In this document: piece after piece, positions 1 through 64,000 of the stretch
Numbering within the stretch: the first letter of the stretch is position 1
How the letters are laid out: the number at the start of each line of letters is the position of its first letter
Source: Oscillospiraceae bacterium
GTDB taxonomy: Bacteria > Bacillota > Clostridia > Oscillospirales > Oscillospiraceae
NCBI GenBank assembly: GCA_009777775.1
Contig: WRLE01000007.1
Coordinates: forward strand, 1-64,000
Reading direction: 5' to 3'
DNA: 64,000 nt
The notes under the pieces: generated by a model
Told to the model about the DNA's origin: nothing
Database searches by the model: none
What the model saw: only the letters and a program-made list of their open reading frames with translations
Translations under genes and position numbers: made by a program

Positions 1-453
1 ATCACCGATAAGCGGAATTGCCGGGATGAGTTTTCTTGAATAATCAAGCTCATTCAATCTGACCGCACATATTGTAAAGCCGCGTCGTTGATAGAAACGA
101 AAAGCATGGCAGTTGTCATTAGTTGTTGTCAGATAAACCCGCTTACAATATTCGTCATTAGCAATTTTAGTTACGGCATCTATTAACGCGGTACCTACTC
201 CTATATTTTGCATAATAGATTCAATAGCCATAATTTCACATTCGTTATTTGAAAAACGGTAATAGCAATACCCGAGTATTTCTCGTTCTTCCGAAAGCGC
301 AATTAGACAAGGTAAATCACGCAAATCAAACACTTCACGATGTACGGCTATTTTCATTTCATACAAAATACCTTCGCTCTCACCGCTATAAGTTTCAACT
401 ACTATCCGCTCAACTTTTTCCTTATATTCATCTGTAAGTGAAATAATCTCCAT
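1..453 (-). CDS. GNAT-family N-acetyltransferase, 3' end outside window
   Basis: I translated this from the raw sequence: an open frame of 151 codons runs from ATG at 453 to the window edge without a stop, so the C-terminus is missing. A ribosome site (AAGGGAG, plus-strand 461-467) lies 7 nt upstream and fixes the start. The fold is recognisable from the acetyl-CoA loop QNIGVGTALI (residues 82-91, the R/Q-x-x-G-x-G motif) and from HAFRFYQRRGF (116-126), the usual end-of-domain tyrosine helix. GNAT enzymes move an acetyl group from acetyl-CoA to an amine; the substrate cannot be told. It lies immediately beside a remnant of another GNAT gene. Confidence 0.8.
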   Translation of the reverse strand, partial: MEIISLTDEYKEKVERIVVETYSGESEGILYEMKIAVHREVFDLRDLPCLIALSEEREILGYCYYRFSNNECEIMAIESIMQNIGVGTALIDAVTKIANDEYCKRVYLTTTNDNCHAFRFYQRRGFTICAVRLNELDYSRKLIPAIPLIGD

Positions 454-621
454 ATCACAGCTCCCTTGTATATAAATTTCCTTGCCCTTAATCCATAACA
501 AGATAAAATAATTAATGCTATAACTATCACAAATAAACCATAAATATAACATTAAAACACCTCACATTAATAAAACTTATTAAATGGATAAATAGCAAAA
601 AAGACATTCGGAAAGCCTAGT

Positions 622-771
622 TCAGTTTGCTTCAAGCAAGTCCATGTGTACTATATCGAGATAGCGACAATCTACATATCTTGCTTCACGGCGACACCCA
701 AACTTTGTAAATCCGACCTTCTTGTAAATACTTTCCGATCTAAGTGTCGTTTTATTATCTATGAGTGATAC
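622..771 (-). pseudogene. C-terminal remnant of a second GNAT acetyltransferase
   Basis: On the minus strand a frame ending with TGA at 622-624 encodes a tail with SESIYKKVGF followed by RREARYVDCRYLDIVHMD, the very typical C-terminal strand-helix pattern of GNAT acetyltransferases. No start or acetyl-CoA loop exists: upstream the frame runs into the 3' end of the ATPase gene at 759. It is therefore a decapitated gene, probably cut when the ATPase-bearing DNA was joined here. The exact upstream border (between about 758 and 771) is uncertain. The rest of 454-621 is AT-rich with nothing I recognise. Confidence 0.55.
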
Positions 772-1865
772 TTGCTTTCAAGAAATTCTCTAAAAAAAGG
801 TAATTCAAAAGCTACCTTTCCAATACCTATACTACCTATAATTCCATGCGTAATGAGCCTTTGACGATAAACACCTGCATACTTCGATGTAACCTTCATA
901 CGATTAGCAATATCTGACATATTGCTGTAATCATCATCGTCTAACATTGCTACTAAAAAATCGACATCTCTGTCCGATAATTCTCGAATTGTCGTTTCAT
1001 AAATCATTCTATCCAGTTCGATTTGTGCTAATTTTATACCTTCGATTGCATCATTATATGTTATACAAACATTTTCAGGATTTTGACGCCACATCTGATA
1101 TCCGATTAATTGTATAAAAAACGGAAACCCTTTTGTATTTAAAGATGCAATTTCGAGAGCTGTTGTTTCAATTTCTCTACCTGCTAGTTCAATTGTTTTC
1201 TTTAAGGAATATCGAACCTCGCTTTCATCTATTGGCTCTAAATGATGTTGAAAAGCTCGTCTCAAAAAAGAAATAGAGTCATCTCTCAAGAGACTTGATA
1301 CTTTGTGAGGTAATCCTGCCATAATTAGCGCAACATCCATGCGTTCACGTACAAAATGCTGAAAATTAACTATCAATGTTTTAAGCGCATCAATGCTAAC
1401 ACTTACTTCATCGACAGTAATCAATAGACCTACTCCCTTATTATTTAATTCCTTCAGTATTGTAGTCATTTCTGACCGCCATGTGCTTTTTTTAGTGTTT
1501 TGAGTTAATTCGCGCGAAAGACCAAAACCAGCAAAACTTATAGATGTAATACGTGATAGTATTTCTGGTGTAAGCAGTTCTACTGCTTTATCTCGTATTT
1601 GCACAAGTATTTCGTCAAGCATTTCATTATCAGCATTTACATTCAAGCTAATCCATCCATTTGATGCTGCTTCCTCAGCGATTCTAGCAAGCAGTACAGT
1701 CTTTCCCGAACCTCTAGCACCAACAAAAATGGTTGACCTATAAGGGTCTCCCGGACCATTATTAATACCTCTTAGTATTTCATCTAGCATTATTTCTCTA
1801 CCTGCTAAATGTAATGGTATGCTACCGAATGATGGAGTGAATGGATTCTTCTTAATTTCGCTCAT
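759..1865 (-). CDS. AAA/STAND-like ATPase with C-terminal winged helix
   Basis: This 368-residue protein has a Walker A loop GARGSGKT (49-56) and a Walker B strand LLITVDE (147-153), the arrangement of the AAA_16/archaeal-ATPase group of P-loop NTPases. The last 75 residues (about 290-365) look like a winged helix (SDIANRMKVTSKYAGVYRQR), suggesting DNA binding. Such solitary ATP-binding proteins are common in accessory DNA and have no firm function; regulation, conflict or transport-like roles are all possible. GGAG at plus-strand 1872-1875 precedes ATG 1865. It stands alone, with an elaborate promoter region just upstream (palindrome and six decamers), so autoregulation is a fair inference. 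A GNAT remnant abuts its 3' end. Confidence 0.7.
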   Translation of the reverse strand: MSEIKKNPFTPSFGSIPLHLAGREIMLDEILRGINNGPGDPYRSTIFVGARGSGKTVLLARIAEEAASNGWISLNVNADNEMLDEILVQIRDKAVELLTPEILSRITSISFAGFGLSRELTQNTKKSTWRSEMTTILKELNNKGVGLLITVDEVSVSIDALKTLIVNFQHFVRERMDVALIMAGLPHKVSSLLRDDSISFLRRAFQHHLEPIDESEVRYSLKKTIELAGREIETTALEIASLNTKGFPFFIQLIGYQMWRQNPENVCITYNDAIEGIKLAQIELDRMIYETTIRELSDRDVDFLVAMLDDDDYSNMSDIANRMKVTSKYAGVYRQRLITHGIIGSIGIGKVAFELPFFREFLESKYHS

Positions 1866-1890
1866 AAGCTTACTTCTCCAATTTTTTACG

Positions 1891-1950
1891 GTTTTAGAAC
1901 TTTTTAGAACTCTTTAGAACCTTTTAGAATCTTTTAGATTCCTTTAGAAT
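1891..1950 (-). repeat. Six tandem decamers in the ATPase leader
   Basis: Six consecutive 10-bp units with the plus-strand core TTTAGA (for example GTTTTAGAAC, TTTTTAGAAC, TCTTTAGAAC) lie in perfect register between the promoter and the start codon of the ATPase. The period equals about one helical turn, so each T-tract faces the same side; this would bend the DNA or allow side-by-side protein binding. It lies within the transcribed leader. Confidence 0.85.
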
Positions 1951-1986
1951 GTGGCAATTGTACCACATTCTAAACTATCGAGTCAA
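1946..1986 (-). promoter_or_regulatory. Promoter with palindromic operator for the ATPase gene
   Basis: On the minus strand TTGACT (plus 1981-1986) and TACAAT (plus 1957-1962) are spaced by 18 bp, a good sigma-A promoter. The -10 box sits in the 8-bp loop of a perfect inverted repeat with arms AGAATGTGG (1946-1954) and CCACATTCT (1963-1971). A repressor bound there would block the polymerase directly. The left arm overlaps the last decamer of the adjacent tandem array. Confidence 0.65.
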
Positions 1987-2046
1987 CATGCGACTTTTGT
2001 GTATCTTCAGTCGCTCTTTTCTTGATGATAGAATCATACTGAACAT

Positions 2047-3246
2047 TTAATCCCATAACATCACACCGCTATCAAGTCGAGCGATACAATCGAGTCTGCC
2101 GTTTTGAATAATGCTCTCACGTAGCGATGAGCGCATGAAAAGGTATTCACCCGATATATAAACATAGCTTACCGATTCACTCCAGCCAATTTCAATCTCT
2201 CCTTGCGCGTTTGGTATCATTAACTCCGGGTCTATGGTCTCTTGATATTGATAAATCTGCTGAAACGTGATGCCGACCCATTCGCCATGTGCGTTAAAAA
2301 ACTCATTAGCTTCCTCAATTAATGTTATTGTCTCTCCGGTTGTGATGTCCAGCTTGTTTATCACATGACAAGGACCATTATCGTTTACGTCTATACCCAT
2401 ATAATACAGATTTCCACCACTGTAATTGAAAAAGTCTCCGCCGCGTAAAATCAAACGGTCGTTGCTTCCGTCGAGGTTTATAAAGCGGAATTCGCCCTCG
2501 TCCACAGCCCAATAGTAAATGCCGCTATCGTCAACGGATACATTATAAACATATGTATCAACAAGGATTTTTTCTTCACCCGATTTTATATCAAACACTC
2601 CAAGCTGTGCCGCACCGAAATAAATCTTGCCATCGTAGTAGTACATGAGGCTCGCTTCTGGGAATAGCAGAGTAGTGTTACCGCCGTCCAAGTCAGCGCG
2701 ATATATATGAGATTTATTATCATCATCGCGCTTGTCGAAATACATCCCGCTTTCGGCAACATAAAGATTACTGCAATAGCCTTCAACAAGTTTCTTTTCA
2801 TCCGTGCCGTCTGTTCGAACACTATAAATCGAAAATCCGTCTCCATAATCCAAAAAGATAACCAAGCCGTCAAAGACGTTTATATTGCTCGGTTTACGGT
2901 CACTTATTTTTGTTTTTTCCAAACCATCAGGACTTGCCCGATATAACTTCCAATCATCACTCTCGCTTCTATAGTAGATAAACCCATCATCAGCACCACA
3001 TACCAAACCTCCCGCACCGATATTGCCACCCTCAAAACCGAGCCGCTCTGCTTGAATCGGAGGCGGTTCTGAAACGTTCGGTGGCTGCGAGTTGGTAGTG
3101 CTGCTATCCGTCTGCAAATTTTCCAGCTGATTAAATGGTTCACTATTCTCCGCATTGACATCAATGTCGCTATTGCTCCGACTACACCCAGTAAACAGCA
3201 CTAGTAGAATTATGATTGCAACACTATATATAATTGTCTTTTTCAT
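2047..3246 (-). CDS. Lipoprotein with DUF5050-like beta-propeller
   Basis: The 399-residue product starts with a lipoprotein signal peptide (KK, hydrophobic stretch, lipobox LFTGC with Cys 21), so it should be anchored outside the membrane. After a Pro/Ser/Asn-rich linker, repeated strands of the type DGFIYYRS, YRASPDGLEKTKIS, YSVRTDGTDEKKLV and YRADLDGGNTTLL follow. This 'x-IYY-x-x-x-DG-x-x-x-KL' pattern is the DUF5050/WD40-like beta-propeller common in clostridial surface lipoproteins. The role is unknown; ligand binding is usual for propellers. It is monocistronic. AGGT lies about 8 nt before ATG. Confidence 0.75.
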   Translation of the reverse strand: MKKTIIYSVAIIILLVLFTGCSRSNSDIDVNAENSEPFNQLENLQTDSSTTNSQPPNVSEPPPIQAERLGFEGGNIGAGGLVCGADDGFIYYRSESDDWKLYRASPDGLEKTKISDRKPSNINVFDGLVIFLDYGDGFSIYSVRTDGTDEKKLVEGYCSNLYVAESGMYFDKRDDDNKSHIYRADLDGGNTTLLFPEASLMYYYDGKIYFGAAQLGVFDIKSGEEKILVDTYVYNVSVDDSGIYYWAVDEGEFRFINLDGSNDRLILRGGDFFNYSGGNLYYMGIDVNDNGPCHVINKLDITTGETITLIEEANEFFNAHGEWVGITFQQIYQYQETIDPELMIPNAQGEIEIGWSESVSYVYISGEYLFMRSSLRESIIQNGRLDCIARLDSGVMLWD

Positions 3247-3461
3247 CTTAATTACCTATATATTTAACATTTTGTAAAAGCTAGGCTTACTTCAGGAATT
3301 GTCAACTAATTCGCACCGCAGTAGGGGGAATGAAAAATAACTACCCAATACACGCCAAACGGCAATACGCTATGTATGCGTGTGTCAATAGCTTTTTTCG
3401 TTAAAGCCGATGAATTCCAACATCTTTGTTGATTTTTGCTTTGTCCATTGCGTTCATAAAA

Positions 3462-4223
3462 TCACCTTAGCAACTCCGAAATATTTATATCTGTGTTATG
3501 ATAACGTCTGCGCTTCTTTGTTTTTTCTCCATATTGTATTGCTGCTTCGGGACACCAGCTGATGCAAGCTACGCAATGCTCGCATCGGTGCTTCCATTCG
3601 GGGCGATTGCTTACGATTTTAATATTACTCACAGGGCAGATTTTTTCACATATCCCGCAACCTGTGCATCGCTCATCAACAAAGAAATCATGATCGAGGG
3701 CTTCAATATTTTTATAAAGGTAATCTGATGAAATCGAACTTTTATGTATCATTGATTTATCAGCCAATATTTCGCCAACAATACTTTCAATTCGCTTATT
3801 CGCCCTTCGATTGTATTTTTTCGCATCATTAGCAGATAGCGGGTTGTATTTTAATATGTAATTTCTAGGCATGGTTATCCCATTACAGTAGCGTAGCTTC
3901 AATCCTTTATCAGCCAATGCTTGTTCCAATGCTACTGCACAACCATTTCCCATTCCCATAGGTGCGCCCATTGTTACTACGCCAAATAGCGAAGTGTCAG
4001 GATGTATATTCAATTCGGAAATGAATCTGCGTACGATGCGAGGCAAGTTTCCATAGTATGATGGAAATACGAAACCGATCTTTTCATCCTTACCTCCAAT
4101 TTGCTCAGTTGGAACGGATGATGCAATTGAATGGACTGTACAAACCTCCATTCTACTTGCGATGTTTTTAGCCACAAACAGCGAGTTTCCAGTGCCGGAA
4201 AAATAAAAAATCGTAGTATTCAA
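3462..4223 (-). CDS. EFR1-family ferredoxin-flavodoxin protein
   Basis: The 253-residue protein joins an N-terminal flavodoxin-like domain (FMN phosphate loop SGTGNS, residues 9-14) to two C-terminal 4Fe-4S motifs (CTGCGICEKICP and CEHCVACISWCP). That order defines the EFR1 family of 'ferrodoxins' in anaerobic Firmicutes. It probably shuttles electrons between ferredoxin-type and flavin donors; the partner is unknown and the neighbours do not help. GGAG lies 11 nt upstream of the ATG, a slightly long spacing. Downstream (3247-3461) I see no gene. Confidence 0.85.
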   Translation of the reverse strand: MNTTIFYFSGTGNSLFVAKNIASRMEVCTVHSIASSVPTEQIGGKDEKIGFVFPSYYGNLPRIVRRFISELNIHPDTSLFGVVTMGAPMGMGNGCAVALEQALADKGLKLRYCNGITMPRNYILKYNPLSANDAKKYNRRANKRIESIVGEILADKSMIHKSSISSDYLYKNIEALDHDFFVDERCTGCGICEKICPVSNIKIVSNRPEWKHRCEHCVACISWCPEAAIQYGEKTKKRRRYHNTDINISELLR

Positions 4224-4451
4224 ATCATTGCTCCTTTGCCAACTATACTCGATAATGCTATTATGTATACATCGTCTCTTCTCCTTGAACTCACACTCAT
4301 TTTTACCGCTCTTTTCATTTAGTATGGGTCATTATACCCCATTTCCCGCTATGAAACAAATGTATTTACGGTTTACTGAGACAATTTCACATACTGTTCA
4401 GTAAGTGAAGCTTCAATTTCATCATCATTATAGTGATTTATGGTGACTGCT

Positions 4452-4546
4452 ACTGGTCACGAGGTATTTCGTAGGCACTAACCGTGTCATCCTGAACGAA
4501 GTGAAGAATGACACGGTTAGTGCCTACGAAATACCCAGTTACCAGT
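4452..4546. repeat. Long near-perfect inverted repeat (28-bp arms)
   Basis: Arms 4463-4490 and 4508-4535 are exact reverse complements over 28 bp (beginning GGTATTTCGTAGGCACTAAC), with a 17-nt loop CCTGAACGAAGTGAAGA. After a short internal mismatch the pairing resumes with ACTGGT (4452-4457) and ACCAGT (4541-4546). The tip, GTGTCAT-CCTGAACGAAGTGAAG, matches the hairpin family found at 21.5-21.9 kb and 46.74 kb. It lies in the 477-bp gap 4224-4700, which holds no gene. Likely a dispersed palindromic element or MITE-like sequence; no U-run makes it a clear terminator. Confidence 0.85.
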
Positions 4547-4588
4547 AACGGTTACTTTTCAGGATCTAAGATTACAGGTACATCTGGA

Positions 4589-4617
4589 TTGACAATGGTA
4601 TATTATTCGCATATAGT
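4589..4617 (+). promoter_or_regulatory. Promoter of the MBL-rhodanese gene
   Basis: TTGACA (4589-4594) and TATAGT (4612-4617) are spaced by 17 bp, a near-consensus sigma-A promoter. Transcription would start near 4624, giving a leader of about 77 nt. Confidence 0.7.
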
Positions 4618-4700
4618 GTTGGTGTTAATGAAGTGATAAATATGGCAAGCAACAAATTGAAAGTGAATTTGATATTAACAGAGAAAGGTATAAATACTAA

Positions 4701-6077
4701 ATGCTTTTTGAACAAATTAAAACTAATGGTCTAGGTTGTTATTCCTATGTTATAGGTTGTCCGGCTTCAGGGGTTGTTGCTGTAGTCGATCCTAGGCGTG
4801 ATGTCGATATATATCTGCAAATTGCGAACGAGTACGACTTAAGCATCACCCATATATTTGAAACACATGTTCATGCAGATCACGTGAGCGGCGCACAGGA
4901 GCTCCGCGCACTAACGGGAGCAGAGATATGCATACATGAAAGCACACCTATAAATTATGAAGCAATAAAACTATCTGACGGCGACGAGTTCCATTTTGGA
5001 AACGCAATTTTGCGTGTTCTTCATACCCCTGGACATACACCGGGTTCCGTATCGTTTCTGGTAACTGATCTTGCCCGCTCGTCGCTGCCGAGTATAATTC
5101 TGACAGGCGACCTTCTTTTTGTCGGAGATATTGGCAGGCCCGATTTACCCGGAGATGAGATTCTCGACGAACAGGTCGAGAGTCTTTATAACAGCTTGTA
5201 CAAAACTTTGGGAGATCTGCCAGATTATTTGGAGGTTTATCCTGCACATGGCGAAGGCTCATTGTGCGGACAAGGTATGAGCGCCAAACCTTCATCAACC
5301 CTCGGATATGAACGCCTGACAAACCCAATGCTGCGATTTTCGGATTATAAGAGTTTTAAGCAAAGAGTTTTATCAAATCTCCCCATGCGTCCTCCGAGTT
5401 TTGAAAAAATCATAAATACTAACCTGGATGGCGCAAGCATCTCTATAAAACGAGTGGCGGAAGAACACGCTCTCTCCGCCGAAGAAGCAGTCGCAATGTA
5501 TAAAGAAGGAGCTACAATACTGGATTTGCGAAGCGCACTTTCGTTCGGAGCTGCTCATATACCAGGTAGCATCAATGTAGATTTTACCGATGGACCAAAG
5601 CTCAACTGGGTCGGTATGGCTACACCACCCTACAAACCCCTTGTGCTTGTACTGCCTTCTGACCAAGAATTTGAAGCAGTGTGCACCGAATTGCGACGAA
5701 TAGGATGTGACGATGTAAAAGGATGGCTAAAAGGCGGCTTTGACACTTGGTTGGAAAGCGGTATGGAAACAGCAAGTTTTACATATATATCTGCAACATC
5801 GTTGCTAGAACACCTTGCCGGTGACAATCCCCCGACACTTATTGATGTGCGCACTCCCGCTGAGTTCAACTCAACAAGTATTAAAGATGCAGTCCATGTT
5901 CCTATTGATCTTATAATCAGCATGGATTCGTGTACAAATGATGCAGTTACGCAAACGGTTGTTGTTTGCCAAAGCGGATTTCGCGCAGCCATTGCCGCAA
6001 GTATTCTACAGACAAAAGGCTGCAATGATCTAACTATCCTCTCCGGAGGTATGATCGCATGGGAAAATATAACCTAA
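4701..6077 (+). CDS. MBL-fold hydrolase with two rhodanese domains
   Basis: The 458-residue protein begins with a metallo-beta-lactamase domain of the glyoxalase II/persulfide-dioxygenase type: metal ligands HVHADH (56-61), HTPGHTPG, GDLLFVGD and YPAHGEG are all present. Two rhodanese domains follow. The second has an active-site loop CQSGFRAA with its Cys, able to carry persulfide sulfur. The first has no Cys at the matching place (VLPSDQEFEA), so it is probably structural. Related MBL-rhodanese proteins handle sulfane sulfur, for example oxidising glutathione or CoA persulfide; the exact substrate here is inferred only. AAAGG precedes the ATG. It is monocistronic. Confidence 0.85.
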   Translation: MLFEQIKTNGLGCYSYVIGCPASGVVAVVDPRRDVDIYLQIANEYDLSITHIFETHVHADHVSGAQELRALTGAEICIHESTPINYEAIKLSDGDEFHFGNAILRVLHTPGHTPGSVSFLVTDLARSSLPSIILTGDLLFVGDIGRPDLPGDEILDEQVESLYNSLYKTLGDLPDYLEVYPAHGEGSLCGQGMSAKPSSTLGYERLTNPMLRFSDYKSFKQRVLSNLPMRPPSFEKIINTNLDGASISIKRVAEEHALSAEEAVAMYKEGATILDLRSALSFGAAHIPGSINVDFTDGPKLNWVGMATPPYKPLVLVLPSDQEFEAVCTELRRIGCDDVKGWLKGGFDTWLESGMETASFTYISATSLLEHLAGDNPPTLIDVRTPAEFNSTSIKDAVHVPIDLIISMDSCTNDAVTQTVVVCQSGFRAAIAASILQTKGCNDLTILSGGMIAWENIT

Positions 6078-6160
6078 CATAACACAGATGGATAGGTTCG
6101 CTGTGTACCCATGAATTCGTTGGCACAGTACTATAAAGACACACTTTGAGGAGGAACAAA

Positions 6161-7843
6161 ATGGATTATAAACCATTACCGATTGGCGTAGAAAACTTTG
6201 ACGACATGATTACAAATGGCTATTATTACATTGACAAAACAATGTTTATCAAAGAACTGATTGATAAAAAAGGAACTGTCAACCTCTTTACCAGACCTCG
6301 TCGGTTCGGCAAGACGTTGAACTTGAGTATGCTGGAGTATTTTTTTGACATAACAAAGAAAGAAAGCAGCCATATATTCGATGGCCTCAATATAATGTCA
6401 GCAGGAGAAGCATACACATCAGAGATGAATCAATACCCTGTCATCAAGCTATCATTAAAATCCGCTGAACAATCAACGTTCGAAGCATCTTTTAGAAGTC
6501 TTAAAAAAGACATAATCCGTGAATTTGGTCGCAACGAGTTTATATGCGAAAGCGATTTGGTACCTGCATACAACAAAAACGCATTCAAGAAGCTTCTATA
6601 TGGTGAAGTCGATGACATTGAGTACTATGATTCCTTGAAATTACTGTCGGAATGTCTTCATGCTCATTACAACAAGAAAGTCATAGTTTTGATAGACGAG
6701 TACGATGTACCCCTTGAAAAAGCGCATGTCAATGGATACTACCCACAGATGCTTGAGTTTGTCCGATCTTTTCTACATAGCGGGTTGAAAACTAACAATG
6801 CCCTGCATTTTGCAGTGATGACCGGATGCTTAAGGGTAAGCAAAGAAAGCATATTTACAGGACTCAATAATCCGGTTGTCATATCTATCTTGTCTAGCGA
6901 ATATGGCGAGTACTTTGGCTTCACGCAAGAAGAGGTCTCCGCTGCGTTTGAATATTTTGGATTAGAAAGAAAGCTCCAGGAAGCACACGACTGGTACAAT
7001 GGCTATGTTTTTGGTAATGTAAACGTTTATAACCCCTGGAGCATCATACGATATATGCGAGATTTACGAAATGACGAAAACTGGTTCCCCCGTGCTTATT
7101 GGGCAAACACGAGTTCTAACGAAATCATACGCGAGCTTGTCGATGTTGCTGACCGCAGCATAAAAGCAGACATTGAAGCATTGATGAATGGGGGGAGTAT
7201 TACAAAACAGGTGGTGGAGGAAGTCACCTATAGTGAGATATTGGGAAAATCTGATAATGTGTGGAGTTTTTTACTATTCACAGGCTACCTAAAAAAGATT
7301 GGCGAGGATTTTATTGAAAGCAAGATACATGTTAAGTTAGAAATACCGAACATCGAAGTTCAAACAATATATAGGGATAAAATATCGGAATGGTTTTCGG
7401 ATAGAGTCAGAAGCACTGATTTATCTGCCATTTATTCAGCGATTATTGATGGCGATGCAAAAAAGCTCACAGAGGAGCTTTCAACAATGCTTGCTGATAC
7501 TATAAGTTACCACGACAGTCACGAGAGTTTTTATCATGGTTTTTTGATTGGTGTTTTGGCTTCGATGAAAGACTACTTGGTAAAATCCAACCGCGAATCA
7601 GGAAGCGGTCGGGGCGATATATTCATCATCCCTGACCTGTTGGAAAAAAAAGCTGTCATCATGGAGCTAAAAGTCGCCGATAAAGCATCTGACATGGAAA
7701 GAGAAAGCATATCAGCATTAAAGCAAATTGACGAAAAAGGCTACATAGACGAACTGGAGCAGATTGGCTATAAAAATATTTTGAAATATGGCATCTCTTT
7801 TTACCGCAAAAACTGCTTGGTTACAGTAGTCGATATGCAGTAA
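6161..7843 (+). CDS. AAA-ATPase-like protein with PD-(D/E)XK nuclease-like tail
   Basis: I start at ATG 6161 because GAGGAGG (6148-6154) sits 6 nt upstream; a TTG at 6146 overlaps that ribosome site and is unlikely. The 560-residue protein has the typical opening PLPIGVENF, a Walker A variant RPRRFGKT, a Walker B strand VIVLIDEYD, and near its C-terminus GRGDIFIIP with VIMELKV, the D...ExK core of the PDDEXK_9 nuclease-like domain. This is the AAA-ATPase-like (PF09820)/PDDEXK_9 (PF08011) family, which is strongly expanded in gut Bacteroides and Firmicutes as single genes. Function is not established; a selfish or defensive role is often proposed. It stands alone. Confidence 0.85.
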   Translation: MDYKPLPIGVENFDDMITNGYYYIDKTMFIKELIDKKGTVNLFTRPRRFGKTLNLSMLEYFFDITKKESSHIFDGLNIMSAGEAYTSEMNQYPVIKLSLKSAEQSTFEASFRSLKKDIIREFGRNEFICESDLVPAYNKNAFKKLLYGEVDDIEYYDSLKLLSECLHAHYNKKVIVLIDEYDVPLEKAHVNGYYPQMLEFVRSFLHSGLKTNNALHFAVMTGCLRVSKESIFTGLNNPVVISILSSEYGEYFGFTQEEVSAAFEYFGLERKLQEAHDWYNGYVFGNVNVYNPWSIIRYMRDLRNDENWFPRAYWANTSSNEIIRELVDVADRSIKADIEALMNGGSITKQVVEEVTYSEILGKSDNVWSFLLFTGYLKKIGEDFIESKIHVKLEIPNIEVQTIYRDKISEWFSDRVRSTDLSAIYSAIIDGDAKKLTEELSTMLADTISYHDSHESFYHGFLIGVLASMKDYLVKSNRESGSGRGDIFIIPDLLEKKAVIMELKVADKASDMERESISALKQIDEKGYIDELEQIGYKNILKYGISFYRKNCLVTVVDMQ

Positions 7844-8009
7844 GCACCAGATTGTGTTCTATCATATTATATTTTCGATGTTTCTACTTTGTTACACTAA
7901 TATACCTATTGTCAATACATAAGGTATATTTTGTGTTTTTATTGCTTTTCCGTTTAATTTTATATAATATAGCGATGTACAATATAATCAAGGAAATGAG
8001 GTACTTACT

Positions 8010-8960
8010 ATGCTCATCAGATGGGCCAGTGATGGCGATCTTCCTAGGTGGTTTGAGATTGCCACCGAATTATCGACAATAATGCGACATCCTGGCGATA
8101 TGGGTGCAGACCCTGAGTTCATGGAATATGCCAAAAGCAAGGCGAGCAAATACGAAGCTCTCACCGCTGTGGACTACATGAGCGGAGCGAATATGGGCTT
8201 CATCGGTTTTTCCAAATCAAACAACCGCATAACATGGCTTGGTGTGTCGGAAAAGCATCGCAATAAAGGAGCCGGAAGCCAATTGCTAATGACAGCATTG
8301 CGACAGCTTGACCACACTCAACCCATTACGGTTGAAACATACCCAGACGAATATGAACCGGGAGCTCCTGCTAAAAGGCTTTACCGCAGATTCGGTTTTG
8401 TGGAAACAGAATCAAATTTGCTGCTGCCTCATTTTTACGGTGAAATTGTTTGTCGAATGACTGCTGATTTGTCCGATGAAAAACGAGGAGGCAGTTTCCA
8501 CTACCGTTATGCGGAGTTTATAAAAGAAGCAGAAATAGAAAACTGCCCCGTATGCAATCACGAAGCAGCTCCCGATGATCAAATTGATATTGTGGTCAAC
8601 GATAATGTATATATTTGTGGAGAATACCCTGGTCAGGGACGTTTATTCGGGAAGCTTTATGTCATGCCAAGGGAGCATTACTTTCACTTTGAAGATATGC
8701 CGCAAGAAGCCGCAGCAGATTTTATGAACGAAGTCCAACGCGTGGGTAAGGCACTTCGGGAAGTTACAGGTGCTGTGAAAATCAATTTTGAAATGCATTC
8801 CAACTCCGGAGCTCATTTGCATATTCATTTATTCCCACGTTATCTCAACGATGATTTTCCAAGCGCACCAATCGATTATCGAGAGCAGGAACCGGCTCCA
8901 TATGAGAGTTATGAGGAATACCTGTGGTTCATTGAACGTATGCGAGATGAGCTTATATGA
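8010..8960 (+). CDS. GNAT acetyltransferase-HIT hydrolase fusion
   Basis: This 316-residue protein joins two enzymes. Residues 1-150 are a GNAT domain (ITWLGVSEKHRNKGAGSQLL with the acetyl-CoA loop, then KRLYRRFGFVE). Residues 160-316 are a HIT domain with the nucleotide-binding histidine triad HLHIHLF and the preceding MHSNSGAH. HIT proteins hydrolyse or transfer nucleotidyl groups. A CPVC pair at the start of the HIT half may bind zinc. The fusion suggests a linked acetylation and nucleotide-hydrolysis task, possibly detoxification or salvage, but this is inference. GAGGT upstream, and a TATAAT at 7963-7968 may be the -10 box. The next gene follows within 52 nt, so both may be cotranscribed. 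Confidence 0.85.
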   Translation: MLIRWASDGDLPRWFEIATELSTIMRHPGDMGADPEFMEYAKSKASKYEALTAVDYMSGANMGFIGFSKSNNRITWLGVSEKHRNKGAGSQLLMTALRQLDHTQPITVETYPDEYEPGAPAKRLYRRFGFVETESNLLLPHFYGEIVCRMTADLSDEKRGGSFHYRYAEFIKEAEIENCPVCNHEAAPDDQIDIVVNDNVYICGEYPGQGRLFGKLYVMPREHYFHFEDMPQEAAADFMNEVQRVGKALREVTGAVKINFEMHSNSGAHLHIHLFPRYLNDDFPSAPIDYREQEPAPYESYEEYLWFIERMRDELI

Positions 8961-9012
8961 GTTTTCAACATTTATATGTACCAATATGTACCAAAATATG
9001 GAGGTATCATAT

Positions 9013-9828
9013 ATGTTCAACTGGAAAGAAGACATATTTAAGCAGCCCATAGAAACCATGTTTTTGCTTGAAGAGCATCAGCTTAAGTACCTGGCTTCGG
9101 GAGAACTGCGCGAGGATCTTGCCATCATATTAAAAGCGCACCCTTCAATAGAATGGTATATGCGAAACAAAGCTCCCGCAACAAACGCCTGGCTGGATGA
9201 ACTGATGACAAAGCATCAGAATGTACCCATCCCCTCAATGGATGAGTTACGTGAAATCGAAAAGGCTGTCATCGGCTCCATGGAAGATTGGATCATCTAT
9301 GCTACCACACCGGACGATTACCACAAGCAACCATTCAACCGTTGGGAGGAAAGTGAACTCACGGAACTGACGGATTATAGCGGAAAAATAGTCGTAGACA
9401 TCGGTTCGGGAACAGGCAAGCAAGCCTTTGCTGTCGCTCCATTATGCAAAACTGTATTCTGCGTTGAACCAGTTCATAATTTGAGAAAGTATTTAAAAGA
9501 AAAAGCTCGCAGAGAAAACTTGGCTGACAAGATTTTTATCGTTGATGGGCTGCTGGAAGACATCCCCTTCCCCGATGGTTTCGCTGATGTGGTCATGGGC
9601 GGCCATGTTTTCGGAGACGATCCGGAATCAGAGATTGCTGAAATGACACGGGTGGCGAAAACCGGCGGCATGATTATACTCTGCCCGGGCAGTGCTGATA
9701 ACGCAGACAGCGAAAGTGAGAGCCATCGTGTTTTGCTCGCAAACGGCTTCGAATGGTCTCGCTTTCTCGAGCCAGGTGATGTCATCGGTTCCGGTTGGAA
9801 ACGAAAATATTGGAAGACAGTAGACTGA
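9013..9828 (+). CDS. Class I SAM-dependent methyltransferase
   Basis: I place the start at ATG 9013 because GGAGG (9000-9004) is 8 nt upstream; a longer frame to 8788 would overlap the previous gene by 170 bp. The 271-residue product has an N-terminal helical part (about 1-110) and a Rossmann methyltransferase core with motif I VVDIGSGTGKQ, an acidic strand end CVEP, and motif IV-like GFADVVMGGHVFGD. The last strands (MIILCPGSADN) fit the Methyltransf_11 group. The substrate is unknown. It follows the GNAT-HIT gene closely on the same strand. Confidence 0.8.
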   Translation: MFNWKEDIFKQPIETMFLLEEHQLKYLASGELREDLAIILKAHPSIEWYMRNKAPATNAWLDELMTKHQNVPIPSMDELREIEKAVIGSMEDWIIYATTPDDYHKQPFNRWEESELTELTDYSGKIVVDIGSGTGKQAFAVAPLCKTVFCVEPVHNLRKYLKEKARRENLADKIFIVDGLLEDIPFPDGFADVVMGGHVFGDDPESEIAEMTRVAKTGGMIILCPGSADNADSESESHRVLLANGFEWSRFLEPGDVIGSGWKRKYWKTVD

Positions 9829-9929
9829 TCTTTTGCTAATTCCCGTGTGTAGTATTATGCTATTAAATGCATCTTTAGCCCATTTTGATTGGATGCATAT
9901 TCAAATTACGTAGATAAAAGGAGTAAACT

Positions 9930-10886
9930 ATGAACCTACTCATTATTAGCGACTCGATTTTCAATCTAAACGATGAAGAAATCTCATTGTTGCAAAGCCT
10001 GTCTCCAAATGCTGACATCAGTTATTGCAGCCCAGAATCTGTGACCGATGAACACTTTGCACAGGCTGAAGTGATTTTCGGTTGGCCAAGACCGGACCGA
10101 TTATCTTTAGCAAAAAACCTAAAATGGCTGCATACCCCCTCAGCAGGTGTTGATACATATTTAGATCGATCAATATTCGCAAACCAAGACATCGTTATCA
10201 CCCGTTCAAAAGACGTTTTCAATGTCCAAATCGCCGAGCATGTCATTATGCTGTTTCTTGCAATCAGCAGAGGACTGTTTACCAGCGTATCTTCAACAAT
10301 TGAGAAAAAGTGGACGATGGTTCGTAATCAAAAAGAACTTTCCAGTTCTACAGTGATGGTTGTCGGCACCGGAGCGATTGGTAATGAACTGGCTAAACAG
10401 TTGCAAGGCTTCGGATGCAAGATAATCGGTGTAAAACGCGACAAAACCGTAATACCACCAAACTACAGCGAGATATGCTCAACCGAAGAGCTTGACGACA
10501 ATTTGCCTTTTGCTGATTATATAGCACTTTGCCTACCCAGGACACCAGAAACTATCGGCATGTTTGATTATCGCAGGTTTTCGCTAATGAAGCCATCGGC
10601 GATTTTGGTGAATATAGGGCGCGGAGATGCTGTTGTCACAGACGATATTGACCGTGCTCTTCGTAATGGGCTTATATACGGTGCTGGTTTAGATGTCACA
10701 GAGCCGGAACCACTGCCCGAAGAGCATCCTCTATGGAGCGCACCAAACACTATAATTACATCCCACACATCAGGGTGGAGCATAAATGCAGATAAGCGCA
10801 GACTAGAGGTCTTTGTTGACCTTTGGACTCGCTACAATACGAACCATGCTCTCCACAGCATCGTGGATTCTGAAAAAGGTTATTAA
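9930..10886 (+). CDS. D-2-hydroxyacid dehydrogenase (NAD-dependent)
   Basis: The 318-residue protein shows the D-isomer 2-hydroxyacid dehydrogenase pattern: dinucleotide loop VVGTGAIGNELA, catalytic Arg in NIGRGDAVV, Glu in GLDVTEPEPLPEEHPLW and His in ITSHTSG. It reduces a 2-keto acid to the D-hydroxy acid or the reverse with NAD(P)H. Its closest type is the GhrA/SerA-like 'phosphoglycerate dehydrogenase and related' group without an ACT domain; the substrate is open. AAAGGAG precedes ATG by 8 nt. Confidence 0.85.
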   Translation: MNLLIISDSIFNLNDEEISLLQSLSPNADISYCSPESVTDEHFAQAEVIFGWPRPDRLSLAKNLKWLHTPSAGVDTYLDRSIFANQDIVITRSKDVFNVQIAEHVIMLFLAISRGLFTSVSSTIEKKWTMVRNQKELSSSTVMVVGTGAIGNELAKQLQGFGCKIIGVKRDKTVIPPNYSEICSTEELDDNLPFADYIALCLPRTPETIGMFDYRRFSLMKPSAILVNIGRGDAVVTDDIDRALRNGLIYGAGLDVTEPEPLPEEHPLWSAPNTIITSHTSGWSINADKRRLEVFVDLWTRYNTNHALHSIVDSEKGY

Positions 10887-10957
10887 AGCAACAAGTATCA
10901 GAAGACTAAGTTTTAACTCACGCTCGATCACGCTCAATGAAGTATAGGAAATAAAGT

Positions 10958-11464
10958 ATGGTGAAACCTGAGGAAGTCAAAGAAAAAGCGGAGGAGCTTG
11001 AAGACGAAAATAGTAGATTTCGAGCATTCCTAGAGAGCAGTGCAGATGACAAAGAACTGGACGAGCAGTTCAAAATGCTGCATAAGGAGTTTTTTGCTAA
11101 CTATGATTGCTGCGACTGTACGAATTGTTGCAAAATATATACGGTACTCATCGACAACGATGAATTATTACAAATTGCTGCTTATCTCAATATGACAGAA
11201 AGTGTAGTTATTGCTTTGCATTTGGAAAAAGCAGCATTCATCGATGCTAATTCCCATAGAATCAAAGAAATGCCCTGTTCCTTCCTGTTTGAGGACGGGC
11301 GATGCAGTATCTATGAGTGTAGACCAGCCGATTGCAAAAACTACCCTTTCACAGACCATCCGGATAGATTATCCCATTTTGCAAGCATGATAACAATGTC
11401 CGGTGTTTGCCCGGTCGTATTTGAGATTATTGAACGGTTAAAAATGCTGTATGGGTTTAAGTAA
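10958..11464 (+). CDS. YkgJ-family cysteine-cluster protein
   Basis: The 168-residue product carries the CxxCxxCC cluster (CCDCTNCC, near residue 51) and later CSFLFEDGRCSIYECRPADCKNYP, the conserved second half of the YkgJ/UPF0153 (PF03692) family, which is thought to chelate zinc or an iron-sulfur centre. The N-terminus is highly charged and probably helical. The biochemical role of the family is unknown. AGGA lies upstream of the ATG. It ends 14 bp from the convergent regulator gene. Confidence 0.85.
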   Translation: MVKPEEVKEKAEELEDENSRFRAFLESSADDKELDEQFKMLHKEFFANYDCCDCTNCCKIYTVLIDNDELLQIAAYLNMTESVVIALHLEKAAFIDANSHRIKEMPCSFLFEDGRCSIYECRPADCKNYPFTDHPDRLSHFASMITMSGVCPVVFEIIERLKMLYGFK

Positions 11465-11478
11465 CCTACAACACCTTT

Positions 11479-12306
11479 CTATACTCTCACTTTTCGTCTA
11501 CTGACATCAATTGCAACAAGAATTGCTGAAATAATTATTATCAACACAAAACCCAATAAGTTCCAAGCATCAAACCATACACCACCAATTATGCTCGCTA
11601 TTGTATAATTAATGATTAGCGAAAATGGGATGCTCAAAAAATTTACAACCGCAGAGGCAATCAGTTTCCTAAATCCTTGTTTTCTATATATTCCATAAAT
11701 AATCCACATATAAATTATTGTAATGACTGACACTCGAATACTAACAGCAAGAAAGTTAGTGACACCACCTAACAAACGATTTAGAATATATAGATAAGGT
11801 ATAATAAAAACGCTAAAAGCAACGAGCGAATACACGATACCTTTAGCGCCAGACTTTATCGTTGGGAAACACATCAACCATGCGAATAATATTGAAACAA
11901 TTGGTATGCCAGCCCAAGTTAATGTGCCTGTATTTGCAATATCAACAATAGTAACCACAGCTATAGCTATGAAAAGCAAAAATGAAAATGCACTTGCTCT
12001 AATGTTTTGTGTTATAACAATTTTGCTTCTGGTAGCTTTGTTACTATATTCCAAGGCATTTACCACTATTTTTTCCACATCTGGGTCTTCATGCAATGCT
12101 CGCTCACCATTTAATAGCTCAGTTACCGTTATTCCAAGAATACTAGATAATGGTATCAACAGCGTAATGTCAGGATAGCTCAATCCGCGTTCCCATTTTG
12201 ATACAGCTTTATCACTTATGTTCAGTTTGTCTGCTAATTCTCTTTGCGTCATTTGATTTGATTTTCTCAAATCAGTAATGAATCGACCAATTTTTTCATT
12301 ATCCAT
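11479..12306 (-). CDS. XRE-family regulator with membrane domain
   Basis: Residues 1-66 are a Cro/CI-type helix-turn-helix (MTQRELADKLNISDKAVSKWERG), a very common clostridial type. After a short linker, residues 100-275 form five or six hydrophobic segments (for example FLLFIAIAVVTIVDIA and LLGFVLIIIISAILVAI), so it is a membrane-tethered regulator. Such proteins usually sense an envelope or small-molecule signal and control a nearby transporter, but no transporter is adjacent. GGAAGGA sits upstream of ATG 12306. Confidence 0.8.
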   Translation of the reverse strand: MDNEKIGRFITDLRKSNQMTQRELADKLNISDKAVSKWERGLSYPDITLLIPLSSILGITVTELLNGERALHEDPDVEKIVVNALEYSNKATRSKIVITQNIRASAFSFLLFIAIAVVTIVDIANTGTLTWAGIPIVSILFAWLMCFPTIKSGAKGIVYSLVAFSVFIIPYLYILNRLLGGVTNFLAVSIRVSVITIIYMWIIYGIYRKQGFRKLIASAVVNFLSIPFSLIINYTIASIIGGVWFDAWNLLGFVLIIIISAILVAIDVSRRKVRV

Positions 12307-12524
12307 TGTTTACACAAATCCTTCCCATTGTTTTGATACAATTATACACCGTTTTCACAACAAACAGCAATGAGCCACTAGACGAATAAATGGTAATATA
12401 GTGTAAACCAACGGTAGAGCATCAAATCATTGCCAACCTTCTCAATAGCTAGCAGTTATTTTCGTAAAAAATGAGAGCTAACCGTTTGCAACGCTTGAGT
12501 TCTTTTATGTTCATGCCAGTACTC

Positions 12525-12746
12525 TTAGACTTTATCGTTATACTCATCAATTGACATATCAATATCTTTTAATATTTTTCGTATAAGCGTTCTATCCAAA
12601 TCAGCAGCATGCATTGGTACTACTGTTGTACGTCCATCAGAATGCTTATAAAAGCGGTGGCTTCCTCGTTGTCGGATATTGGAAAAACTTTCGCTTTCTA
12701 AGAGCATACACATCTGTGAACTCGTTATAATTTTGAGTTTGCTCAT
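12525..12746 (-). CDS. hicA: HicA-type mRNA interferase toxin
   Basis: The 73-residue protein is a typical HicA: small dsRBD-like fold with the catalytic motif QRGSHRFYKH (His in GSH), then TVVPMHAADLDRTLIRKILKDIDMS. HicA cleaves mRNA and stalls growth until neutralised by HicB. It overlaps the upstream antitoxin gene by 4 bp (ATGA), so the two are translationally coupled. Order is antitoxin first, as in many HicBA loci. Confidence 0.88.
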   Translation of the reverse strand: MSKLKIITSSQMCMLLESESFSNIRQRGSHRFYKHSDGRTTVVPMHAADLDRTLIRKILKDIDMSIDEYNDKV

Positions 12747-12955
12747 ATCGCAACTTCAATTTGCTGAACACCGATGAATTTAGTAACAATGGGTGCTTCA
12801 TTCTCATCCAGACATAATTCAATAACTTCGTGTATTTTATCTAATAACTCAGCAACCGAATCTGCTTGTGTATAACAGCTTCTTAACGCTGGAACGGTAG
12901 CAATATATGCGCCATCCTCGCCTTGTTCTATCAAAACAGTAAAACTGTGAGTCAT
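12743..12955 (-). CDS. hicB: HicB-type antitoxin
   Basis: The 70-residue product has the HicB fold pattern (FTVLIEQGEDGAYIATVPALRSCYTQADSVAELLDKIHEVIELCLDE split over its length: FTVLIEQ, GAYIATVPAL, DSVAELLDKI). The partly degraded RNase H-like domain binds and blocks HicA. It lacks an obvious DNA-binding C-terminus, being shorter than regulators with a ribbon-helix-helix, so autoregulation may need the complex or be absent. GGAGG lies 7 nt before ATG 12955. Confidence 0.85.
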   Translation of the reverse strand: MTHSFTVLIEQGEDGAYIATVPALRSCYTQADSVAELLDKIHEVIELCLDENEAPIVTKFIGVQQIEVAI

Positions 12956-13095
12956 TTTATTACCTCCAATTAGTATTAGTATATGAAACTAGAAACCAAA
13001 AATAAAAGGAATATTGCATAAAACAGTATAACATAAAGAACCTCGACGATACAACAATACAATAGCAGTTTAATATCAACATTGTTAATTATTCA

Positions 13096-13132
13096 GCTAC
13101 TAGTCATGGGTAACAATCCAGTGACTAGTAGC
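13096..13132. repeat. Hairpin upstream of the RelB-like gene
   Basis: Perfect 11-bp arms GCTACTAGTCA (13096-13106) and TGACTAGTAGC (13122-13132) enclose a 15-nt loop. It lies between the divergent hicBA and RelB-like units. There is no U-run, so a terminator is unlikely; it may be a binding site or an element end. Confidence 0.6.
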
Positions 13133-13150
13133 ATTCAAACTAAACTCAAA

Positions 13151-13198
13151 CAATTATAACGCCAGTTTGTTGACATTAGCGTTATAATTGTTTATAAT
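13151..13198 (+). promoter_or_regulatory. Consensus promoter with 12-bp palindromic operator
   Basis: TTGACA (13170-13175) and TATAAT (13193-13198) with a 17-bp spacer form an exact consensus promoter. A perfect inverted repeat, CAATTATAACGC (13151-13162) and GCGTTATAATTG (13179-13190), straddles the -35 box and reaches into the spacer. This is the expected layout for repression by a ribbon-helix-helix antitoxin, namely the RelB-like protein encoded 19 nt downstream. It probably drives the whole antitoxin-helicase-DarT-ARH set. Confidence 0.8.
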
Positions 13199-13216
13199 AG
13201 TTACGAGGTGATAATC

Positions 13217-13522
13217 ATGGCAAGTAATAAATCCAATGTAAATGTAAAAATCGATACACAGATTAAGGAGCTAGCAACCCAGCTTTTAGCAAAAATGGGA
13301 ATAGATCAAACAACTGCGATAGATATGTTTTACAGACAAATCATAGCAGAACGTAGGTTGCCATTTCAACCAACTGTTTCTTTATCAATTGATGAGCAAA
13401 TCACTGCTGCAGCACTGACTAAAAACCCTGAGCGTATTTCACTCCCAACAGACGAAAATGGAAATGTTATCATAGATAAAGAGACCCATCCAGATATATA
13501 TGATTGGGTGGTGAACGGCTGA
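13217..13522 (+). CDS. RelB/DinJ-family antitoxin
   Basis: The start at ATG 13217 is set by GAGGTG (13205-13210). The 101-residue protein opens with a ribbon-helix-helix (NVNVKIDTQIKELATQLL, then GIDQTTAIDMFYRQI) of the RelB/DinJ type, followed by a toxin-binding tail. It should repress its own promoter through the palindrome just upstream. The normal partner gene, beginning one base before its stop codon ends, is destroyed after nine codons, so this is an orphan antitoxin now placed in front of a helicase/ADP-ribosylation gene set. Confidence 0.85.
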   Translation: MASNKSNVNVKIDTQIKELATQLLAKMGIDQTTAIDMFYRQIIAERRLPFQPTVSLSIDEQITAAALTKNPERISLPTDENGNVIIDKETHPDIYDWVVNG

Positions 13523-13551
13523 TGAAGCCATTTGATATTTTCATCGCCTAA
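13522..13551 (+). pseudogene. Nine-codon remnant of a PemK/MazF-like toxin
   Basis: ATG at 13522 overlaps the antitoxin stop (TGATG) and encodes MKPFDIFIA before TAA at 13549-13551. MKPFD(V/I)xxA is the usual start of small PemK/MazF-type toxins paired with RelB-like antitoxins. The toxin sequence then stops and helicase sequence in another frame begins within a few bases, so a deletion has fused the two loci. The family name rests on nine residues and the context only. Confidence 0.45.
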
Positions 13552-14828
13552 TGCACGAACATCATATTCTATTTATGCTCAACAATAGAGCTTTAGTTAA
13601 ATACATGCACGGAATAAGTGATATTTGGTCAGATAAACTTGTCATTGAAAACTACCATTTATTTGCTCGTGGTTATTTAGATAGTTTAGGAAAGATGCCG
13701 AGTTATAACGGTATTTTTGAACCGGAGGAGAAGGCATATCATATCGAGAAAGCTGTAGAAGCATTGAAAGAGCAACATCCAAATGAGTCAACTTATAGGC
13801 GTTCTACGGAGTTCTTTATCGATGAAATAGCATTTATTCAAAAGTTTGGTTTTCCTGATCTTGACACGTACAATGAAGCCGATCGTATAGGTCGAGCAGC
13901 CGCTAATATTCGACGCGAAAATCGCAAATGGATTTATGCGGCTTACGAAAAGTATAAAGAACTGCGTGAGGCAGCAGGTCGGAAGTACGATTGGGACGAC
14001 TTGGCATTTTATGTATATAACGAGTTACAAAACGATGATAGGTTCCGAATGTACTCCCATATCATCGTGGACGAAGGGCAAGATTTTTCACCGATGATGA
14101 TTAAGTCTTTGGTTGACGCAGTTGCAGACGATGGTTCATTTACGTTTTTTGGTGATGTAGCACAGCAAATTTATGGCAGTCGCTTGTCTTGGCGTGATTC
14201 AGGTATAAATGTTGAGAAGGTATGGCGATTTGAAGTAAACTACCGTAATCCTGCCACTATAACTGCATTTGCGACAGACTTAACTAAAAGTAAATACTGG
14301 TTGCATGACGATGATATGGTTGAAGCAACCTCTCAAATCGCTGAAGGTCCAAAACCTACACTCATAGGATTTACGAGCGAGCAACGCGAAATTGAATGGG
14401 TGGTAGAGAGGGCAATCTCCATTGGCAGAACATCGTCGACTGTGATTGTTTGCAGGAATAGGGCAGACATAGATTCCTTTTTGCATATTCTGAAGAATAA
14501 GGGCTATAGCGCAACAGAAATTAATAGGTATACTCCTGGATTCGCTCATATTAATACTGTGTACTTAACAACATACCACGCAGCTAAAGGACTAGAGTTC
14601 GACAATGTCTTCATTCCACACTTAACGGATGACAAGCTACCAGACCCAGAAACAGTTGCAAACGCTGTATCAGTGAAAGATGCCTATGCCGATGAGTTAA
14701 AGTTGTTATATGTTGCAGTAACTCGTTCGAAGTATGGGTTATATATGACGTATAGCAACAATATAACTCCACTGTTTCCAAAAGACACAGATAGCTATGA
14801 TTATCATTATGAGGAGGATATGATTTGA
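13551..14828 (+). CDS. N-terminally truncated UvrD/Rep-like helicase
   Basis: The 425-residue frame holds the later half of an SF1A helicase: VDEGQDFSP (motif II), FFGDVAQQIYG (III), VNYRNPATI (IV), TTYHAAKGLEFDNVF (V) and LLYVAVTRSKYGL (VI). It starts inside motif Ia (ILFMLNNRALVKYM) and the ATP-binding Walker A loop is absent; upstream in the same frame a stop appears within six codons. There is no ribosome site before ATG 13551. The gene is therefore probably dead as a helicase, beheaded by the deletion that also removed the toxin. Its 3' end overlaps the DarT-like gene by 4 bp, so it was the first gene of that operon. Confidence 0.8.
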   Translation: MHEHHILFMLNNRALVKYMHGISDIWSDKLVIENYHLFARGYLDSLGKMPSYNGIFEPEEKAYHIEKAVEALKEQHPNESTYRRSTEFFIDEIAFIQKFGFPDLDTYNEADRIGRAAANIRRENRKWIYAAYEKYKELREAAGRKYDWDDLAFYVYNELQNDDRFRMYSHIIVDEGQDFSPMMIKSLVDAVADDGSFTFFGDVAQQIYGSRLSWRDSGINVEKVWRFEVNYRNPATITAFATDLTKSKYWLHDDDMVEATSQIAEGPKPTLIGFTSEQREIEWVVERAISIGRTSSTVIVCRNRADIDSFLHILKNKGYSATEINRYTPGFAHINTVYLTTYHAAKGLEFDNVFIPHLTDDKLPDPETVANAVSVKDAYADELKLLYVAVTRSKYGLYMTYSNNITPLFPKDTDSYDYHYEEDMI

Positions 14829-15505
14829 GCGCATATGATATTTTAACAGCGCGAGGAGTTACCCGCTTATGTCACTTTACAAAGTTTCAAAGTCTGACTC
14901 ATATTATCTCATCGCCATATGGCATTTTGGCGAGCAGTTCGATTCGCCAAGATACGAAAAATGTTACGGACATGGCCCGATATGACGGTGAATTAGATTA
15001 TGTGTGCTGCTCTGTGCAGTATCCAAACTCATGGTTTTTATCAAAAGCTATGCAGAATAACCATGATAGTATTTTTAAAGATTGGGTTGTTTTATATATT
15101 GATATAAGCATATTAAACCACAACAGCGCAAAATTTTGCCCTTGCAATGCAAGCACAGATTATGGAAGCCATATAGATGGAGATATGGAAAAAATCGATT
15201 CGATTTTTGCATTATCTGTTCCGACTTACCAATATCCAAGGACTCCGAATATGCTTACTTCTTGTACAACAGACGGTCAAGCGGAAATACTAATTAAAGA
15301 TAGTATCCCAAGGGAGTATATCATCGGTATCGTCGTTGGAAATATAGATGTTGCATCACGAGTTTATGCTATGTTAAAAATATACAGTCTTGAGCATATA
15401 CCACTCTATGATGCTCCAGATGTGATGACTCCCCGTTGGAGCCAGATAATAAAAAATGGGAGTCAACCAATAGAACGACAATATAACTGGCTAGAGGAGG
15501 AATAA
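14825..15505 (+). CDS. DarT-like (DUF4433) ADP-ribosyltransferase
   Basis: The start is TTG 14825, overlapping the helicase stop (TTGA), with GAGGAGG at 14811-14817. The 226-residue protein matches the DarT/DUF4433 fold: RGVTRLCHFTKFQSLTHII (NAD-pocket His 17, compare H-x-T in DarT), a central DYVCCSVQYPNSW segment, and QAEILIKDSIP with the expected catalytic Glu 154. DarT enzymes use NAD to ADP-ribosylate thymidine or guanosine in single-stranded DNA, acting as toxins or anti-phage effectors. Here the base specificity is unknown. It is coupled to an ADP-ribosylglycohydrolase 2 bp downstream instead of the usual macrodomain antitoxin DarG. Confidence 0.72.
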   Translation: MSAYDILTARGVTRLCHFTKFQSLTHIISSPYGILASSSIRQDTKNVTDMARYDGELDYVCCSVQYPNSWFLSKAMQNNHDSIFKDWVVLYIDISILNHNSAKFCPCNASTDYGSHIDGDMEKIDSIFALSVPTYQYPRTPNMLTSCTTDGQAEILIKDSIPREYIIGIVVGNIDVASRVYAMLKIYSLEHIPLYDAPDVMTPRWSQIIKNGSQPIERQYNWLEEE

Positions 15506-15507
15506 CT

Positions 15508-17142
15508 ATGTCTACAACAATACTAACCCAAACCGAAAAATGCAAAGGAGCAATGCTTGCCACTGCCATTGGAGATGCGCTGGGTTGGCCTAATGAAATA
15601 CGTTCCAATAATAGAATAAAAAAGCCGAAGATAAGTGACTTTTTTGTGGAATGGACACGCAGTTGTAGGCAACTAATATTTCATGATGAGAAGATAATGG
15701 CTGGTGAGTATAGTGACGATATGCAAATGACTCTGTCCGTGGCTCGGAGTATTATAGCTGGAGATTGGGAACATTTTTTCGCTGAAAATGAATTACCATA
15801 CTGGTTAAATTATGAGCGAGGCGGTGGCAGTGCTTTGCTTAAAGCCACAAAATCATTAAGTGACAAAAAGGTTCTTTTGTGGCAATCAAACTACACAAAG
15901 ACTTATTTTAGTTCAGGTGGTAACGGGGCAACAATGCGTATCTTACCGCACGTCATTGCTGCAGCAAACAAACCTGATATAGAGGCATTAACGCTTGATG
16001 TAATCAAGGACACCCTTATTACTCACGGTCATCCACGAGCCTTCTTGGGTGCGACCTGTTACGCTTACGCTTTAGATTATCTCTTAAGAAAAGATACTGT
16101 ACTGGAATATGGCGAACTCGTCTCTGCTGTTATAGAAGGCCAGAAAGATTGGAGTATCTTCCCGAATGCTGAAATATTTGGAAGCTGGCTCAATGTAGCA
16201 AACAAGTCTTGCGGGTATGACTATATCCATGTATGGGAAATCAGCCGCGAAAATATGCTTCGTCAACTTGATTTCATAAAAGCTTCTCTCAAAAAAGGGT
16301 TAATGTCAGATGATGTTGATGTTCTAACTCAATTGGAATGCTTTGGAAAAGTGAATGGTGCAGGTGATGTCGCCATCTTAGCAGCTATCTATTTGGCATC
16401 AAGATACGCCAGCAATCCTCCTCTAGGGATTAAGGTTCCAGCTTTCTCTTTCGGTGCTGATACAGATACCATAGCGTCAATAACAGGTGGTCTTCTCGGT
16501 ATGCTTAGTGGTACAAGTTGGATTCCGATTGAATGGAGGACTGTACAAGATTATAACTGCATTCTTCAGATTGCAGAACTGCTATTAGCAGAGAATAAAA
16601 AAGAAGCAACGAAAATTGAAGTTGCTGACAAGCAAACGCAGGGAACAGACTGGGTAACAACACCTATTGGTAAAATGAGACTCGTAGATACGAGAGAAGT
16701 ACCAAATGTTAAATTAGGCATCGTTTATAAAAAAAAGTGGCAGACAGCACTTGGCCAAACCCTTTATATAAAAGACTTTAAACAATTCGATAATCAAATG
16801 CATATTAATCGAAACTCCAGTACTCAAATGAGGTTAGATATGCCATCGCATACAGGAACCACAGCAACACCCACGCAACTACCCACCGACCCGCAAGTAC
16901 TACCGAGTGATAAAAAACAAGAGTCTGTCGATACACGCGAGCGACAAAAACAATTTATTTTAAACTCTACTATTATAAAAACATTGTTTGAAAAACCAGA
17001 ATTCAAAGAAAATATAACGGTCGGTAAAGTGTTAAAAGTTATTAAAGCACTAATTGAAACTGATGACGATATCACCACTGTCGCAAACCATTATAAGCTT
17101 GATGAGGCAATGATAGAACTAATTAGGGCTTGCATCAAGTAG
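15508..17142 (+). CDS. ADP-ribosylglycohydrolase with C-terminal extension
   Basis: Residues 1-350 form an ARH/DraG-type hydrolase. Metal and ADP-ribose residues look intact: GDALGWPNE (22-30), YSDDMQMT (68-75), GGNGATMR, HGHPRAFLGA and FGADTDTIASITGG. Such enzymes remove ADP-ribose from proteins or nucleic acid. Directly after the DarT-like toxin it most likely serves as its antidote. The remaining 190 residues contain a small strand-rich segment (TPIGKMRLVD..., LGIVYKKKWQTALGQTLYIKDF) and a helical tail with a DNA-binding-like KVLKVIKALIETDDDITTVANHYKLDE; I do not recognise them. GAGGAGG precedes ATG. A hairpin over the stop codon may end the transcript. Confidence 0.82.
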   Translation: MSTTILTQTEKCKGAMLATAIGDALGWPNEIRSNNRIKKPKISDFFVEWTRSCRQLIFHDEKIMAGEYSDDMQMTLSVARSIIAGDWEHFFAENELPYWLNYERGGGSALLKATKSLSDKKVLLWQSNYTKTYFSSGGNGATMRILPHVIAAANKPDIEALTLDVIKDTLITHGHPRAFLGATCYAYALDYLLRKDTVLEYGELVSAVIEGQKDWSIFPNAEIFGSWLNVANKSCGYDYIHVWEISRENMLRQLDFIKASLKKGLMSDDVDVLTQLECFGKVNGAGDVAILAAIYLASRYASNPPLGIKVPAFSFGADTDTIASITGGLLGMLSGTSWIPIEWRTVQDYNCILQIAELLLAENKKEATKIEVADKQTQGTDWVTTPIGKMRLVDTREVPNVKLGIVYKKKWQTALGQTLYIKDFKQFDNQMHINRNSSTQMRLDMPSHTGTTATPTQLPTDPQVLPSDKKQESVDTRERQKQFILNSTIIKTLFEKPEFKENITVGKVLKVIKALIETDDDITTVANHYKLDEAMIELIRACIK

Positions 17143-17151
17143 ATGCAAGCC
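17127..17151 (+). terminator. Hairpin at the stop codon of the ARH gene
   Basis: GGCTTGCATC (17127-17136) and GATGCAAGCC (17142-17151) form a perfect 10-bp stem with a 5-nt loop that contains the stop codon. Only a weak T-run follows (TGACTTTCT), so termination may be partial. Confidence 0.5.
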
Positions 17152-17278
17152 TGACTTTCTAAATCAAATGATAAAACTACATTTTCGTGCAAAGGTAACA
17201 CATAGGCAATACAAGGTGTAAGTATATAGGAAACTGTGTAGTTAGAAACGTTAAGTGTACCTATCTAAAGCTTTATAT

Positions 17279-18025
17279 CTAATCATAAGCTTTAGCGCAT
17301 AGTTTATACAGAGCATCGATAACATCGTTCCAGGTAACTTCTTCAGCATAACTATTCTTGCTTCTATATCTCCCCCACAAATCCATCATATTTTTGTCTT
17401 TTTCAAAGCTACTAATTATACTTTGCGCATCTGCAAGCTGTGCGATTGTACCACGATTATTCATCGTCTTGTAGAGTGCTGCTTTAAATACTTCCGAATC
17501 ATATATACAAATACTCGTCATTATATAGATATCATAAAAATCTCTCATTCGCGAGTTGAATACGCCAAGAGAAATGCATGTTTCAAACTTTTCTGCTAAA
17601 ATTGTTTCCAGATTGTATGCCATGATGCCAATGCTTCTATCTTCTAACATCAACGGATAAAAATATTCGATTTCTTTTGGGGTGATTTCATCTCCTGTAG
17701 TGATATCAACTTTAATTATTTGTCGCGTTTTTTCGAGGATTGCTCTGATAGATAAACGATATCCAGGATAATCTGCCAGTTCATGTATTTCTTCTATACC
17801 TAGAAGCGAAAGCTCAACATTATCATCTATTTTGATACTAATAATTTTCTCGAAAATGCTAGTTACTTCATTCATTGAGAGTGTATACCCCTTGACTGTA
17901 GTATCCATATCCATAGTACTGCGAGCTGCGATTCCAATCATTGAAGTTATAAGCATTCCACCTTTTAAGATAAAATGGCTCTTGAATTCAGAAACTGAAA
18001 GACGTTCTAAAACGCGTTCAAGCAT
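17279..18025 (-). CDS. AbiEii-type nucleotidyltransferase toxin, N-terminus cut off by a stop
   Basis: The open frame from ATG 18025 gives 248 residues with the AbiEii nucleotidyltransferase core: ILKGGMLITSMIG, then MDMDTTVKG carrying the metal-binding D-x-D, and the conserved ILAEKFETCISLGVFNSRMRDFYDIY. Homology continues upstream in the same frame to ATG 18112, which overlaps the antitoxin stop (ATGA), but TAA at 18092-18094 interrupts it at codon 7. From ATG 18025 the protein would lack about 29 N-terminal residues, and no ribosome site precedes it. The toxin is thus inactive, weakly expressed, or made by readthrough. AbiEii family members modify tRNA or other substrates and act in abortive infection. 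Confidence 0.75.
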   Translation of the reverse strand: MLERVLERLSVSEFKSHFILKGGMLITSMIGIAARSTMDMDTTVKGYTLSMNEVTSIFEKIISIKIDDNVELSLLGIEEIHELADYPGYRLSIRAILEKTRQIIKVDITTGDEITPKEIEYFYPLMLEDRSIGIMAYNLETILAEKFETCISLGVFNSRMRDFYDIYIMTSICIYDSEVFKAALYKTMNNRGTIAQLADAQSIISSFEKDKNMMDLWGRYRSKNSYAEEVTWNDVIDALYKLCAKAYD

Positions 18026-18112
18026 GAAGTTTCGTAGTAATATTTCTGCTTCTACATTATACGCTTTCGCTAAATTTCTTATTCTTGCCTTTTATTGGTT
18101 CGATGTATTCAT
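18026..18112 (-). pseudogene. Disrupted 5' end of the AbiEii gene
   Basis: ATG 18112 with GGAGGTG upstream is the native start, coupled by ATGA to abiEi. It reads MNTSNQ, then TAA (18092-18094), then KARIRNLAKAYNVEAEILLR, which continues straight into the downstream open frame. One base change (TAA from CAA, AAA or TTA) explains the break. Confidence 0.75.
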
Positions 18113-18711
18113 AACAACACCTCCAAGTAGCTTTGCAACAGCGTTGTTACTCTGAAAAGCGATGCCATCTGCATAAGGACATTTAGATTCTTTTCTTTAC
18201 ATTTCACATATCGTTTCATAGCATCTGTAACAACTGCTCCATCCATTCGGTTTCGGCTTCTCAAACAATCGCAAATGGTTCGTTCTAAATTGTAAGTTAA
18301 AACAGTATTGCCGAATATTGTTGAAAGATGCACCACACCGATTTCATGAAGTTCTCGCTTTACGGTAAATACAATAAATCCATCTTCATGCAACCGTTTT
18401 GCATTATACCCTGTCGGCACAGTCACAGAGTAGTTAGTGGGATCACGATCGGTCAAGTCATGTAGAAATAATGCCGTTTCATGGGAATATATTATCTTTT
18501 TACGTCGCAACTGTGAATTATACATTTTATCTACAAATTGATCAGGCTGTGCGTACACTCCAAAAGAGACTCGTTCTAGTTCTCCCGTATTTACGAGCAA
18601 GCGAAGACGTTCGTTGGAAACTCCAACCATGTTGGCTTCAGCAGTCGTAACGACTCTAGAATCATTATTTAGTATCGAAATTAATTCAATAGGCAATGGC
18701 ATAATCTCCAC
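18109..18711 (-). CDS. AbiEi-family antitoxin/transcriptional repressor
   Basis: The 200-residue product has an N-terminal winged helix (VVTTAEANMVGVSNERLRLLVNTGELERVSFGVYAQP in pieces) typical of AbiEi_4, and a C-terminal antitoxin domain with IYSHETALFLHDLTDRDP, HLSTIFGNTVLTYNLERTICDCLRSRNRMD. AbiEi proteins block the AbiEii toxin and repress their own operon by binding inverted repeats at the promoter. Such repeats are present just upstream. It overlaps the toxin start by 4 bp. TGGAG lies before the start. Confidence 0.85.
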   Translation of the reverse strand: MEIMPLPIELISILNNDSRVVTTAEANMVGVSNERLRLLVNTGELERVSFGVYAQPDQFVDKMYNSQLRRKKIIYSHETALFLHDLTDRDPTNYSVTVPTGYNAKRLHEDGFIVFTVKRELHEIGVVHLSTIFGNTVLTYNLERTICDCLRSRNRMDGAVVTDAMKRYVKCKEKNLNVLMQMASLFRVTTLLQSYLEVLL

Positions 18712-18735
18712 CCCTCATTTGATATTCATGATTTA

Positions 18736-18789
18736 ACTATATCACACACTAGCACAAATATCAAGCACCAATTTGATATTTGTGCTAGT
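18736..18789 (-). promoter_or_regulatory. abiE promoter with 17-bp inverted-repeat operator
   Basis: On the minus strand TTGATA (plus 18759-18764) and TATAGT (plus 18736-18741) are spaced 17 bp. Perfect arms (18748-18764 and 18773-18789, core CTAGCACAAATATCAA) with an 8-nt loop cover the -35 box. Partial copies of the half-site occur at 18719-18730 and 18799-18818. This matches the known AbiEi autorepression design. Confidence 0.75.
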
Positions 18790-18843
18790 ATCATCTATAT
18801 TACTAGCATAAATATCACGTTTATTCTAAAACCACTATCACCC

Positions 18844-18872
18844 TTGAACACTCACCGTGGTTGCTATATAAT
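18844..18872 (+). promoter_or_regulatory. Promoter of the helicase remnant
   Basis: TTGAAC (18844-18849) and TATAAT (18867-18872) with a 17-bp spacer precede the ATG at 18894. Confidence 0.55.
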
Positions 18873-18893
18873 ACTCATATAGCGGGGTGAAAC

Positions 18894-19013
18894 ATGGAAA
18901 TATTCGACAATGTAAGCAAAACAGTCATAGACGATCTGATGAATAAAAATAAATTCATACCACAGAAAACTAATACTCACGGAACATTCTTGCTATATTT
19001 ACGTCTTTATTAG
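18894..19013 (+). pseudogene. N-terminal remnant of a SNF2/DEAD-type helicase
   Basis: A 39-codon frame with a promoter and ribosome site (GGGGTGA) encodes MEIFDNVSKTVIDDL, which resembles the first residues of large SNF2-type or phospholipase D-like helicases of Firmicutes (xIFDNxxKTVxDDL). After about 20 codons the resemblance ends. It is probably a deletion remnant of another defence gene. Identification is by a short N-terminal motif only. Confidence 0.4.
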
Positions 19014-19123
19014 TATAGCAATGACTATTAAAACATATAGTCTATCATTTCCGATATAATAATTGATGAAATATGAATCTTTGCTATTCTCGAGAGAAAA
19101 TGCTAACTAGAAGGTGAATATGT

Positions 19124-19573
19124 ATGAAAAATAATCATAATTATGCTTACATGGTTTTGGTAAGTGCAGGGACTATTCTAGCCGGAGGTTTGATTATGGT
19201 AGCAAACGGTGAGGTACACCCTGTTGGTTCATTTATAATGTTATTAGGTGCTGCTTTGTCTCTGCTCACTGGTGTGGTATTGGCAGTTAAAGAAATTAAA
19301 GTAATGCGTTCTGACAACCAAAAAAGGCTATCAATATTCTTTATTACAAGTTATATAGCATCAGTGGTGATTGCGCTCTGCGGTTATTTCTTCATACTAT
19401 ACATTAGCTCCAGCTACAGCACATATGATGGTTGGGACGCTCTTGGTTTCTTAATACTTGGTGTATTCATAATAGCTTCTGGTGTGTTTTTCAACGTTGT
19501 ATTATCTGTTTCCCTTGCTATTCGTAGAATCAAAAATGATAAAGGACGAAGTGCATCAATCACCTCGCCCTAA
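19124..19573 (+). CDS. Small membrane protein, unknown
   Basis: The 149-residue product has four hydrophobic segments (about 9-27, 33-54, 73-93 and 106-130), arranged as two hairpins with a charged Lys-rich loop between, and a basic C-terminal tail. I do not recognise the family. AAGGTGA precedes ATG by 7 nt. It stands alone between the decayed defence genes and argS, with a heptamer repeat array shortly downstream. Confidence 0.65.
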   Translation: MKNNHNYAYMVLVSAGTILAGGLIMVANGEVHPVGSFIMLLGAALSLLTGVVLAVKEIKVMRSDNQKRLSIFFITSYIASVVIALCGYFFILYISSSYSTYDGWDALGFLILGVFIIASGVFFNVVLSVSLAIRRIKNDKGRSASITSP

Positions 19574-19658
19574 AATGTAACATATCAAAATGCAAACACA
19601 TATTGATGTATCCGTATCCTTTGCGCTATATAACATATAAACACAGTTTTAACGCCAA

Positions 19659-19697
19659 ACTCCTCACTCCTCACTCCTAACTCCTAATTCCTAATTC
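19659..19697. repeat. Heptanucleotide tandem array 3' of argS
   Basis: Five and a half 7-bp units in register (ACTCCTC x2, ACTCCTA x2, ATTCCTA, ATTC) end four bases from the argS stop codon. On the argS mRNA strand the unit reads TAGGAGT/TAGGAAT, so each unit carries a stop triplet and a Shine-Dalgarno-like core. Confidence 0.85.
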
Positions 19698-19701
19698 AAG
19701 T

Positions 19702-21393
19702 TTACATTCTGTCTGGAGCTGTTATGCCTAGTAGCTCTAGGCAGTTTTTTATAACTGCACGAGTCGTGTCGGCTAGTTTTAGTCTTGCTAGAAGTAGGCT
19801 TTCTTCTTCGCCCCTTATTGTGCAGCTGTCGTAGAATTTATGAAATCTGGCAGCTAGTTCAACAACATATTTGTTAATCCTAGACGGGTCGTAATCACGA
19901 GCCGCCATTTTTATTTCTTCGGGAAGCAGTGAAATTTGCTTAATCAAATCAAGCTCAGCTTCGCTAGCTAAAAGCGACACGTCAATATCAATTAGCTCTG
20001 GTACTTTATAGCCTTCTCCCTCTAGAGCCTTTAACAAAGTGCATATTCGAGCATGGGCGTATTGTACATAATATACTGGATTTTCTCTATCCTGCCTCAC
20101 GGCGAGTCCAAGGTCGAACTCAATATGGCTGTCGGGTTTTGCATTGAAGAAGAAGCGGCAGGCATCGACTGATATTTCATCCAACAAATCATTGAGGGTG
20201 AGTGCTTTTCCTGTTCGTTTTGAAACCTTTACCGTTTCTCCGTCTCTTACCAGTCGCACCATTTGCATTATGAGAAAGTCGATTTTGCATTTACTTTCTC
20301 CAAGGGCATCTGCTTCCATGGTTTTTCCCATTCTTATGGAGTGACCATGGTGGTCAGCACCCCAGACATCAATGATGATATCGAAGCCCCGTTCTCGCTT
20401 GTTTATATGGTATGCTATATCGCTGGCGTAGTAAGTATAAAAACCGCTCCCCCGAAGCAAAACTTCGTCTTTATCAGCACCTAACTCCGTATTTTTTAGC
20501 CATTTGGCACCGTCTTTTTCATACATAAGTCCTATTTTTTCAAGAAGCTCGACAGTTTTTTGAACTTCGCCACTTTCATATAGGCTACTCTCAGGAAACC
20601 ACTCATCGAAATGTATGCGATAGCGTTCCAGATGCTCTTTCATAAGGGCTATGTTTCGTGGTAGACCAAATGCTATACATTTTTCCACCCGTTCTTCTTC
20701 TGGCAGATCTTTAAGGCTATCTCCTTCGACATCGTATATTAGCTTCGCAAGATCGATGATGTCTTCACCATGATAGCCATCTTCTGGAAATGGGTAATTC
20801 CCTTTTCCAAGACATATCTCCATATACCTGGCATCTATGGACTTTCCGAATAATTCCACTTGATTTCCAGTATCGTTGATATAAAACTCTCGCCAAACAT
20901 CGTAGCCGGCTCTATCTAGTACTGATGCCAGAGTATCGCCAAGCACTCCACCCCTTGCGTTTCCAATGGTCATGGGTCCTGTTGGGTTTGCTGAAACGAA
21001 CTCTACCATTACCTTTTTACCGGCTCCAATGTCGGAAGATCCGTAGCTATCACCCATTTTTTCCACAGCTTCTAGGACATCTGTGTACCACGAATCCGAT
21101 AAGGTGAAGTTAATAAAGCCTGCTCCTGCTATGGAAACAGATTTAACATAGGTTCCTTCCAGCGCTATGTTGTCAACAATAGCTTGCGCAATGGGCATCG
21201 GTGCGGTTTTTAACACTTTCGCCATCACCATTGCATGGGTGGAAGCATAATCACCATGGCTGGATTCTCGAGGAATTTCCACTGTCCCAGAAAGCTCCGC
21301 ATCAGCTGGATATAACCCATCTGCCAGCAAGCGAGCCCAAGCTGCCTGCACAACAGCCTCAACTTCCCTCTTAGCTCCATCCACTAGATTCAT
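19702..21393 (-). CDS. argS: Arginyl-tRNA synthetase
   Basis: The 563-residue class I synthetase has an N-terminal Add1 domain, the HIGH-region signature ANPTGPMTIGNARGG (with IGN in place of HxGH, normal for ArgRS), a KMSKS-like VKVSKRTGKALTLNDLLDEI, and the helical DALR anticodon domain at the C-terminus (YVVELAARFHKFYDSC). It charges tRNA-Arg with arginine in the cytoplasm. The DUF1934 gene upstream is separated by 535 bp of repeats, although the pair ywiB-argS is adjacent in Bacillus too. The start ATG 21393 lies 12 nt after AAGGATG. Confidence 0.95.
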   Translation of the reverse strand: MNLVDGAKREVEAVVQAAWARLLADGLYPADAELSGTVEIPRESSHGDYASTHAMVMAKVLKTAPMPIAQAIVDNIALEGTYVKSVSIAGAGFINFTLSDSWYTDVLEAVEKMGDSYGSSDIGAGKKVMVEFVSANPTGPMTIGNARGGVLGDTLASVLDRAGYDVWREFYINDTGNQVELFGKSIDARYMEICLGKGNYPFPEDGYHGEDIIDLAKLIYDVEGDSLKDLPEEERVEKCIAFGLPRNIALMKEHLERYRIHFDEWFPESSLYESGEVQKTVELLEKIGLMYEKDGAKWLKNTELGADKDEVLLRGSGFYTYYASDIAYHINKRERGFDIIIDVWGADHHGHSIRMGKTMEADALGESKCKIDFLIMQMVRLVRDGETVKVSKRTGKALTLNDLLDEISVDACRFFFNAKPDSHIEFDLGLAVRQDRENPVYYVQYAHARICTLLKALEGEGYKVPELIDIDVSLLASEAELDLIKQISLLPEEIKMAARDYDPSRINKYVVELAARFHKFYDSCTIRGEEESLLLARLKLADTTRAVIKNCLELLGITAPDRM

Positions 21394-21431
21394 TATACAT
21401 TCATCCTTCCAAAGTAGTTTTCACGGGTAGA

Positions 21432-21921
21432 GTAGCCCGTTGTTCATTATTCATGGTTCATCGATAATTATTCATTACTCATTGTTCCCGAAGCGGCGCG
21501 TCAAGGATGCCGCGCCCTACGAATATCGTTCATTGTTCAACTGAGATTCTTCGCTCGCAAGCTCACTCAGAATGACACGGTTGGAGTACCTCGTTATTCA
21601 GTGTTTATTGGTAATTATTTGTTATTCATTACTCATGGTTTCCGAGGCGGCGCGTCAGGGATGCCTCGCCCTACGAATATTGTTTATTGTTCAACTGAGA
21701 TTCTTCGCTCGCAACTCACTCAGAATGACACGGTTGGAGTACCTCGTTATTCATTATTCATTATTCATTGTTCATGGTTCATGGTTCATGGTTCATGGTT
21801 CATGGTTTCCGAAGCGGCGCGTCAGGGATGCCGCGCCCTACGAATATCGTTCATTGTTTTACTGAGATTCTTCGCTCGCAAGCTCACTTAGAATGACACG
21901 GTTGGAGTATCCAATTATTCA
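21432..21921. repeat. Three copies of a ~150-bp composite repeat
   Basis: The 535-bp gap between argS and the DUF1934 gene holds three head-to-tail copies with cores at about 21491, 21645 and 21812. Each has a variable TTCATTA/TTCATGG heptamer run, a GC-rich hairpin (GCGGCGCGTCAGGGATGCCG with the loop TCAGGGATGC), CCTACGAATAT, and then ACTGAGATTCTTCGCTCGCA...GAATGACACGGTTGGAGTA. The third copy carries eight heptamers at 21750-21805. No gene is supported here; open frames across it are by-products of the repeat. Confidence 0.88.
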
Positions 21922-21928
21922 TTGTTAA

Positions 21929-22372
21929 TCAAACCGAAAGTTGTCTGATGTCTATCCTAAATAGGTTTTGGCTTACGGCTACGTTGTCTACTTGCAAATC
22001 GTAGCGTATTTCCAAACAACCGCCGTCGTCTGCTAGGATTTTTGTTATGCTATGGGTATCGATTCCCATGGTGATGGAGCCATATGGTGTATTGTGTAAA
22101 AAGTAATGCTTTGCATCTTCAGAAAAGACCATATCTCCATTGCTCCCATCGCCGCGGGTGAGAACAACCCTATCAGGTTCCACATTAAATGTAGTCATCA
22201 ATCCATCAAGACCGGTGAGTTCGCTTTCAATATAGCAAAACGTATAGATACCGTCTTCTTGAATGTACTCACCATCTGTCATTAATTCAAATCCCACATT
22301 ATCATCGTCAGGTTTGATAGGGGTTCCTTTTATTGAAATTGCTACCTTTTTCATATCATATCTGTTTGTCAT
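21929..22372 (-). CDS. DUF1934 (YwiB-like) protein
   Basis: This 147-residue protein matches DUF1934: a calycin-like barrel with VAISIKGTP near the N-terminus, a central TTFNVEPDRVVLTRGD segment and the C-terminal GGCLEIRYDLQVDNVAVSQNLFRIDI. In Bacillus ywiB lies next to argS, as here. Function is unknown. It is 13 bp downstream of murI on the same strand and likely cotranscribed with it. Confidence 0.8.
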   Translation of the reverse strand: MTNRYDMKKVAISIKGTPIKPDDDNVGFELMTDGEYIQEDGIYTFCYIESELTGLDGLMTTFNVEPDRVVLTRGDGSNGDMVFSEDAKHYFLHNTPYGSITMGIDTHSITKILADDGGCLEIRYDLQVDNVAVSQNLFRIDIRQLSV

Positions 22373-22385
22373 TTTATTAATTCCT

Positions 22386-23195
22386 TTATTCTAAAACAAT
22401 TTGCTCTACCATCCCATAAATATTCGATTCTAAATAGCGGGAGGCAAAATCCGAAAAGCCTTCTGTGCTGTCCGTTACGAAATACTTTATAGTTCCTTTA
22501 ATCTTTTCGTATGAGAGCATGTTTTTCTTAAGTAAATCATCTGCAACCAGTTTTGCGGTTTGAGCTCCGGAATCTATCAGCTCCACATTTTCTCCCATGA
22601 TTTTCGAAATAACATCACGAAGCAATGGATAATGGGTACAGCCCAATATTAGTGTATCTGCTCCCGATTGGCGTATTGGGAGTAAATAATCTTCAGCAAT
22701 GGCAAGGGCTGCGACATCATCGGAAGCATATCTACCATTTTCCACCAAGGGAACAAACAAGGGGCAGGCTTCGGAAAACACAGCAATTTCGGATTTTCTT
22801 GATTTGATAGCGATTTCATATGCTCCGCTTTTAATAGTCGCCGCTGTACCAATCACTCCGATTTTATTATTTTTTGTCGTAGCAATTGCCGTTTCCACGG
22901 GAGCACTGACCACTTCGTATATGGGGATGTCGTATGAACGCTCTAAGATCTCATATGCACAAGTACTGGCGGTATTACAGGCTATCACCATTGTCTTTAT
23001 ATCGAAACTGGATAGAAACTCTGCTGCTTGACAAGTGTACTTAATGATTGTCTCCCTAGATCGAGAGCCATATGGAACTCGCCCTGTATCACCAAGGTAT
23101 ATTATATCTTCTCCCGGCAAAAGCTCCATTAAGCGTTTAACCGTGGTCAATCCGCCTAAGCCGGAATCGAAGACTCCGATTGCCCGTTCGTCCAT
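22386..23195 (-). CDS. murI: Glutamate racemase
   Basis: I start at ATG 23195 (AAGG upstream); a longer frame from TTG 23228 would include the ribosome site. The 269-residue protein has GVFDSGLGGLTTVK, the first catalytic Cys in VIACNTAST and the second in LILGCTHYPLL, the paired cysteines of MurI. It converts L- to D-glutamate for peptidoglycan. The DUF1934 gene follows 13 bp downstream. Confidence 0.95.
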   Translation of the reverse strand: MDERAIGVFDSGLGGLTTVKRLMELLPGEDIIYLGDTGRVPYGSRSRETIIKYTCQAAEFLSSFDIKTMVIACNTASTCAYEILERSYDIPIYEVVSAPVETAIATTKNNKIGVIGTAATIKSGAYEIAIKSRKSEIAVFSEACPLFVPLVENGRYASDDVAALAIAEDYLLPIRQSGADTLILGCTHYPLLRDVISKIMGENVELIDSGAQTAKLVADDLLKKNMLSYEKIKGTIKYFVTDSTEGFSDFASRYLESNIYGMVEQIVLE

Positions 23196-23364
23196 TGCCC
23201 TTACCTTCTTTTTAATTATTATGCGCAAGCTGAAATTATGTTGTTAGGTATCCTAGCATAAACGATGAAGAAAAGCAACATAAAACAGCTCTAGGTAAAA
23301 CATTTAACAATATGGTTACAGTTCTATTGTATAAAAGCTAGCAACTCACACCAACAAGCTATAG

Positions 23365-23423
23365 TATGAAGCAATCCAGTCTCAAACCTAGCGGTAGGAT
23401 TATAGAGACTGGATTACTTCATA
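23365..23423. repeat. 19-bp inverted repeat between murI and the SLH gene
   Basis: Arms at 23365-23383 and 23405-23423 (core AATCCAGTCTC / GAGACTGGATT) pair over 19 bp with one G-T mismatch and a 21-nt loop. It lies in the 312-bp gap between the upstream end of murI and the 3' end of the SLH protein gene. No U-run follows on the minus strand; it could act as a terminator-like barrier for the SLH transcript or be a repeat element. Confidence 0.7.
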
Positions 23424-23507
23424 TTGAAAGAGGTGAACACGCATTAATTAAAAGGGTAATTCATCATTTTCAGACTTGACATCGATTGTCATCGAAAATA
23501 CTTGTAT

Positions 23508-26500
23508 TTATGGGGTTTCGGGTCCAACTATATAGGGGCTTGATACCCATTTGGATACGTCAGGTATAGATACATTTTCAAATAATAAGTCTGCTGTAAT
23601 GGTTACCACATCATCTTCCACAAGCCCAACAACCTTCACGGAATTACCGGTTTCCACATTACTACCTGTGTCAAATTCGGCTCCTGGTGATTCTGTTGAA
23701 CTACATTTCCACTCCACTGAGTAACCCATAGCAGCCAGTTCCGTATTTGCCCAGCTGAACACAGCTTCTTGATTTTCGGAAAGCTCATTTGGCGCATTAA
23801 TGTTTAATGTTGGCCATGTTGTCGTAATGACCATTTCATGTTGCCCCACAAGCTCTCCGCCAGAATCTCTGACCTCAACTGCTATTCTTGTTGCACCAAC
23901 ATCAACTGCCTCAATCTGGCAGCTCCAGCTTTTGTCGTATCCAGCAGAAATTTCAATGGAATTTCCGCTTATCACACGCCAATCTATGGTGTGTCCTGTG
24001 GTGTTTGTGAATGATGTGCTTAGATTTTGTGTTTCTCCTGGGTAGAATGTGGTATTTGGCGGCAAAATATGGACAATTGCGTTTTTCACCGTTACCGATA
24101 CATTAGCCCTTGCATAACCGAGGTAATGGGTGTTGGGGTTGTAATGACCCACGTTCCATATCATTGCACCTTGTATCGTTGCAGTAGCTTCTGAACCTGT
24201 AATCGTTCCAGCTGCTGTAATAACAGCATTTTGCGTTGTCGAGCTTGCTGCATCCACCCAAGCAACTGTTCCTGATGTTGGACTCCATATATATGATGAC
24301 GGTCCCACAGGTGGCGCATTTGCAGCAACTGGTGTAATTGTGGTTGGCGGAGCTTGGGAGCCTAGGTTCAACTCTATCGTCCTTTGGGAGAGGTTCACAG
24401 CCACAACCCTAACATTAATTGTATGCTCGATGCTTCCCGAACTGGTGGGTACAGTCGCCTTAATGACATAATTCCCTGCTGACCTACCGCTCATTGTGTA
24501 GCTGTTCCCTGTTACCACAGTTTCTGAATTGTCGATTCTCCAAGTAACTACTGGAGCTGTGCTATTCGTTGCAGCAGTCGCAGTTGCAGAAAGTGTCAGC
24601 GACTCGTTTTCACCTACTATTAAAGTATATGTGCTTGTTCTGCTGGCAGAAATCTGGTTAGTGGCAATAAGGGGTGTAGCGGCTATGGTAATGGGAGCCG
24701 GTGCTGCGGGATATGTTATTTGCAAGCTTGTGGCTATGCCTCCAGCTGCGACATTAACAGGTAATGTATAGCTTTTTCCACTTAGAGTGCCTGTAACAAC
24801 AAGGTTTACAGCACCTACTGATACGCCTGTTAATATATAACTATTCGCTCCAGAACCATCTGCCACTGTCATTCTATTTGTATTTGATGATGTGACTGTA
24901 TATGGTTCGTTGTATGCATTGCCCGAAACCAATGATGTATATGTGAGATTTAGGGTAACAGTTTGTGTAGAGCCCACGCCTATTCCTGGCACTTGTATCG
25001 TTGCTGGATTCCCTGTAACGGGGCTCGCCGTTACAGCGGTGATGAATCTAACCTGACCAAGCATATAGGTCATATATGTCCTATACGATCCCGAGTTTGT
25101 CGTCGCATAACCAGCACCAAATAATGTATTATCTCTGGACAATATATCGTTTCTCCAATTGCTCTCTGTGACAATTTGAGATAGGAATCCAAAGGCATCG
25201 TTTTCTCCTCCCATGGCATTACCACCACCATAACGGGGGCGATTGCCAGAGGTATAGAAACCTGCATTCTCGGCACGGTTTGATAGGGAGTTGCTACCTG
25301 TGCCGTTACTTGGTGCGTTGCCTCTGAGCCATTCGCTGTGGGTTCTCGATGAGTTACGTAACCTATCTGACCATTCAAGGGCAGCTCTACCATTTCTAAT
25401 ACGGTAAGCATTCACCAATTCAAAAAGAAGCTCCTCCTGTCCGTCTGTGGATAAGGTTCTTCTCGTTCCTATATCAGAATTGCTTTCATATAGCATAATT
25501 GCATATTGTGAAGATACATCGTTAAAGGAAACAGCGGTCACATTGCTAACCACATTTGCAGCATCAATGGTGATGACCGTTCCAGCATCGTTTCTCAGTT
25601 GATTTGCAACATTAGATGCCATGGAGTATACAGCCACAGCACGGTTGCCAACAAAGGCAACGGCTATGAAGCCTTCGTAGTTGTTATGGTATAACTGCCA
25701 GGTTTCAGCATTGCTTGTTTGTATTGTTTTTCTCACCGTACCAAGCACCTGGGTGACCCGTGAAGAGGATGTACCCAGTTCTATTCCATGAAGCCTGGCA
25801 CCTCTATTATATGAAGGATTGATAATAGTGAGGTCAAAAGTCTTCGTCCGTGTGGCAGAGCCATTTCCAATGGTGGCTGTCAAAGTAGCGTTGCGAATTT
25901 CGTTATTATTGGGAACATTCACAAAACCTGCTGTGGTCACCACATTGGCATTGCTGGTTCTCCAAGTAACTGGAAGATCCATTATTTTATCGACTAAACC
26001 TATTCGTCCTGTGACATTTCCAGGTCCATCACCTTCGTTATAATAGATAATATCCAGCGCATTATAGGCATTTTCCATCAATAGCTGATCGCCGGATAGT
26101 AAGGACGTTCTTATGGTATATTCCACAGTTCTTGTAACATTATTGAGAGTTATAGTTGCTGTCAATGTTACATTTCGAGCATTGTTTCCAACCCTGACCA
26201 CGCCTATCCTTCCCACTTCTGTTTCGGCGTTGTTGTATATGATACCGCCTATAGAAATGATGCCAGTATCGCTGCTGGACCAAGATATGACAGCTCCACC
26301 AGAACCTCGTGTGGGTAGTTGAATATTCCTTGTAACGCCATATTCGTTATCACCAAAAGCAAAACCAATTCCCAAGCGGTCTTCTGTTACATCTAAATGG
26401 TTCGCTGTTGTCCGCCTTTGAGCAAGGATTCCATCGATGCGTTTGAAGCTGCGAATAATAATGGCTACACATTCCTCAGATGTAATGGAGTTTCTGGGTG

Positions 26501-27056
26501 TCAAAGTATTATTAGCATTCCCTTCCATTATTCCGTTGGAATATGCAAAGCGAGCTGGCATAATCGCATACTCAGCGATTTCATCCGTATCGGTAAATGG
26601 GAGGCTCGTAGCTGCCGGTTCCAAAAGAGTTCTATTCATTTCCCTTTCTAAACCATTTATAGCACGGATCATCATAGCGCATATTTGTTGGCGTTGGACA
26701 GTTGAGTATGGCGAAAATGTCGTATCTGTTGTGCCATTGACGATGCCATATGCCTCTGCTTTGAGCACATGAATGGAATTTGTATCAGTGAATTTGTTGT
26801 TGGCGGGCAATGGCAGCGGACTTCCCCTTAATCGCTCCACCAGTACCACCACTAGTTCACAGTATTCCTCTCTGGTTAAATGTCTCCTAAAGTCTCTTTG
26901 CGCGCTGGGGGTGAGGAGCATGTTCAAGTTTGCTTCGTCCATTTCTCCCACTGCCCAATTCGAAGGGGTGGAAGCGATCGCCGGCATTGCTAAAACAAGG
27001 GTTGATAATAGCATTGTCGCAATCACCAATAGGGTGACAATTCTTTTTCTTTTCAT
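23508..27056 (-). CDS. SLH-anchored surface protein with CAP and Ig-like domains
   Basis: Start ATG 27056 follows GGAGGG; an upstream ATG at 27068 would overlap that site. The 1182-residue protein has a signal peptide (1-29, ending AMPAIAS), two or three SLH motifs (NKFTDTNSIHVLKAEAYGIV, SLPFTDTDEIAEYAIMPARF) that bind secondary wall polymer, two Ig-like strands regions (about 220-400), a CAP-associated domain (GIELGTSSSRVTQVLG), a SCP/CAP domain (about 555-680: LLFELVNAYRIRNGRAALEWS ... GENDAFGF), then several Ig-like repeats to the C-terminus. It should sit on the cell wall outside. CAP domains bind lipids or have unknown activity. It is monocistronic. Confidence 0.88.
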   Translation of the reverse strand: MKRKRIVTLLVIATMLLSTLVLAMPAIASTPSNWAVGEMDEANLNMLLTPSAQRDFRRHLTREEYCELVVVLVERLRGSPLPLPANNKFTDTNSIHVLKAEAYGIVNGTTDTTFSPYSTVQRQQICAMMIRAINGLEREMNRTLLEPAATSLPFTDTDEIAEYAIMPARFAYSNGIMEGNANNTLTPRNSITSEECVAIIIRSFKRIDGILAQRRTTANHLDVTEDRLGIGFAFGDNEYGVTRNIQLPTRGSGGAVISWSSSDTGIISIGGIIYNNAETEVGRIGVVRVGNNARNVTLTATITLNNVTRTVEYTIRTSLLSGDQLLMENAYNALDIIYYNEGDGPGNVTGRIGLVDKIMDLPVTWRTSNANVVTTAGFVNVPNNNEIRNATLTATIGNGSATRTKTFDLTIINPSYNRGARLHGIELGTSSSRVTQVLGTVRKTIQTSNAETWQLYHNNYEGFIAVAFVGNRAVAVYSMASNVANQLRNDAGTVITIDAANVVSNVTAVSFNDVSSQYAIMLYESNSDIGTRRTLSTDGQEELLFELVNAYRIRNGRAALEWSDRLRNSSRTHSEWLRGNAPSNGTGSNSLSNRAENAGFYTSGNRPRYGGGNAMGGENDAFGFLSQIVTESNWRNDILSRDNTLFGAGYATTNSGSYRTYMTYMLGQVRFITAVTASPVTGNPATIQVPGIGVGSTQTVTLNLTYTSLVSGNAYNEPYTVTSSNTNRMTVADGSGANSYILTGVSVGAVNLVVTGTLSGKSYTLPVNVAAGGIATSLQITYPAAPAPITIAATPLIATNQISASRTSTYTLIVGENESLTLSATATAATNSTAPVVTWRIDNSETVVTGNSYTMSGRSAGNYVIKATVPTSSGSIEHTINVRVVAVNLSQRTIELNLGSQAPPTTITPVAANAPPVGPSSYIWSPTSGTVAWVDAASSTTQNAVITAAGTITGSEATATIQGAMIWNVGHYNPNTHYLGYARANVSVTVKNAIVHILPPNTTFYPGETQNLSTSFTNTTGHTIDWRVISGNSIEISAGYDKSWSCQIEAVDVGATRIAVEVRDSGGELVGQHEMVITTTWPTLNINAPNELSENQEAVFSWANTELAAMGYSVEWKCSSTESPGAEFDTGSNVETGNSVKVVGLVEDDVVTITADLLFENVSIPDVSKWVSSPYIVGPETP

Positions 27057-27109
27057 GATTCCCTCCATAAGTTGTATAGCATTATGGTTTCATACTCAAG
27101 ATATTGGTC

Positions 27110-27138
27110 ATTATATATCCTTTATCCCCATTATGCAA
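27110..27138 (-). promoter_or_regulatory. Promoter of the SLH-CAP gene
   Basis: Minus-strand TTGCAT (plus 27133-27138) and TATAAT (plus 27110-27115) are 17 bp apart, about 54 bp before the chosen start codon. Confidence 0.65.
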
Positions 27139-27238
27139 GTTTTAAGCTACCAAATTGGTGAGTTGTAATAATATTATAATATATTAAAGTTTTACTTCCT
27201 CAGTATGACTTACTTTGTGGTAAATTAGTTCCATGGTG

Positions 27239-27266
27239 TTGACTTTTGGTGAAATTTTGGTAGAAT
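27239..27266 (+). promoter_or_regulatory. Promoter of the AbrB-type gene
   Basis: TTGACT (27239-27244) and TAGAAT (27261-27266), 16-bp spacer, about 88 bp before the start codon. Confidence 0.55.
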
Positions 27267-27353
27267 GGTTGTAAGGAATACATTGAATTCCTAGCAATCC
27301 ATTCTCGAAATTCGTTTGGATTATACCACTTAAAACAAAAAGGATCTATTATC

Positions 27354-27839
27354 ATGGAAATGGCGAAAGTAACAAGTAAAGGGCAAATAACAATACCCAT
27401 ATCAATACGAAAAAAACTTGGTATCGACCAAGGTGACAAACTTTTGTTCATCGACACAGCGGAAGGCGTATTAATGGTGAACCCAGATATGCTTCAAGAT
27501 GGTAAAAAAGAGGAACTTGCCGCTGGGGAAGCACGAATTGAAGCAACGAAGGTGTCAGCACAAAAAGAAAAAGAACAAGTTGTAAAAGCTCAGGAAGAGA
27601 CTACAGTTATAGAAAATACCTCTGCGGATTCTGAAGCAGCTATCGAAACCTTCTCCCCAGACGTAGAAACCGTAGACGACACAAAGCAAGAATCTACAGT
27701 AAAAGAATCAATGGAAGACAAGCCTGATGATGCAGCCGATGATGCAGCTGCTGTAGCAAAAACAAACCAGTCGTCAAATAGCGGATTTGATGTGGCTGCG
27801 CTCCTCAATGAAATACGTTCAATCGGATCGAAAATCTAA
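27354..27839 (+). CDS. AbrB/SpoVT-type regulator with long acidic tail
   Basis: Residues 1-48 are a swapped-hairpin AbrB/MazE DNA-binding domain (KVTSKGQITIPISIRKKLGIDQGDKLLFI). Residues 50-140 are a low-complexity, acidic, Glu/Ala/Asp/Thr-rich linker. The last 18 residues (GFDVAALLNEIRSIGSKI) look like an amphipathic helix that may be a docking peptide. Usual family members of 50-90 residues end soon after the DNA-binding part, so the tail is unusual. It may be a transition-state or antitoxin-like regulator; no toxin follows. A strong terminator ends the gene. Confidence 0.75.
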   Translation: MEMAKVTSKGQITIPISIRKKLGIDQGDKLLFIDTAEGVLMVNPDMLQDGKKEELAAGEARIEATKVSAQKEKEQVVKAQEETTVIENTSADSEAAIETFSPDVETVDDTKQESTVKESMEDKPDDAADDAAAVAKTNQSSNSGFDVAALLNEIRSIGSKI

Positions 27840-27880
27840 ATATATCTGTGTAATATCACGACAAACAATCACGAAATACA

Positions 27881-27930
27881 AAAAGGGTCGAATTTTAGCC
27901 AAATGGCATAAATTCGACCCTTTTATGTTA
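27881..27930. terminator. Bidirectional intrinsic terminator
   Basis: AAAAGGGTCGAATTT (27881-27895) pairs perfectly with AAATTCGACCCTTTT (27910-27924), with T-runs on both strands. It serves the AbrB-type gene and the convergent hpf. Confidence 0.9.
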
Positions 27931-27938
27931 TTTTTACA

Positions 27939-28496
27939 CTATTCGTACTCGGTTGTTTCTATTAATCCGTAATCTCCTTGATTACGTTTATAGACCACAG
28001 AAAATGCATCATCGCTATCCTGATTCATGAACACAAAGAACTCATGTCCCAGTAAATTCATTTGTAGTATGGCTTCTTCAGGAGTCATCGGTTTGATCGG
28101 AAATGTTTTATTTCGTACAATTTTAAACTCCAGCTCTTCTTCATCCATATCATCGGGATCATCTTGGGTAATGAGTGGTTCCACCTCAGTATCAAAGACA
28201 CCTTCTCGCAAACGTTTTTCCAAGCGAGTTTTATGCTTGCGGATTTGCCGTTCAATGGCTGCGACAGCAGAATCAATTGATGCAGACATATCGCTGGTGA
28301 CCTCAGTTACTCGATGGAACATTCCATTGTTTTTAATGGTTACTTCAGCTATGTGGCGACCTCGTTCGATGGTAAAGGTGACAAAGGCTTCGGATTCCGA
28401 CCGAAAAAATCGATCAAGCTTACTGATTTTTTTCTCTGCATAATCCCTTAGTTCATCTGTGATTTGCACCTTCTTTTCCGTGAATGTAAATTTCAT
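27939..28496 (-). CDS. hpf: Long-form ribosome hibernation factor HPF
   Basis: The 185-residue protein has an N-terminal RaiA/YfiA domain (1-100: MKFTFTEKKVQITDELRDYAEKKI) that binds the decoding centre, a variable linker, and the C-terminal dimerisation domain (RNKTFPIKPMTPEEAILQMNLLGHEFFVFMN in pieces), as in long HPF that joins two 70S ribosomes into 100S dimers. AAAGGAGA lies upstream of the ATG. A TATAAT at plus 28520-28525 may be the -10 box. Confidence 0.93.
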   Translation of the reverse strand: MKFTFTEKKVQITDELRDYAEKKISKLDRFFRSESEAFVTFTIERGRHIAEVTIKNNGMFHRVTEVTSDMSASIDSAVAAIERQIRKHKTRLEKRLREGVFDTEVEPLITQDDPDDMDEEELEFKIVRNKTFPIKPMTPEEAILQMNLLGHEFFVFMNQDSDDAFSVVYKRNQGDYGLIETTEYE

Positions 28497-28611
28497 AATT
28501 TATATTCTCCTTTGTGAATATTATATCGCTTTTTCATGGAAACCCTCTGATATGCATTCGTATGGGATGTTTTACTAGTTTTATCATATGATATGTGTTG
28601 ATTTCCCTTTT

Positions 28612-29217
28612 TTATTCATCCATGGTAATGCTCATGTTTGTGTTATCTTTATTAAATGCTGCCTTCATTTCGTTGATTCTCTCTGAAACTTGCAAAATGG
28701 TCAAAGGGAGTTTATCTAAGCTTACTTTTGCATCGCTCAATTCCGATATGGCAGCTAGTACCTTTTTGTCTATGTCAGAATTAAGCTCTGAAATTGCTGA
28801 TTCACAATCAGAAAGGGTTTTCCAAGCTGCATCAAAAATCGCAGCTTCCCTGTTGACGCTCTCTCTCATTAAGCGCTTCGCTTCGTCGCTTTCTTGTCTC
28901 AGGTTTGCAATTTCATTGGCATGGTTTTTTTTCACCGATTCCGCCAAAGCCTTAGCAGCATCAATCTCTGTTCGCAGTTTCCCAATATCATCCGAAAGGG
29001 TCTGAGTTATGATTTTTGCTTTTTCCTTTTCTCCTTCGATTTCTTTACGAAGCTTTTCGTTTTCTTCTTTAAGGGTAAGCTTTTCGTCTTCAGATAAGGC
29101 TATGGTTTCTTCCAATTCATTTCGTTCTTTTGCCATTTTTTCAATATAGTCGATAACATCGTCTCTATTGAAGCCTCCAAAAAAGCGTTTGCGAAAATAA
29201 CTGATTTCTCCTGACAT
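28612..29217 (-). CDS. DivIVA-like coiled-coil protein
   Basis: Start ATG 29217 is chosen; GTG 29226 would lie inside the ribosome site GGGAGTGGG. The 201-residue product opens with FRKRFFGGFNRDDVIDYIEKM, similar to the membrane-curvature-binding N-terminus of DivIVA/GpsB (a basic/aromatic patch followed by 'GF-x-x-x-x-V-x-x-Y'). Residues 30-200 are a nearly continuous coiled coil rich in Glu, Lys and Leu. It may organise division or the cell pole; similarity is to the N-terminus only. It lies 32 bp downstream of the transglutaminase-like lipoprotein gene and probably shares its transcript. Confidence 0.6.
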   Translation of the reverse strand: MSGEISYFRKRFFGGFNRDDVIDYIEKMAKERNELEETIALSEDEKLTLKEENEKLRKEIEGEKEKAKIITQTLSDDIGKLRTEIDAAKALAESVKKNHANEIANLRQESDEAKRLMRESVNREAAIFDAAWKTLSDCESAISELNSDIDKKVLAAISELSDAKVSLDKLPLTILQVSERINEMKAAFNKDNTNMSITMDE

Positions 29218-29249
29218 AATTCCCACTCCCTAATCGTAATACTTTTGCA

Positions 29250-30464
29250 TTAGTACGAAATAAGATTACTCAAATCGTTGTCCTCTACCCCTTCATTTGC
29301 CAGTAGCTCATAAATGTCATCAAGGGTCAAGGTTCCGTTGCATCTAACTGTGTTGTCTGTATCCCAAATATATAAGTTTGCGAATTGTGCATCGCTTTTT
29401 ATAAAGGCAGATTCAATGCCGTTGGCAGCGCACATTGCAATATCTACATGATAATAATCACCATTTAGCATTATAATGTTCCAAGCATGAACCATATTAT
29501 TCAAATATCCTAAAACAACCTGACATTCAAAACCCAGCTCATCGCAAAGTGCTTTGAAAGCCATTGCAAAGCCTTCTCCAACAGCAGTACCTCTAACCAA
29601 TGCACTGTATGCGGTTGCTGCTAGATTAGGTATACCATGTTCGCTAATTGTTCGTGCAGTACCTTCATCAAAATCGCAAGCATCTATTAAGTTTTTTGCT
29701 AGGGAGAGTAATATTTCTGCGTCAGTTTCCCCTTCTGCTGCCAGTGCATTTAGTCGTACAGACCGAGCTAGACTCTCCCCATATTGTTGCAGGACACTAG
29801 GTAATTCTATGTTGTGTAGGCGTACTTCCACTATCCTGTCGCTGTCTTCGGTGGAATATATTTCCACAACGGCAACGGGCATTATAATAATGTTTCTGGG
29901 GTTTTGGTAATATGAATCTTTGATATATGCAATCATATCATCTTCTGTGATGTGCAAAGCAGTCTGAAACGAGGCTTCGTTACGGTATTCGCTCATTATG
30001 TTGAAAAGCTCTGTTCTCAAATAACGAAGTGTTGATACATTTACGATTGAAGCTACTTGCTCTCTGCTTCGCCTATATTCGATTTTCAAATCAATTTCAA
30101 AGAATGTAACAATTCGATTTAATGTAGTAGATATTTCAACAACTGCATAGCGGGCGATTGGGTCAGTTTCCATTACTTCGTCGATTGCTCTGTCTATATC
30201 CCATTGTATGTCGCTGTCGTATCTGTAAACGATAATTTGACCAGTAGTTTCATGTTGATATATTAATTCAACAATAGCCTCTTTTAATTCCGAAAAATTC
30301 GAAACCTCCACTTCTTCGGGTAATCTATCTCCCGTTGTAGACCGATGCTCGCTTTCCACCCTCATATCGCCTTCGAGAATAGATGAGCAAGCTGAAGTAA
30401 AGAAAAGGCAAAGGAGGATGCTTAAAATAACTTTATGTAGTTTTATTGAATTTACCCTACGCAT
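29250..30464 (-). CDS. Transglutaminase-like lipoprotein lacking the catalytic Cys
   Basis: The 404-residue protein has a lipoprotein signal (lipobox TSAC, Cys 26). Residues 270-360 form a transglutaminase-like core: AVGEGFAMAFKALCDELGF, then HAWNIIMLNGDYYHVDIAMC. The usual motif is VCEGYAxAFxxL; here Gly replaces the nucleophilic Cys, whereas the His (HAWN) and Asp (HVD) are kept. The domain is therefore probably non-enzymatic, acting as a binding module outside the cell. The N-terminal 200 residues are unrecognised. It is followed by the DivIVA-like gene. Confidence 0.75.
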   Translation of the reverse strand: MRRVNSIKLHKVILSILLCLFFTSACSSILEGDMRVESEHRSTTGDRLPEEVEVSNFSELKEAIVELIYQHETTGQIIVYRYDSDIQWDIDRAIDEVMETDPIARYAVVEISTTLNRIVTFFEIDLKIEYRRSREQVASIVNVSTLRYLRTELFNIMSEYRNEASFQTALHITEDDMIAYIKDSYYQNPRNIIIMPVAVVEIYSTEDSDRIVEVRLHNIELPSVLQQYGESLARSVRLNALAAEGETDAEILLSLAKNLIDACDFDEGTARTISEHGIPNLAATAYSALVRGTAVGEGFAMAFKALCDELGFECQVVLGYLNNMVHAWNIIMLNGDYYHVDIAMCAANGIESAFIKSDAQFANLYIWDTDNTVRCNGTLTLDDIYELLANEGVEDNDLSNLISY

Positions 30465-30549
30465 AACTCATCTCAAATACACTCCAAACAAATGACTGAA
30501 ACTAGTGTTTGCTTTGTTTTCCTTGATGCGCTTTTATGTTGCTATGGAT

Positions 30550-30691
30550 ACCTTGCGGCGCGTCAGGGATGCCGCGCCCTACGAAAGGCATTGTTTGTTT
30601 TCTGATATTTTTACTTGCTGCTAAATGCGAAATACCCAACTCCTAATTCCTAACTCATAATTCATAATTCCTAATTCCTAACTCCTAACTC
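30550..30691. repeat. GC-rich hairpin and heptamer array 3' of parC
   Basis: A hairpin core GCGGCGCGTCAGGGATGCCG (about 30556-30575), the same as in the argS repeats, is followed by seven and a half heptamers (ACTCCTA, ATTCCTA, ACTCATA, ATTCATA) at 30639-30691 that run exactly into the parC stop codon. The 226-bp gap holds no gene. Confidence 0.85.
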
Positions 30692-32925
30692 TAGAGCAGC
30701 TCCAGCTGCTCCTCACCTCTGTCTTCGGCTTGGAGTAGGGTTCCTGCTACTGGGATTTTTCTGACTCTATATCTTGATAAATTGCTTATCAGCGTCTCTT
30801 CAACAGCAATAGCATAATCGAGCCTTCTCGTTCCCCTTATCGACAAAAGCTGCACACCTTGGGTTGACCTTGTTGTTTTAGGCGTAAGAAGGGATGTGTT
30901 AAAAATAATTGCTCGACCATCTGTAGAAAACACTGCTATTTCAATATCTTCTTTTAATAAGAGGATTGTCTTGATTGGGCTTTTATCTGAATATGCACCT
31001 GTCAGCTTTTTCCTATTTGTTTTAGTGGCAAATGATGAAAGTTCAACTCTAGCAACTTTCCCATTTTCGAAAAAGTATAAACCATGACCAGAGTAATCGC
31101 CTGGGTCCATGACATAAATTACGTTTTCACCATCGTCCATTTCAAGTTCAGTTGGTAAAAATACTCCCAAGTTCGATGCCTTTGTATCTTCAAAATCCCG
31201 CAATCGTGTTTTATATACCTGTTGTTTGTCCGTAAAAACCAGCAACTCATTTTTGTTTTGGGATTCAAAGCTTAAAAATGCACCATCGGATTCTTTGTAT
31301 TTTTGTTCACCACCCATACGTAAAGAAAGGGGTGTGATTTTTTTCAAATAGCCTTCCCGGGACAAAAACACATTGACGAGATAGTCTTCTCCCTGCTCTT
31401 CTTCGTCAAATTCATCGATTTCATCTTCATATACAATTGTTGTCTTACGGTCTTCACCGTATTTCTTTATAATTGCTTTCAGTTCATTGACAATTATACT
31501 GTTGATTCGTCTATTGGACTTTAATGTATTGTCTAAATCTTCGATTTCCTTTTCCAGGGAAGCGATTTCTTCTATTCTTTTAATTATATATGCTTTATTT
31601 ATATTCCTAAGCCTGATTTCCGCCACATACTCCGCTTGGGTTTCGTCTATTCCAAAGCCAATCATCAGGTTAGGTATAACTTCACCCTCTTCTTCTGTGG
31701 CACGTATGATGGCGATTGCTTTATCTATATCAAGAAGAATCTTCTCTAGTCCTCTGAGCAAATGGAGTCTGCGAAATTTTTCTTCTCTTTCGCTAAACAC
31801 GCGCCGTTTAACGCAATCAGCTCGCCATGCAGTCCATTCTTCAAGGATTTCCTTGACTCCCATCACACGAGGAACCCCTGCAATCAAAATATTAAAGTTA
31901 CAAGAGAAGCTATCCATTAGGGGGGTTTGCCTAAATAACCTTGCCATAAGCTTATCCGGATCAACGCCTCTCTTTAGGTCGATGGTTAGTTTCAGTCCAG
32001 TCATATCTGTTTCGTCTCGCACATCAGATATATCGCGGATTCTATTCTTTTTTATTAGCTCTGCGATTTTGTCGATGATGGCTTCCGTTGTGGTCGAATA
32101 GGGAATCTCGGTGATTTCTATGAGATTGCCATCTTTGATATAGCTCCATTTTGCTCTTATCCTAACGCTCCCCCGCCCTGTTCGATAAATGGTTTCCAGT
32201 TCGGCGGCGTTGTATAGCAGCTCCCCTCCTGTGGGGAAATCAGGAGCTTTCAACGTCTGCATCAAATCGCAATTGGGGTCTGCGATGTACTCGATGGCAG
32301 CAAGGCAAACCTCTGTGAGATTAAATCCGCAAATATTGCTTGCCATACCAACTGCGATTCCTGTATTAGCACTTACCAAAACATTTGGAAAGGTGGTGGG
32401 TAGTAGCAAGGGTTCTTTCATTGTGCTGTCGTAATTATCCACAAAGTCAACTGTGTCATCATCGATATGGGCAAAGACTTCCGCACAGATGGGAGAAAGC
32501 TTCGCTTCAGTATAGCGTGAAGCTGCATAAGCCATATCTCTGGAAAAAACTTTGCCGAAATTTCCTTTTGAATCCACAAAGGGGGTCAGCAAGGCACCAT
32601 GTCCCTTTGCTAGGCGTACCATGGTTTCATAAATAGGTCCATCGCCATGGGGGTTGAGGCGCATGGTTTGTCCAACAATGTTCGCCGATTTTGTCCTGGC
32701 TCCTGTGAGCAGACCCATTTTGTACATGGTATACAGGAGTTTTCTATGGGAGGGCTTGAATCCGTCGATTTCTGGAATCGCCCGAGACATTATCACGCTC
32801 ATGGCATAGGGCATGAAATTTAACTCCAGCGTATCTGTAATCGCTTGCTCCAGAACTTGGGCTCGAAGCCCTTCCACATTGGGATTATTAACAATTTTAC
32901 TTTCAGTTTCTTTCTTTTTTGCCAT
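30691..32925 (-). CDS. parC: Topoisomerase IV-like subunit A
   Basis: The 744-residue GyrA/ParC-family protein has the breakage-reunion domain with catalytic Tyr 138 in AASRYTEAKLSP, the early DGFKPSHRKLLYTMY, and IPEIDGF. The C-terminal beta-pinwheel lacks the QRRGGKG 'GyrA box' of gyrase, so it fits topo IV-like decatenases. Clostridia often have such a second type II enzyme besides gyrase. Its partner parE-like subunit lies upstream, separated by a surface-protein gene, all on one strand with gaps of 20 and 105 bp. The symbol is by type, since I cannot exclude a gyrase paralogue with its own name. Confidence 0.85.
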   Translation of the reverse strand: MAKKKETESKIVNNPNVEGLRAQVLEQAITDTLELNFMPYAMSVIMSRAIPEIDGFKPSHRKLLYTMYKMGLLTGARTKSANIVGQTMRLNPHGDGPIYETMVRLAKGHGALLTPFVDSKGNFGKVFSRDMAYAASRYTEAKLSPICAEVFAHIDDDTVDFVDNYDSTMKEPLLLPTTFPNVLVSANTGIAVGMASNICGFNLTEVCLAAIEYIADPNCDLMQTLKAPDFPTGGELLYNAAELETIYRTGRGSVRIRAKWSYIKDGNLIEITEIPYSTTTEAIIDKIAELIKKNRIRDISDVRDETDMTGLKLTIDLKRGVDPDKLMARLFRQTPLMDSFSCNFNILIAGVPRVMGVKEILEEWTAWRADCVKRRVFSEREEKFRRLHLLRGLEKILLDIDKAIAIIRATEEEGEVIPNLMIGFGIDETQAEYVAEIRLRNINKAYIIKRIEEIASLEKEIEDLDNTLKSNRRINSIIVNELKAIIKKYGEDRKTTIVYEDEIDEFDEEEQGEDYLVNVFLSREGYLKKITPLSLRMGGEQKYKESDGAFLSFESQNKNELLVFTDKQQVYKTRLRDFEDTKASNLGVFLPTELEMDDGENVIYVMDPGDYSGHGLYFFENGKVARVELSSFATKTNRKKLTGAYSDKSPIKTILLLKEDIEIAVFSTDGRAIIFNTSLLTPKTTRSTQGVQLLSIRGTRRLDYAIAVEETLISNLSRYRVRKIPVAGTLLQAEDRGEEQLELL

Positions 32926-32945
32926 TTTTCACCGTTTCATATATA

Positions 32946-34769
32946 TTAATTTGCTACGCCAGCCAATTGGGATATAAAGGAGGGCCAAGTGAATGATTCG
33001 ACAATATCTTCAATGGAAATAACGATAGCTCCCGTTGGCGGTGCTTGGGGAATCTCCTCAGTCAAATCCTTCGATGATACATTTAATTCAATGCCGAGTA
33101 TGTAGTCATTTTGTTGATGAATTTCCATAAACATTTCAATTTCATCAACAGAAAAATTAAAATTACCTGTTATTTGTGTGTCCCCTGAATAGTAAGAGCT
33201 ATTTCTCATAAAAAATTCACCCATGAAAGCTACAATTTCATCGTTCGACATTTGAACAGTAAGTTTTGCATCTAGTTTTTCAGTATTAAGATAATACAAA
33301 TAAAAACTTAGTACTTGATATGCAGTTGCCATCGTATATGCATATTCTTCTAAATCTTCGAGTGACAGACTTAAAGTGTACTCATCGTCGTCTTTATCAA
33401 ATTTTTCATCACTAATAAAAGTCCTATATAACACTGATGATGATCTCAAATGATAGTAATACAGATATACATTGCTAGAAGGCTGTTTTAAACTATTATC
33501 TAAAACTATGATTTCACCTATACTGATTCCATTTGGTATGCTCCCTTGATATAATGTATCAATAAAGCTTTCCACGTCGATATTATCATCAATTTCGCTC
33601 ATGTTGCTTACTGCAATCCACGCATTGGGAGGTAAATCAGTAAAAATATCTGATAGTAATGGAAATTTCATATATAATACGTCATCATCATTGTTATATA
33701 TCAATTCCAGCATCATTTTGCTAAGTTTGGTATATTCATCAATCAGCGTTTCATAATAATCATCATTATAATAATACCTATACGGTATAAACAGCTTTAC
33801 CAAACTCGAAAAATCCACTGAACCTTTAAAATAAAAATTCTTTCCATCGGATAAGAAGTTAAGATCTCCATTTGCTAATAAAGTATTATTTCCATCCAAT
33901 GAATTGATTTCAGTATATGAAACCAATAACTCAACAATTTGCTGGAACACTCCATTTCTACCATCATCGATAATAATTAAAAAATCCAACAGCTTGTTTA
34001 CTATTGTAAACTCTTCGTTTATTTTATCAATAAAGCCATTGAAATCAATAATTACAGCTGTTTTATACGTATTATCCCAAAATACCGTGTAACCTAATGC
34101 TTCAGCAACAGCACGTAAAGGGATGTATGAAATGTTATTTTTAAGGAAAGGCTCATCGTATATAAATTCTTTACGATCTATACCATTTTCAGCGATTGTT
34201 ATAATATTATCACCAATAACAATATATGCTGTCATATTATCGAATTTAATGGAAATTGTCTTATTTTTCCCATCATATTCAACTTCTGCACCAAGACTTT
34301 CTACAAAGGGAGCTGTTGGTACATAAAGTGTTCCACCAATTATTTCAGGTAGTACAGAGCCAAAATCCACAAATGTGTCATCAATTATCACATTCAAAAC
34401 TCCATATGTACCCCCGAACCTCTCAAATTGCGCAATAAGTAGCTGGTGTACATATTCAGCATAAGCTGCTTGATCATTTAATCTCATATTAAGGATTGTT
34501 TCCGACTCATTGTACTCTTCCTCTGTATAATCATAATCAAGCATAAAATCATCTAGTGAATCATAGCCATAATATTCCCACATATTGACCCACTCCGCTT
34601 CTTTCTCCTCAGTTTCTCCCATCACTTCTGCATCTTCCATCACTACCACGCTGTCTAAAAGCTCGCCTTCTTCCGCTGCCAGAACAAAAATAGGACATAG
34701 CAAAGACATAAGCATAGATACCACCACTAGGATTACTATGGATTTTTTCACTTTTATCAAACCTTTCAT
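32946..34769 (-). CDS. Secreted protein with copper amine oxidase N-domain
   Basis: The product (607 residues, or 601 from GTG 34751, which has AAAGG at a good distance whereas ATG 34769 has none) begins with a signal peptide (to about residue 32, FVLAAEE). Residues 125-240 carry the copper amine oxidase N-terminal-like domain: GGTLYVPTAPFVESLGAEV, ISIKFDNMTAYIVIGD, YIPLRAVAEALGYTVFWD. This domain is a wall or stalk module in Firmicutes, without oxidase activity. The C-terminal 350 residues are acidic, Tyr/Asn/Asp-rich and unrecognised. It sits between the two topoisomerase genes, an odd place for an envelope protein. Confidence 0.8.
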   Translation of the reverse strand: MKGLIKVKKSIVILVVVSMLMSLLCPIFVLAAEEGELLDSVVVMEDAEVMGETEEKEAEWVNMWEYYGYDSLDDFMLDYDYTEEEYNESETILNMRLNDQAAYAEYVHQLLIAQFERFGGTYGVLNVIIDDTFVDFGSVLPEIIGGTLYVPTAPFVESLGAEVEYDGKNKTISIKFDNMTAYIVIGDNIITIAENGIDRKEFIYDEPFLKNNISYIPLRAVAEALGYTVFWDNTYKTAVIIDFNGFIDKINEEFTIVNKLLDFLIIIDDGRNGVFQQIVELLVSYTEINSLDGNNTLLANGDLNFLSDGKNFYFKGSVDFSSLVKLFIPYRYYYNDDYYETLIDEYTKLSKMMLELIYNNDDDVLYMKFPLLSDIFTDLPPNAWIAVSNMSEIDDNIDVESFIDTLYQGSIPNGISIGEIIVLDNSLKQPSSNVYLYYYHLRSSSVLYRTFISDEKFDKDDDEYTLSLSLEDLEEYAYTMATAYQVLSFYLYYLNTEKLDAKLTVQMSNDEIVAFMGEFFMRNSSYYSGDTQITGNFNFSVDEIEMFMEIHQQNDYILGIELNVSSKDLTEEIPQAPPTGAIVISIEDIVESFTWPSFISQLAGVAN

Positions 34770-34874
34770 ATTATAATTGGATTATTAACCCAAGTATCGC
34801 AGTTGAATAAGTGTTGCAAATGCTAGATAATTTAGGGCAACGAAGCAAGCTAAAGATACTCGTGAAGGGTGATA

Positions 34875-36863
34875 CTATGACAAATATGCGAAATCCAAGT
34901 ATTTGTGACCGTTTTCGGAAATAAACTCTTTGCGTCCGGCGAGATTGTTTCCGTGAAAAAGTTCAAAAGCCTCAAGAGCACTGACGGCATCCACAGGCAT
35001 TACCTTGATAAGCCGCCTAGTCTCGGGATTCATTGTGGTTAGCCACATCATATCTGGGTCGTTTTCACCCAAGCCCTTTGAGCGACTGATTGTATGTTTC
35101 GTTCCATTGAAACTCTCTACTATTTCCAACTTTTCCCGCTCGGAATAAGCGAAATATGTCTTCCCCTTTGACTCAATTTCGAACAAAGGCGATTCTGCGA
35201 TATATACATAACCTTCCTCGATTAAAGTTGGAACAAGGCGATAAAGCATCGTCAATATGAGGGTTCGTATTTGAAATCCATCCACATCGGCATCTGTGCA
35301 TATTATCACTCGATTCCAACGTAAAGCACTTAAATTAAAGTCGCTGAGATCCCTAGTGTGTTTATTCTGGATTTCCACACCACAACCCAGTACCCTGATG
35401 ATGTCAGTTATAATTTCATTGGCGAAAATTTTGCTATAGTCGGCTTTCAGACAATTGAGTATTTTACCACGCACGGGGATTATTCCCTGAAACTCGGCAT
35501 CTCGGCTGAGTTTGCAAGCTCCCAAAGCGCTGTCGCCTTCCACGATATATATTTCCCGCTTGGAAACATCCTTTGTTCTACAATCCACAAACTTTTGTAC
35601 TCGATTGGCAATATCCACTCCGGCTGAGAGTTTTTTCTTGATGTTCAACCTGGTCTTTTCCGCTGTCTCCCTACTGCGTTTATTAATGAGTACCTGCTCG
35701 GCAATCCTATCGGCTTCGCTTTTATTTTCTATAAAATAGACTTCCAGCTGGCTTCTCAGAAACTCTGTGGTTGCATCTTGGATAAATTTATTTGTAATTG
35801 ATTTTTTCGTTTGATTGGCATATGATGTCTGGGTGGAAAAGCAATTTGTGATTAATATCAAGCAATCTTGAACATCGGCAAATGTAATTTTACTCTCGCT
35901 TTTTTGATATTTTCCTTGTTTTCTAAGATATGCGTCGATTTCAGCAACAAAGGCACTGCGAGTCGCCTTTTCCGGTGAGCCCCCATGCTCAAGCCATGAT
36001 GAATTATGGTAGTATTCGATGATGTTGCGGCGATTTGAAAAACAAAAAGCGGCAGATAGCTTTACTTTATATTCCTGTTTATCGGAACGGTCGCTTCCCC
36101 GCCGCTCGGCTTGAATGAAAACAGGCGAAGTCAGGGGGTCATCGCCAGCCAATTCGTTTAAATAGTCTAGTATGCCATTTTCATACATGAACTCAATAGT
36201 TTCAAATTTACCTTGAACTTGGTTTTTGAACGTGAATTTCACACCAGCATTAACAACAGCTTGTCGTTTCAAGGTTTCCATAAAATATTCCACCGGAACA
36301 TTGATGTCGGTAAAAACTTCGATGTCAGGTTTCCACCTAAAGATGCTTCCGGTTCTTTTTCCTGTGTATTCCTCCGACTTTAAGCCACCTATATTTTCAC
36401 CTTTTTCAAAGCGTAATTCGTATTTTTTTCCATCCCTATAAATTGTGACATCCATAAATTCCGATGAATACTGGGTTGCGCAAGCTCCAAGACCATTGAG
36501 TCCCAATGAAAACTCGTAGTTTTCTCCTTCGTCGTTGCGATATTTCCCACCGGCATAAAGCTCGCAAAAAACCAGTTCCCAATTGTATCGCCCCTCAGAT
36601 TCGTTCCAATCCACCGGGCAGCCACGACCAAAGTCTTCTATTTCAAAGGTGTTATCATCAAATCGAGTGACAGTTATGTTATTACCGAAACCTTCCCTGG
36701 CTTCGTCAATGGCATTGGAAAGTATTTCAAAAACCGCATGTTGACAGCCTTCGAGCCCATCAGAGCCAAATATAACACCTGGTCGCTTCCTGACTCTATC
36801 TGCGCCTTTAAGGGCTACTATACTTTCATTGCCGTATTGCTCGGCTCTAGCTCTTGTGCTCAT
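34875..36863 (-). CDS. parE: Topoisomerase IV-like subunit B
   Basis: The start is uncertain between ATG 36866 and 36863; GGAG is only 2 nt from the former, so I use 36863. The 662-residue protein has a GHKL ATPase domain (EILSNAIDEAREG, DFGRGCPVD, LGLNGLGA), a transducer domain, and a Toprim domain (YIVEGDSALGACK and CTDADVDGFQI with metal-binding acids). It supplies ATP-driven strand passage with the ParC-like subunit encoded 2 kb downstream. Confidence 0.85.
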   Translation of the reverse strand: MSTRARAEQYGNESIVALKGADRVRKRPGVIFGSDGLEGCQHAVFEILSNAIDEAREGFGNNITVTRFDDNTFEIEDFGRGCPVDWNESEGRYNWELVFCELYAGGKYRNDEGENYEFSLGLNGLGACATQYSSEFMDVTIYRDGKKYELRFEKGENIGGLKSEEYTGKRTGSIFRWKPDIEVFTDINVPVEYFMETLKRQAVVNAGVKFTFKNQVQGKFETIEFMYENGILDYLNELAGDDPLTSPVFIQAERRGSDRSDKQEYKVKLSAAFCFSNRRNIIEYYHNSSWLEHGGSPEKATRSAFVAEIDAYLRKQGKYQKSESKITFADVQDCLILITNCFSTQTSYANQTKKSITNKFIQDATTEFLRSQLEVYFIENKSEADRIAEQVLINKRSRETAEKTRLNIKKKLSAGVDIANRVQKFVDCRTKDVSKREIYIVEGDSALGACKLSRDAEFQGIIPVRGKILNCLKADYSKIFANEIITDIIRVLGCGVEIQNKHTRDLSDFNLSALRWNRVIICTDADVDGFQIRTLILTMLYRLVPTLIEEGYVYIAESPLFEIESKGKTYFAYSEREKLEIVESFNGTKHTISRSKGLGENDPDMMWLTTMNPETRRLIKVMPVDAVSALEAFELFHGNNLAGRKEFISENGHKYLDFAYLS

Positions 36864-37053
36864 CATGTCTCCTTATATATAAATATCTAGATTCATCTCC
36901 ATTGCCGCCTTAACGCTCATCAACCACGTTCTTTCATTGCAGCATACTATTATATATGTCGAATTTCTTTTTGTTTCAGTATAGCATGGATTTTTCAACA
37001 ATACCATAAAAATATTAAGAGGCATATTTGTATCTTTTTTGTATCTTTTTTTC

Positions 37054-37082
37054 TGGACAAATATAAACAACTATGCTATAAT
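37054..37082 (+). promoter_or_regulatory. Strong promoter of the metV-rnfC2/metV/metF operon
   Basis: TGGACA (37054-37059) and TATAAT (37077-37082) are 17 bp apart, with an extended -10 TGC before TATAAT. Transcription would begin near 37089, leaving a leader of about 130 nt. Confidence 0.8.
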
Positions 37083-37088
37083 CCACGG

Positions 37089-37210
37089 TAAATGTCCTAG
37101 GCGAATTGGACTATGCTCCAAAACGCTTACACAATGGGCAATTACCCAGCTTGCAGATGCATATGAAGCTGGGACGCAAATATCCCTATTCAACTAAATG
37201 AAGTAGGAGG
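37089..37210 (+). promoter_or_regulatory. Structured leader, riboswitch-like
   Basis: The leader has a small hairpin (GTCC...GGAC, 37093-37111) and a larger one from about 37133 to 37190. In the latter a perfect stem CCAGCTT (37146-37152)/AAGCTGG (37166-37172) is bordered by GGGCAA on the left and GACGCAAA (37173-37180) on the right, closed by GGG/CCC. The pair GGGCAA...GGGACGCAAA is like the first half of the c-di-GMP-I (GEMM) aptamer, but the second half (the UAGGUAGCGGGG part) is not seen before the AGGAGG at 37205-37210. It may be a degenerate or different aptamer. Confidence 0.35.
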
Positions 37211-37219
37211 CCGAATGAT

Positions 37220-39193
37220 TTGGAAGATTATACCAAGTTCAGGCTCAAACATGAAGATGAGCTTTTAAACCTTATCGAGAATAAGGACAAACTCTATATT
37301 GTTGCCTGTAATAAGTGTTTCAAAGAATTCACCCTTGAAGAGGAGCAAGAGGGTTATGATATGATCAAGCTTGCCCTTGCCCAAGGGAAAACCATCGAAG
37401 GATTCGAGCTTGTCAATTTCCTTTGTAATAAACCATTGACAGCCAAAATACTCGAGTCCCTTGCTCAAACAAACGCCGAGAATGTCATTGTTATATCATG
37501 CGGACTCGGTATCCAAACGGTTGCCGATATAGTCGATAAACCGACATATGCAGCATCTGACTCCATCAGCTATGAAGGTCGCCACGGGATGGCACTGACT
37601 AAGCGTCTTTGCGAAGCTTGCGGTCAGTGCTATTTGAATTTGACAGGCGGTATCTGCCCCATCGTTGACTGTGCCAAGAGCCTTGTCAACGGCCAATGCG
37701 GCGGAGCCAAGAATGGCAAATGCGAAGTGGATAACACCAAGGATTGCGCTTGGGAGAGAATCCATGATAGATTGAGTGCTCAAAACCGTCTATCTGTCCT
37801 CACCAGCCAACCCGTTCAGCTTCGCGACTATTCAAAAGTCAGTTTCAAATTTGTCAACGATTATGTGAAAACCCTACGAAAAAGCCGCTATGAAGGTTTT
37901 TATGGTGGCATTCACCCAGCTGAAAGGAAAGAACTGAGCGAGCATATAGCCCTGACTCCTTTCCCAGCACCTGCAACAGTTGTAATCCCACTATCACAGC
38001 ACACTGGTGCTCCTGCAGAGGCTCTTGTACAAGCAGGTGACCTTGTGAAACGTGGACAAAAAATCGGTGATTCGGCTGGTTATATCAGCTCAACGATTCA
38101 CTCCAGCGTCAGCGGCAAAGTCCTTGCGGTGGAGCCGAGACGCCACCCCACCACAGGAAACGATGTCATGAGCGTGGTCATTGAATCCGATGGTAAAGAC
38201 GAATTACACGAATCCGTTGTCCCTTGGGAAAACTACGAAAGCCGAACTGCGGAAGAAATCGCCGATTATGTCCGAGAAAAGGGTATTGTCGGTATGGGTG
38301 GAGCCGGTTTCCCCACTTCAGTTAAATTGCAACCCAACAAACCAATTGATACAGTTTTGCTTAATGGTTCCGAATGTGAACCCCTTTTGACAGCAGACCA
38401 CAGGGTAATGCTGGAGTTTGCAGACGATATTATCTTCGGTCTTCAAGTATTGCTAAAATCCGTTGGAGCCGAGAGAGGCGTTATTGTTATCGAAGACAAC
38501 AAGCAAGATGCCATTGCGCTCTTCCAGGATAAAACAGCAAATATCGCCAATATAGACATTGTTGTAGCAAAAGCCCAATATCCCCAAGGTGCTGAAAAAA
38601 TGCTCATCAAACGCACACTTGATCGTTGGGTACCCAGTGGCGGTTTACCCCTTGATGTGGGTGCCATCGTTAGCAATGTCAGCACAGCTAAAGCAATTTC
38701 CGATGCAATCCAAAAGGGCATGCCCCTCATCGACCGTGTTGTTACCGTTACGGGCGAAAAGATTAAAAACCCAGGCAACTATATCGTCAAAGTTGGAACA
38801 TCAGTAAATGACCTCATTAATCATTGCGGTGGCTTTATCGATGATGACGTGGAGGTCAAACTAGGTGGTCCAATGATGGGTGTCTCCATTGCAAATTACG
38901 AAGTGCCAATCATAAAAGCTACCAACGGCGTTATTGCCGTAGAGCCAATCGTTTCCGAAGCTGATCCTTGCATCAGATGCGGGCGTTGCGTCGATGTCTG
39001 CCCAATGGAATTGCTTCCCCTTTATTATCCTCTCTTAGCTGGCGAGCAAAAATGGGAGGAAATGAGAGACAGAGCAGTAAGAGACTGTATGGAATGTCGC
39101 TGCTGCGACTACATCTGCTCATCAAAAATCCCGATTGTGGAAGCCATTAGATTTGGCAAGCGGTCGATAACAGAAATGGAAAGGAGCCAATGA
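37220..39193 (+). CDS. MetV-RnfC2 fusion, electron-input subunit of methylene-THF reductase
   Basis: TTG 37220 is the start (AGGAGG 9 nt upstream). Of 657 residues, about 1-200 form a MetV-type MTHFR_C domain (CEACGQCYLNLTGGICP, LVNGQCGGAKNGKCEV), and 225-657 an RnfC/NuoF-like protein: the SLBB region with IHSSVSGKV, nucleotide loop GMGGAGFPTSVK, ECEPLLTADHR, and two 4Fe-4S clusters (CIRCGRCVDVCP at 584-595, CMECRCCDYIC at 623-633). RnfC2 is known to team with MetV and MetF in acetogens such as Acetobacterium, feeding NADH electrons to methylene-THF reduction. The following metV and metF genes confirm that setting. It is separate from the true rnfC at 60.5 kb. Confidence 0.85.
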   Translation: MEDYTKFRLKHEDELLNLIENKDKLYIVACNKCFKEFTLEEEQEGYDMIKLALAQGKTIEGFELVNFLCNKPLTAKILESLAQTNAENVIVISCGLGIQTVADIVDKPTYAASDSISYEGRHGMALTKRLCEACGQCYLNLTGGICPIVDCAKSLVNGQCGGAKNGKCEVDNTKDCAWERIHDRLSAQNRLSVLTSQPVQLRDYSKVSFKFVNDYVKTLRKSRYEGFYGGIHPAERKELSEHIALTPFPAPATVVIPLSQHTGAPAEALVQAGDLVKRGQKIGDSAGYISSTIHSSVSGKVLAVEPRRHPTTGNDVMSVVIESDGKDELHESVVPWENYESRTAEEIADYVREKGIVGMGGAGFPTSVKLQPNKPIDTVLLNGSECEPLLTADHRVMLEFADDIIFGLQVLLKSVGAERGVIVIEDNKQDAIALFQDKTANIANIDIVVAKAQYPQGAEKMLIKRTLDRWVPSGGLPLDVGAIVSNVSTAKAISDAIQKGMPLIDRVVTVTGEKIKNPGNYIVKVGTSVNDLINHCGGFIDDDVEVKLGGPMMGVSIANYEVPIIKATNGVIAVEPIVSEADPCIRCGRCVDVCPMELLPLYYPLLAGEQKWEEMRDRAVRDCMECRCCDYICSSKIPIVEAIRFGKRSITEMERSQ

Positions 39194-39194
39194 T

Positions 39195-39830
39195 ATGCTG
39201 ATTACAGAACTTAAACAAAAAGACGATGTCCTTTCCCTAATAAAAGGCAAAGCGCTAGTCATCAGCTGCATAGGTTGTAAGGAAGTATATTTTCCTGTGA
39301 CCGAAGCCGAGGAGCTGCACAAGGAGCTGCTTGCTGGCGGAAACGTCTCTGCTGTTATAACCACCGACTACATATGCAACCCCGAAAACTTGAAACTTCA
39401 ACTAAAAAAGCATATGGACAAAGTCGAAGCTGCTGAAATTTTGTTGGTTTTCTCCTGCGGAGTGGGAGTTCAGACCGTAGCCGAGCTTTATCCCAACAAA
39501 GCTGTCTTTGCAGCTTGCGATACATATCCCCTTCCGGGACATCAGGGTATTACACCCCTTGAACCGGAATGTGACCAATGCGCCGAGTGCCATTTAAGCG
39601 ATACAGCTGGCATTTGCCCCATTACAGCTTGCTCAAAGGGTTTGCTCAATGGACAATGCGGCGGTTCCAAAAATGGCATGTGCGAAGTGGACAAAGATAT
39701 GGAATGTGGATGGGAGCGCATATACAGGCGCCTTGAAAAACTTGGGCTGCTTGATTCATTGCTCTATCCAGCAAAAATACGCAATTATATAGCGATTGCA
39801 GGCGCGGGCGCAAATGCGTCCGAGAGCTGA
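39195..39830 (+). CDS. metV: MetV, zinc/Fe-S subunit of methylene-THF reductase
   Basis: The 211-residue protein is a free-standing MTHFR_C domain: CNPENLKLQLKKHM, VLVFSCGVGVQTVA-like strand, and the Cys set CDQCAECHLSDTAGICPITACSKGLLNGQCGG, then KNGMCEVDKDMECGWERIY. It is clearly homologous to the N-terminus of the protein encoded just upstream, so the domain is duplicated. MetV bridges RnfC2-type electron input to flavoprotein MetF. It begins 1 bp after the upstream stop with GGAG; metF follows 22 bp later. Confidence 0.85.
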   Translation: MLITELKQKDDVLSLIKGKALVISCIGCKEVYFPVTEAEELHKELLAGGNVSAVITTDYICNPENLKLQLKKHMDKVEAAEILLVFSCGVGVQTVAELYPNKAVFAACDTYPLPGHQGITPLEPECDQCAECHLSDTAGICPITACSKGLLNGQCGGSKNGMCEVDKDMECGWERIYRRLEKLGLLDSLLYPAKIRNYIAIAGAGANASES

Positions 39831-39852
39831 ATAAATAGAGGAGTTATTAGAT

Positions 39853-40737
39853 ATGAGAATTACAGAATTATTTGATCGCGGCGAATTTGTGCTTACCACT
39901 GAAGTGGGACCTCCCAAAGGCTTCCACCTCGACCATTTACTCCACGAAGTCAAGGAGTATCTTGGAGACATTACTGCAGTAAATGTCACCGACAATCAAT
40001 CTTCGGTAATGCGCTTAGGTTCCCTTGCCACATGCAAGGCTATCAAAGACATTGGAGTAAATTCCATTTTCCAGATTACCTGCCGCGACCGCAATAGGTT
40101 GGCGCTACAATCCGATTTGCTCAGTGCAGCATACTTCGGTATCGACAACCTGCTGCTCCTCACTGGAGACTACACCACATTGGGCGATACCCCACAAGCG
40201 AAACCAGTTTTCGACCTGGATTCCGTATCCTTGATTCATGCAGTTAAACAACTTGAATCTGGTATTGACCTGGGCGGCAATGAGCTCGATGGCGATCCAC
40301 CGAAATTTGCCAAAGGTGCCGTTGTTTCTCCTTGCAGCGATTCCGTTGATGTGCAACTTGCTAAAATGGAAAGAAAAGTCGCTGCCGGTGCTGAATACTT
40401 CCAGACACAAGCTGTTTTCGAGCCGGAAAAATTCTTCGAGTTCATGGAAAAAGCAAAACAATTCAATGTTCCCGTTATGCTTGGTGTCATTATTTTGAAA
40501 AACGCAGGTATGGCTAACTTCATGAACAACAACATTGCTGGAATCAACGTTCCTCCCGACATCATCGAAGAACTGAAAGCAGATCCCGAAAAAACCAAAG
40601 CAGGAATCACTGGTGTTGAAATCACCGCTCGCATCATTAAAGAATGTCGCGATTATTGTCAAGGTGTTCATATCATGGCTTTGGGTTGGGAAAAACTTGT
40701 ACCAGATCTTTTGAGGGAATCAAACTTAGTCAGCTAG
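39853..40737 (+). CDS. metF: Methylene-tetrahydrofolate reductase, flavoprotein subunit
   Basis: The 294-residue TIM-barrel protein has LTTEVGPPKG near the N-terminus (catalytic Glu), VTDNQSSVMRLGS, FQITCRDRNRLALQSDLL, and LLLLTGDYTTLGD followed by VFDLDSVSLI, the typical MetF pattern for FAD and folate binding. It reduces 5,10-methylene-THF to 5-methyl-THF for methionine synthesis or the methyl branch of the Wood-Ljungdahl pathway. GAGGAG lies upstream. With the two preceding genes it forms one operon. Confidence 0.92.
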   Translation: MRITELFDRGEFVLTTEVGPPKGFHLDHLLHEVKEYLGDITAVNVTDNQSSVMRLGSLATCKAIKDIGVNSIFQITCRDRNRLALQSDLLSAAYFGIDNLLLLTGDYTTLGDTPQAKPVFDLDSVSLIHAVKQLESGIDLGGNELDGDPPKFAKGAVVSPCSDSVDVQLAKMERKVAAGAEYFQTQAVFEPEKFFEFMEKAKQFNVPVMLGVIILKNAGMANFMNNNIAGINVPPDIIEELKADPEKTKAGITGVEITARIIKECRDYCQGVHIMALGWEKLVPDLLRESNLVS

Positions 40738-40771
40738 CGACCTGTCATTTCTAATTGATTGAGTAAACACA

Positions 40772-40901
40772 GGCAAGGGAGAGTATGCTCTAATGTGTTT
40801 AGCGTTCCTGCAAGATACATACCTGCGAGAGAAAATATACGCACTCGCGAGTATAGCTAAAACACATATTCTCCATCATTAGATTATTATTCTCTCTTGC
40901 C
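40772..40901 (+). ncRNA. Long nested hairpin between metF and murA
   Basis: A 130-nt segment folds on itself through three nested helices: GGCAAGGGAGAG (40772-40783) with CTCTCTTGCC (40892-40901); CTAATG (40790-40795) with CATTAG (40877-40882); and GTGTTTAGC (40795-40803) with GCTAAAACAC (40856-40865). The tip has further pairing (TGCGAG with CTCGC). Arms separated so regularly suggest a structured RNA or leader for murA, whose ATG lies 21 nt downstream. Size and rod shape recall 6S RNA, but I see no proof; it may also be a repeat element. Confidence 0.45.
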
Positions 40902-40921
40902 AAACATGAGGATGAAATTTT

Positions 40922-42220
40922 ATGACAAAGTATGTTATCAACGGTGGCAACCCCCTTCATGGGGAAGTAGAGATTAGCGGAGCCAAAAACGCAGCTGTTG
41001 CTATTATTCCAGCCGCACTCCTGGTTGACGGCGTTTGCAGAATCGAAAACATACCCCAGATTTCCGATGTGACCACCTTTTTAAACATTCTGAAACAAAT
41101 GGGTGCCAGCGTCCAACTAGTCGACAAGAGAACGATCGATATCGATTGTACTGGAGTTGGTACTACTCAAGCCACATTTAGCTTGATGCAACGACTTCGA
41201 GCATCCTATTATTTAATCGGAGCTCTCCTCGCTCGCTTTGGAACCGCTGATGTGGCTATGCCTGGCGGCTGTAATTTTGGTGGTGTTAGACCCATCGACC
41301 AGCACGTTAAAGGTTTCAACGCCCTTGGAGCCGAAATCGGTCTTACCAATGGGATTTTAAATGCTCGTGCAGCTGGTGGTAAACTGAGGGGCGCATCAAT
41401 TATTCTTGATGTTGTTTCTGTGGGAGCCACTGTAAACATTATGCTTGGTGCGACATTAGCCGAGGGCAACACGGTCATCGAAAACGCTGCCAGAGAGCCC
41501 CATATAGTCGACCTGGCAAACTTCCTAAATTCCATGGGTGCCGATATTCGCGGTGCTGGGACGAATGTTATCAAAATCCGCGGCGTGGAAAAACTCCGAG
41601 GCGGCTTCTATTCCATCATTCCAGATCAAATTGAAGCTGGTACTTATATGGCTGCAGTTGCTGGAGCTGGTGGTCGCGTAGTGATTAAAGATGTCATTCC
41701 CAAGCATTTAGAATGTATCTATGGTAAGCTTAGGGAAATGGGCGTTACCATATTAGAACTTGAAGATTCCATTGTTGTCCAAAGACTAAAGCCTTTACTT
41801 AGAACACACATCAAAACTCTGCCGTATCCTGGCTTTCCCACCGATATGCAACCACAACTTTCTGCAATACTATCCCTTGCAGAGGGTACTAGCACTGTCA
41901 CGGAAGGTGTTTGGGACAACAGGTTCGGTTATGTTGATGAGCTTACTAAAATGGGTGCCAACATTCGTGTAATCGGCAGAACAGCCATCATCGAAGGCAC
42001 ATCCTATCTCACAGGTGCTTCCACAAAAGCTGGCGACTTGCGAGCTGGAGCAGCCTTGGTTATAGCTGGCTTATGCGCCCATGGTCAAACGGAAATAGAA
42101 GGCATCAGCTATATTGAGCGAGGATACGAAAAGATGATTAGCAAATTATCTGCTCTGGGTGCTGACATCAAAACCGTCTACGTACCCGAAGAATCATCAG
42201 TTATGCAAGAAGTCGTATAG
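40922..42220 (+). CDS. murA: UDP-GlcNAc 1-carboxyvinyltransferase
   Basis: The 432-residue protein has the EPT-family two-domain fold with ISGAKNAAVAIIPAALL at the start, catalytic Cys 117 in MPGGCNFGGVRPIDQH (the fosfomycin target, present here), and GFPTDMQPQLSAIL with ENRFGY-like DNRFGYVDELTKMGA. It adds enolpyruvate to UDP-GlcNAc, the first committed step of peptidoglycan synthesis. Downstream lies another hairpin and rlmH. Confidence 0.95.
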   Translation: MTKYVINGGNPLHGEVEISGAKNAAVAIIPAALLVDGVCRIENIPQISDVTTFLNILKQMGASVQLVDKRTIDIDCTGVGTTQATFSLMQRLRASYYLIGALLARFGTADVAMPGGCNFGGVRPIDQHVKGFNALGAEIGLTNGILNARAAGGKLRGASIILDVVSVGATVNIMLGATLAEGNTVIENAAREPHIVDLANFLNSMGADIRGAGTNVIKIRGVEKLRGGFYSIIPDQIEAGTYMAAVAGAGGRVVIKDVIPKHLECIYGKLREMGVTILELEDSIVVQRLKPLLRTHIKTLPYPGFPTDMQPQLSAILSLAEGTSTVTEGVWDNRFGYVDELTKMGANIRVIGRTAIIEGTSYLTGASTKAGDLRAGAALVIAGLCAHGQTEIEGISYIERGYEKMISKLSALGADIKTVYVPEESSVMQEVV

Positions 42221-42292
42221 AACCTTCGTAGAGTCGAGGTCAGCTTAAATATCAACAAACAACAAACATTATGTTATTATGCAATATGTAAC

Positions 42293-42366
42293 GAAACGCG
42301 CAAGTACATTGTGTAGGAAATAACAATTGCGTATTTCCTATACCTTGTGCCTGTGCGTCTTGTTTC
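42293..42366 (+). repeat. Imperfect long hairpin upstream of rlmH
   Basis: TAGGAAATA (42314-42322) pairs exactly with TATTTCCTA (42332-42340). The helix extends outward with mismatches through CATTGTG/ACCTTGTG and GCGCA/TGTGC to GAAAC (42293-42297)/GTTTC (42362-42366). It fills the murA-rlmH gap and resembles the murA leader in layout, though not in sequence. Confidence 0.6.
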
Positions 42367-42398
42367 AGAGTTAATGTTCGTGAGCGATGTATTAAATT

Positions 42399-42881
42399 AT
42401 GCTAAATATTAAGCTAATATGCGTTGGAAAACTCAAGGAACTCTTTTATGAAGATGCCTGCGGAGAGTATATAAAGAGACTCACTAGATATTGCAAGTTA
42501 GAGCTAGTGGAAATAAGTGAATATCGCTTACCCAACAATCCCTCCGATGCTCAAATCCTCAACGCCTTGGGTAGGGAAAGCTCTGAAATATTGAATTTGC
42601 TCCCAGATGGGGCTTTCGCTATTTCCCTATGTGTCGAAGGTCGGGAAATGGATAGTCTACAGTTGTCCAGTTTTTTGTCAGATTGCGCCAATAATGCTTT
42701 GTCACGCTTATGCTTTATAATTGGCGGTTCCAACGGTTTGCACAATGATGTAAAAAAAGCATCTTCTTTGAGCTTGTCCATGTCAAAAATGACTTTTCCC
42801 CATACCCTTGCCAGAGTTATGCTCTTAGAACAGCTTTATAGAGCATTTTCCATACTAGAAGGTGGAAAGTACCACAAATAG
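42399..42881 (+). CDS. rlmH: 23S rRNA pseudouridine-1915 N3-methyltransferase
   Basis: The 160-residue SPOUT protein matches RlmH: KLICVGKLKE at the N-terminus, the SAM-binding knot loop FIIGGSNGLHNDV, and the highly conserved end SKMTFPHTLARVMLLEQLYRAF with GGKYHK. It methylates pseudouridine 1915 of 23S rRNA in helix 69. No clear ribosome site is seen; it lies after a hairpin. The symbol is firm. Confidence 0.95.
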   Translation: MLNIKLICVGKLKELFYEDACGEYIKRLTRYCKLELVEISEYRLPNNPSDAQILNALGRESSEILNLLPDGAFAISLCVEGREMDSLQLSSFLSDCANNALSRLCFIIGGSNGLHNDVKKASSLSLSMSKMTFPHTLARVMLLEQLYRAFSILEGGKYHK

Positions 42882-42919
42882 CAATTGTAAAAACAATTAA
42901 ATGGAAAGGCTATACAACA

Positions 42920-43234
42920 ATGTCTTGGTCTAAAAACAATAGCCCCTCCATCGAATGGCCGGTGGATAAAGATAAAAATCCAGTACCACCAGCTTTTTTA
43001 TCCCATATCCATGGTGGTCCCCTCGATATCGAACTCTACCTCAATTTGCTGGGTGCATATGGCATACCCCATATAATCGAATACCCTAAGCATGGACTAC
43101 TCGACAAAGTTATTCTAGGCAGCTCTTCCAGTGGAATAGAGATTTATGTACCATCAACTATGCTGGAAGATGCTCAAAATGTTATAGATGCTCAAATCCT
43201 CACAGAGGATTTTGAAGAAGATGATGAAAATTAA
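42920..43234 (+). CDS. DUF2007-like small protein
   Basis: The 104-residue product has PLDIELYLNLLGAYGIPHIIEYP and GIEIYVPSTMLEDAQNVIDAQI, the pattern of the DUF2007/'putative signal transducing' ferredoxin-like fold (short helix-loop-GIP, later hydrophobic strand and ED-rich helix). Function unknown. AAAGG precedes the ATG. It lies between rlmH (38 bp) and pgm (32 bp) in one direction, probably in one transcript. Confidence 0.65.
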   Translation: MSWSKNNSPSIEWPVDKDKNPVPPAFLSHIHGGPLDIELYLNLLGAYGIPHIIEYPKHGLLDKVILGSSSSGIEIYVPSTMLEDAQNVIDAQILTEDFEEDDEN

Positions 43235-43266
43235 TATTATAATAAAATTTTGGAGGTGAAGGTGTA

Positions 43267-44991
43267 ATGGACTTTCGCGAAGAATACAGTAAATGGATAA
43301 GTAGCTCTGCTCTTAGCCAAGATGAAAAAGACGAACTAAAAACTATCTCAGACGATGATAAAGAAATCGAAAGCCGCTTCTTTAGCCAGCTTGAGTTTGG
43401 AACTGCTGGTTTACGTGGAATAATGGGTATTGGTTTATTCCGCATGAATGTCCATGTTATAAGACATGCGACTCAAGCACTATGCGAGCTTATACTACTA
43501 GAACCAGAAAGCGCTGTCGAAAAATGCGTTGCCATATGCTTCGATTCTCGAATAAATAGTGCTGATTTTTCCAGGGAAGCTGCTTGTGTTATCGCTGGCA
43601 ACGGCATAAAAGTAAGGATGTTCGAAGCTTTGAGACCAACACCTGAGCTTTCCTTTGCCATTCGCGAGTATTCTTGCATCGCAGGTGTCAATATCACAGC
43701 CAGCCACAACCCTAAAGAGTATAACGGATATAAGGTATATTGGTCAGATGGTGCTCAAATCCCGCCAGCCCATGCACAAATCGTAGCTCAAAAAATGATG
43801 GAACTAGACATTTTTGCATCTATAAAGAGAATGGATTATGACGATGCCATCGCCAGCAATATGATTACCCTCATGGGAGAAGAAACCGATGAGTTGTTCT
43901 TAGCAAATGTAATGAAGCAAGCAAACGATTTTTCCGTGGTGGAAAAAGTCGCCGACACATTCAAATTCGTATATACTCCCTTTCATGGCGCTGGACACAA
44001 ACTCGTTCCCGAAGCCCTTCACCGACTAGGTCTGAAGCATATTGCTTGTGTTGAAGAACAAATGGTTCTCGATGGCAATTTCCCCACAGTAATTTCTCCC
44101 AATCCAGAAGAACCCGCTGGATTTACCCTTGCCATCGCCCTTGCTGATAAAATCGGAGCTTCATTCATAATTGGCACTGATCCCGACTGCGACCGAGTCG
44201 GCATAATGATGAGAGATGACAAAGGCTCCTTTATTCCCCTAAGCGGGAATCAAACAGGTGCTCTTCTTCTGGACTACATAATCGGAGCGAAAAACAGAGC
44301 AGGAACTATGCCCAAGGACCCTGTGGCTTTGAAGACAATTGTTTCCACCGAAATGGTTCGTCAAATTGCACAAGATAATGGTTTAAGTTGCTTTGATACC
44401 TTCACGGGATTTAAGTTTATGGCTGAAAAGCAAAACGAGTTGGAAGCGAAAGGTCTTGGAAAGGTTGTCTTTTCCTTCGAGGAATCATATGGATACATGA
44501 TTGGTGATTTTGTAAGAGACAAAGATGCAGTAACTGCTTCAATGCTCCTTGCTGAAATGGCAGCCTGGTATGATAATCAAGGAAAAACCTTATATCAAGC
44601 ATTATTGGACTTATATGAAAAATACGGTCAATATGCTGAGCTTACTGTTAATCTCCAAATGCCAGGTCTCGATGGTATCACTAAAATGCGAGAGTTGATG
44701 CAAGGTCTAAGGGACAATCCACCAATGGATTTAGCTGGCACTCCAGTTGAAAAAAGGCGAGATTATCAACCTGGCATCGAGCTGGATGTCCTAAATGGAG
44801 TGGAATCACCCATAGAATTATCAGGCTCAAATGTCTTGCGTTATGAAACAAATGACAATAGCGTAGTCATTATCCGCCCTTCGGGTACTGAACCGAAAAT
44901 CAAAGTATATATCATGACAAGGGGAAGCTCCCAAGCCCAATGTCAAGAAAAAATAAGCAAATATGCCACATGGGCTAAGGAACTAGCATAA
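43267..44991 (+). CDS. Phosphoglucomutase/phosphomannomutase family
   Basis: The 574-residue alpha-D-phosphohexomutase has FGTAGLRGIMG near the start, the phosphoserine loop TASHNPKEYNGYK (Ser 146), the metal loop GTDPDCDRVG, the sugar-binding SFEESYGYM and the phosphate-binding RPSGTEPKIKVY. Its length fits the long bacterial PgcA/Pgm2 type, which interconverts glucose-1- and glucose-6-phosphate (for UDP-glucose, glycogen and teichoic acid precursors). GGAGGTG lies upstream of the ATG. Confidence 0.9.
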   Translation: MDFREEYSKWISSSALSQDEKDELKTISDDDKEIESRFFSQLEFGTAGLRGIMGIGLFRMNVHVIRHATQALCELILLEPESAVEKCVAICFDSRINSADFSREAACVIAGNGIKVRMFEALRPTPELSFAIREYSCIAGVNITASHNPKEYNGYKVYWSDGAQIPPAHAQIVAQKMMELDIFASIKRMDYDDAIASNMITLMGEETDELFLANVMKQANDFSVVEKVADTFKFVYTPFHGAGHKLVPEALHRLGLKHIACVEEQMVLDGNFPTVISPNPEEPAGFTLAIALADKIGASFIIGTDPDCDRVGIMMRDDKGSFIPLSGNQTGALLLDYIIGAKNRAGTMPKDPVALKTIVSTEMVRQIAQDNGLSCFDTFTGFKFMAEKQNELEAKGLGKVVFSFEESYGYMIGDFVRDKDAVTASMLLAEMAAWYDNQGKTLYQALLDLYEKYGQYAELTVNLQMPGLDGITKMRELMQGLRDNPPMDLAGTPVEKRRDYQPGIELDVLNGVESPIELSGSNVLRYETNDNSVVIIRPSGTEPKIKVYIMTRGSSQAQCQEKISKYATWAKELA

Positions 44992-45052
44992 ACGCAGGAA
45001 CTAGTATAAACACAATATTTATTAGCTGTTCATGGAAACCGGAGGGAGCATT

Positions 45053-46648
45053 GTGATTATTAAAACATCGATTGTATATTTTCTTCTATCTAAGGAATAT
45101 AGTCTTGTCTATAATAAAACCCTTGAATTGGACAATGCTTTGGAATATCCTTTGAGATTTTTCGGCGAAACTGGAAAAAAAACCGCTGTATATCTGATGG
45201 AAAAGGATGAATATATCGCAAATGCAAGCACTTTCGAAAACTGCTCCCTCATAGTGCTTCTGGGTCCGGCTGGTCAAATATCTGGTGACAAACTCTCAGA
45301 TTCCGTTGCTTTTGTAACAGATGATGTATCAAGTGATGAACTCTTTGCTGCATTGGTGAAAATTTTCCTGGATTTACAAATGTGGGACTGCGATTTAAAA
45401 CAAGCCTTTTGCGACAATAGCGATTTTCAAACTATTTTAAATATTGGACAAAGGCTATTTCATCACCCAATGGTACTCATGGATGAGTTTTTTTCACGTT
45501 CTGCTTATACCAGCGACTACATGGAAAGCTTGGGTTTTTCCTCGGAAAGACTGCCGATAGACGAATTAAAGGAGCTCTTCACCAACGAAAACTTCATCAA
45601 ATCCTTTACTCTAGTGGACCCATACACGGTACAAAGCAATCCAAACACAAAGCAAGGCGTCTTGTGTAAAAACATCTTGCGGGATGGGCATTATATAGGA
45701 CGATTGGTCTCCCACTTCATCGCCCCAGATATATCCAGCGGAGAAATCGCCCTCTTTGTTCATATTCTCAATTATATCGAAACAATGCTTGGGAGCTATT
45801 CCCATATGTTAAAGCAGCAAAACACTGGCGACTCCATTCATGCGCTAATGTCCAAGCTTTTCATAGAAGGTGAAACCATTCCCACAAAGGAAATCATATC
45901 TGTACTAAACAGAAACTCTTGGAGCATTTCCCATCAATATTTTATCATCGCAATAGAATGTACCGAAAACATGAACCCCACAACCGTCATGTCATATTTT
46001 CGCACCATGGTGGAGGGGCTTGTTCCCTATTCAAAATCCGTAATTCATGATAATCATCTTATTTGCATCGTCAATTTATCATTGAACAAAAAGAACGAAA
46101 CCCTAGACGAAATACTCACTCCCATGGACCGTTCCATGCGAATTAATAAATGCAAAGCAGGAGTCAGCGACATCTTCACAAGCCTATCTGCTGTATCCTA
46201 CCTTATCGACTACTATACCCAAGCGCAAATTTCTTTAAGAATCGGTTCAAAAAAAGAGCCTTCTCTGACTTTCTACAAGTTCAGCGATTTTAAAGTGGAT
46301 TATATAATGGAGCAAATTTTGCTGGATTATAGAGCAGGTCAATTGTCTCACCCAGCATTATTGCTTCTTATAAAGCATGATGAAATAAACGAAACAGAGC
46401 TTGTGAAGACATTATATTACTATCTCCAAAACAAATACAATCTATCCCTTACTGCCAGAGCCTTATACACCCATCGTTCCACATTAATCCGCAGGTTAAA
46501 CAAAATATTTGAACTTACAGATTTAAACCTTGACACAATGGACGAGGTGATTCATTTGCTGGTTTCTTTTCGGATGTTTGGCTATGATGATATATTTTCA
46601 GAGCAAGTCCTTGAACCAAAACCAGATTTATTACATTTCGAGTTCTAA
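45053..46648 (+). CDS. PucR-family transcriptional regulator
   Basis: I start at GTG 45053 because GGAGGG (45041-45046) lies 6 nt upstream; ATG 45032 would place that site inside the gene. The 531-residue protein ends with a PucR-type HTH_30 domain (LVKTLYYYLQNKYNLSLTARALYTHRSTLIRRLNKI). The N-terminal 150 residues show no purine-catabolism signature, and the middle (about 280-420) may be a CdaR GGDEF-like domain. The effector is unknown. It could control the next genes, the DUF362 protein and the sensor kinase, but that is inference from position only. Confidence 0.8.
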   Translation: MIIKTSIVYFLLSKEYSLVYNKTLELDNALEYPLRFFGETGKKTAVYLMEKDEYIANASTFENCSLIVLLGPAGQISGDKLSDSVAFVTDDVSSDELFAALVKIFLDLQMWDCDLKQAFCDNSDFQTILNIGQRLFHHPMVLMDEFFSRSAYTSDYMESLGFSSERLPIDELKELFTNENFIKSFTLVDPYTVQSNPNTKQGVLCKNILRDGHYIGRLVSHFIAPDISSGEIALFVHILNYIETMLGSYSHMLKQQNTGDSIHALMSKLFIEGETIPTKEIISVLNRNSWSISHQYFIIAIECTENMNPTTVMSYFRTMVEGLVPYSKSVIHDNHLICIVNLSLNKKNETLDEILTPMDRSMRINKCKAGVSDIFTSLSAVSYLIDYYTQAQISLRIGSKKEPSLTFYKFSDFKVDYIMEQILLDYRAGQLSHPALLLLIKHDEINETELVKTLYYYLQNKYNLSLTARALYTHRSTLIRRLNKIFELTDLNLDTMDEVIHLLVSFRMFGYDDIFSEQVLEPKPDLLHFEF

Positions 46649-46736
46649 TATTATTTTAGCAACCCCATGACTTGTAACGTCACATTACATATACCCCAAG
46701 TGTAGATCATATAAAATGCTATCGCAAGACCAACAG

Positions 46737-46765
46737 TGTCATACTGAGCGAAGCGAAGTATCTTT
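46737..46765. repeat. Dispersed GTGTCAT-type hairpin
   Basis: GTGTCATACTGAGCGAAGCG and the following AAGTATC form a short hairpin (ATACT with AGTAT). It is a relative of the tip of the 4.46-kb palindrome and of the argS upstream repeats. Confidence 0.6.
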
Positions 46766-46798
46766 TTGCACAGCAATTGCTGACTGAATGGAAATCTA

Positions 46799-47869
46799 AT
46801 GATTGTAGTCACATATGGAACAAAAATAACCGAAAATACATATGATACTCTTTGTGCCTCTGACATTGGCTCTTACTTAAAAGAAAATATGTCTGTGGCG
46901 ATAAAACCCAATCTTGTAACGCCACGACCAGCAGACGATGGCGCCACCACCCACCCAGAGCTCGTGGAAGGTATTATACTCTTTCTCAGGGATTTTGGTA
47001 TCAAAAGTATAAAAATAATCGAAAGCTCATGGTATGGTGACAAAACCAAGGAGGCATTCCAAGTCTGCGGTTATAATGAACTTTCAAAAAAAATGGATGT
47101 TCCTTTGATTGACTTGAAATCCGATAGTTGGGAAAAGAGAAGCTATCTCGGCACTGACATCAACATTTGCATGGAAGCATTAAATACTGATTTTCTTATA
47201 AATGCACCTGTTTTGAAAGCACATAGCCAAACCCGTCTCACCTGTTGCATGAAAAACTTGAAAGGCTGCATCCCGGACAGCGAAAAAAGACGCTTCCACA
47301 CCCTCGATTTACATATGCAAATAGCCATATTAAACAAGCTTCTACCTACTGGCTATTGTGTAGTGGATGGCATCTGCGGAGACCTTTCATCTGAAGAAGG
47401 TGGGCAGCCAGTCGCAGCTAATCGGATTGTCGCAGGGCGCGACCCCCTAACCATTGACTCCTATGGAGCGGAGCTTATTGGTTATAAACCCGATGATATT
47501 AAATACTTAACATATGCCAAAGATATGGGTTTAGGTGACTACTATTCAACACTTACAACTCTAATCGAACTGGGTGGTGAAGCAAAGCCTGTCTTTGATG
47601 CCGTTGGAAAACATACAGCAGATAGATTTAAAGGCTTTATTGATGAAAAATCTGCTTGCTCACCATGTTATGCTGCACTCGTATTTGCACTTCATAAAAT
47701 TGGAAAATATACATTCAACGAAAAGCTCCACATTGGACAAGGGTACAAAGGAATAAATAGCATAGGCATTGGCATCGGTAATTGTGCAAAGGGCTATTCC
47801 TGCAACGTTGCTGGCTGCCCTCCCAAAGCTACTGATATTATAGAACTGCTCGAAAATCTTACTATTTAG
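46799..47869 (+). CDS. DUF362 domain protein
   Basis: The 356-residue protein matches DUF362: IKPNLVTPRP near the N-terminus, an APVLKAHSQTRLTCCMKNLKGCIP segment, and VVDGICGDLSSEEGGQPV. Family members often carry a ferredoxin-like part; here a Cys-rich end (SACSPCYAAL, NCAKGYSCNVAGCPPKA) is present but does not form a standard CxxCxxC cluster. Role unknown, possibly redox. There is no strong ribosome site. The sensor kinase gene begins 11 bp downstream, so the two are linked. Confidence 0.8.
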   Translation: MIVVTYGTKITENTYDTLCASDIGSYLKENMSVAIKPNLVTPRPADDGATTHPELVEGIILFLRDFGIKSIKIIESSWYGDKTKEAFQVCGYNELSKKMDVPLIDLKSDSWEKRSYLGTDINICMEALNTDFLINAPVLKAHSQTRLTCCMKNLKGCIPDSEKRRFHTLDLHMQIAILNKLLPTGYCVVDGICGDLSSEEGGQPVAANRIVAGRDPLTIDSYGAELIGYKPDDIKYLTYAKDMGLGDYYSTLTTLIELGGEAKPVFDAVGKHTADRFKGFIDEKSACSPCYAALVFALHKIGKYTFNEKLHIGQGYKGINSIGIGIGNCAKGYSCNVAGCPPKATDIIELLENLTI

Positions 47870-47880
47870 AGGATTTGCCC

Positions 47881-49704
47881 ATGAGTAATTATGGCTCAAA
47901 CGAGAATACTAGAGATGAAAACTTGGGTTCCATTGGTCTTGGAACTCAAGTCAGTATCCAGAACCATAAAACAGAAAACGAGCAATTGCTTAAAGATATA
48001 GAGCAACGTGATCATCTCTTTCGCGCCATCAGCGAAGCGACCACCCTTTTATTGCTTGCTGATGTGGATGAGTTCGAAAATGCTTTATTCAAGAGCATGG
48101 GTATGATGGCTCAAGCGGTTAATGCAGATCGAGTACGTTTGTGGAAAAATCATACTGAAAAAGGTGAGCTATATTGCACCCAACTGTATGAATGGTCTGA
48201 AAATGTCACCCCAACACAAGGTAGCAGCATTACAATTGCAGCTTCCTATACCCAGGATTTACCAGGTTGGGAAGAAACTCTTGGAAAAGGCCAATGTATC
48301 AACAGTATAGTAAGAGATAGATCGCTAAAGGAACAAGAACGCCTTGTTCCCCAGGGTATAAAATCGCTGCTCATCGTTCCAGTGTTCCTTCACGACGATT
48401 TTTGGGGTTTTGTTGGTTTCAACGACTGTCACAAGGAAAGACTTTTCACCGCCAACGAAGAATCCATATTATGGTCAGGTAGCTTTCTCATTACAAATGC
48501 TCTATTGAGACACGAAATGACTCAAAATCTAGCAACTGCATTGGAAAAGGCTCAAGCTGCAAATGAAGCAAAAACAAATTTCCTTTCCAATATGAGCCAT
48601 GAAATAAGAACTCCCATAAATGCAATAGTTGGTATGACTGCCATAGGTAAAGCCTCCATTGACATAGATCGAAAAGACTATGCATTTGGAAAAATCGAAG
48701 ATGCTTCATCCCATTTATTGGGTGTAATCAACGATATTTTAGATATGTCTAAAATAGAAGCTAATAAATTCGAGCTATCTAATACTACGTTTAATTTCCA
48801 AAAAATGCTTGAAACAGCAATAGACATCGTTGGTTTTCGTCTCCATGAAAAAACCCATAATTTTTCAATGACCTGCGACCCAAACATTCCGGATAGATTA
48901 ATCGGCGACGATCAGCGTCTTACCCAGGTAATAACAAACATATTATCTAACGCAATAAAATTTACCCCTGATATGGGTACTATTTCCATGGATTTGCAAT
49001 TGTTGAAACTGGATAATGACTTTTGCACCATTGAAACATCAATCACCGATACTGGAATCGGAATTAGCCAAGAGCAACAGAACCGACTCTTTACTCCCTT
49101 CGAGCAAGCGGAAAGCAGCACTTCCCGTAAATATGGTGGAACAGGTTTAGGTCTTGCAATATCTAAACGAATTGTGGAATTAATGGAAGGTGATATATGG
49201 GTTAATTCTACACTTGGCGAAGGCTCGACCTTTAGCTTTACTGTGCGGCTCGAATGTGCTCCTGATGAAATCATTGATCAATCTGAAATTCAACATGAAG
49301 ATGCTATTCAGTCTTTTCCTGATTGCCATATTTTATTGGCAGAGGATGTGGAAATCAATCGGGAAATCGTCCAATCCTTGCTAGAACCTATGCAAATAAC
49401 CCTCGACTGTGCTGTCAATGGTCTTGAAGCTGTCAATATGTACAGCATTGCACCACATAAATATGACCTTGTGCTAATGGATCTCCAAATGCCCGAAATG
49501 GACGGTTATGAAGCAACAAGGACTATACGAGCCCTTGATATCCCTGGAGCCAAAGATATACCCATTTTAGCTGTTACTGCCAATGTATTTCGCGAAGATG
49601 TGTTAAAATGCTTTGAAGCAGGCATGAACGACCACATCGGCAAACCGATAAACATCGATGAAATAGTAACAAAACTACGAAAATATATCCCCCATCGCAA
49701 ATAA
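47881..49704 (+). CDS. Hybrid sensor histidine kinase (GAF-HisKA-HATPase-REC)
   Basis: Start ATG 47881 follows AGAGGA by 7 nt; a TTG six bases earlier is less likely. Of 607 residues, about 45-210 are a GAF sensor domain (LVPQGIKSLLIVPVFLHDDFWGFVGF), then HisKA with NMSHEIRTPINAIVG, HATPase with N-box NILSNAIKFTP, DTGIGIS and GGTGLGLAIS, and a C-terminal receiver (HILLAEDVEINREI, phospho-acceptor Asp in DLVLMDLQMPEMDG). There is no membrane segment, so it is a cytoplasmic sensor. The partner regulator is not adjacent. An intrinsic terminator follows. Confidence 0.92.
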   Translation: MSNYGSNENTRDENLGSIGLGTQVSIQNHKTENEQLLKDIEQRDHLFRAISEATTLLLLADVDEFENALFKSMGMMAQAVNADRVRLWKNHTEKGELYCTQLYEWSENVTPTQGSSITIAASYTQDLPGWEETLGKGQCINSIVRDRSLKEQERLVPQGIKSLLIVPVFLHDDFWGFVGFNDCHKERLFTANEESILWSGSFLITNALLRHEMTQNLATALEKAQAANEAKTNFLSNMSHEIRTPINAIVGMTAIGKASIDIDRKDYAFGKIEDASSHLLGVINDILDMSKIEANKFELSNTTFNFQKMLETAIDIVGFRLHEKTHNFSMTCDPNIPDRLIGDDQRLTQVITNILSNAIKFTPDMGTISMDLQLLKLDNDFCTIETSITDTGIGISQEQQNRLFTPFEQAESSTSRKYGGTGLGLAISKRIVELMEGDIWVNSTLGEGSTFSFTVRLECAPDEIIDQSEIQHEDAIQSFPDCHILLAEDVEINREIVQSLLEPMQITLDCAVNGLEAVNMYSIAPHKYDLVLMDLQMPEMDGYEATRTIRALDIPGAKDIPILAVTANVFREDVLKCFEAGMNDHIGKPINIDEIVTKLRKYIPHRK

Positions 49705-49733
49705 CTCCCAATAAAATAACTCCCAAAAATAAA

Positions 49734-49766
49734 ACTAGCTACCACTTAAAGGTAGCTAGTTTTTTT
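49734..49766 (+). terminator. Intrinsic terminator after the kinase gene
   Basis: ACTAGCTACC (49734-49743) and GGTAGCTAGT (49751-49760) form a perfect 10-bp stem with a 7-nt loop, followed by TTTTTT. Confidence 0.93.
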
Positions 49767-49767
49767 A

Positions 49768-49841
49768 TGGAGCGGGTGACGAGAATCGAACTCGCACGGC
49801 TAGCTTGGAAGGCTAGGATTCTACCATTGAACTACACCCGC
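49768..49841 (-). tRNA. tRNA-Gly (anticodon TCC)
   Basis: The reverse complement is a complete cloverleaf: acceptor GCGGGTG/CACCCGC, D arm GTTCAATGGTAGAAT, anticodon stem-loop CCTAGCC-TTCCAAG with anticodon TCC, and T arm with GTTCGATTC. The discriminator is U and CCA is encoded in the gene. A promoter-like TTTACA (plus 49894-49899)/TAAACT (plus 49871-49876) with a 17-bp spacer lies 30 nt upstream. Confidence 0.95.
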
Positions 49842-49918
49842 AAGAGTATTGGTATGTGCTGACGTTTGCTAGTTTAACACGAACCAATACTTTTGTAAAG
49901 TCTATAAAACAAACTTAT

Positions 49919-51976
49919 TTAATCTGCTTCGGCGAGCATTTTCGCTTCTTGGATAACCTTTGTCTGAACAGGCATTGGGGCTTCTTCATATCGAACAAAC
50001 TCCATGGTAAAAGAACCTCTACCTTGAGTCATGGAACGTAAGTCAATAGCATAACTGGACATTTCTCCCATGGGAACTTCCGCTTCCACCACTTGCATGC
50101 CCTCTGCATTTAAGCTCATTCCCACAGGGCTGCCGCGCCTTTTTGACAAATCACTCATAATGTCTCCCATATATGTATCGGGAATCGTGACAGTGAGCAT
50201 ACCGATGGGTTCAAGTAAAACCGGATTAGCCTGGGGAATACCATCTTTGTATGCAAGCTGAGCTGCGAGCTTAAATGCCAGTTCGTTGGAGTCAACGGAA
50301 TGGTAAGAACCATCCACTAGGGTTGCCTTAAGGAAAACAAGGGGATATCCAGCAAGAACGCCACGAGCAATGCTTTCCCTTAAACCTTTTTCCACAGCTG
50401 GGAAAAAGTTTCTAGGAACGCTTCCTCCGAAAATCTTTTCTTCAAAAGTAAGATCCTCTGCTTCTCCTGGTTCAAATTCCACAACAACATCACCAAACTG
50501 ACCAGCACCGCCAGATTGCTTCTTGTGTCGTCCGCGTACTTGCACCTTTTTCCGAATCTTTTCCCTATAGGGCACTCGCGCAGGAGCTAGTACAACCTCA
50601 ACACCGAACTTGTCCTTCAGCTTAGAACACAAAACATCAAGTTGAATGTCACCTGAGCCTGATAGCACCAATTGCCTTGTTTCTGAATTGTTTACGAAAG
50701 TAAAAGTCAAATCCTCCTCGGCAAGGCGAGCCAAACCGGTTGCGATTTTTTCTTCCTGTCCTTTAACCTTTGGTGAAATTGCCATTGAGTAGCAAGGTGG
50801 AATAAAATCAATCCCTTTGGCTGTAATCGGATTTTTGGCATCGCTGAGGGTATCGCCAGTTTTTGTATCAGAAAGCTTGGAAACAGCACCTATATCACCA
50901 CAAACAATTTCTTTTACTTCGGTGCTTTTTTTGCCTTGGAGTTTGGAAATATGTCCCATTTTCTCGTTGGTTCCTGTACGAGTGTTTACAAGCTGCATAT
51001 CAGCATCTATCTTGCCTGACAAGACCTTAAAGATGCTAAATTTACCATATTGGTCAGATAGGGTTTTATAAACAATGGCACAAGCGGTTCCATTGGGGTC
51101 TGGTTTGATTTCTGTACCGTCTTCTGCAAAATCCAAACTGTCGGCAGGTGAAGGAAAAATACTAACAATAGCATCTAAGAGAGCTATAGTTCCAAGTCCG
51201 GTAATAGCGCTTCCGCAAAACACTGGTACGAGGGTTGCATCGGAAAAGCCAGCTTTCAAGCCTTGGATTTTTTCTTCCTGGGTAAATTCTTCGCCATCGA
51301 AAAATTTATCCATTAGTTCTTCGCTTGTTTCTGCAACACATTCGTTGACAGTAGCGTAGATGTCTTCCAATTGGCTCTCCATATCAGCAGGAATCGAAAT
51401 TTCTGTGTTTTTGCCTCCATCGGTACTATAGGCTTTCTGGCTTATAATATCGACAACACCAACGGTTTTTCCAGAGCCATCGACAATCGGAATAACGATG
51501 GGACATATGGCTGTGCCATATCGTTCTCTTAAATCGGCAAAAACAGCATCGAAATCACCATTTTCTTCATCTGTTTTCGACACATAAATAGCCTTTGGCA
51601 ATTTGCTTGCAGATAAAGCACTCCAGCTTTTTTCAAAACCGACAGTCACCCCATCCTTTGCGCTACAAACGACTATACCAGCATCGGCTATTCGAAGAGC
51701 CTCTGCGACTTCGCCTGCGAAATCAAAAAACCCAGGAGTGTCCAAAATATTAATTTTATGATTTTTATATTCGGCATACATTGTCGCCAAATAAATAGAT
51801 ATTTCGCGCTTTATTTCCTCGGTGTCGGAATCGCCAACGGTGTTACCATCGGTAATTTTCCCCAATCTGTCGATTCCTCCAGTTTGGAAAATCATACTCT
51901 CGGCAAGAATTGTTTTTCCGCTGCTCCCATGACCAAGAATAGCTATGTTACGGATATTTTCAGTAGTATATGACAT
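49919..51976 (-). CDS. Elongation factor G-like GTPase
   Basis: The 685-residue protein has all EF-G domains, but its P-loop reads GHGSSGKTILAE instead of the canonical AHIDAGKT, and switch and G4 motifs are present (DTPGFFDF, VSKTDEE for NKxD). Domain IV and the C-terminal RRGSPVG and PMGEMSSYAIDLRSMTQGRG are conserved. This is the widespread 'EF-G-like' paralogue of Firmicutes and Actinobacteria, separate from the translocating FusA. Its exact role is unknown, perhaps ribosome rescue or stress. It has a GGGGGCTGCAATATG start region. No tetracycline-resistance signature is claimed. Confidence 0.88.
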   Translation of the reverse strand: MSYTTENIRNIAILGHGSSGKTILAESMIFQTGGIDRLGKITDGNTVGDSDTEEIKREISIYLATMYAEYKNHKINILDTPGFFDFAGEVAEALRIADAGIVVCSAKDGVTVGFEKSWSALSASKLPKAIYVSKTDEENGDFDAVFADLRERYGTAICPIVIPIVDGSGKTVGVVDIISQKAYSTDGGKNTEISIPADMESQLEDIYATVNECVAETSEELMDKFFDGEEFTQEEKIQGLKAGFSDATLVPVFCGSAITGLGTIALLDAIVSIFPSPADSLDFAEDGTEIKPDPNGTACAIVYKTLSDQYGKFSIFKVLSGKIDADMQLVNTRTGTNEKMGHISKLQGKKSTEVKEIVCGDIGAVSKLSDTKTGDTLSDAKNPITAKGIDFIPPCYSMAISPKVKGQEEKIATGLARLAEEDLTFTFVNNSETRQLVLSGSGDIQLDVLCSKLKDKFGVEVVLAPARVPYREKIRKKVQVRGRHKKQSGGAGQFGDVVVEFEPGEAEDLTFEEKIFGGSVPRNFFPAVEKGLRESIARGVLAGYPLVFLKATLVDGSYHSVDSNELAFKLAAQLAYKDGIPQANPVLLEPIGMLTVTIPDTYMGDIMSDLSKRRGSPVGMSLNAEGMQVVEAEVPMGEMSSYAIDLRSMTQGRGSFTMEFVRYEEAPMPVQTKVIQEAKMLAEAD

Positions 51977-52047
51977 ATTGCAGCCCCCTATTATTTTTAC
52001 ATAAGGATTATATAGTATTTTATTGATAAGCGCAATAAGTAATCACC

Positions 52048-54366
52048 TTATCGTTTGATTTTTACGTAGCCACAAACCACCAGTGCTGCCGCCAGCATGG
52101 TTAGCATGAATTGCATAAGATTTCCAGGTGAAGCTGAAAGATATGCTCCATTCATAAACATATAAAAGAGATAAATCACGCCAAGAGCTGCCGAACCAAT
52201 GGTAACTATGGTAGCCAGCAACGAAGCGATTCTCATCAGCCTGCCTCCGGTAATTGCCTCTGCAAATGGTCCTAAGCCTTCCCTTGCTAAAAGCGCAGCC
52301 ATTCTGCCTTGGTTTTGACCATTGGCATCTGATATGTTATATGAATCCTTTGTTTGGATATATTCAATATCTTCCAGTGAAACTCTGAATTTTTGTTCCA
52401 GCATTAATGGTGTGACATTAAAATCGCGCATTGCAAAAAACAGTTTAACCCGCAATTTTAGCATTGATATAAGCGCACTTTGCACGGAGTTAACAGGAAG
52501 ATATTCCACTGCAAAAAGCGCAACCAATCTATTATTGATTGCTGTGAATACAGCGTTTTTCATATTCATGTCGTCTGGAACCCTTATTCCTAAAAGGTTC
52601 ATAAACGCCGCAGAACCCGTTGCAACAAGATCATCGTTTATTTTAGCACCGATCCCACCTTCGTAACAGGCAAACTCATCCACATTTACCATATCGATTT
52701 TTTGTGTCTTCAACACCTCTTCAAATATCCTGGAAAGTCCAGAACCTGATTTAATAATCAAGCTAGCTGTATAACGAATGGCAGTGGTTGGTGATACACC
52801 TTCATACATTTTCACACCATTGAAGGAAAGTGTTCCAGGTGGAAATAAATCATCATCTGTTACGCAAGCTCCATCAGAAAAGTAGATATCATCCACACCG
52901 CCCCAGCCTGCAATTGCGGCTCCAGATTTTCGCATGGACTTGGACACCGTTGCATATGGCACTGAAAAGGCGAGAAGCGCAGAAAAAGGTGCAGCAGCGG
53001 CAAGCAATGCCGAGAGTGTATGTAGGAAGTATTCCCCTCCACCATATATAAACACCTTAATGACGGAAAGCACAAGGGCGGCAGCCAACAAAATCGGTGC
53101 TGCATAACGAAAGGCTGTTTCTGAAATATCTGGATGGACTAGATTGCTATAAAAACCCTCAACGCTGTTGTTGGTTTTCTTTAAAACTGATCTGTCTATA
53201 TCTGTGTTATATTCAGCTTGTACACCATAGGGTTCTGTTGATACTATCGCAGTCTTTAAGGTTTCTGTAATTGCTCGTAAAGAGAGCCTCTCCCCAAAAG
53301 CAGCAGTGGCTAATGATACAGCAGACACAGCACAATAAGGAAGTATACTGGTATCTCTTCTGAGTATGGCAAAGGCTGCCGATATAAAGGAAAATGTACA
53401 GGAAAACAAAATCAGCGTTTCAGCGTTTGGCGCTCCCCGCATCAAATCCCCTGCTCCACGGACGATTATATCGATGCATAGCATCATTACACAAAGCAGC
53501 ATAATCATTAAGCCACCTGTTGTCGCAGCATGGTTTCGACCGATGCCAAAAGGAATCTGCATTCCAGCTTCGTAAGCAAGGGTTGTTATTGCCATTAATA
53601 ATGCGATTATCGAAGCAGGTATCACTCGATATGAAATTGATGTGTAAACATCAGTGAAACGCCTTAGAGCCTCTTTCAATTCAGGCTCTTCGTACAAATC
53701 GAACTCGCTTGTATCTCCTATAAGCTCATCATCGAATGTGCTTACCCTATCAACAATTCCATAACTCAATTGGGAAGATGAAGTCGAAACCGAATCATAA
53801 CTGATTTCCTTTTCTATCGCCTTTTCAACTTCCCCGATAAGCTCATCATCATCTCTAGATTCTGGTGAGCGATAATTCTCAAAAAATTGGAATACACTAT
53901 CTCGTTCTGCATCAATGGTACTGTTTCTTGATTCTGCAGAGTTTAAATACATTACCCTTGTTTGAGCTTCCTGGACCGGTTCCTCTTCTGGAGGCAAAAA
54001 TGCGTTGATGATCTCTTTGGACAATTCATCTTGCACGATTTGAGTATCAATCCTATCTTCCGTCTCTTCTACACTCACAGTAGCAGATATTAAAGGAGCA
54101 TCATCTTCTCTCACATCATCGTCGATATAATCATAATATTCATCATCGGACATATCAAAATCATCTGGAAAAGATAAATAATCATCATCTTCTTTCCCCA
54201 ATGCTTCTGCGATGATTCTATCGGTTTGTTCGTTTAGAATCTCTGGTGGTGTTTTTTTATCACCATTGATAAAAGCAGAACCCTTATACTCGGCAAGAAT
54301 CGATTCCAATGTAAAATCTTCAATTGGATAATCATCGTTATTGACTTTTACTTTTTCATCAGACAT
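52048..54366 (-). CDS. Degenerate P-type-ATPase-like membrane protein
   Basis: Start ATG 54366 follows AAGGAG by 7 nt. The 772-residue product has an acidic N-terminal cytoplasmic part (1-235) with EDFTLESILAEYKG, then about six to eight membrane segments (about 245-330, 370-500, and two at the C-terminus). The arrangement and the segments GGVDDIYFSDGACVTDDDLFPPGTL, GIGAKINDDLVATGSAAFMNL and REGLGPFAEAITGGRLMRI resemble the order in P-type ATPases (phosphorylation site, nucleotide-binding region, final helices), but DKTGTLT and GDGxND are absent. It is probably a non-pumping relative. Function unknown; similarity is remote and could be wrong. Confidence 0.5.
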   Translation of the reverse strand: MSDEKVKVNNDDYPIEDFTLESILAEYKGSAFINGDKKTPPEILNEQTDRIIAEALGKEDDDYLSFPDDFDMSDDEYYDYIDDDVREDDAPLISATVSVEETEDRIDTQIVQDELSKEIINAFLPPEEEPVQEAQTRVMYLNSAESRNSTIDAERDSVFQFFENYRSPESRDDDELIGEVEKAIEKEISYDSVSTSSSQLSYGIVDRVSTFDDELIGDTSEFDLYEEPELKEALRRFTDVYTSISYRVIPASIIALLMAITTLAYEAGMQIPFGIGRNHAATTGGLMIMLLCVMMLCIDIIVRGAGDLMRGAPNAETLILFSCTFSFISAAFAILRRDTSILPYCAVSAVSLATAAFGERLSLRAITETLKTAIVSTEPYGVQAEYNTDIDRSVLKKTNNSVEGFYSNLVHPDISETAFRYAAPILLAAALVLSVIKVFIYGGGEYFLHTLSALLAAAAPFSALLAFSVPYATVSKSMRKSGAAIAGWGGVDDIYFSDGACVTDDDLFPPGTLSFNGVKMYEGVSPTTAIRYTASLIIKSGSGLSRIFEEVLKTQKIDMVNVDEFACYEGGIGAKINDDLVATGSAAFMNLLGIRVPDDMNMKNAVFTAINNRLVALFAVEYLPVNSVQSALISMLKLRVKLFFAMRDFNVTPLMLEQKFRVSLEDIEYIQTKDSYNISDANGQNQGRMAALLAREGLGPFAEAITGGRLMRIASLLATIVTIGSAALGVIYLFYMFMNGAYLSASPGNLMQFMLTMLAAALVVCGYVKIKR

Positions 54367-54481
54367 ACGCATTCTCCTTGCTGTAACACTGGCTATATGC
54401 ACAGAGCTATTAAGCTGATATCAAGCTCGGTCAGAGTTTTTTAATAATAGACTAGTAACTATAAAAGCTATTATTAAATGT

Positions 54482-55321
54482 TTATGTATCAGAAATGTTG
54501 CTAAAACGACGCTGCTTTACAGCCTCATAAAGTATAAGAGCAGCCGAAACAGATGCATTTAATGAAGTAATTTTACCATACATGGGGATACTCACTGAAA
54601 AATCGCAGTTTTCTCTCACCAGGCGGCTTATTCCAGAACCTTCGCTTCCAATTACAATGGCAGAGGGTCCAGTCAAATCTGTCTCCCATAAAGAGTTTTC
54701 ACCATCGCCACTGGCTGCATATAACCATATTCCCGCTTTTTTCATTTGCGCTATTGCCGATGAAATGTTACTTACCCTTGCTATTGGAAGATGGTAAATA
54801 GCACCGCTGGAAGCTTTTGCAACGGAAGCACTAAGTCCAGCACTTCTGCGCTTTGGGATAACTAGACCATGGGCTCCAGCTGATTCTGATGTTCTGATAA
54901 TTGCTCCTAAGTTATGAGGGTCTTCGATTCCGTCGCAGATTACGATAAATGGCGGTTCGTTTTTGCTCTTGGCTAACTCAATGATGTCAGCTAATTGGGC
55001 ATAACTGACACTGGCAGCGAGAGCGATGACCCCTTGATGGGCTTTTGTTATACTCATGGAGTCCAGTTTACGCCTATCAGTTTCCACCACAACAGCACCA
55101 GCACCACGGGCACTAGAAGCTATATGAGCTAAGGAGCGGTCTGTATCGCCACTAGCAATGAAAACCTTATCAATCGTAACCCCAGCCCGCAAAGCCTCCA
55201 AAACAGCATTACGCCCCTCAATAACCCCATCATCCTGAGAAGATGGTGATTCATTCACAGATACATCGCTATCGTTTTTACCAATTGAATCTCGTCTTTT
55301 TCCCCGCTGTTGATTTTCCAT
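54482..55321 (-). CDS. rlmB: 23S rRNA (guanosine-2251-2'-O)-methyltransferase, TrmH family
   Basis: The 279-residue SpoU/TrmH protein has the substrate-binding domain (VIEGRNAVLEALRAGVTIDKVF), then motif 1 DGIEDPHNLGAIIRTSESAGAHG, motif 2 VIGSEGSGISRLVRENCD and motif 3 IPMYGKITSLNASVSAALILYE. It adds a 2'-O-methyl to G2251 in the 23S P-loop. An extra 30-residue charged N-terminal tail precedes the domain. A repeat-rich stretch separates it from metK upstream. Confidence 0.9.
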   Translation of the reverse strand: MENQQRGKRRDSIGKNDSDVSVNESPSSQDDGVIEGRNAVLEALRAGVTIDKVFIASGDTDRSLAHIASSARGAGAVVVETDRRKLDSMSITKAHQGVIALAASVSYAQLADIIELAKSKNEPPFIVICDGIEDPHNLGAIIRTSESAGAHGLVIPKRRSAGLSASVAKASSGAIYHLPIARVSNISSAIAQMKKAGIWLYAASGDGENSLWETDLTGPSAIVIGSEGSGISRLVRENCDFSVSIPMYGKITSLNASVSAALILYEAVKQRRFSNISDT

Positions 55322-55340
55322 TTAACTCCTAAGTATAGTA

Positions 55341-55445
55341 ATTCCTAACTCCTAACTCTTAATTCCTAACTCCTAATTCCTAACTAATTCCTAATTCCTA
55401 ACTCCTAATTCCTAACTAATTCCTAATATCTAATCCATATTCCTA
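55341..55445. repeat. Heptamer array between metK and rlmB
   Basis: About 14 units of ATTCCTA/ACTCCTA in near register, with some slips (ACTAATTCCTA), run from near the rlmB start into the metK stop codon (55443-55445). It is the longest of the three arrays of this kind. Confidence 0.85.
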
Positions 55446-56603
55446 AATAAAATGCTTCAAAGTTTCCACCATATCAAGTCTTTCCCAGGAAAAGTCTTCT
55501 TCCGGTCTGCCGAAATGTCCATAGGCTGCCGTTTTGCGGTAAACTGGTTTCAATAAATCCAGCATAGCTATAATTTTCGATGGTCTAAAATCGAATATTT
55601 CACTGATAATTTCAGCAATCTTCTCATCGGGTATAATCCCTGTGCCTCTAGTATCTATGAGGACTGATACTGGTTGTGCAACGCCGATGGCATATGCAAG
55701 CTCAATTTGGCAAGCACGAGCCAATCCTGCAGCAACTATATTTTTTGCCACATAACGTGCCATATAGGCAGCACTACGATCGACTTTTGTGGGGTCTTTT
55801 CCAGAGAAGCATCCACCACCGTGGCTGGCATATCCGCCGTATGTGTCAACGATGATTTTACGCCCAGTAAGCCCAGAATCCCCCACCGGACCACCAATCA
55901 CGAAACGGCCTGTGGGATTTACATAAATCTTGGTTTCTTTCTTCATCAAATGCTCTGGTATAACTGGCTTTATAATATGTTCAATGACGCTGTCGCGCAA
56001 ATCATCGATAGAAATATCGTCATCATGCTGTGTGGATACAACAATTGTATCAACACCCACCACTCTCTTATCATCATCGTATTCAATAGTAATTTGGCTT
56101 TTTCCATCAGGTCTTATAAAGCTTAGTTCTCCGCTTTTTCTAACCTCGGCAAGCCTTCTCGTCAATGCATGGGCCATTGAAATTGGGGCTGGCATGAACT
56201 CAGGAGTCTCATCGCAGGCGAAGCCGAACATCATGCCTTGGTCTCCTGCACCCCTATCATCTGCATCGTCATAGGCACTATTGACACCCATGGCAATATC
56301 GGCACTTTGCTCATCGATTGCTGTCAGCACTGCAGTACTTTGGTACTCAAAACCATATTCTGGTTTGTTGTAACCAATCTCTTTTATTGTATTTCTAACT
56401 ATTTGCGGTATATCCACATAGGTGCTGGTGGTAATTTCTCCCATGACAAAAACCAAGCCCGTTGTCACTACAGTCTCACAGGCAACGCGGGCATTTCTGT
56501 CTCCCATCAGTATCGCATCCAAAACCGCATCTGAAATTTGATCGCAAATCTTATCAGGATGTCCTTCTGTGACAGATTCCGATGTAAATATTCTATTTGA
56601 CAT
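55443..56603 (-). CDS. metK: S-adenosylmethionine synthase
   Basis: The 386-residue protein has [20 protein letters not shown] at the N-terminus, [12 protein letters not shown] (ATP-binding loop) and [19 protein letters not shown] (P-loop), all diagnostic of MetK. It makes SAM from methionine and ATP, so it links to the metV/metF genes upstream in the window and to the many methyltransferases. A consensus promoter lies 100 bp upstream. I looked for a SAM riboswitch in the leader and saw none. Confidence 0.96.
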
Positions 56604-56703
56604 TATTAAGTTAATCCCTTCAAAACAGTCAGCAGTGATAGCAAGGCTTCACATGCTGCTAAATATAAGTAATAGCTGTTATTATCTATTTTTCGCAAAA
56701 TTC

Positions 56704-56732
56704 ATAATACTACATTAGACAAAATCTGTCAA
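56704..56732 (-). promoter_or_regulatory. metK promoter
   Basis: Minus-strand TTGACA (plus 56727-56732) and TATTAT (plus 56704-56709) have a 17-bp spacer. It gives a leader of about 95 nt with no recognised riboswitch. Confidence 0.75.
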
Positions 56733-56819
56733 ATAATACTGACCTACAAAATGATACGAAACCATAGCCTATTACTAGTCACCCTATCCTTCGCAGGTAC
56801 TAATAAGAAAGTAGCAGCC

Positions 56820-56841
56820 TGCCCTGTGAAAATACAGGGCA
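56820..56841 (-). terminator. Hairpin after rnfB
   Basis: TGCCCTGT (56820-56827) and ACAGGGCA (56834-56841) form a stem of 8 bp in the rnfB downstream region. On the minus strand only a mixed T/A stretch follows, so termination strength is uncertain. Confidence 0.5.
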
Positions 56842-56886
56842 AGCATGCTAAATATCCTACTATATAATGAGGTACAGATATAGCTG

Positions 56887-57705
56887 CTACTCGGCGGCTG
56901 TAACTGTTACAGGCACTTGTGTGAATCTGATGCATTTGGGTACGCATACCTCGTAGCATTTACCGCAGCTAGTACATTTCGTTTGGTCAACAACAGCTCG
57001 GTTGTTTTCCATGGTAATCGCATCCTCGGGGCATTCGCGAACGCAAAGTGTGCAGGCAATACAGCCAGCGGAGCATTTTCTTCTGGTAACCGCTCCCCTT
57101 TCGGTGTTCTTGCACAAAACTGCAGCAGTTGCAACGTTCTGGTCCATGGAGATGATTTTGTTTGGACAGGTTGCTACACATATTGCACAGCCTATGCACT
57201 TGCGCCTATCGATGCGAGCAAGTCCATCTTCGATGCAAATCGCATCTTCGGGACAAGCAGCCGCACAGTCGCCGAAACCGAGACAGCCAAAGACGCAAGA
57301 ATTCTGTCCACCAAAGAGTTGCTTTACAGCTGAGCAAGTTTTAATACCACTGTATTCCATCCTGCTTGCCATTGCTGCACTATCTCCTCTACAAAAGACA
57401 ACAGCGACCTGATTTGCTATTACATCAGCCTCAACACCCATGAAAGCACTTATTTCTGATGCTACGTTATTTCCCCCTGGTATACACAAGCTGGTCTTTG
57501 CATCATCGTTGACAACCGCATCAGCATAAGCATCGCAACCGGCAAAACCACAAGCACCACAATTGGCACCAGGCAGCATTTGACGCACCTGTACGACACG
57601 TTCGTCTGTTTCAACAGACATAACCTTTGAAGCAACTGCAAGCATTATCGCACACAGGAAACCTATCACTGTTACCGATGTCGTTGCTAAAACCATAATG
57701 TTCAT
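56887..57705 (-). CDS. rnfB: Rnf complex subunit B
   Basis: I start at ATG 57705 (GGAGG 7 nt upstream); TTG 57720 lies within the ribosome site. The 272-residue protein has an N-terminal membrane helix (1-25), the RnfB Fe-S domain with CGACGFAGCDAYAD, then three 4Fe-4S ferredoxin motifs (CIGCAICVATCP, CIACTLCVRECP, CTSCGKCYEVC). RnfB takes electrons from reduced ferredoxin for the complex. It ends the rnfCDGEAB operon. Confidence 0.93.
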   Translation of the reverse strand: MNIMVLATTSVTVIGFLCAIMLAVASKVMSVETDERVVQVRQMLPGANCGACGFAGCDAYADAVVNDDAKTSLCIPGGNNVASEISAFMGVEADVIANQVAVVFCRGDSAAMASRMEYSGIKTCSAVKQLFGGQNSCVFGCLGFGDCAAACPEDAICIEDGLARIDRRKCIGCAICVATCPNKIISMDQNVATAAVLCKNTERGAVTRRKCSAGCIACTLCVRECPEDAITMENNRAVVDQTKCTSCGKCYEVCVPKCIRFTQVPVTVTAAE

Positions 57706-57759
57706 ACTTAATCCTCCCAAAGCTTTGGTATCAATTGATTTTAGTATCGTATATTTTTT

Positions 57760-58359
57760 TTACTTTCCAAACAAGCCTTCAATGACACCATTAAATCCAT
57801 AAAAAGCAATGGAAATCAAAGCGGCTGAGACAAGTGTAATTGGCAATCCCTCAAATGATTTTGGTGGCTTTGACGACTCCACCTGACCACGAACGCCTGA
57901 AAATATGACCATTGCCAAAAAGAATCCAAGTCCAGAGCCAAGAGCATTGGTCATTGACTCGATGAATGTATAGCTCTCATTAATGTTTGCAATGGTAACG
58001 CCAAGAACAGCGCAGTTTGTAGTTATCAACGGTAGATACACACCAAGGGCTGTATACAGCGCAGGTATGTATTTCTTCAAAATCGTTTCCACCAGCTGCA
58101 CTAGGGCTGCTATGACGAGTATAAACACAATGGTGATTAAGTATCCTATACCATTGGGCTCCAGAAGCTTGATTTGTATAGGCCAAGTAACCGCTGTAGC
58201 CATAAGCATAACGAAGATAACGGCTATGCTCATTCCCGCTGCATTTTTAAGATCCTTGGAAACTCCCAAAAAGGGACAGATTCCCAAAAATTGACGTAGA
58301 ACATAGTTATTGACGAGTACGGCACTCATCATTATTGTAATAAGCAATTTAAAATCCAT
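57760..58359 (-). CDS. rnfA: Rnf complex subunit A
   Basis: The 199-residue membrane protein has six helices, opens with LLITIMMSAVLVNNYVLRQFLGICPFLGVSK and contains the paired Cys of the RnfA/NqrE family (FLGICPFLG and TNCAVLGV) that hold a shared Fe-S centre within the membrane with RnfE. It follows rnfE after 13 bp. Confidence 0.93.
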   Translation of the reverse strand: MDFKLLITIMMSAVLVNNYVLRQFLGICPFLGVSKDLKNAAGMSIAVIFVMLMATAVTWPIQIKLLEPNGIGYLITIVFILVIAALVQLVETILKKYIPALYTALGVYLPLITTNCAVLGVTIANINESYTFIESMTNALGSGLGFFLAMVIFSGVRGQVESSKPPKSFEGLPITLVSAALISIAFYGFNGVIEGLFGK

Positions 58360-58372
58360 TACATACCCTCCC

Positions 58373-59032
58373 CTAACTAGCTAGCTTGCCGCAAGCGGCA
58401 GCCGATGGGCAGTCTTCGCAACCAAACTCTTTCTTTTTAATTGCTTGACCCTTTGATATTTTATTTACCCAAGCAATGAGGCAACCATAGATAATAAATC
58501 CGCCAGGAGCCATCGTAAATATGGAGATATTATTGTTGATGAGCCAGGGAAGCTCCATGCCGAACCAAGTTCCGCTGCCAAAAATTTCCCGTATAGATGC
58601 CATGGCAACAATCGCCAAGGTAAAACCTGCACCCATGCCAATGGCATCCAAAGCGGAGTCGACAACACCATTTTTGTTGGCAAACATTTCGGCTCTACCT
58701 AAGATTACGCAATTGACTACTATAAGCGGAAGGTAAATTCCAAGAGCCTGATATAAGGAATAGGCAAAGGCTTCAACAACCATTTCCGCTAAAGTAACGA
58801 AACTTGCTATGACGACTATATAACATGGTATTCGAACCTTATCGGGAATAATGTTGCGAAGTAGTGATATGAAAATGTTTGAACCCAGAAGAACAGCAGA
58901 AGCAGCGATTCCCATACCCAAGGAATTAACCGCATTGGTGGAGATTGCCAAGGTCGGACAAGTACCCAAAACTAAAACTAAAACAGGATTTTCCTTGATA
59001 AGTCCCACAGTAAGGGTTTTTAGCTTTTTCAT
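58373..59032 (-). CDS. rnfE: Rnf complex subunit E
   Basis: The 219-residue protein has six membrane segments, an N-terminal ENPVLVLVLGTCPTLAISTNAVN and VNCVILGRAEMFA, the Cys pair of the RnfE/NqrD family. A short Cys-containing tail (CEDCPSAAACG) is extra. It overlaps rnfG by 1 bp. RnfA and RnfE form the ion-translocating core. Confidence 0.93.
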   Translation of the reverse strand: MKKLKTLTVGLIKENPVLVLVLGTCPTLAISTNAVNSLGMGIAASAVLLGSNIFISLLRNIIPDKVRIPCYIVVIASFVTLAEMVVEAFAYSLYQALGIYLPLIVVNCVILGRAEMFANKNGVVDSALDAIGMGAGFTLAIVAMASIREIFGSGTWFGMELPWLINNNISIFTMAPGGFIIYGCLIAWVNKISKGQAIKKKEFGCEDCPSAAACGKLAS

Positions 59033-59553
59033 TACGATACCCCCTTAATTATTTCAAAGGCAGCAAAAACATCACCAATTGCACCAACATAAGCATTTGT
59101 CGATAATGTGGCACCTGAAACAGCTACAACTCCCTCGAGTTGACCGCTTTTACCGATGAATTGATCGGAAAAGGATGCATCTTCGACTTTTGAACCCAAG
59201 CCCTTAGTTTCGCTTGACTGGAGAACACTACTACGCATGATAGTACCATTGGGATCCAGCGCACATATTATGCGCATTTCACCACCATATCCGTTTCCTG
59301 TAACAATAAAGATATAACCAACATTGTTAGAGGTACCATATACTTCCTTTATAGTGCTAGGCAAGCCTTCTGCTTCTATAGGTATAAAACTGTCAGCATC
59401 AGGTATCAGTTCGTATCGGGCGCTATTTTCCCTCTCTAAAGCGGCTTGTGCGATAATCGGTGCTGTGACGCTATTGGTAAATGCCAAAGCACAAGTGAAT
59501 ATCAGGCATATAAGAGATAAAACGAGTATAGGCATTACAAAATCGTCTTTCAT
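59032..59553 (-). CDS. rnfG: Rnf complex subunit G
   Basis: The 173-residue protein has one N-terminal membrane anchor (LVLSLICLIFTCALAFTNSV) and an extracytoplasmic FMN-binding domain with VSGATLSTNAYVGAI, whose Thr carries the covalent FMN in this family. It overlaps rnfD by 4 bp and rnfE by 1 bp. It is slightly shorter than the usual length of about 190. Confidence 0.92.
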   Translation of the reverse strand: MKDDFVMPILVLSLICLIFTCALAFTNSVTAPIIAQAALERENSARYELIPDADSFIPIEAEGLPSTIKEVYGTSNNVGYIFIVTGNGYGGEMRIICALDPNGTIMRSSVLQSSETKGLGSKVEDASFSDQFIGKSGQLEGVVAVSGATLSTNAYVGAIGDVFAAFEIIKGVS

Positions 59554-60467
59554 GCTTTAATACCTCCCAACGGCTTTTTTTGTGTTGCTCTATTGATATA
59601 AGGTGTCAGTATATTCATCAGTAAAATCGCAAAGGAAACACCCTCGGGATAACTGCCATAAACGCGAAATATCACCGTAAGCAATCCTGCTCCGACACCA
59701 AACACAACCCTACCCGCATCAGTTTGTGGAGTTGTCACATAATCTGTTGCCATAAATATTGCTCCCAGGAACAAACCACCTGACAGAATATGATATAGCG
59801 GATTTTGACCTAGGACAGCGGAGAAAGCAAACACAGTTGCGATAAATACTACCGGAGTGTGCCAAGAGATAACCTTCTTGATAATCAGATACAAACCGCC
59901 AATCATCAGAGCCAAGGCTGAAGTCTCTCCCAATGAGCCTCCGTGGAGTCCAAGAAACATTTTAATATAGCTTGGAAGCTCATAAACATCACCACTTGCC
60001 ATAAGGGCAAGGGGTGTAGCCCCAGTAATGCTATCAACTGGTTTCCATGTGGTCATTGAAACTGAAAATGCGAGGAACATGACAATGCGAGCTGTAACTG
60101 CAGGGTTGGCAAAGTTTTTACCCAAGCCTCCAAAGAGCTGCTTGACCAGTATAATCGCAACCATGCTACCAAAAACAGCTTGCCATATTTCAATGCCAAC
60201 TGGTAAGTTGAAAGCCAGTATTATCCCAGTTATAAGAGCGGAACCATCGTTAATCGTCACCGTCATTTTCATTGCTTTTTGATAAATGAATTCCCACAAA
60301 ACACAGGAAACCATGCATACAGTGGTAATAAGTGCCGCTCGTGCGCCAAAAACCAGTATGGATGCTGCATATGCAGGTATTAGGGCGATGACGACATCGA
60401 ACATGATGCTTTTTGTGGTTGTTTTGTTTCTAATATGGGGCGATATGGATACTGATAGATTACTCAT
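59550..60467 (-). CDS. rnfD: Rnf complex subunit D
   Basis: The 305-residue polytopic protein has about nine membrane segments and the FMN attachment signature SITGATPLA (Thr in S(T)GAT). It is close to NqrB. The gene overlaps rnfC by 8 bp and rnfG by 4 bp, consistent with translation coupling in one operon. Confidence 0.93.
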   Translation of the reverse strand: MSNLSVSISPHIRNKTTTKSIMFDVVIALIPAYAASILVFGARAALITTVCMVSCVLWEFIYQKAMKMTVTINDGSALITGIILAFNLPVGIEIWQAVFGSMVAIILVKQLFGGLGKNFANPAVTARIVMFLAFSVSMTTWKPVDSITGATPLALMASGDVYELPSYIKMFLGLHGGSLGETSALALMIGGLYLIIKKVISWHTPVVFIATVFAFSAVLGQNPLYHILSGGLFLGAIFMATDYVTTPQTDAGRVVFGVGAGLLTVIFRVYGSYPEGVSFAILLMNILTPYINRATQKKPLGGIKA

Positions 60468-61812
60468 TCTTTTCCGCCTCCTTTGCAGCTTTCCGCTCTG
60501 CTTCGAGCCTTTGAGCAGTTTGATAATCTCGAAGCATGATTTTTGCCATTTTTATTGATTGAATCAAAGGCCTTCTGGAAGGACAATTAAAAGCGCAGCA
60601 GCCACATTCCATGCAAAGATTGACTTTGTAATGTTCCAGGAGCTCAGGCTTGTTTAATTCAAATGCTCGCTCAATTTCCAGTGTAGTTAGCTGAAGGGGG
60701 CAATGGGAAACGCAGCGACCGCATCTGATGCAAGCAGAAGGAACTGGCGTTTGTGCGTCTTTTTCATTGAAAGCAAGGACTGCATTGGTTGCTTTAAGAA
60801 TTGGCATATCCGTACTGGGTATTGACTGCCCCATCATGGGACCTCCCAGTAATACCTTCTTAACAGTATCTTCCGAAGTGCCGCAATATTCTAGTATTTC
60901 TCGCACATATGTACCAACCGGAACTATGAGGTTTTTCGGATTTCCCACAGCAGAGCCGTCCACTGTAATGCATTTGGAAACCAGAGGCATTCCAGTGTTG
61001 AAATACCTTGCCATAGCAGCAACCGTGGTGCAGTTGAGGACAACACAGCCCACATCGATGGGGAGTCCACCCTCTGGAACGATTCTACCAGTGATGTTGA
61101 ATATTAAAACTTTTTCGCCACCTTGAGGATATAAGGCGGGTAATATGTTCACTTCCACACCATCTTCGCCGGCGGCTAGCTGCTGCATGCTTTTTATGGC
61201 TTCAGGATTATTGTTCTCAACACCTATGATAATCTTCACCCCGAAGAACCTTTTGAGCAGTAGGATGCCATCTAGCATTAAATCAGCATCATCAATCATT
61301 GTTCGGGTATCGGAAGTGATATATGGTTCACATTCAGCACCGTTGATGAGGATATATTCCAGTTTCGCCTGTTCGTTCAAAGTTAGCTTGACCGCTGTGG
61401 GAAATCCAGCACCTCCTAAACCAACAACACCACTGTTTCTGACAGCATCGAGAAAGCTTTGGAGATCAGAAACCTCTGGTGGTGCTAAGTCTTCGCTGAT
61501 ACTTTGCTCGCCATCGGCTGTAATCGTGATGGAAACCGCACCCTGCCCTGTGATTTCATCAACATCGTTAATGCTTTTGACAGTACCAGAAACCGATGAA
61601 TGTATAGGTACAGAAACGAAGCCACTGGGCTCGGCAATAAGCTGTCCCACTTTAACTTCATCGCCCACACTAACAATTGGCGTCGCTGGTGCTCCAATGC
61701 TCATCGCCATTGGGATGCGCACCTCGGCAGGTATGGGCATTGTTTCCGCTGCCATGCCTGCAGTGCTTTTGTGGTGCGGAGTGTGAACACCCCTTAGTTT
61801 TTTCACCTTCAA
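60460..61812 (-). CDS. rnfC: Rnf complex subunit C
   Basis: The 450-residue protein has a Rnf-barrel N-terminus (VKKLRGVHTPHHKSTA), the NADH/FMN-binding GVVGLGGAGFPTAVKL, ECEPYITSDTR, and two 4Fe-4S motifs (CIRCGRCVSHCP, CMECGCCAFNCP). It is the peripheral NADH-oxidising or reducing subunit. The start is TTG 61812 with GAGGAG upstream, though GTG 61806 is possible. It opens the rnfCDGEAB operon. Compared with the MetV-RnfC2 fusion at 37.2 kb it is shorter and lacks the MetV domain. Confidence 0.93.
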   Translation of the reverse strand: MKVKKLRGVHTPHHKSTAGMAAETMPIPAEVRIPMAMSIGAPATPIVSVGDEVKVGQLIAEPSGFVSVPIHSSVSGTVKSINDVDEITGQGAVSITITADGEQSISEDLAPPEVSDLQSFLDAVRNSGVVGLGGAGFPTAVKLTLNEQAKLEYILINGAECEPYITSDTRTMIDDADLMLDGILLLKRFFGVKIIIGVENNNPEAIKSMQQLAAGEDGVEVNILPALYPQGGEKVLIFNITGRIVPEGGLPIDVGCVVLNCTTVAAMARYFNTGMPLVSKCITVDGSAVGNPKNLIVPVGTYVREILEYCGTSEDTVKKVLLGGPMMGQSIPSTDMPILKATNAVLAFNEKDAQTPVPSACIRCGRCVSHCPLQLTTLEIERAFELNKPELLEHYKVNLCMECGCCAFNCPSRRPLIQSIKMAKIMLRDYQTAQRLEAERKAAKEAEKNE

Positions 61813-61879
61813 ACCATCTCCTCGCTACATATTTATGCTTAACTGTTTTGGACTATGCCATTAGCCTTGAACACTAAAC

Positions 61880-61898
61880 AGGTGTTTACTGTACACCT
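61880..61898. promoter_or_regulatory. Short palindrome upstream of rnfC
   Basis: AGGTGT (61880-61885) and ACACCT (61893-61898) with a 7-nt spacer lie 70 bp before rnfC. It is operator-like, but the rest of the 300-bp AT-rich gap to yfmF shows no convincing promoter or Rex-type site. Confidence 0.3.
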
Positions 61899-62113
61899 TT
61901 TCTCTTATTTTGTAAATATCTATTTTGCTGTTTTGTAAAACTAACCAAAATTATGGTGCATTTTTACAATGGATTTTTTTTGTGACACAGCTCTGAGAGC
62001 AGAAACTTCTTTTACCTTATTAATTCAAAGTTAATAAAATTTTAATTCCCATTACAATAAAAGTGTGATAAGATGCACATTAATAAATATCATAAGTACA
62101 GGAGTTGAGGGCT

Positions 62114-63415
62114 TTGCATACAGTCCATACGGACAACATATTTCCCGGTGTTGAACTAACTTGCATCAATACAGATAAATTTAAAACAGGTACATTATCA
62201 ATCAACTTAGTTAGCAATCTAAACCGCGAGACTGCTGCACATACCGCCTTACTTCCCCGTGTGCTGCGACGAGGTTCCAAGGACTATCCAGACATGGAAC
62301 GCATTTCATCTGCTCTGGATGAGCTATATGGTGCACGGATTGAGCCCACAATCAGAAAGAAAGGCGAACTCCATTGCATCGGTTTCCATGTGGACTTTCC
62401 AGACGACCGCTTCATTGGCAGTAGTGGGAATCTATTGGAAGAAACTGCAACTCTAGCGGGTGGGATATTATTAGCACCTGATTTAAGTGGCGGTTTATTA
62501 AGGGATGACTATGTGCAAAGCGAAAAAAAGAACCTCATAGATGACATCCGTTCGATTATCAACGATAAACGTGGATATTCCGTGGATCGCCTCTTGGAAG
62601 AAATGTGTTCTGGCGAAGCCTACAGCATCAACAGACTGGGCAGTGAAACCGAAGCATTGAAAATCACTCCCCAATCCCTTACGGAATGTTATCTCAATAT
62701 GATATCCGAAGCAAAATTGGAGATATATTATTGCGGCACCGCTAAGCCCGAACAAGTGAAGTCCGCCTTGCAAAACGCTCTTGCAAATTTGCCCCAAAGA
62801 AATAACTTACCCAAACTAGGTACTGAAATTATTCTTTATCCACCAAGTGATGCGCCAAAAAGAGTGGTGGAAACCCTTGATGTCACCCAGGGCAAGCTGG
62901 TGGCAGGTTTTCGACTTGGAAAAGCCATGGAAAACAACCCCGATTATCCTGCGCTTATGCTCTTCAATGCCATATATGGTTCTGGAGTTATGTCAAAACT
63001 ATTTCTCAATGTTAGAGAAAAGTTAGCATTGTGTTATTACGCAAGTTCTTCCCTGGATAAACATAAAGGAATCATGCTTGTCTCTTCAGGTGTGGAATAT
63101 GCTAATTTTGAAGTTGCTTTAAAAGAAATCCTTGCCCAGTTAGATCATGTGAAAAACGGTGATATAAGCGATGTGGAAATGAATGCCGCTAAAGGAACGA
63201 TTACAACTTCCATTAAAGCTTCCATGGATCGTCCCGCTGGATTACTGGAATTATATTTCGATGGCTCAGTATCTGCAATCCAGTACGACCCTGAAAAGCT
63301 CTGCGAAATGATAGAGGCTGTAAGCGTTGATCAAATAGTGAATACAGCCGCTGAGATAAACACTGACACCATATATTTTCTCACAGGGGAAAATGATGAT
63401 GGAACGAGAAACTAG
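62114..63415 (+). CDS. yfmF: M16-family peptidase-like protein YfmF
   Basis: I choose TTG 62114 because GGAG (62101-62104) lies 9 nt upstream; TTG 62105 is too close to it. The 433-residue protein has the M16 fold but no HxxEH zinc site near its N-terminus (AHTALLPRVLRRGSKDYPDMERIS), as is usual for the non-catalytic YfmF half. It pairs with YfmH, whose gene begins 107 bp downstream. NCBI family naming links this pair to EF-P 5-aminopentanol modification in Bacillus; here that is inferred by homology only. Confidence 0.85.
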   Translation: MHTVHTDNIFPGVELTCINTDKFKTGTLSINLVSNLNRETAAHTALLPRVLRRGSKDYPDMERISSALDELYGARIEPTIRKKGELHCIGFHVDFPDDRFIGSSGNLLEETATLAGGILLAPDLSGGLLRDDYVQSEKKNLIDDIRSIINDKRGYSVDRLLEEMCSGEAYSINRLGSETEALKITPQSLTECYLNMISEAKLEIYYCGTAKPEQVKSALQNALANLPQRNNLPKLGTEIILYPPSDAPKRVVETLDVTQGKLVAGFRLGKAMENNPDYPALMLFNAIYGSGVMSKLFLNVREKLALCYYASSSLDKHKGIMLVSSGVEYANFEVALKEILAQLDHVKNGDISDVEMNAAKGTITTSIKASMDRPAGLLELYFDGSVSAIQYDPEKLCEMIEAVSVDQIVNTAAEINTDTIYFLTGENDDGTRN

Positions 63416-63522
63416 CGCAAATACATTCACTAGCACAGTTTTACTTATATTATAATAAAACAGACTTAATGTTATCATATGAAATCAAGATACGAAGCAT
63501 CAACGATGAAAGGTCGAGATAT

Positions 63523-64000
63523 ATGGAACACAGACAATATCCCCAAATTGGAGAACAGCTATATATTGAAAAACTCGCCAATGGCTTATCGATATTTGCG
63601 GTGCCAAAAGCTGCTTATCACAAAAGCTTTGCATTTTATGCTGTAGATTATGGCGGAGTTGACAGGCGTTTCAATCTTTCTGGGACATGGATCGATACAC
63701 CTCAAGGAGTTGCACATTTTCTCGAACATGAAATGTTTGACATGGAATATGGTGATGCATTGACAAAGCTTTCGTCCAATGGAGCAAATCCCAACGCATT
63801 CACCTCCAGCGATATTACTGCATATTATTTCGAATGCACAGAAAAATTCGATGAGAATCTGGACACATTGCTCAGTTTCGTTTCCACTCCTTATTTTTCC
63901 GATACCAGCGTGGTGAAAGAACAAGGTATTATCGGGCAAGAAATACGCATGGGAGAAGATGATCCCGACTATAATGTATATTACAATTTGATGAAATCTC
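63523..64000 (+). CDS. yfmH: M16-family peptidase YfmH, 3' end outside window
   Basis: From ATG 63523 (AAAGG upstream) 159 codons are open to the window edge. The N-terminal M16 domain has the inverted zinc motif HFLEHEMF (H-x-x-E-H) and NPNAFTSSDITAYYFECTEKFDENLD, so this is the catalytic half of the YfmF/YfmH pair. The C-terminal part is missing from the window. Confidence 0.85.
   Translation, partial: MEHRQYPQIGEQLYIEKLANGLSIFAVPKAAYHKSFAFYAVDYGGVDRRFNLSGTWIDTPQGVAHFLEHEMFDMEYGDALTKLSSNGANPNAFTSSDITAYYFECTEKFDENLDTLLSFVSTPYFSDTSVVKEQGIIGQEIRMGEDDPDYNVYYNLMKS

Follow-up and report, generated by a model that had tools for sequence, protein, structure and literature searches.

The start region of a lone ATPase gene in the window (the whole stretch of 64,000 nt analysed here) is covered by six direct decamers, and phased arrays of other sequences are found in the same place upstream of most sampled relatives of this gene. 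With near-universal, differently spelled arrays, the protein may well recognise the array of its own gene and control itself through it. From these sequence patterns the ATPase probably binds its own array and cooperatively represses its own promoter, a reading to which we give a probability of about 0.7. The principle of autorepression through repeated sites is already known. A family of lone ORC/STAND-like ATPases with private arrays of one-turn spacing was not found described in the open-access PMC literature, outside of which most subscription journals lie.

The window ATPase, its promoter and its decamer array

The ATPase gene (368 codons) is on the minus strand at positions 759-1865, with the start codon at 1865. 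Upstream on the same strand are a -35 box, TTGACT (1981-1986; a consensus match only), and an extended -10 box, TACAAT (1957-1962), which is preceded by TGG; the spacer between the two boxes is 18 nt. The -10 box sits in the loop of an inverted repeat at 1943-1974, which consists of the left arm TTTAGAATGTGG (1974-1963), the 8-nt loop TACAATTG (1962-1955) and the right arm CCACATTCTAAA (1954-1943). An earlier note on this DNA had described a 9-bp inverted repeat with TACAAT in its loop; the placement of the box is correct, but the arms are perfect over 12 bp. The longest arm obtained in composition shuffles was 8 bp.

Six head-to-tail decamers with the consensus (A/G)(T/A)TCTAAAnn are found on the minus strand at 1891-1950. 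The units (1950-1941, 1940-1931, 1930-1921, 1920-1911, 1910-1901 and 1900-1891) are in exact 10-bp register, as the earlier note had it, and all six display TCTAAA on the coding strand (TTTAGA on the plus strand). The array is detected by TRF, and paired 7-mers within it number 6, against a chance mean of 1.3. It extends from about +1 to +60 relative to the predicted transcription start and ends 25 bp short of the start codon, with a GGAG ribosome-binding site (1876-1879, minus strand) between the array and the ATG. The outer 7 bp of either arm of the inverted repeat are identical to one array unit, that of the left arm being inverted. The first decamer is also the right arm, the left arm is an inverted unit, and there are thus seven units altogether.

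The inverted repeat and the triple unit have no second copy in the 2.8-Mb genome, where only matches with two or three mismatches, at chance level, were found; the triple 7-mer is found nowhere else in this genome with up to two mismatches allowed. The inverted repeat of the window copy was not seen in close relatives.

Other repeats are also present in the window. A long near-perfect inverted repeat at 4466-4532 has 28-bp arms, GGTATTTCGTAGGCACTAACCGTGTCAT and ATGACACGGTTAGTGCCTACGAAATACC, around CCTGAACGAAGTGAAGA, and is a candidate hairpin or small mobile element; its core has one further, imperfect copy in the genome, and its match to Rfam mir-8338 is far under the cut-off. Tandem heptamers TAATTCC/TAACTCC at 19650-19694, 30638-30691 and 55339-55450 form a dispersed 7-bp repeat family, one site of which lies between an RNA methyltransferase-like and a metK-like gene. 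A different tandem heptamer, TTCATGG, is at 21747-21807.

The translated aa sequence of the ATPase displays the Walker A and B motifs of STAND/AAA proteins (GARGSGKT, residues 49-56, and LLITVDE, with D152 and E153) and a GxP motif (KGFPF). Residues G49, R51, G52, G54, K55, T56 and D152 are invariant across 65 sequences, and E153 is nearly so. In the AlphaFold2 model (pLDDT 94) an AAA-type core is followed by a C-terminal winged helix with helices at 298-307 and 316-323, a recognition helix at 327-339 and a wing at 343-353; the winged-helix end supposed in the earlier note is present in this model. AAA folds were matched in a Foldseek search, the nearest structure by TM-score being 2qen and those nearest by E-value being among the Orc1/Cdc6 proteins. 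The prediction for this protein is an ATPase of the ORC/STAND-like kind that ends in a winged helix, and the window genome has a single one of this type.

By curated cut-offs the window ATPase belongs to no named Pfam family: P0001 scores 29.9 against 34 for nSTAND_NTPase5, 27.5 against 32.6 for AAA_16 and 22.7 against 33.2 for ATPase_2, and the match to the Orc/Cdc6 sequence family (PF24389) has an E-value of 0.047 and 12.9 bits against 27. The PADLOC defence models gave only weak P-loop matches to the ATPase (best 2.9e-6, mad8), and a known single-gene phage defence family was rejected on this basis.

Phased arrays upstream of related ATPases

Profile A1 was run on the phylum, on viral contigs, on the class of the Coriobacteriia relative (76/199 genomes) and on the clostridial family (26/150 genomes), and plasmids were searched with the ATPase protein (98 records). 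The sample consists of 87 members that are less than 85% identical and have upstream DNA, from Clostridia, Coriobacteriia, actinobacterial plasmids and other sources. Distant relatives of the ATPase are present on some IMG/VR contigs, and annotated phages gave no tblastn match to it.

At least four phased copies are found upstream of 61 of the 87 members, all of them among the 78 core members, and upstream of none of 285 control regions of other genes from the same loci; at least three copies are found in 73/87 members and 5/285 controls, as counted with a simple unit finder that overlooks some real arrays (that of L019 lies further upstream) and passes a few doubtful ones (L029). A periodicity score, max(lag 9..11), of at least 8 is reached by 49 members (0.563), whereas none of 2551 other windows reaches it, nor does any of 286 regions upstream of different ORFs from these loci. 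It should be noted that the members are related, and the 87 are thus not independent trials; on the tree of the 87 proteins, however, about 30 changes of spacing class are seen, and the unit sequences vary widely.

The search for the array upstream of homologous ATPases, as proposed in the earlier note, was positive. Same-genus relatives of about 66% identity (L008/L010, L011, L012) have an (A/T)(A/T)CTAAA array with 10-bp steps in the same place, and relatives of about 30% identity have differently spelled arrays there, among them AAGCAATGAT and AAGCAGTAAT, AAGTATATA pairs, and AAAGTGTGAAGGAGTATAAAA. The arrays of close relatives and of the wider family back the candidate binding array as belonging to the ATPase. 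Arrays are mostly absent from the distant GAGxxPP branch. In members of this branch (L033, L054, L026) an inverted repeat often replaces the direct array (in L033 it is TAAATTTAG-8-CTAAATTTA), which gives the impression of a palindromic operator as an alternative to the direct array.

Autocorrelation of pooled 5-mers over the 150 bp that precede the conserved N-P-F motif exceeds expectation 22-fold at lag 10, 15-fold at lags 19 and 20, 20-fold at lag 29 and 11-fold at lag 39. The peaks are at 9-10, 19-20, 29-30 and 39-40, and values at lags 11-17 and 21-27 are near or below background. Unit spacings of 9 (48 cases), 10 (194), 19 (48), 20 (18) and 29 bp (9) were counted, with almost no others, and the mean array step of about 9.7 bp is just under the B-DNA repeat. 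Thus the spacings of 9/10, 19/20 and 29 bp point to binding on the DNA helix. Simple slippage repeats were rejected as an origin of the arrays, as the units are degenerate, are gapped at multiples of a turn, and keep their place across proteins of about 25% identity.

The earlier note had also read the phased T-tracts as a sign of curved DNA. A-tracts in helical phase that curve the DNA by themselves, or a nucleoid protein that binds such a curve, would fit the units in the window, which carry three to five A residues in 10-bp phase, and a 4-base A/T tract is present in the consensus of 40 of the 62 arrays that have four or more copies. However the other 22 have no such tract (e.g., GTATATA, ATAACGA, ACTCACAGG and TTCACC), the A-tracts of at least 4 bases that a bent promoter would display throughout the family being confined to the 40. 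In addition the spacings alternate between 9, 10, 19 and 29 bp, and curvature would need no specific sequence per subfamily. As curvature is not common to the family it was rejected as the cause of the arrays, and we consider it hardly credible. In the earlier interpretation, then, the binding array owned by the ATPase is retained and curved DNA as its explanation is dropped.

Promoters of the 62 arrays of four or more copies were scored with a simple consensus, which 41 passed, leaving 21 with no recognised promoter. Relative to where the -10 box ends, the array starts between -45 and +20 in 34 of these 41; one unit often is the -10 box itself or fills the spacer between the -35 and -10 boxes. 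A role of the repeats at the RNA level, whereby repeated UUCUAAA in the leader would be bound by a protein or by the ribosome, is consistent with the window and several relatives, in which all head-to-tail units are downstream of the predicted transcription start. In many members, however, the first units are between the -35 and -10 boxes and form the -10 box, and thus are absent from the transcript, and the spacings are locked to multiples of the DNA turn. The structure of the leader transcript is no better than that of shuffles (z 0.23), and Rfam has no match on the window array. The array position and helical spacing, together with the lack of leader structure, thus indicate DNA and not RNA as the target; RNA leader control was rejected for its missing structure and the units inside promoters, and is very improbable.

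The position of the arrays also bears on activation, whereby the ATPase would act from the array on its own or another promoter upon signal binding, in the manner of the STAND regulator MalT. The ATPase has STAND-like features (weak Pfam nSTAND/NACHT matches and the GxP motif), and MalT uses phased direct sites. These are activating sites upstream of the -35 box, whereas the arrays described here are on the -10 box and downstream of it, a position from which a bound protein obstructs polymerase. Many of the promoters have good -35 and -10 boxes, and an activator is thus not obviously needed. Activation and repression would look alike in sequence, and with both sides considered activation appears quite unlikely.

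Private repeats, self-contained units and a possible mechanism

The CTAAA array is present once per genome, at the ATPase gene, in each of four genomes from the genus (that of the window and three others). Thus it serves its own gene and not a regulon; a regulon was rejected, there being no second array in the four genomes and the inverted repeat being unique. Among subfamilies the repeat sequence differs and the spacing (9/10, 19/20 and 29 bp) is unchanged. Paralogs within one genome also differ in their arrays (L011/L018 in G010, L021/L024 in G344, and L059/L060/L061 in G492).

Protein columns were ranked by their association with unit similarity, corrected for ATPase-domain identity. Columns 328, 331, 332 and 335 of the recognition helix (i, i+3, i+4, i+7), which had been noticed before testing, rank 26, 1, 24 and 8 of 330. 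They would share one face of the helix, and their link to the repeat sequence is suggestive only: ranked against all other columns, those of the recognition helix fall short of significance (p 0.08), although label permutation gives 0.002. The recognition segment has a weak effect on repeat similarity (0.065, permutation p 0.03). Similarity of the whole winged helix is no predictor of repeat similarity after the ATPase-domain correction (partial r -0.01), and covariation of the whole winged helix with the repeat sequence was rejected, as the signal is gone after correction.

The description of the gene as a lone ATPase agrees with its surroundings, since no neighbouring ORF family is common to more than 2 of the 87 loci. 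Between diverged homologous copies in unrelated surroundings the shared DNA starts just before the array or the -35 box, at about -90/-136, and ends at the stop codon, as seen in the pairs L084/L086, L049/L036, L018/L014, L013/L015 and L022/L103. Longer flanks are common to some pairs, in the Coriobacteriia group L067-L073 and in the plasmid pair L045/L042, and no terminal inverted repeats or target duplications were obvious by eye in seven pairs. Array and gene behave as one self-contained unit. L084 and L086, two copies of one unit with 85% DNA identity, have arrays that differ by two repeat units (20 bp), and array length thus varies among close relatives.

On the Arthrobacter plasmid NC_018532.1, L049 and L036 (108939-110018 and 178205-179281) are 96%-identical units with arrays in unrelated surroundings, and are a candidate pair for the study of unit movement. 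Several Coriobacteriia genomes have two family members about 2.5 kb apart on opposite strands in convergent orientation, e.g., G634:C30:59033-63777, G600:C16:25374-30118 and G688:C7:5944-10688.

An alternative is that the array nucleates an ATPase filament that acts beyond the promoter, either as initiator plus origin in the manner of ORC/ORB or Rep/iteron systems or at a segregation site, the promoter overlap being incidental. In fold the ATPase comes closest to Orc1/Cdc6 and to an archaeal ATPase (2qen); plasmids carry many of the members, and initiator genes frequently adjoin their repeats. However most sampled members sit in genome assemblies, with up to eight copies per genome, and the 87 loci have no conserved neighbour with a role in replication, partition or helicase loading. 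The spacing of about one turn is also unlike that of classical iterons, which are about 20 bp, and the arrays are tied to the -10 box. We regard this alternative as unlikely.

In the preferred reading, that of autorepression, the array would be the private operator of the adjoining ATPase. Each decamer may be bound by the C-terminal winged helix of one protomer, with a protomer every 9-10 bp. The protomers would follow one another head to tail, nearly all on the same side of the DNA, in contact through their ATPase domains; from the set of spacings a protomer step of about 9.7 bp is predicted. Bound cooperatively across the -10 box and the 60 bases transcribed first, such a row would block transcription of the ATPase gene (negative autoregulation), and in the window copy the inverted extra site would leave the -10 box flanked by two sites that face each other. 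Oligomerisation may change with the nucleotide state or upon binding of a signal, whereby the promoter opens or closes. A switch that has to remain silent before a trigger, as the earlier note suggested, stays a conjecture. The likeliest setting is a single-gene switch on horizontally acquired DNA.

Array and gene as a self-contained unit may have diverged together, the repeat with the protein, so that copies would avoid cross-reaction. A wider reading, which we put forward tentatively and hold to be rather doubtful, is that these are widespread mobile units of about 1.2 kb, each an ATPase with a fast-changing array and a private code, so that many orthogonal copies could coexist in one genome. 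Through self-recognition of its array a unit would limit itself, and might also exclude incoming copies of the same code or confer immunity to them.

If autorepression from private arrays is right, tens of natural protein-operator pairs of one architecture and differing sequences would be obtainable from sequence alone, and the winged-helix recognition code of the family would be directly testable. Orthogonal multi-site repressors would be on offer, and a common unnamed family annotated only as "ATP-binding protein" would have its first functional handle.

Comparison with known systems

The best global fold match is PABY2304 of Pyrococcus abyssi (PDB 2qen), an archaeal STAND/ATPase_2 protein, with TM-scores of 0.63/0.66. 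In both proteins an AAA-type ATPase core is followed by a winged helix, but identity over the alignment with the window ATPase is 16%. The Orc1/Cdc6 proteins, of which 2qby and 1w5t are among the best Foldseek matches, also combine an ATPase with a winged helix, and here, too, the gene adjoins repeated candidate binding sites. However the decamers are about one turn apart over a promoter, in place of longer ORBs at an origin, and the gene is a lone, multi-copy one with no replication neighbours, its match to the Pfam ORC-CDC6-like family being far under the cut-off.

RdfS-type excisionases are winged-helix proteins that oligomerise on DNA (PMC11963761), as is proposed for the ATPase; they differ in that they are small, have no ATPase domain and are tied to integrase genes.

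Iteron systems show a likeness at the level of the DNA, with head-to-tail direct repeats private to the neighbouring gene, as in the single array per genome of the four genus genomes, and a product expected to repress itself. The iteron Rep differs in that it is not an ATPase, and no origin was found here. With MalT and other STAND regulators the likeness is an ATP-dependent oligomer expected on several phased direct sites, with the difference that the sites described here cover the -10 box and the transcription start.
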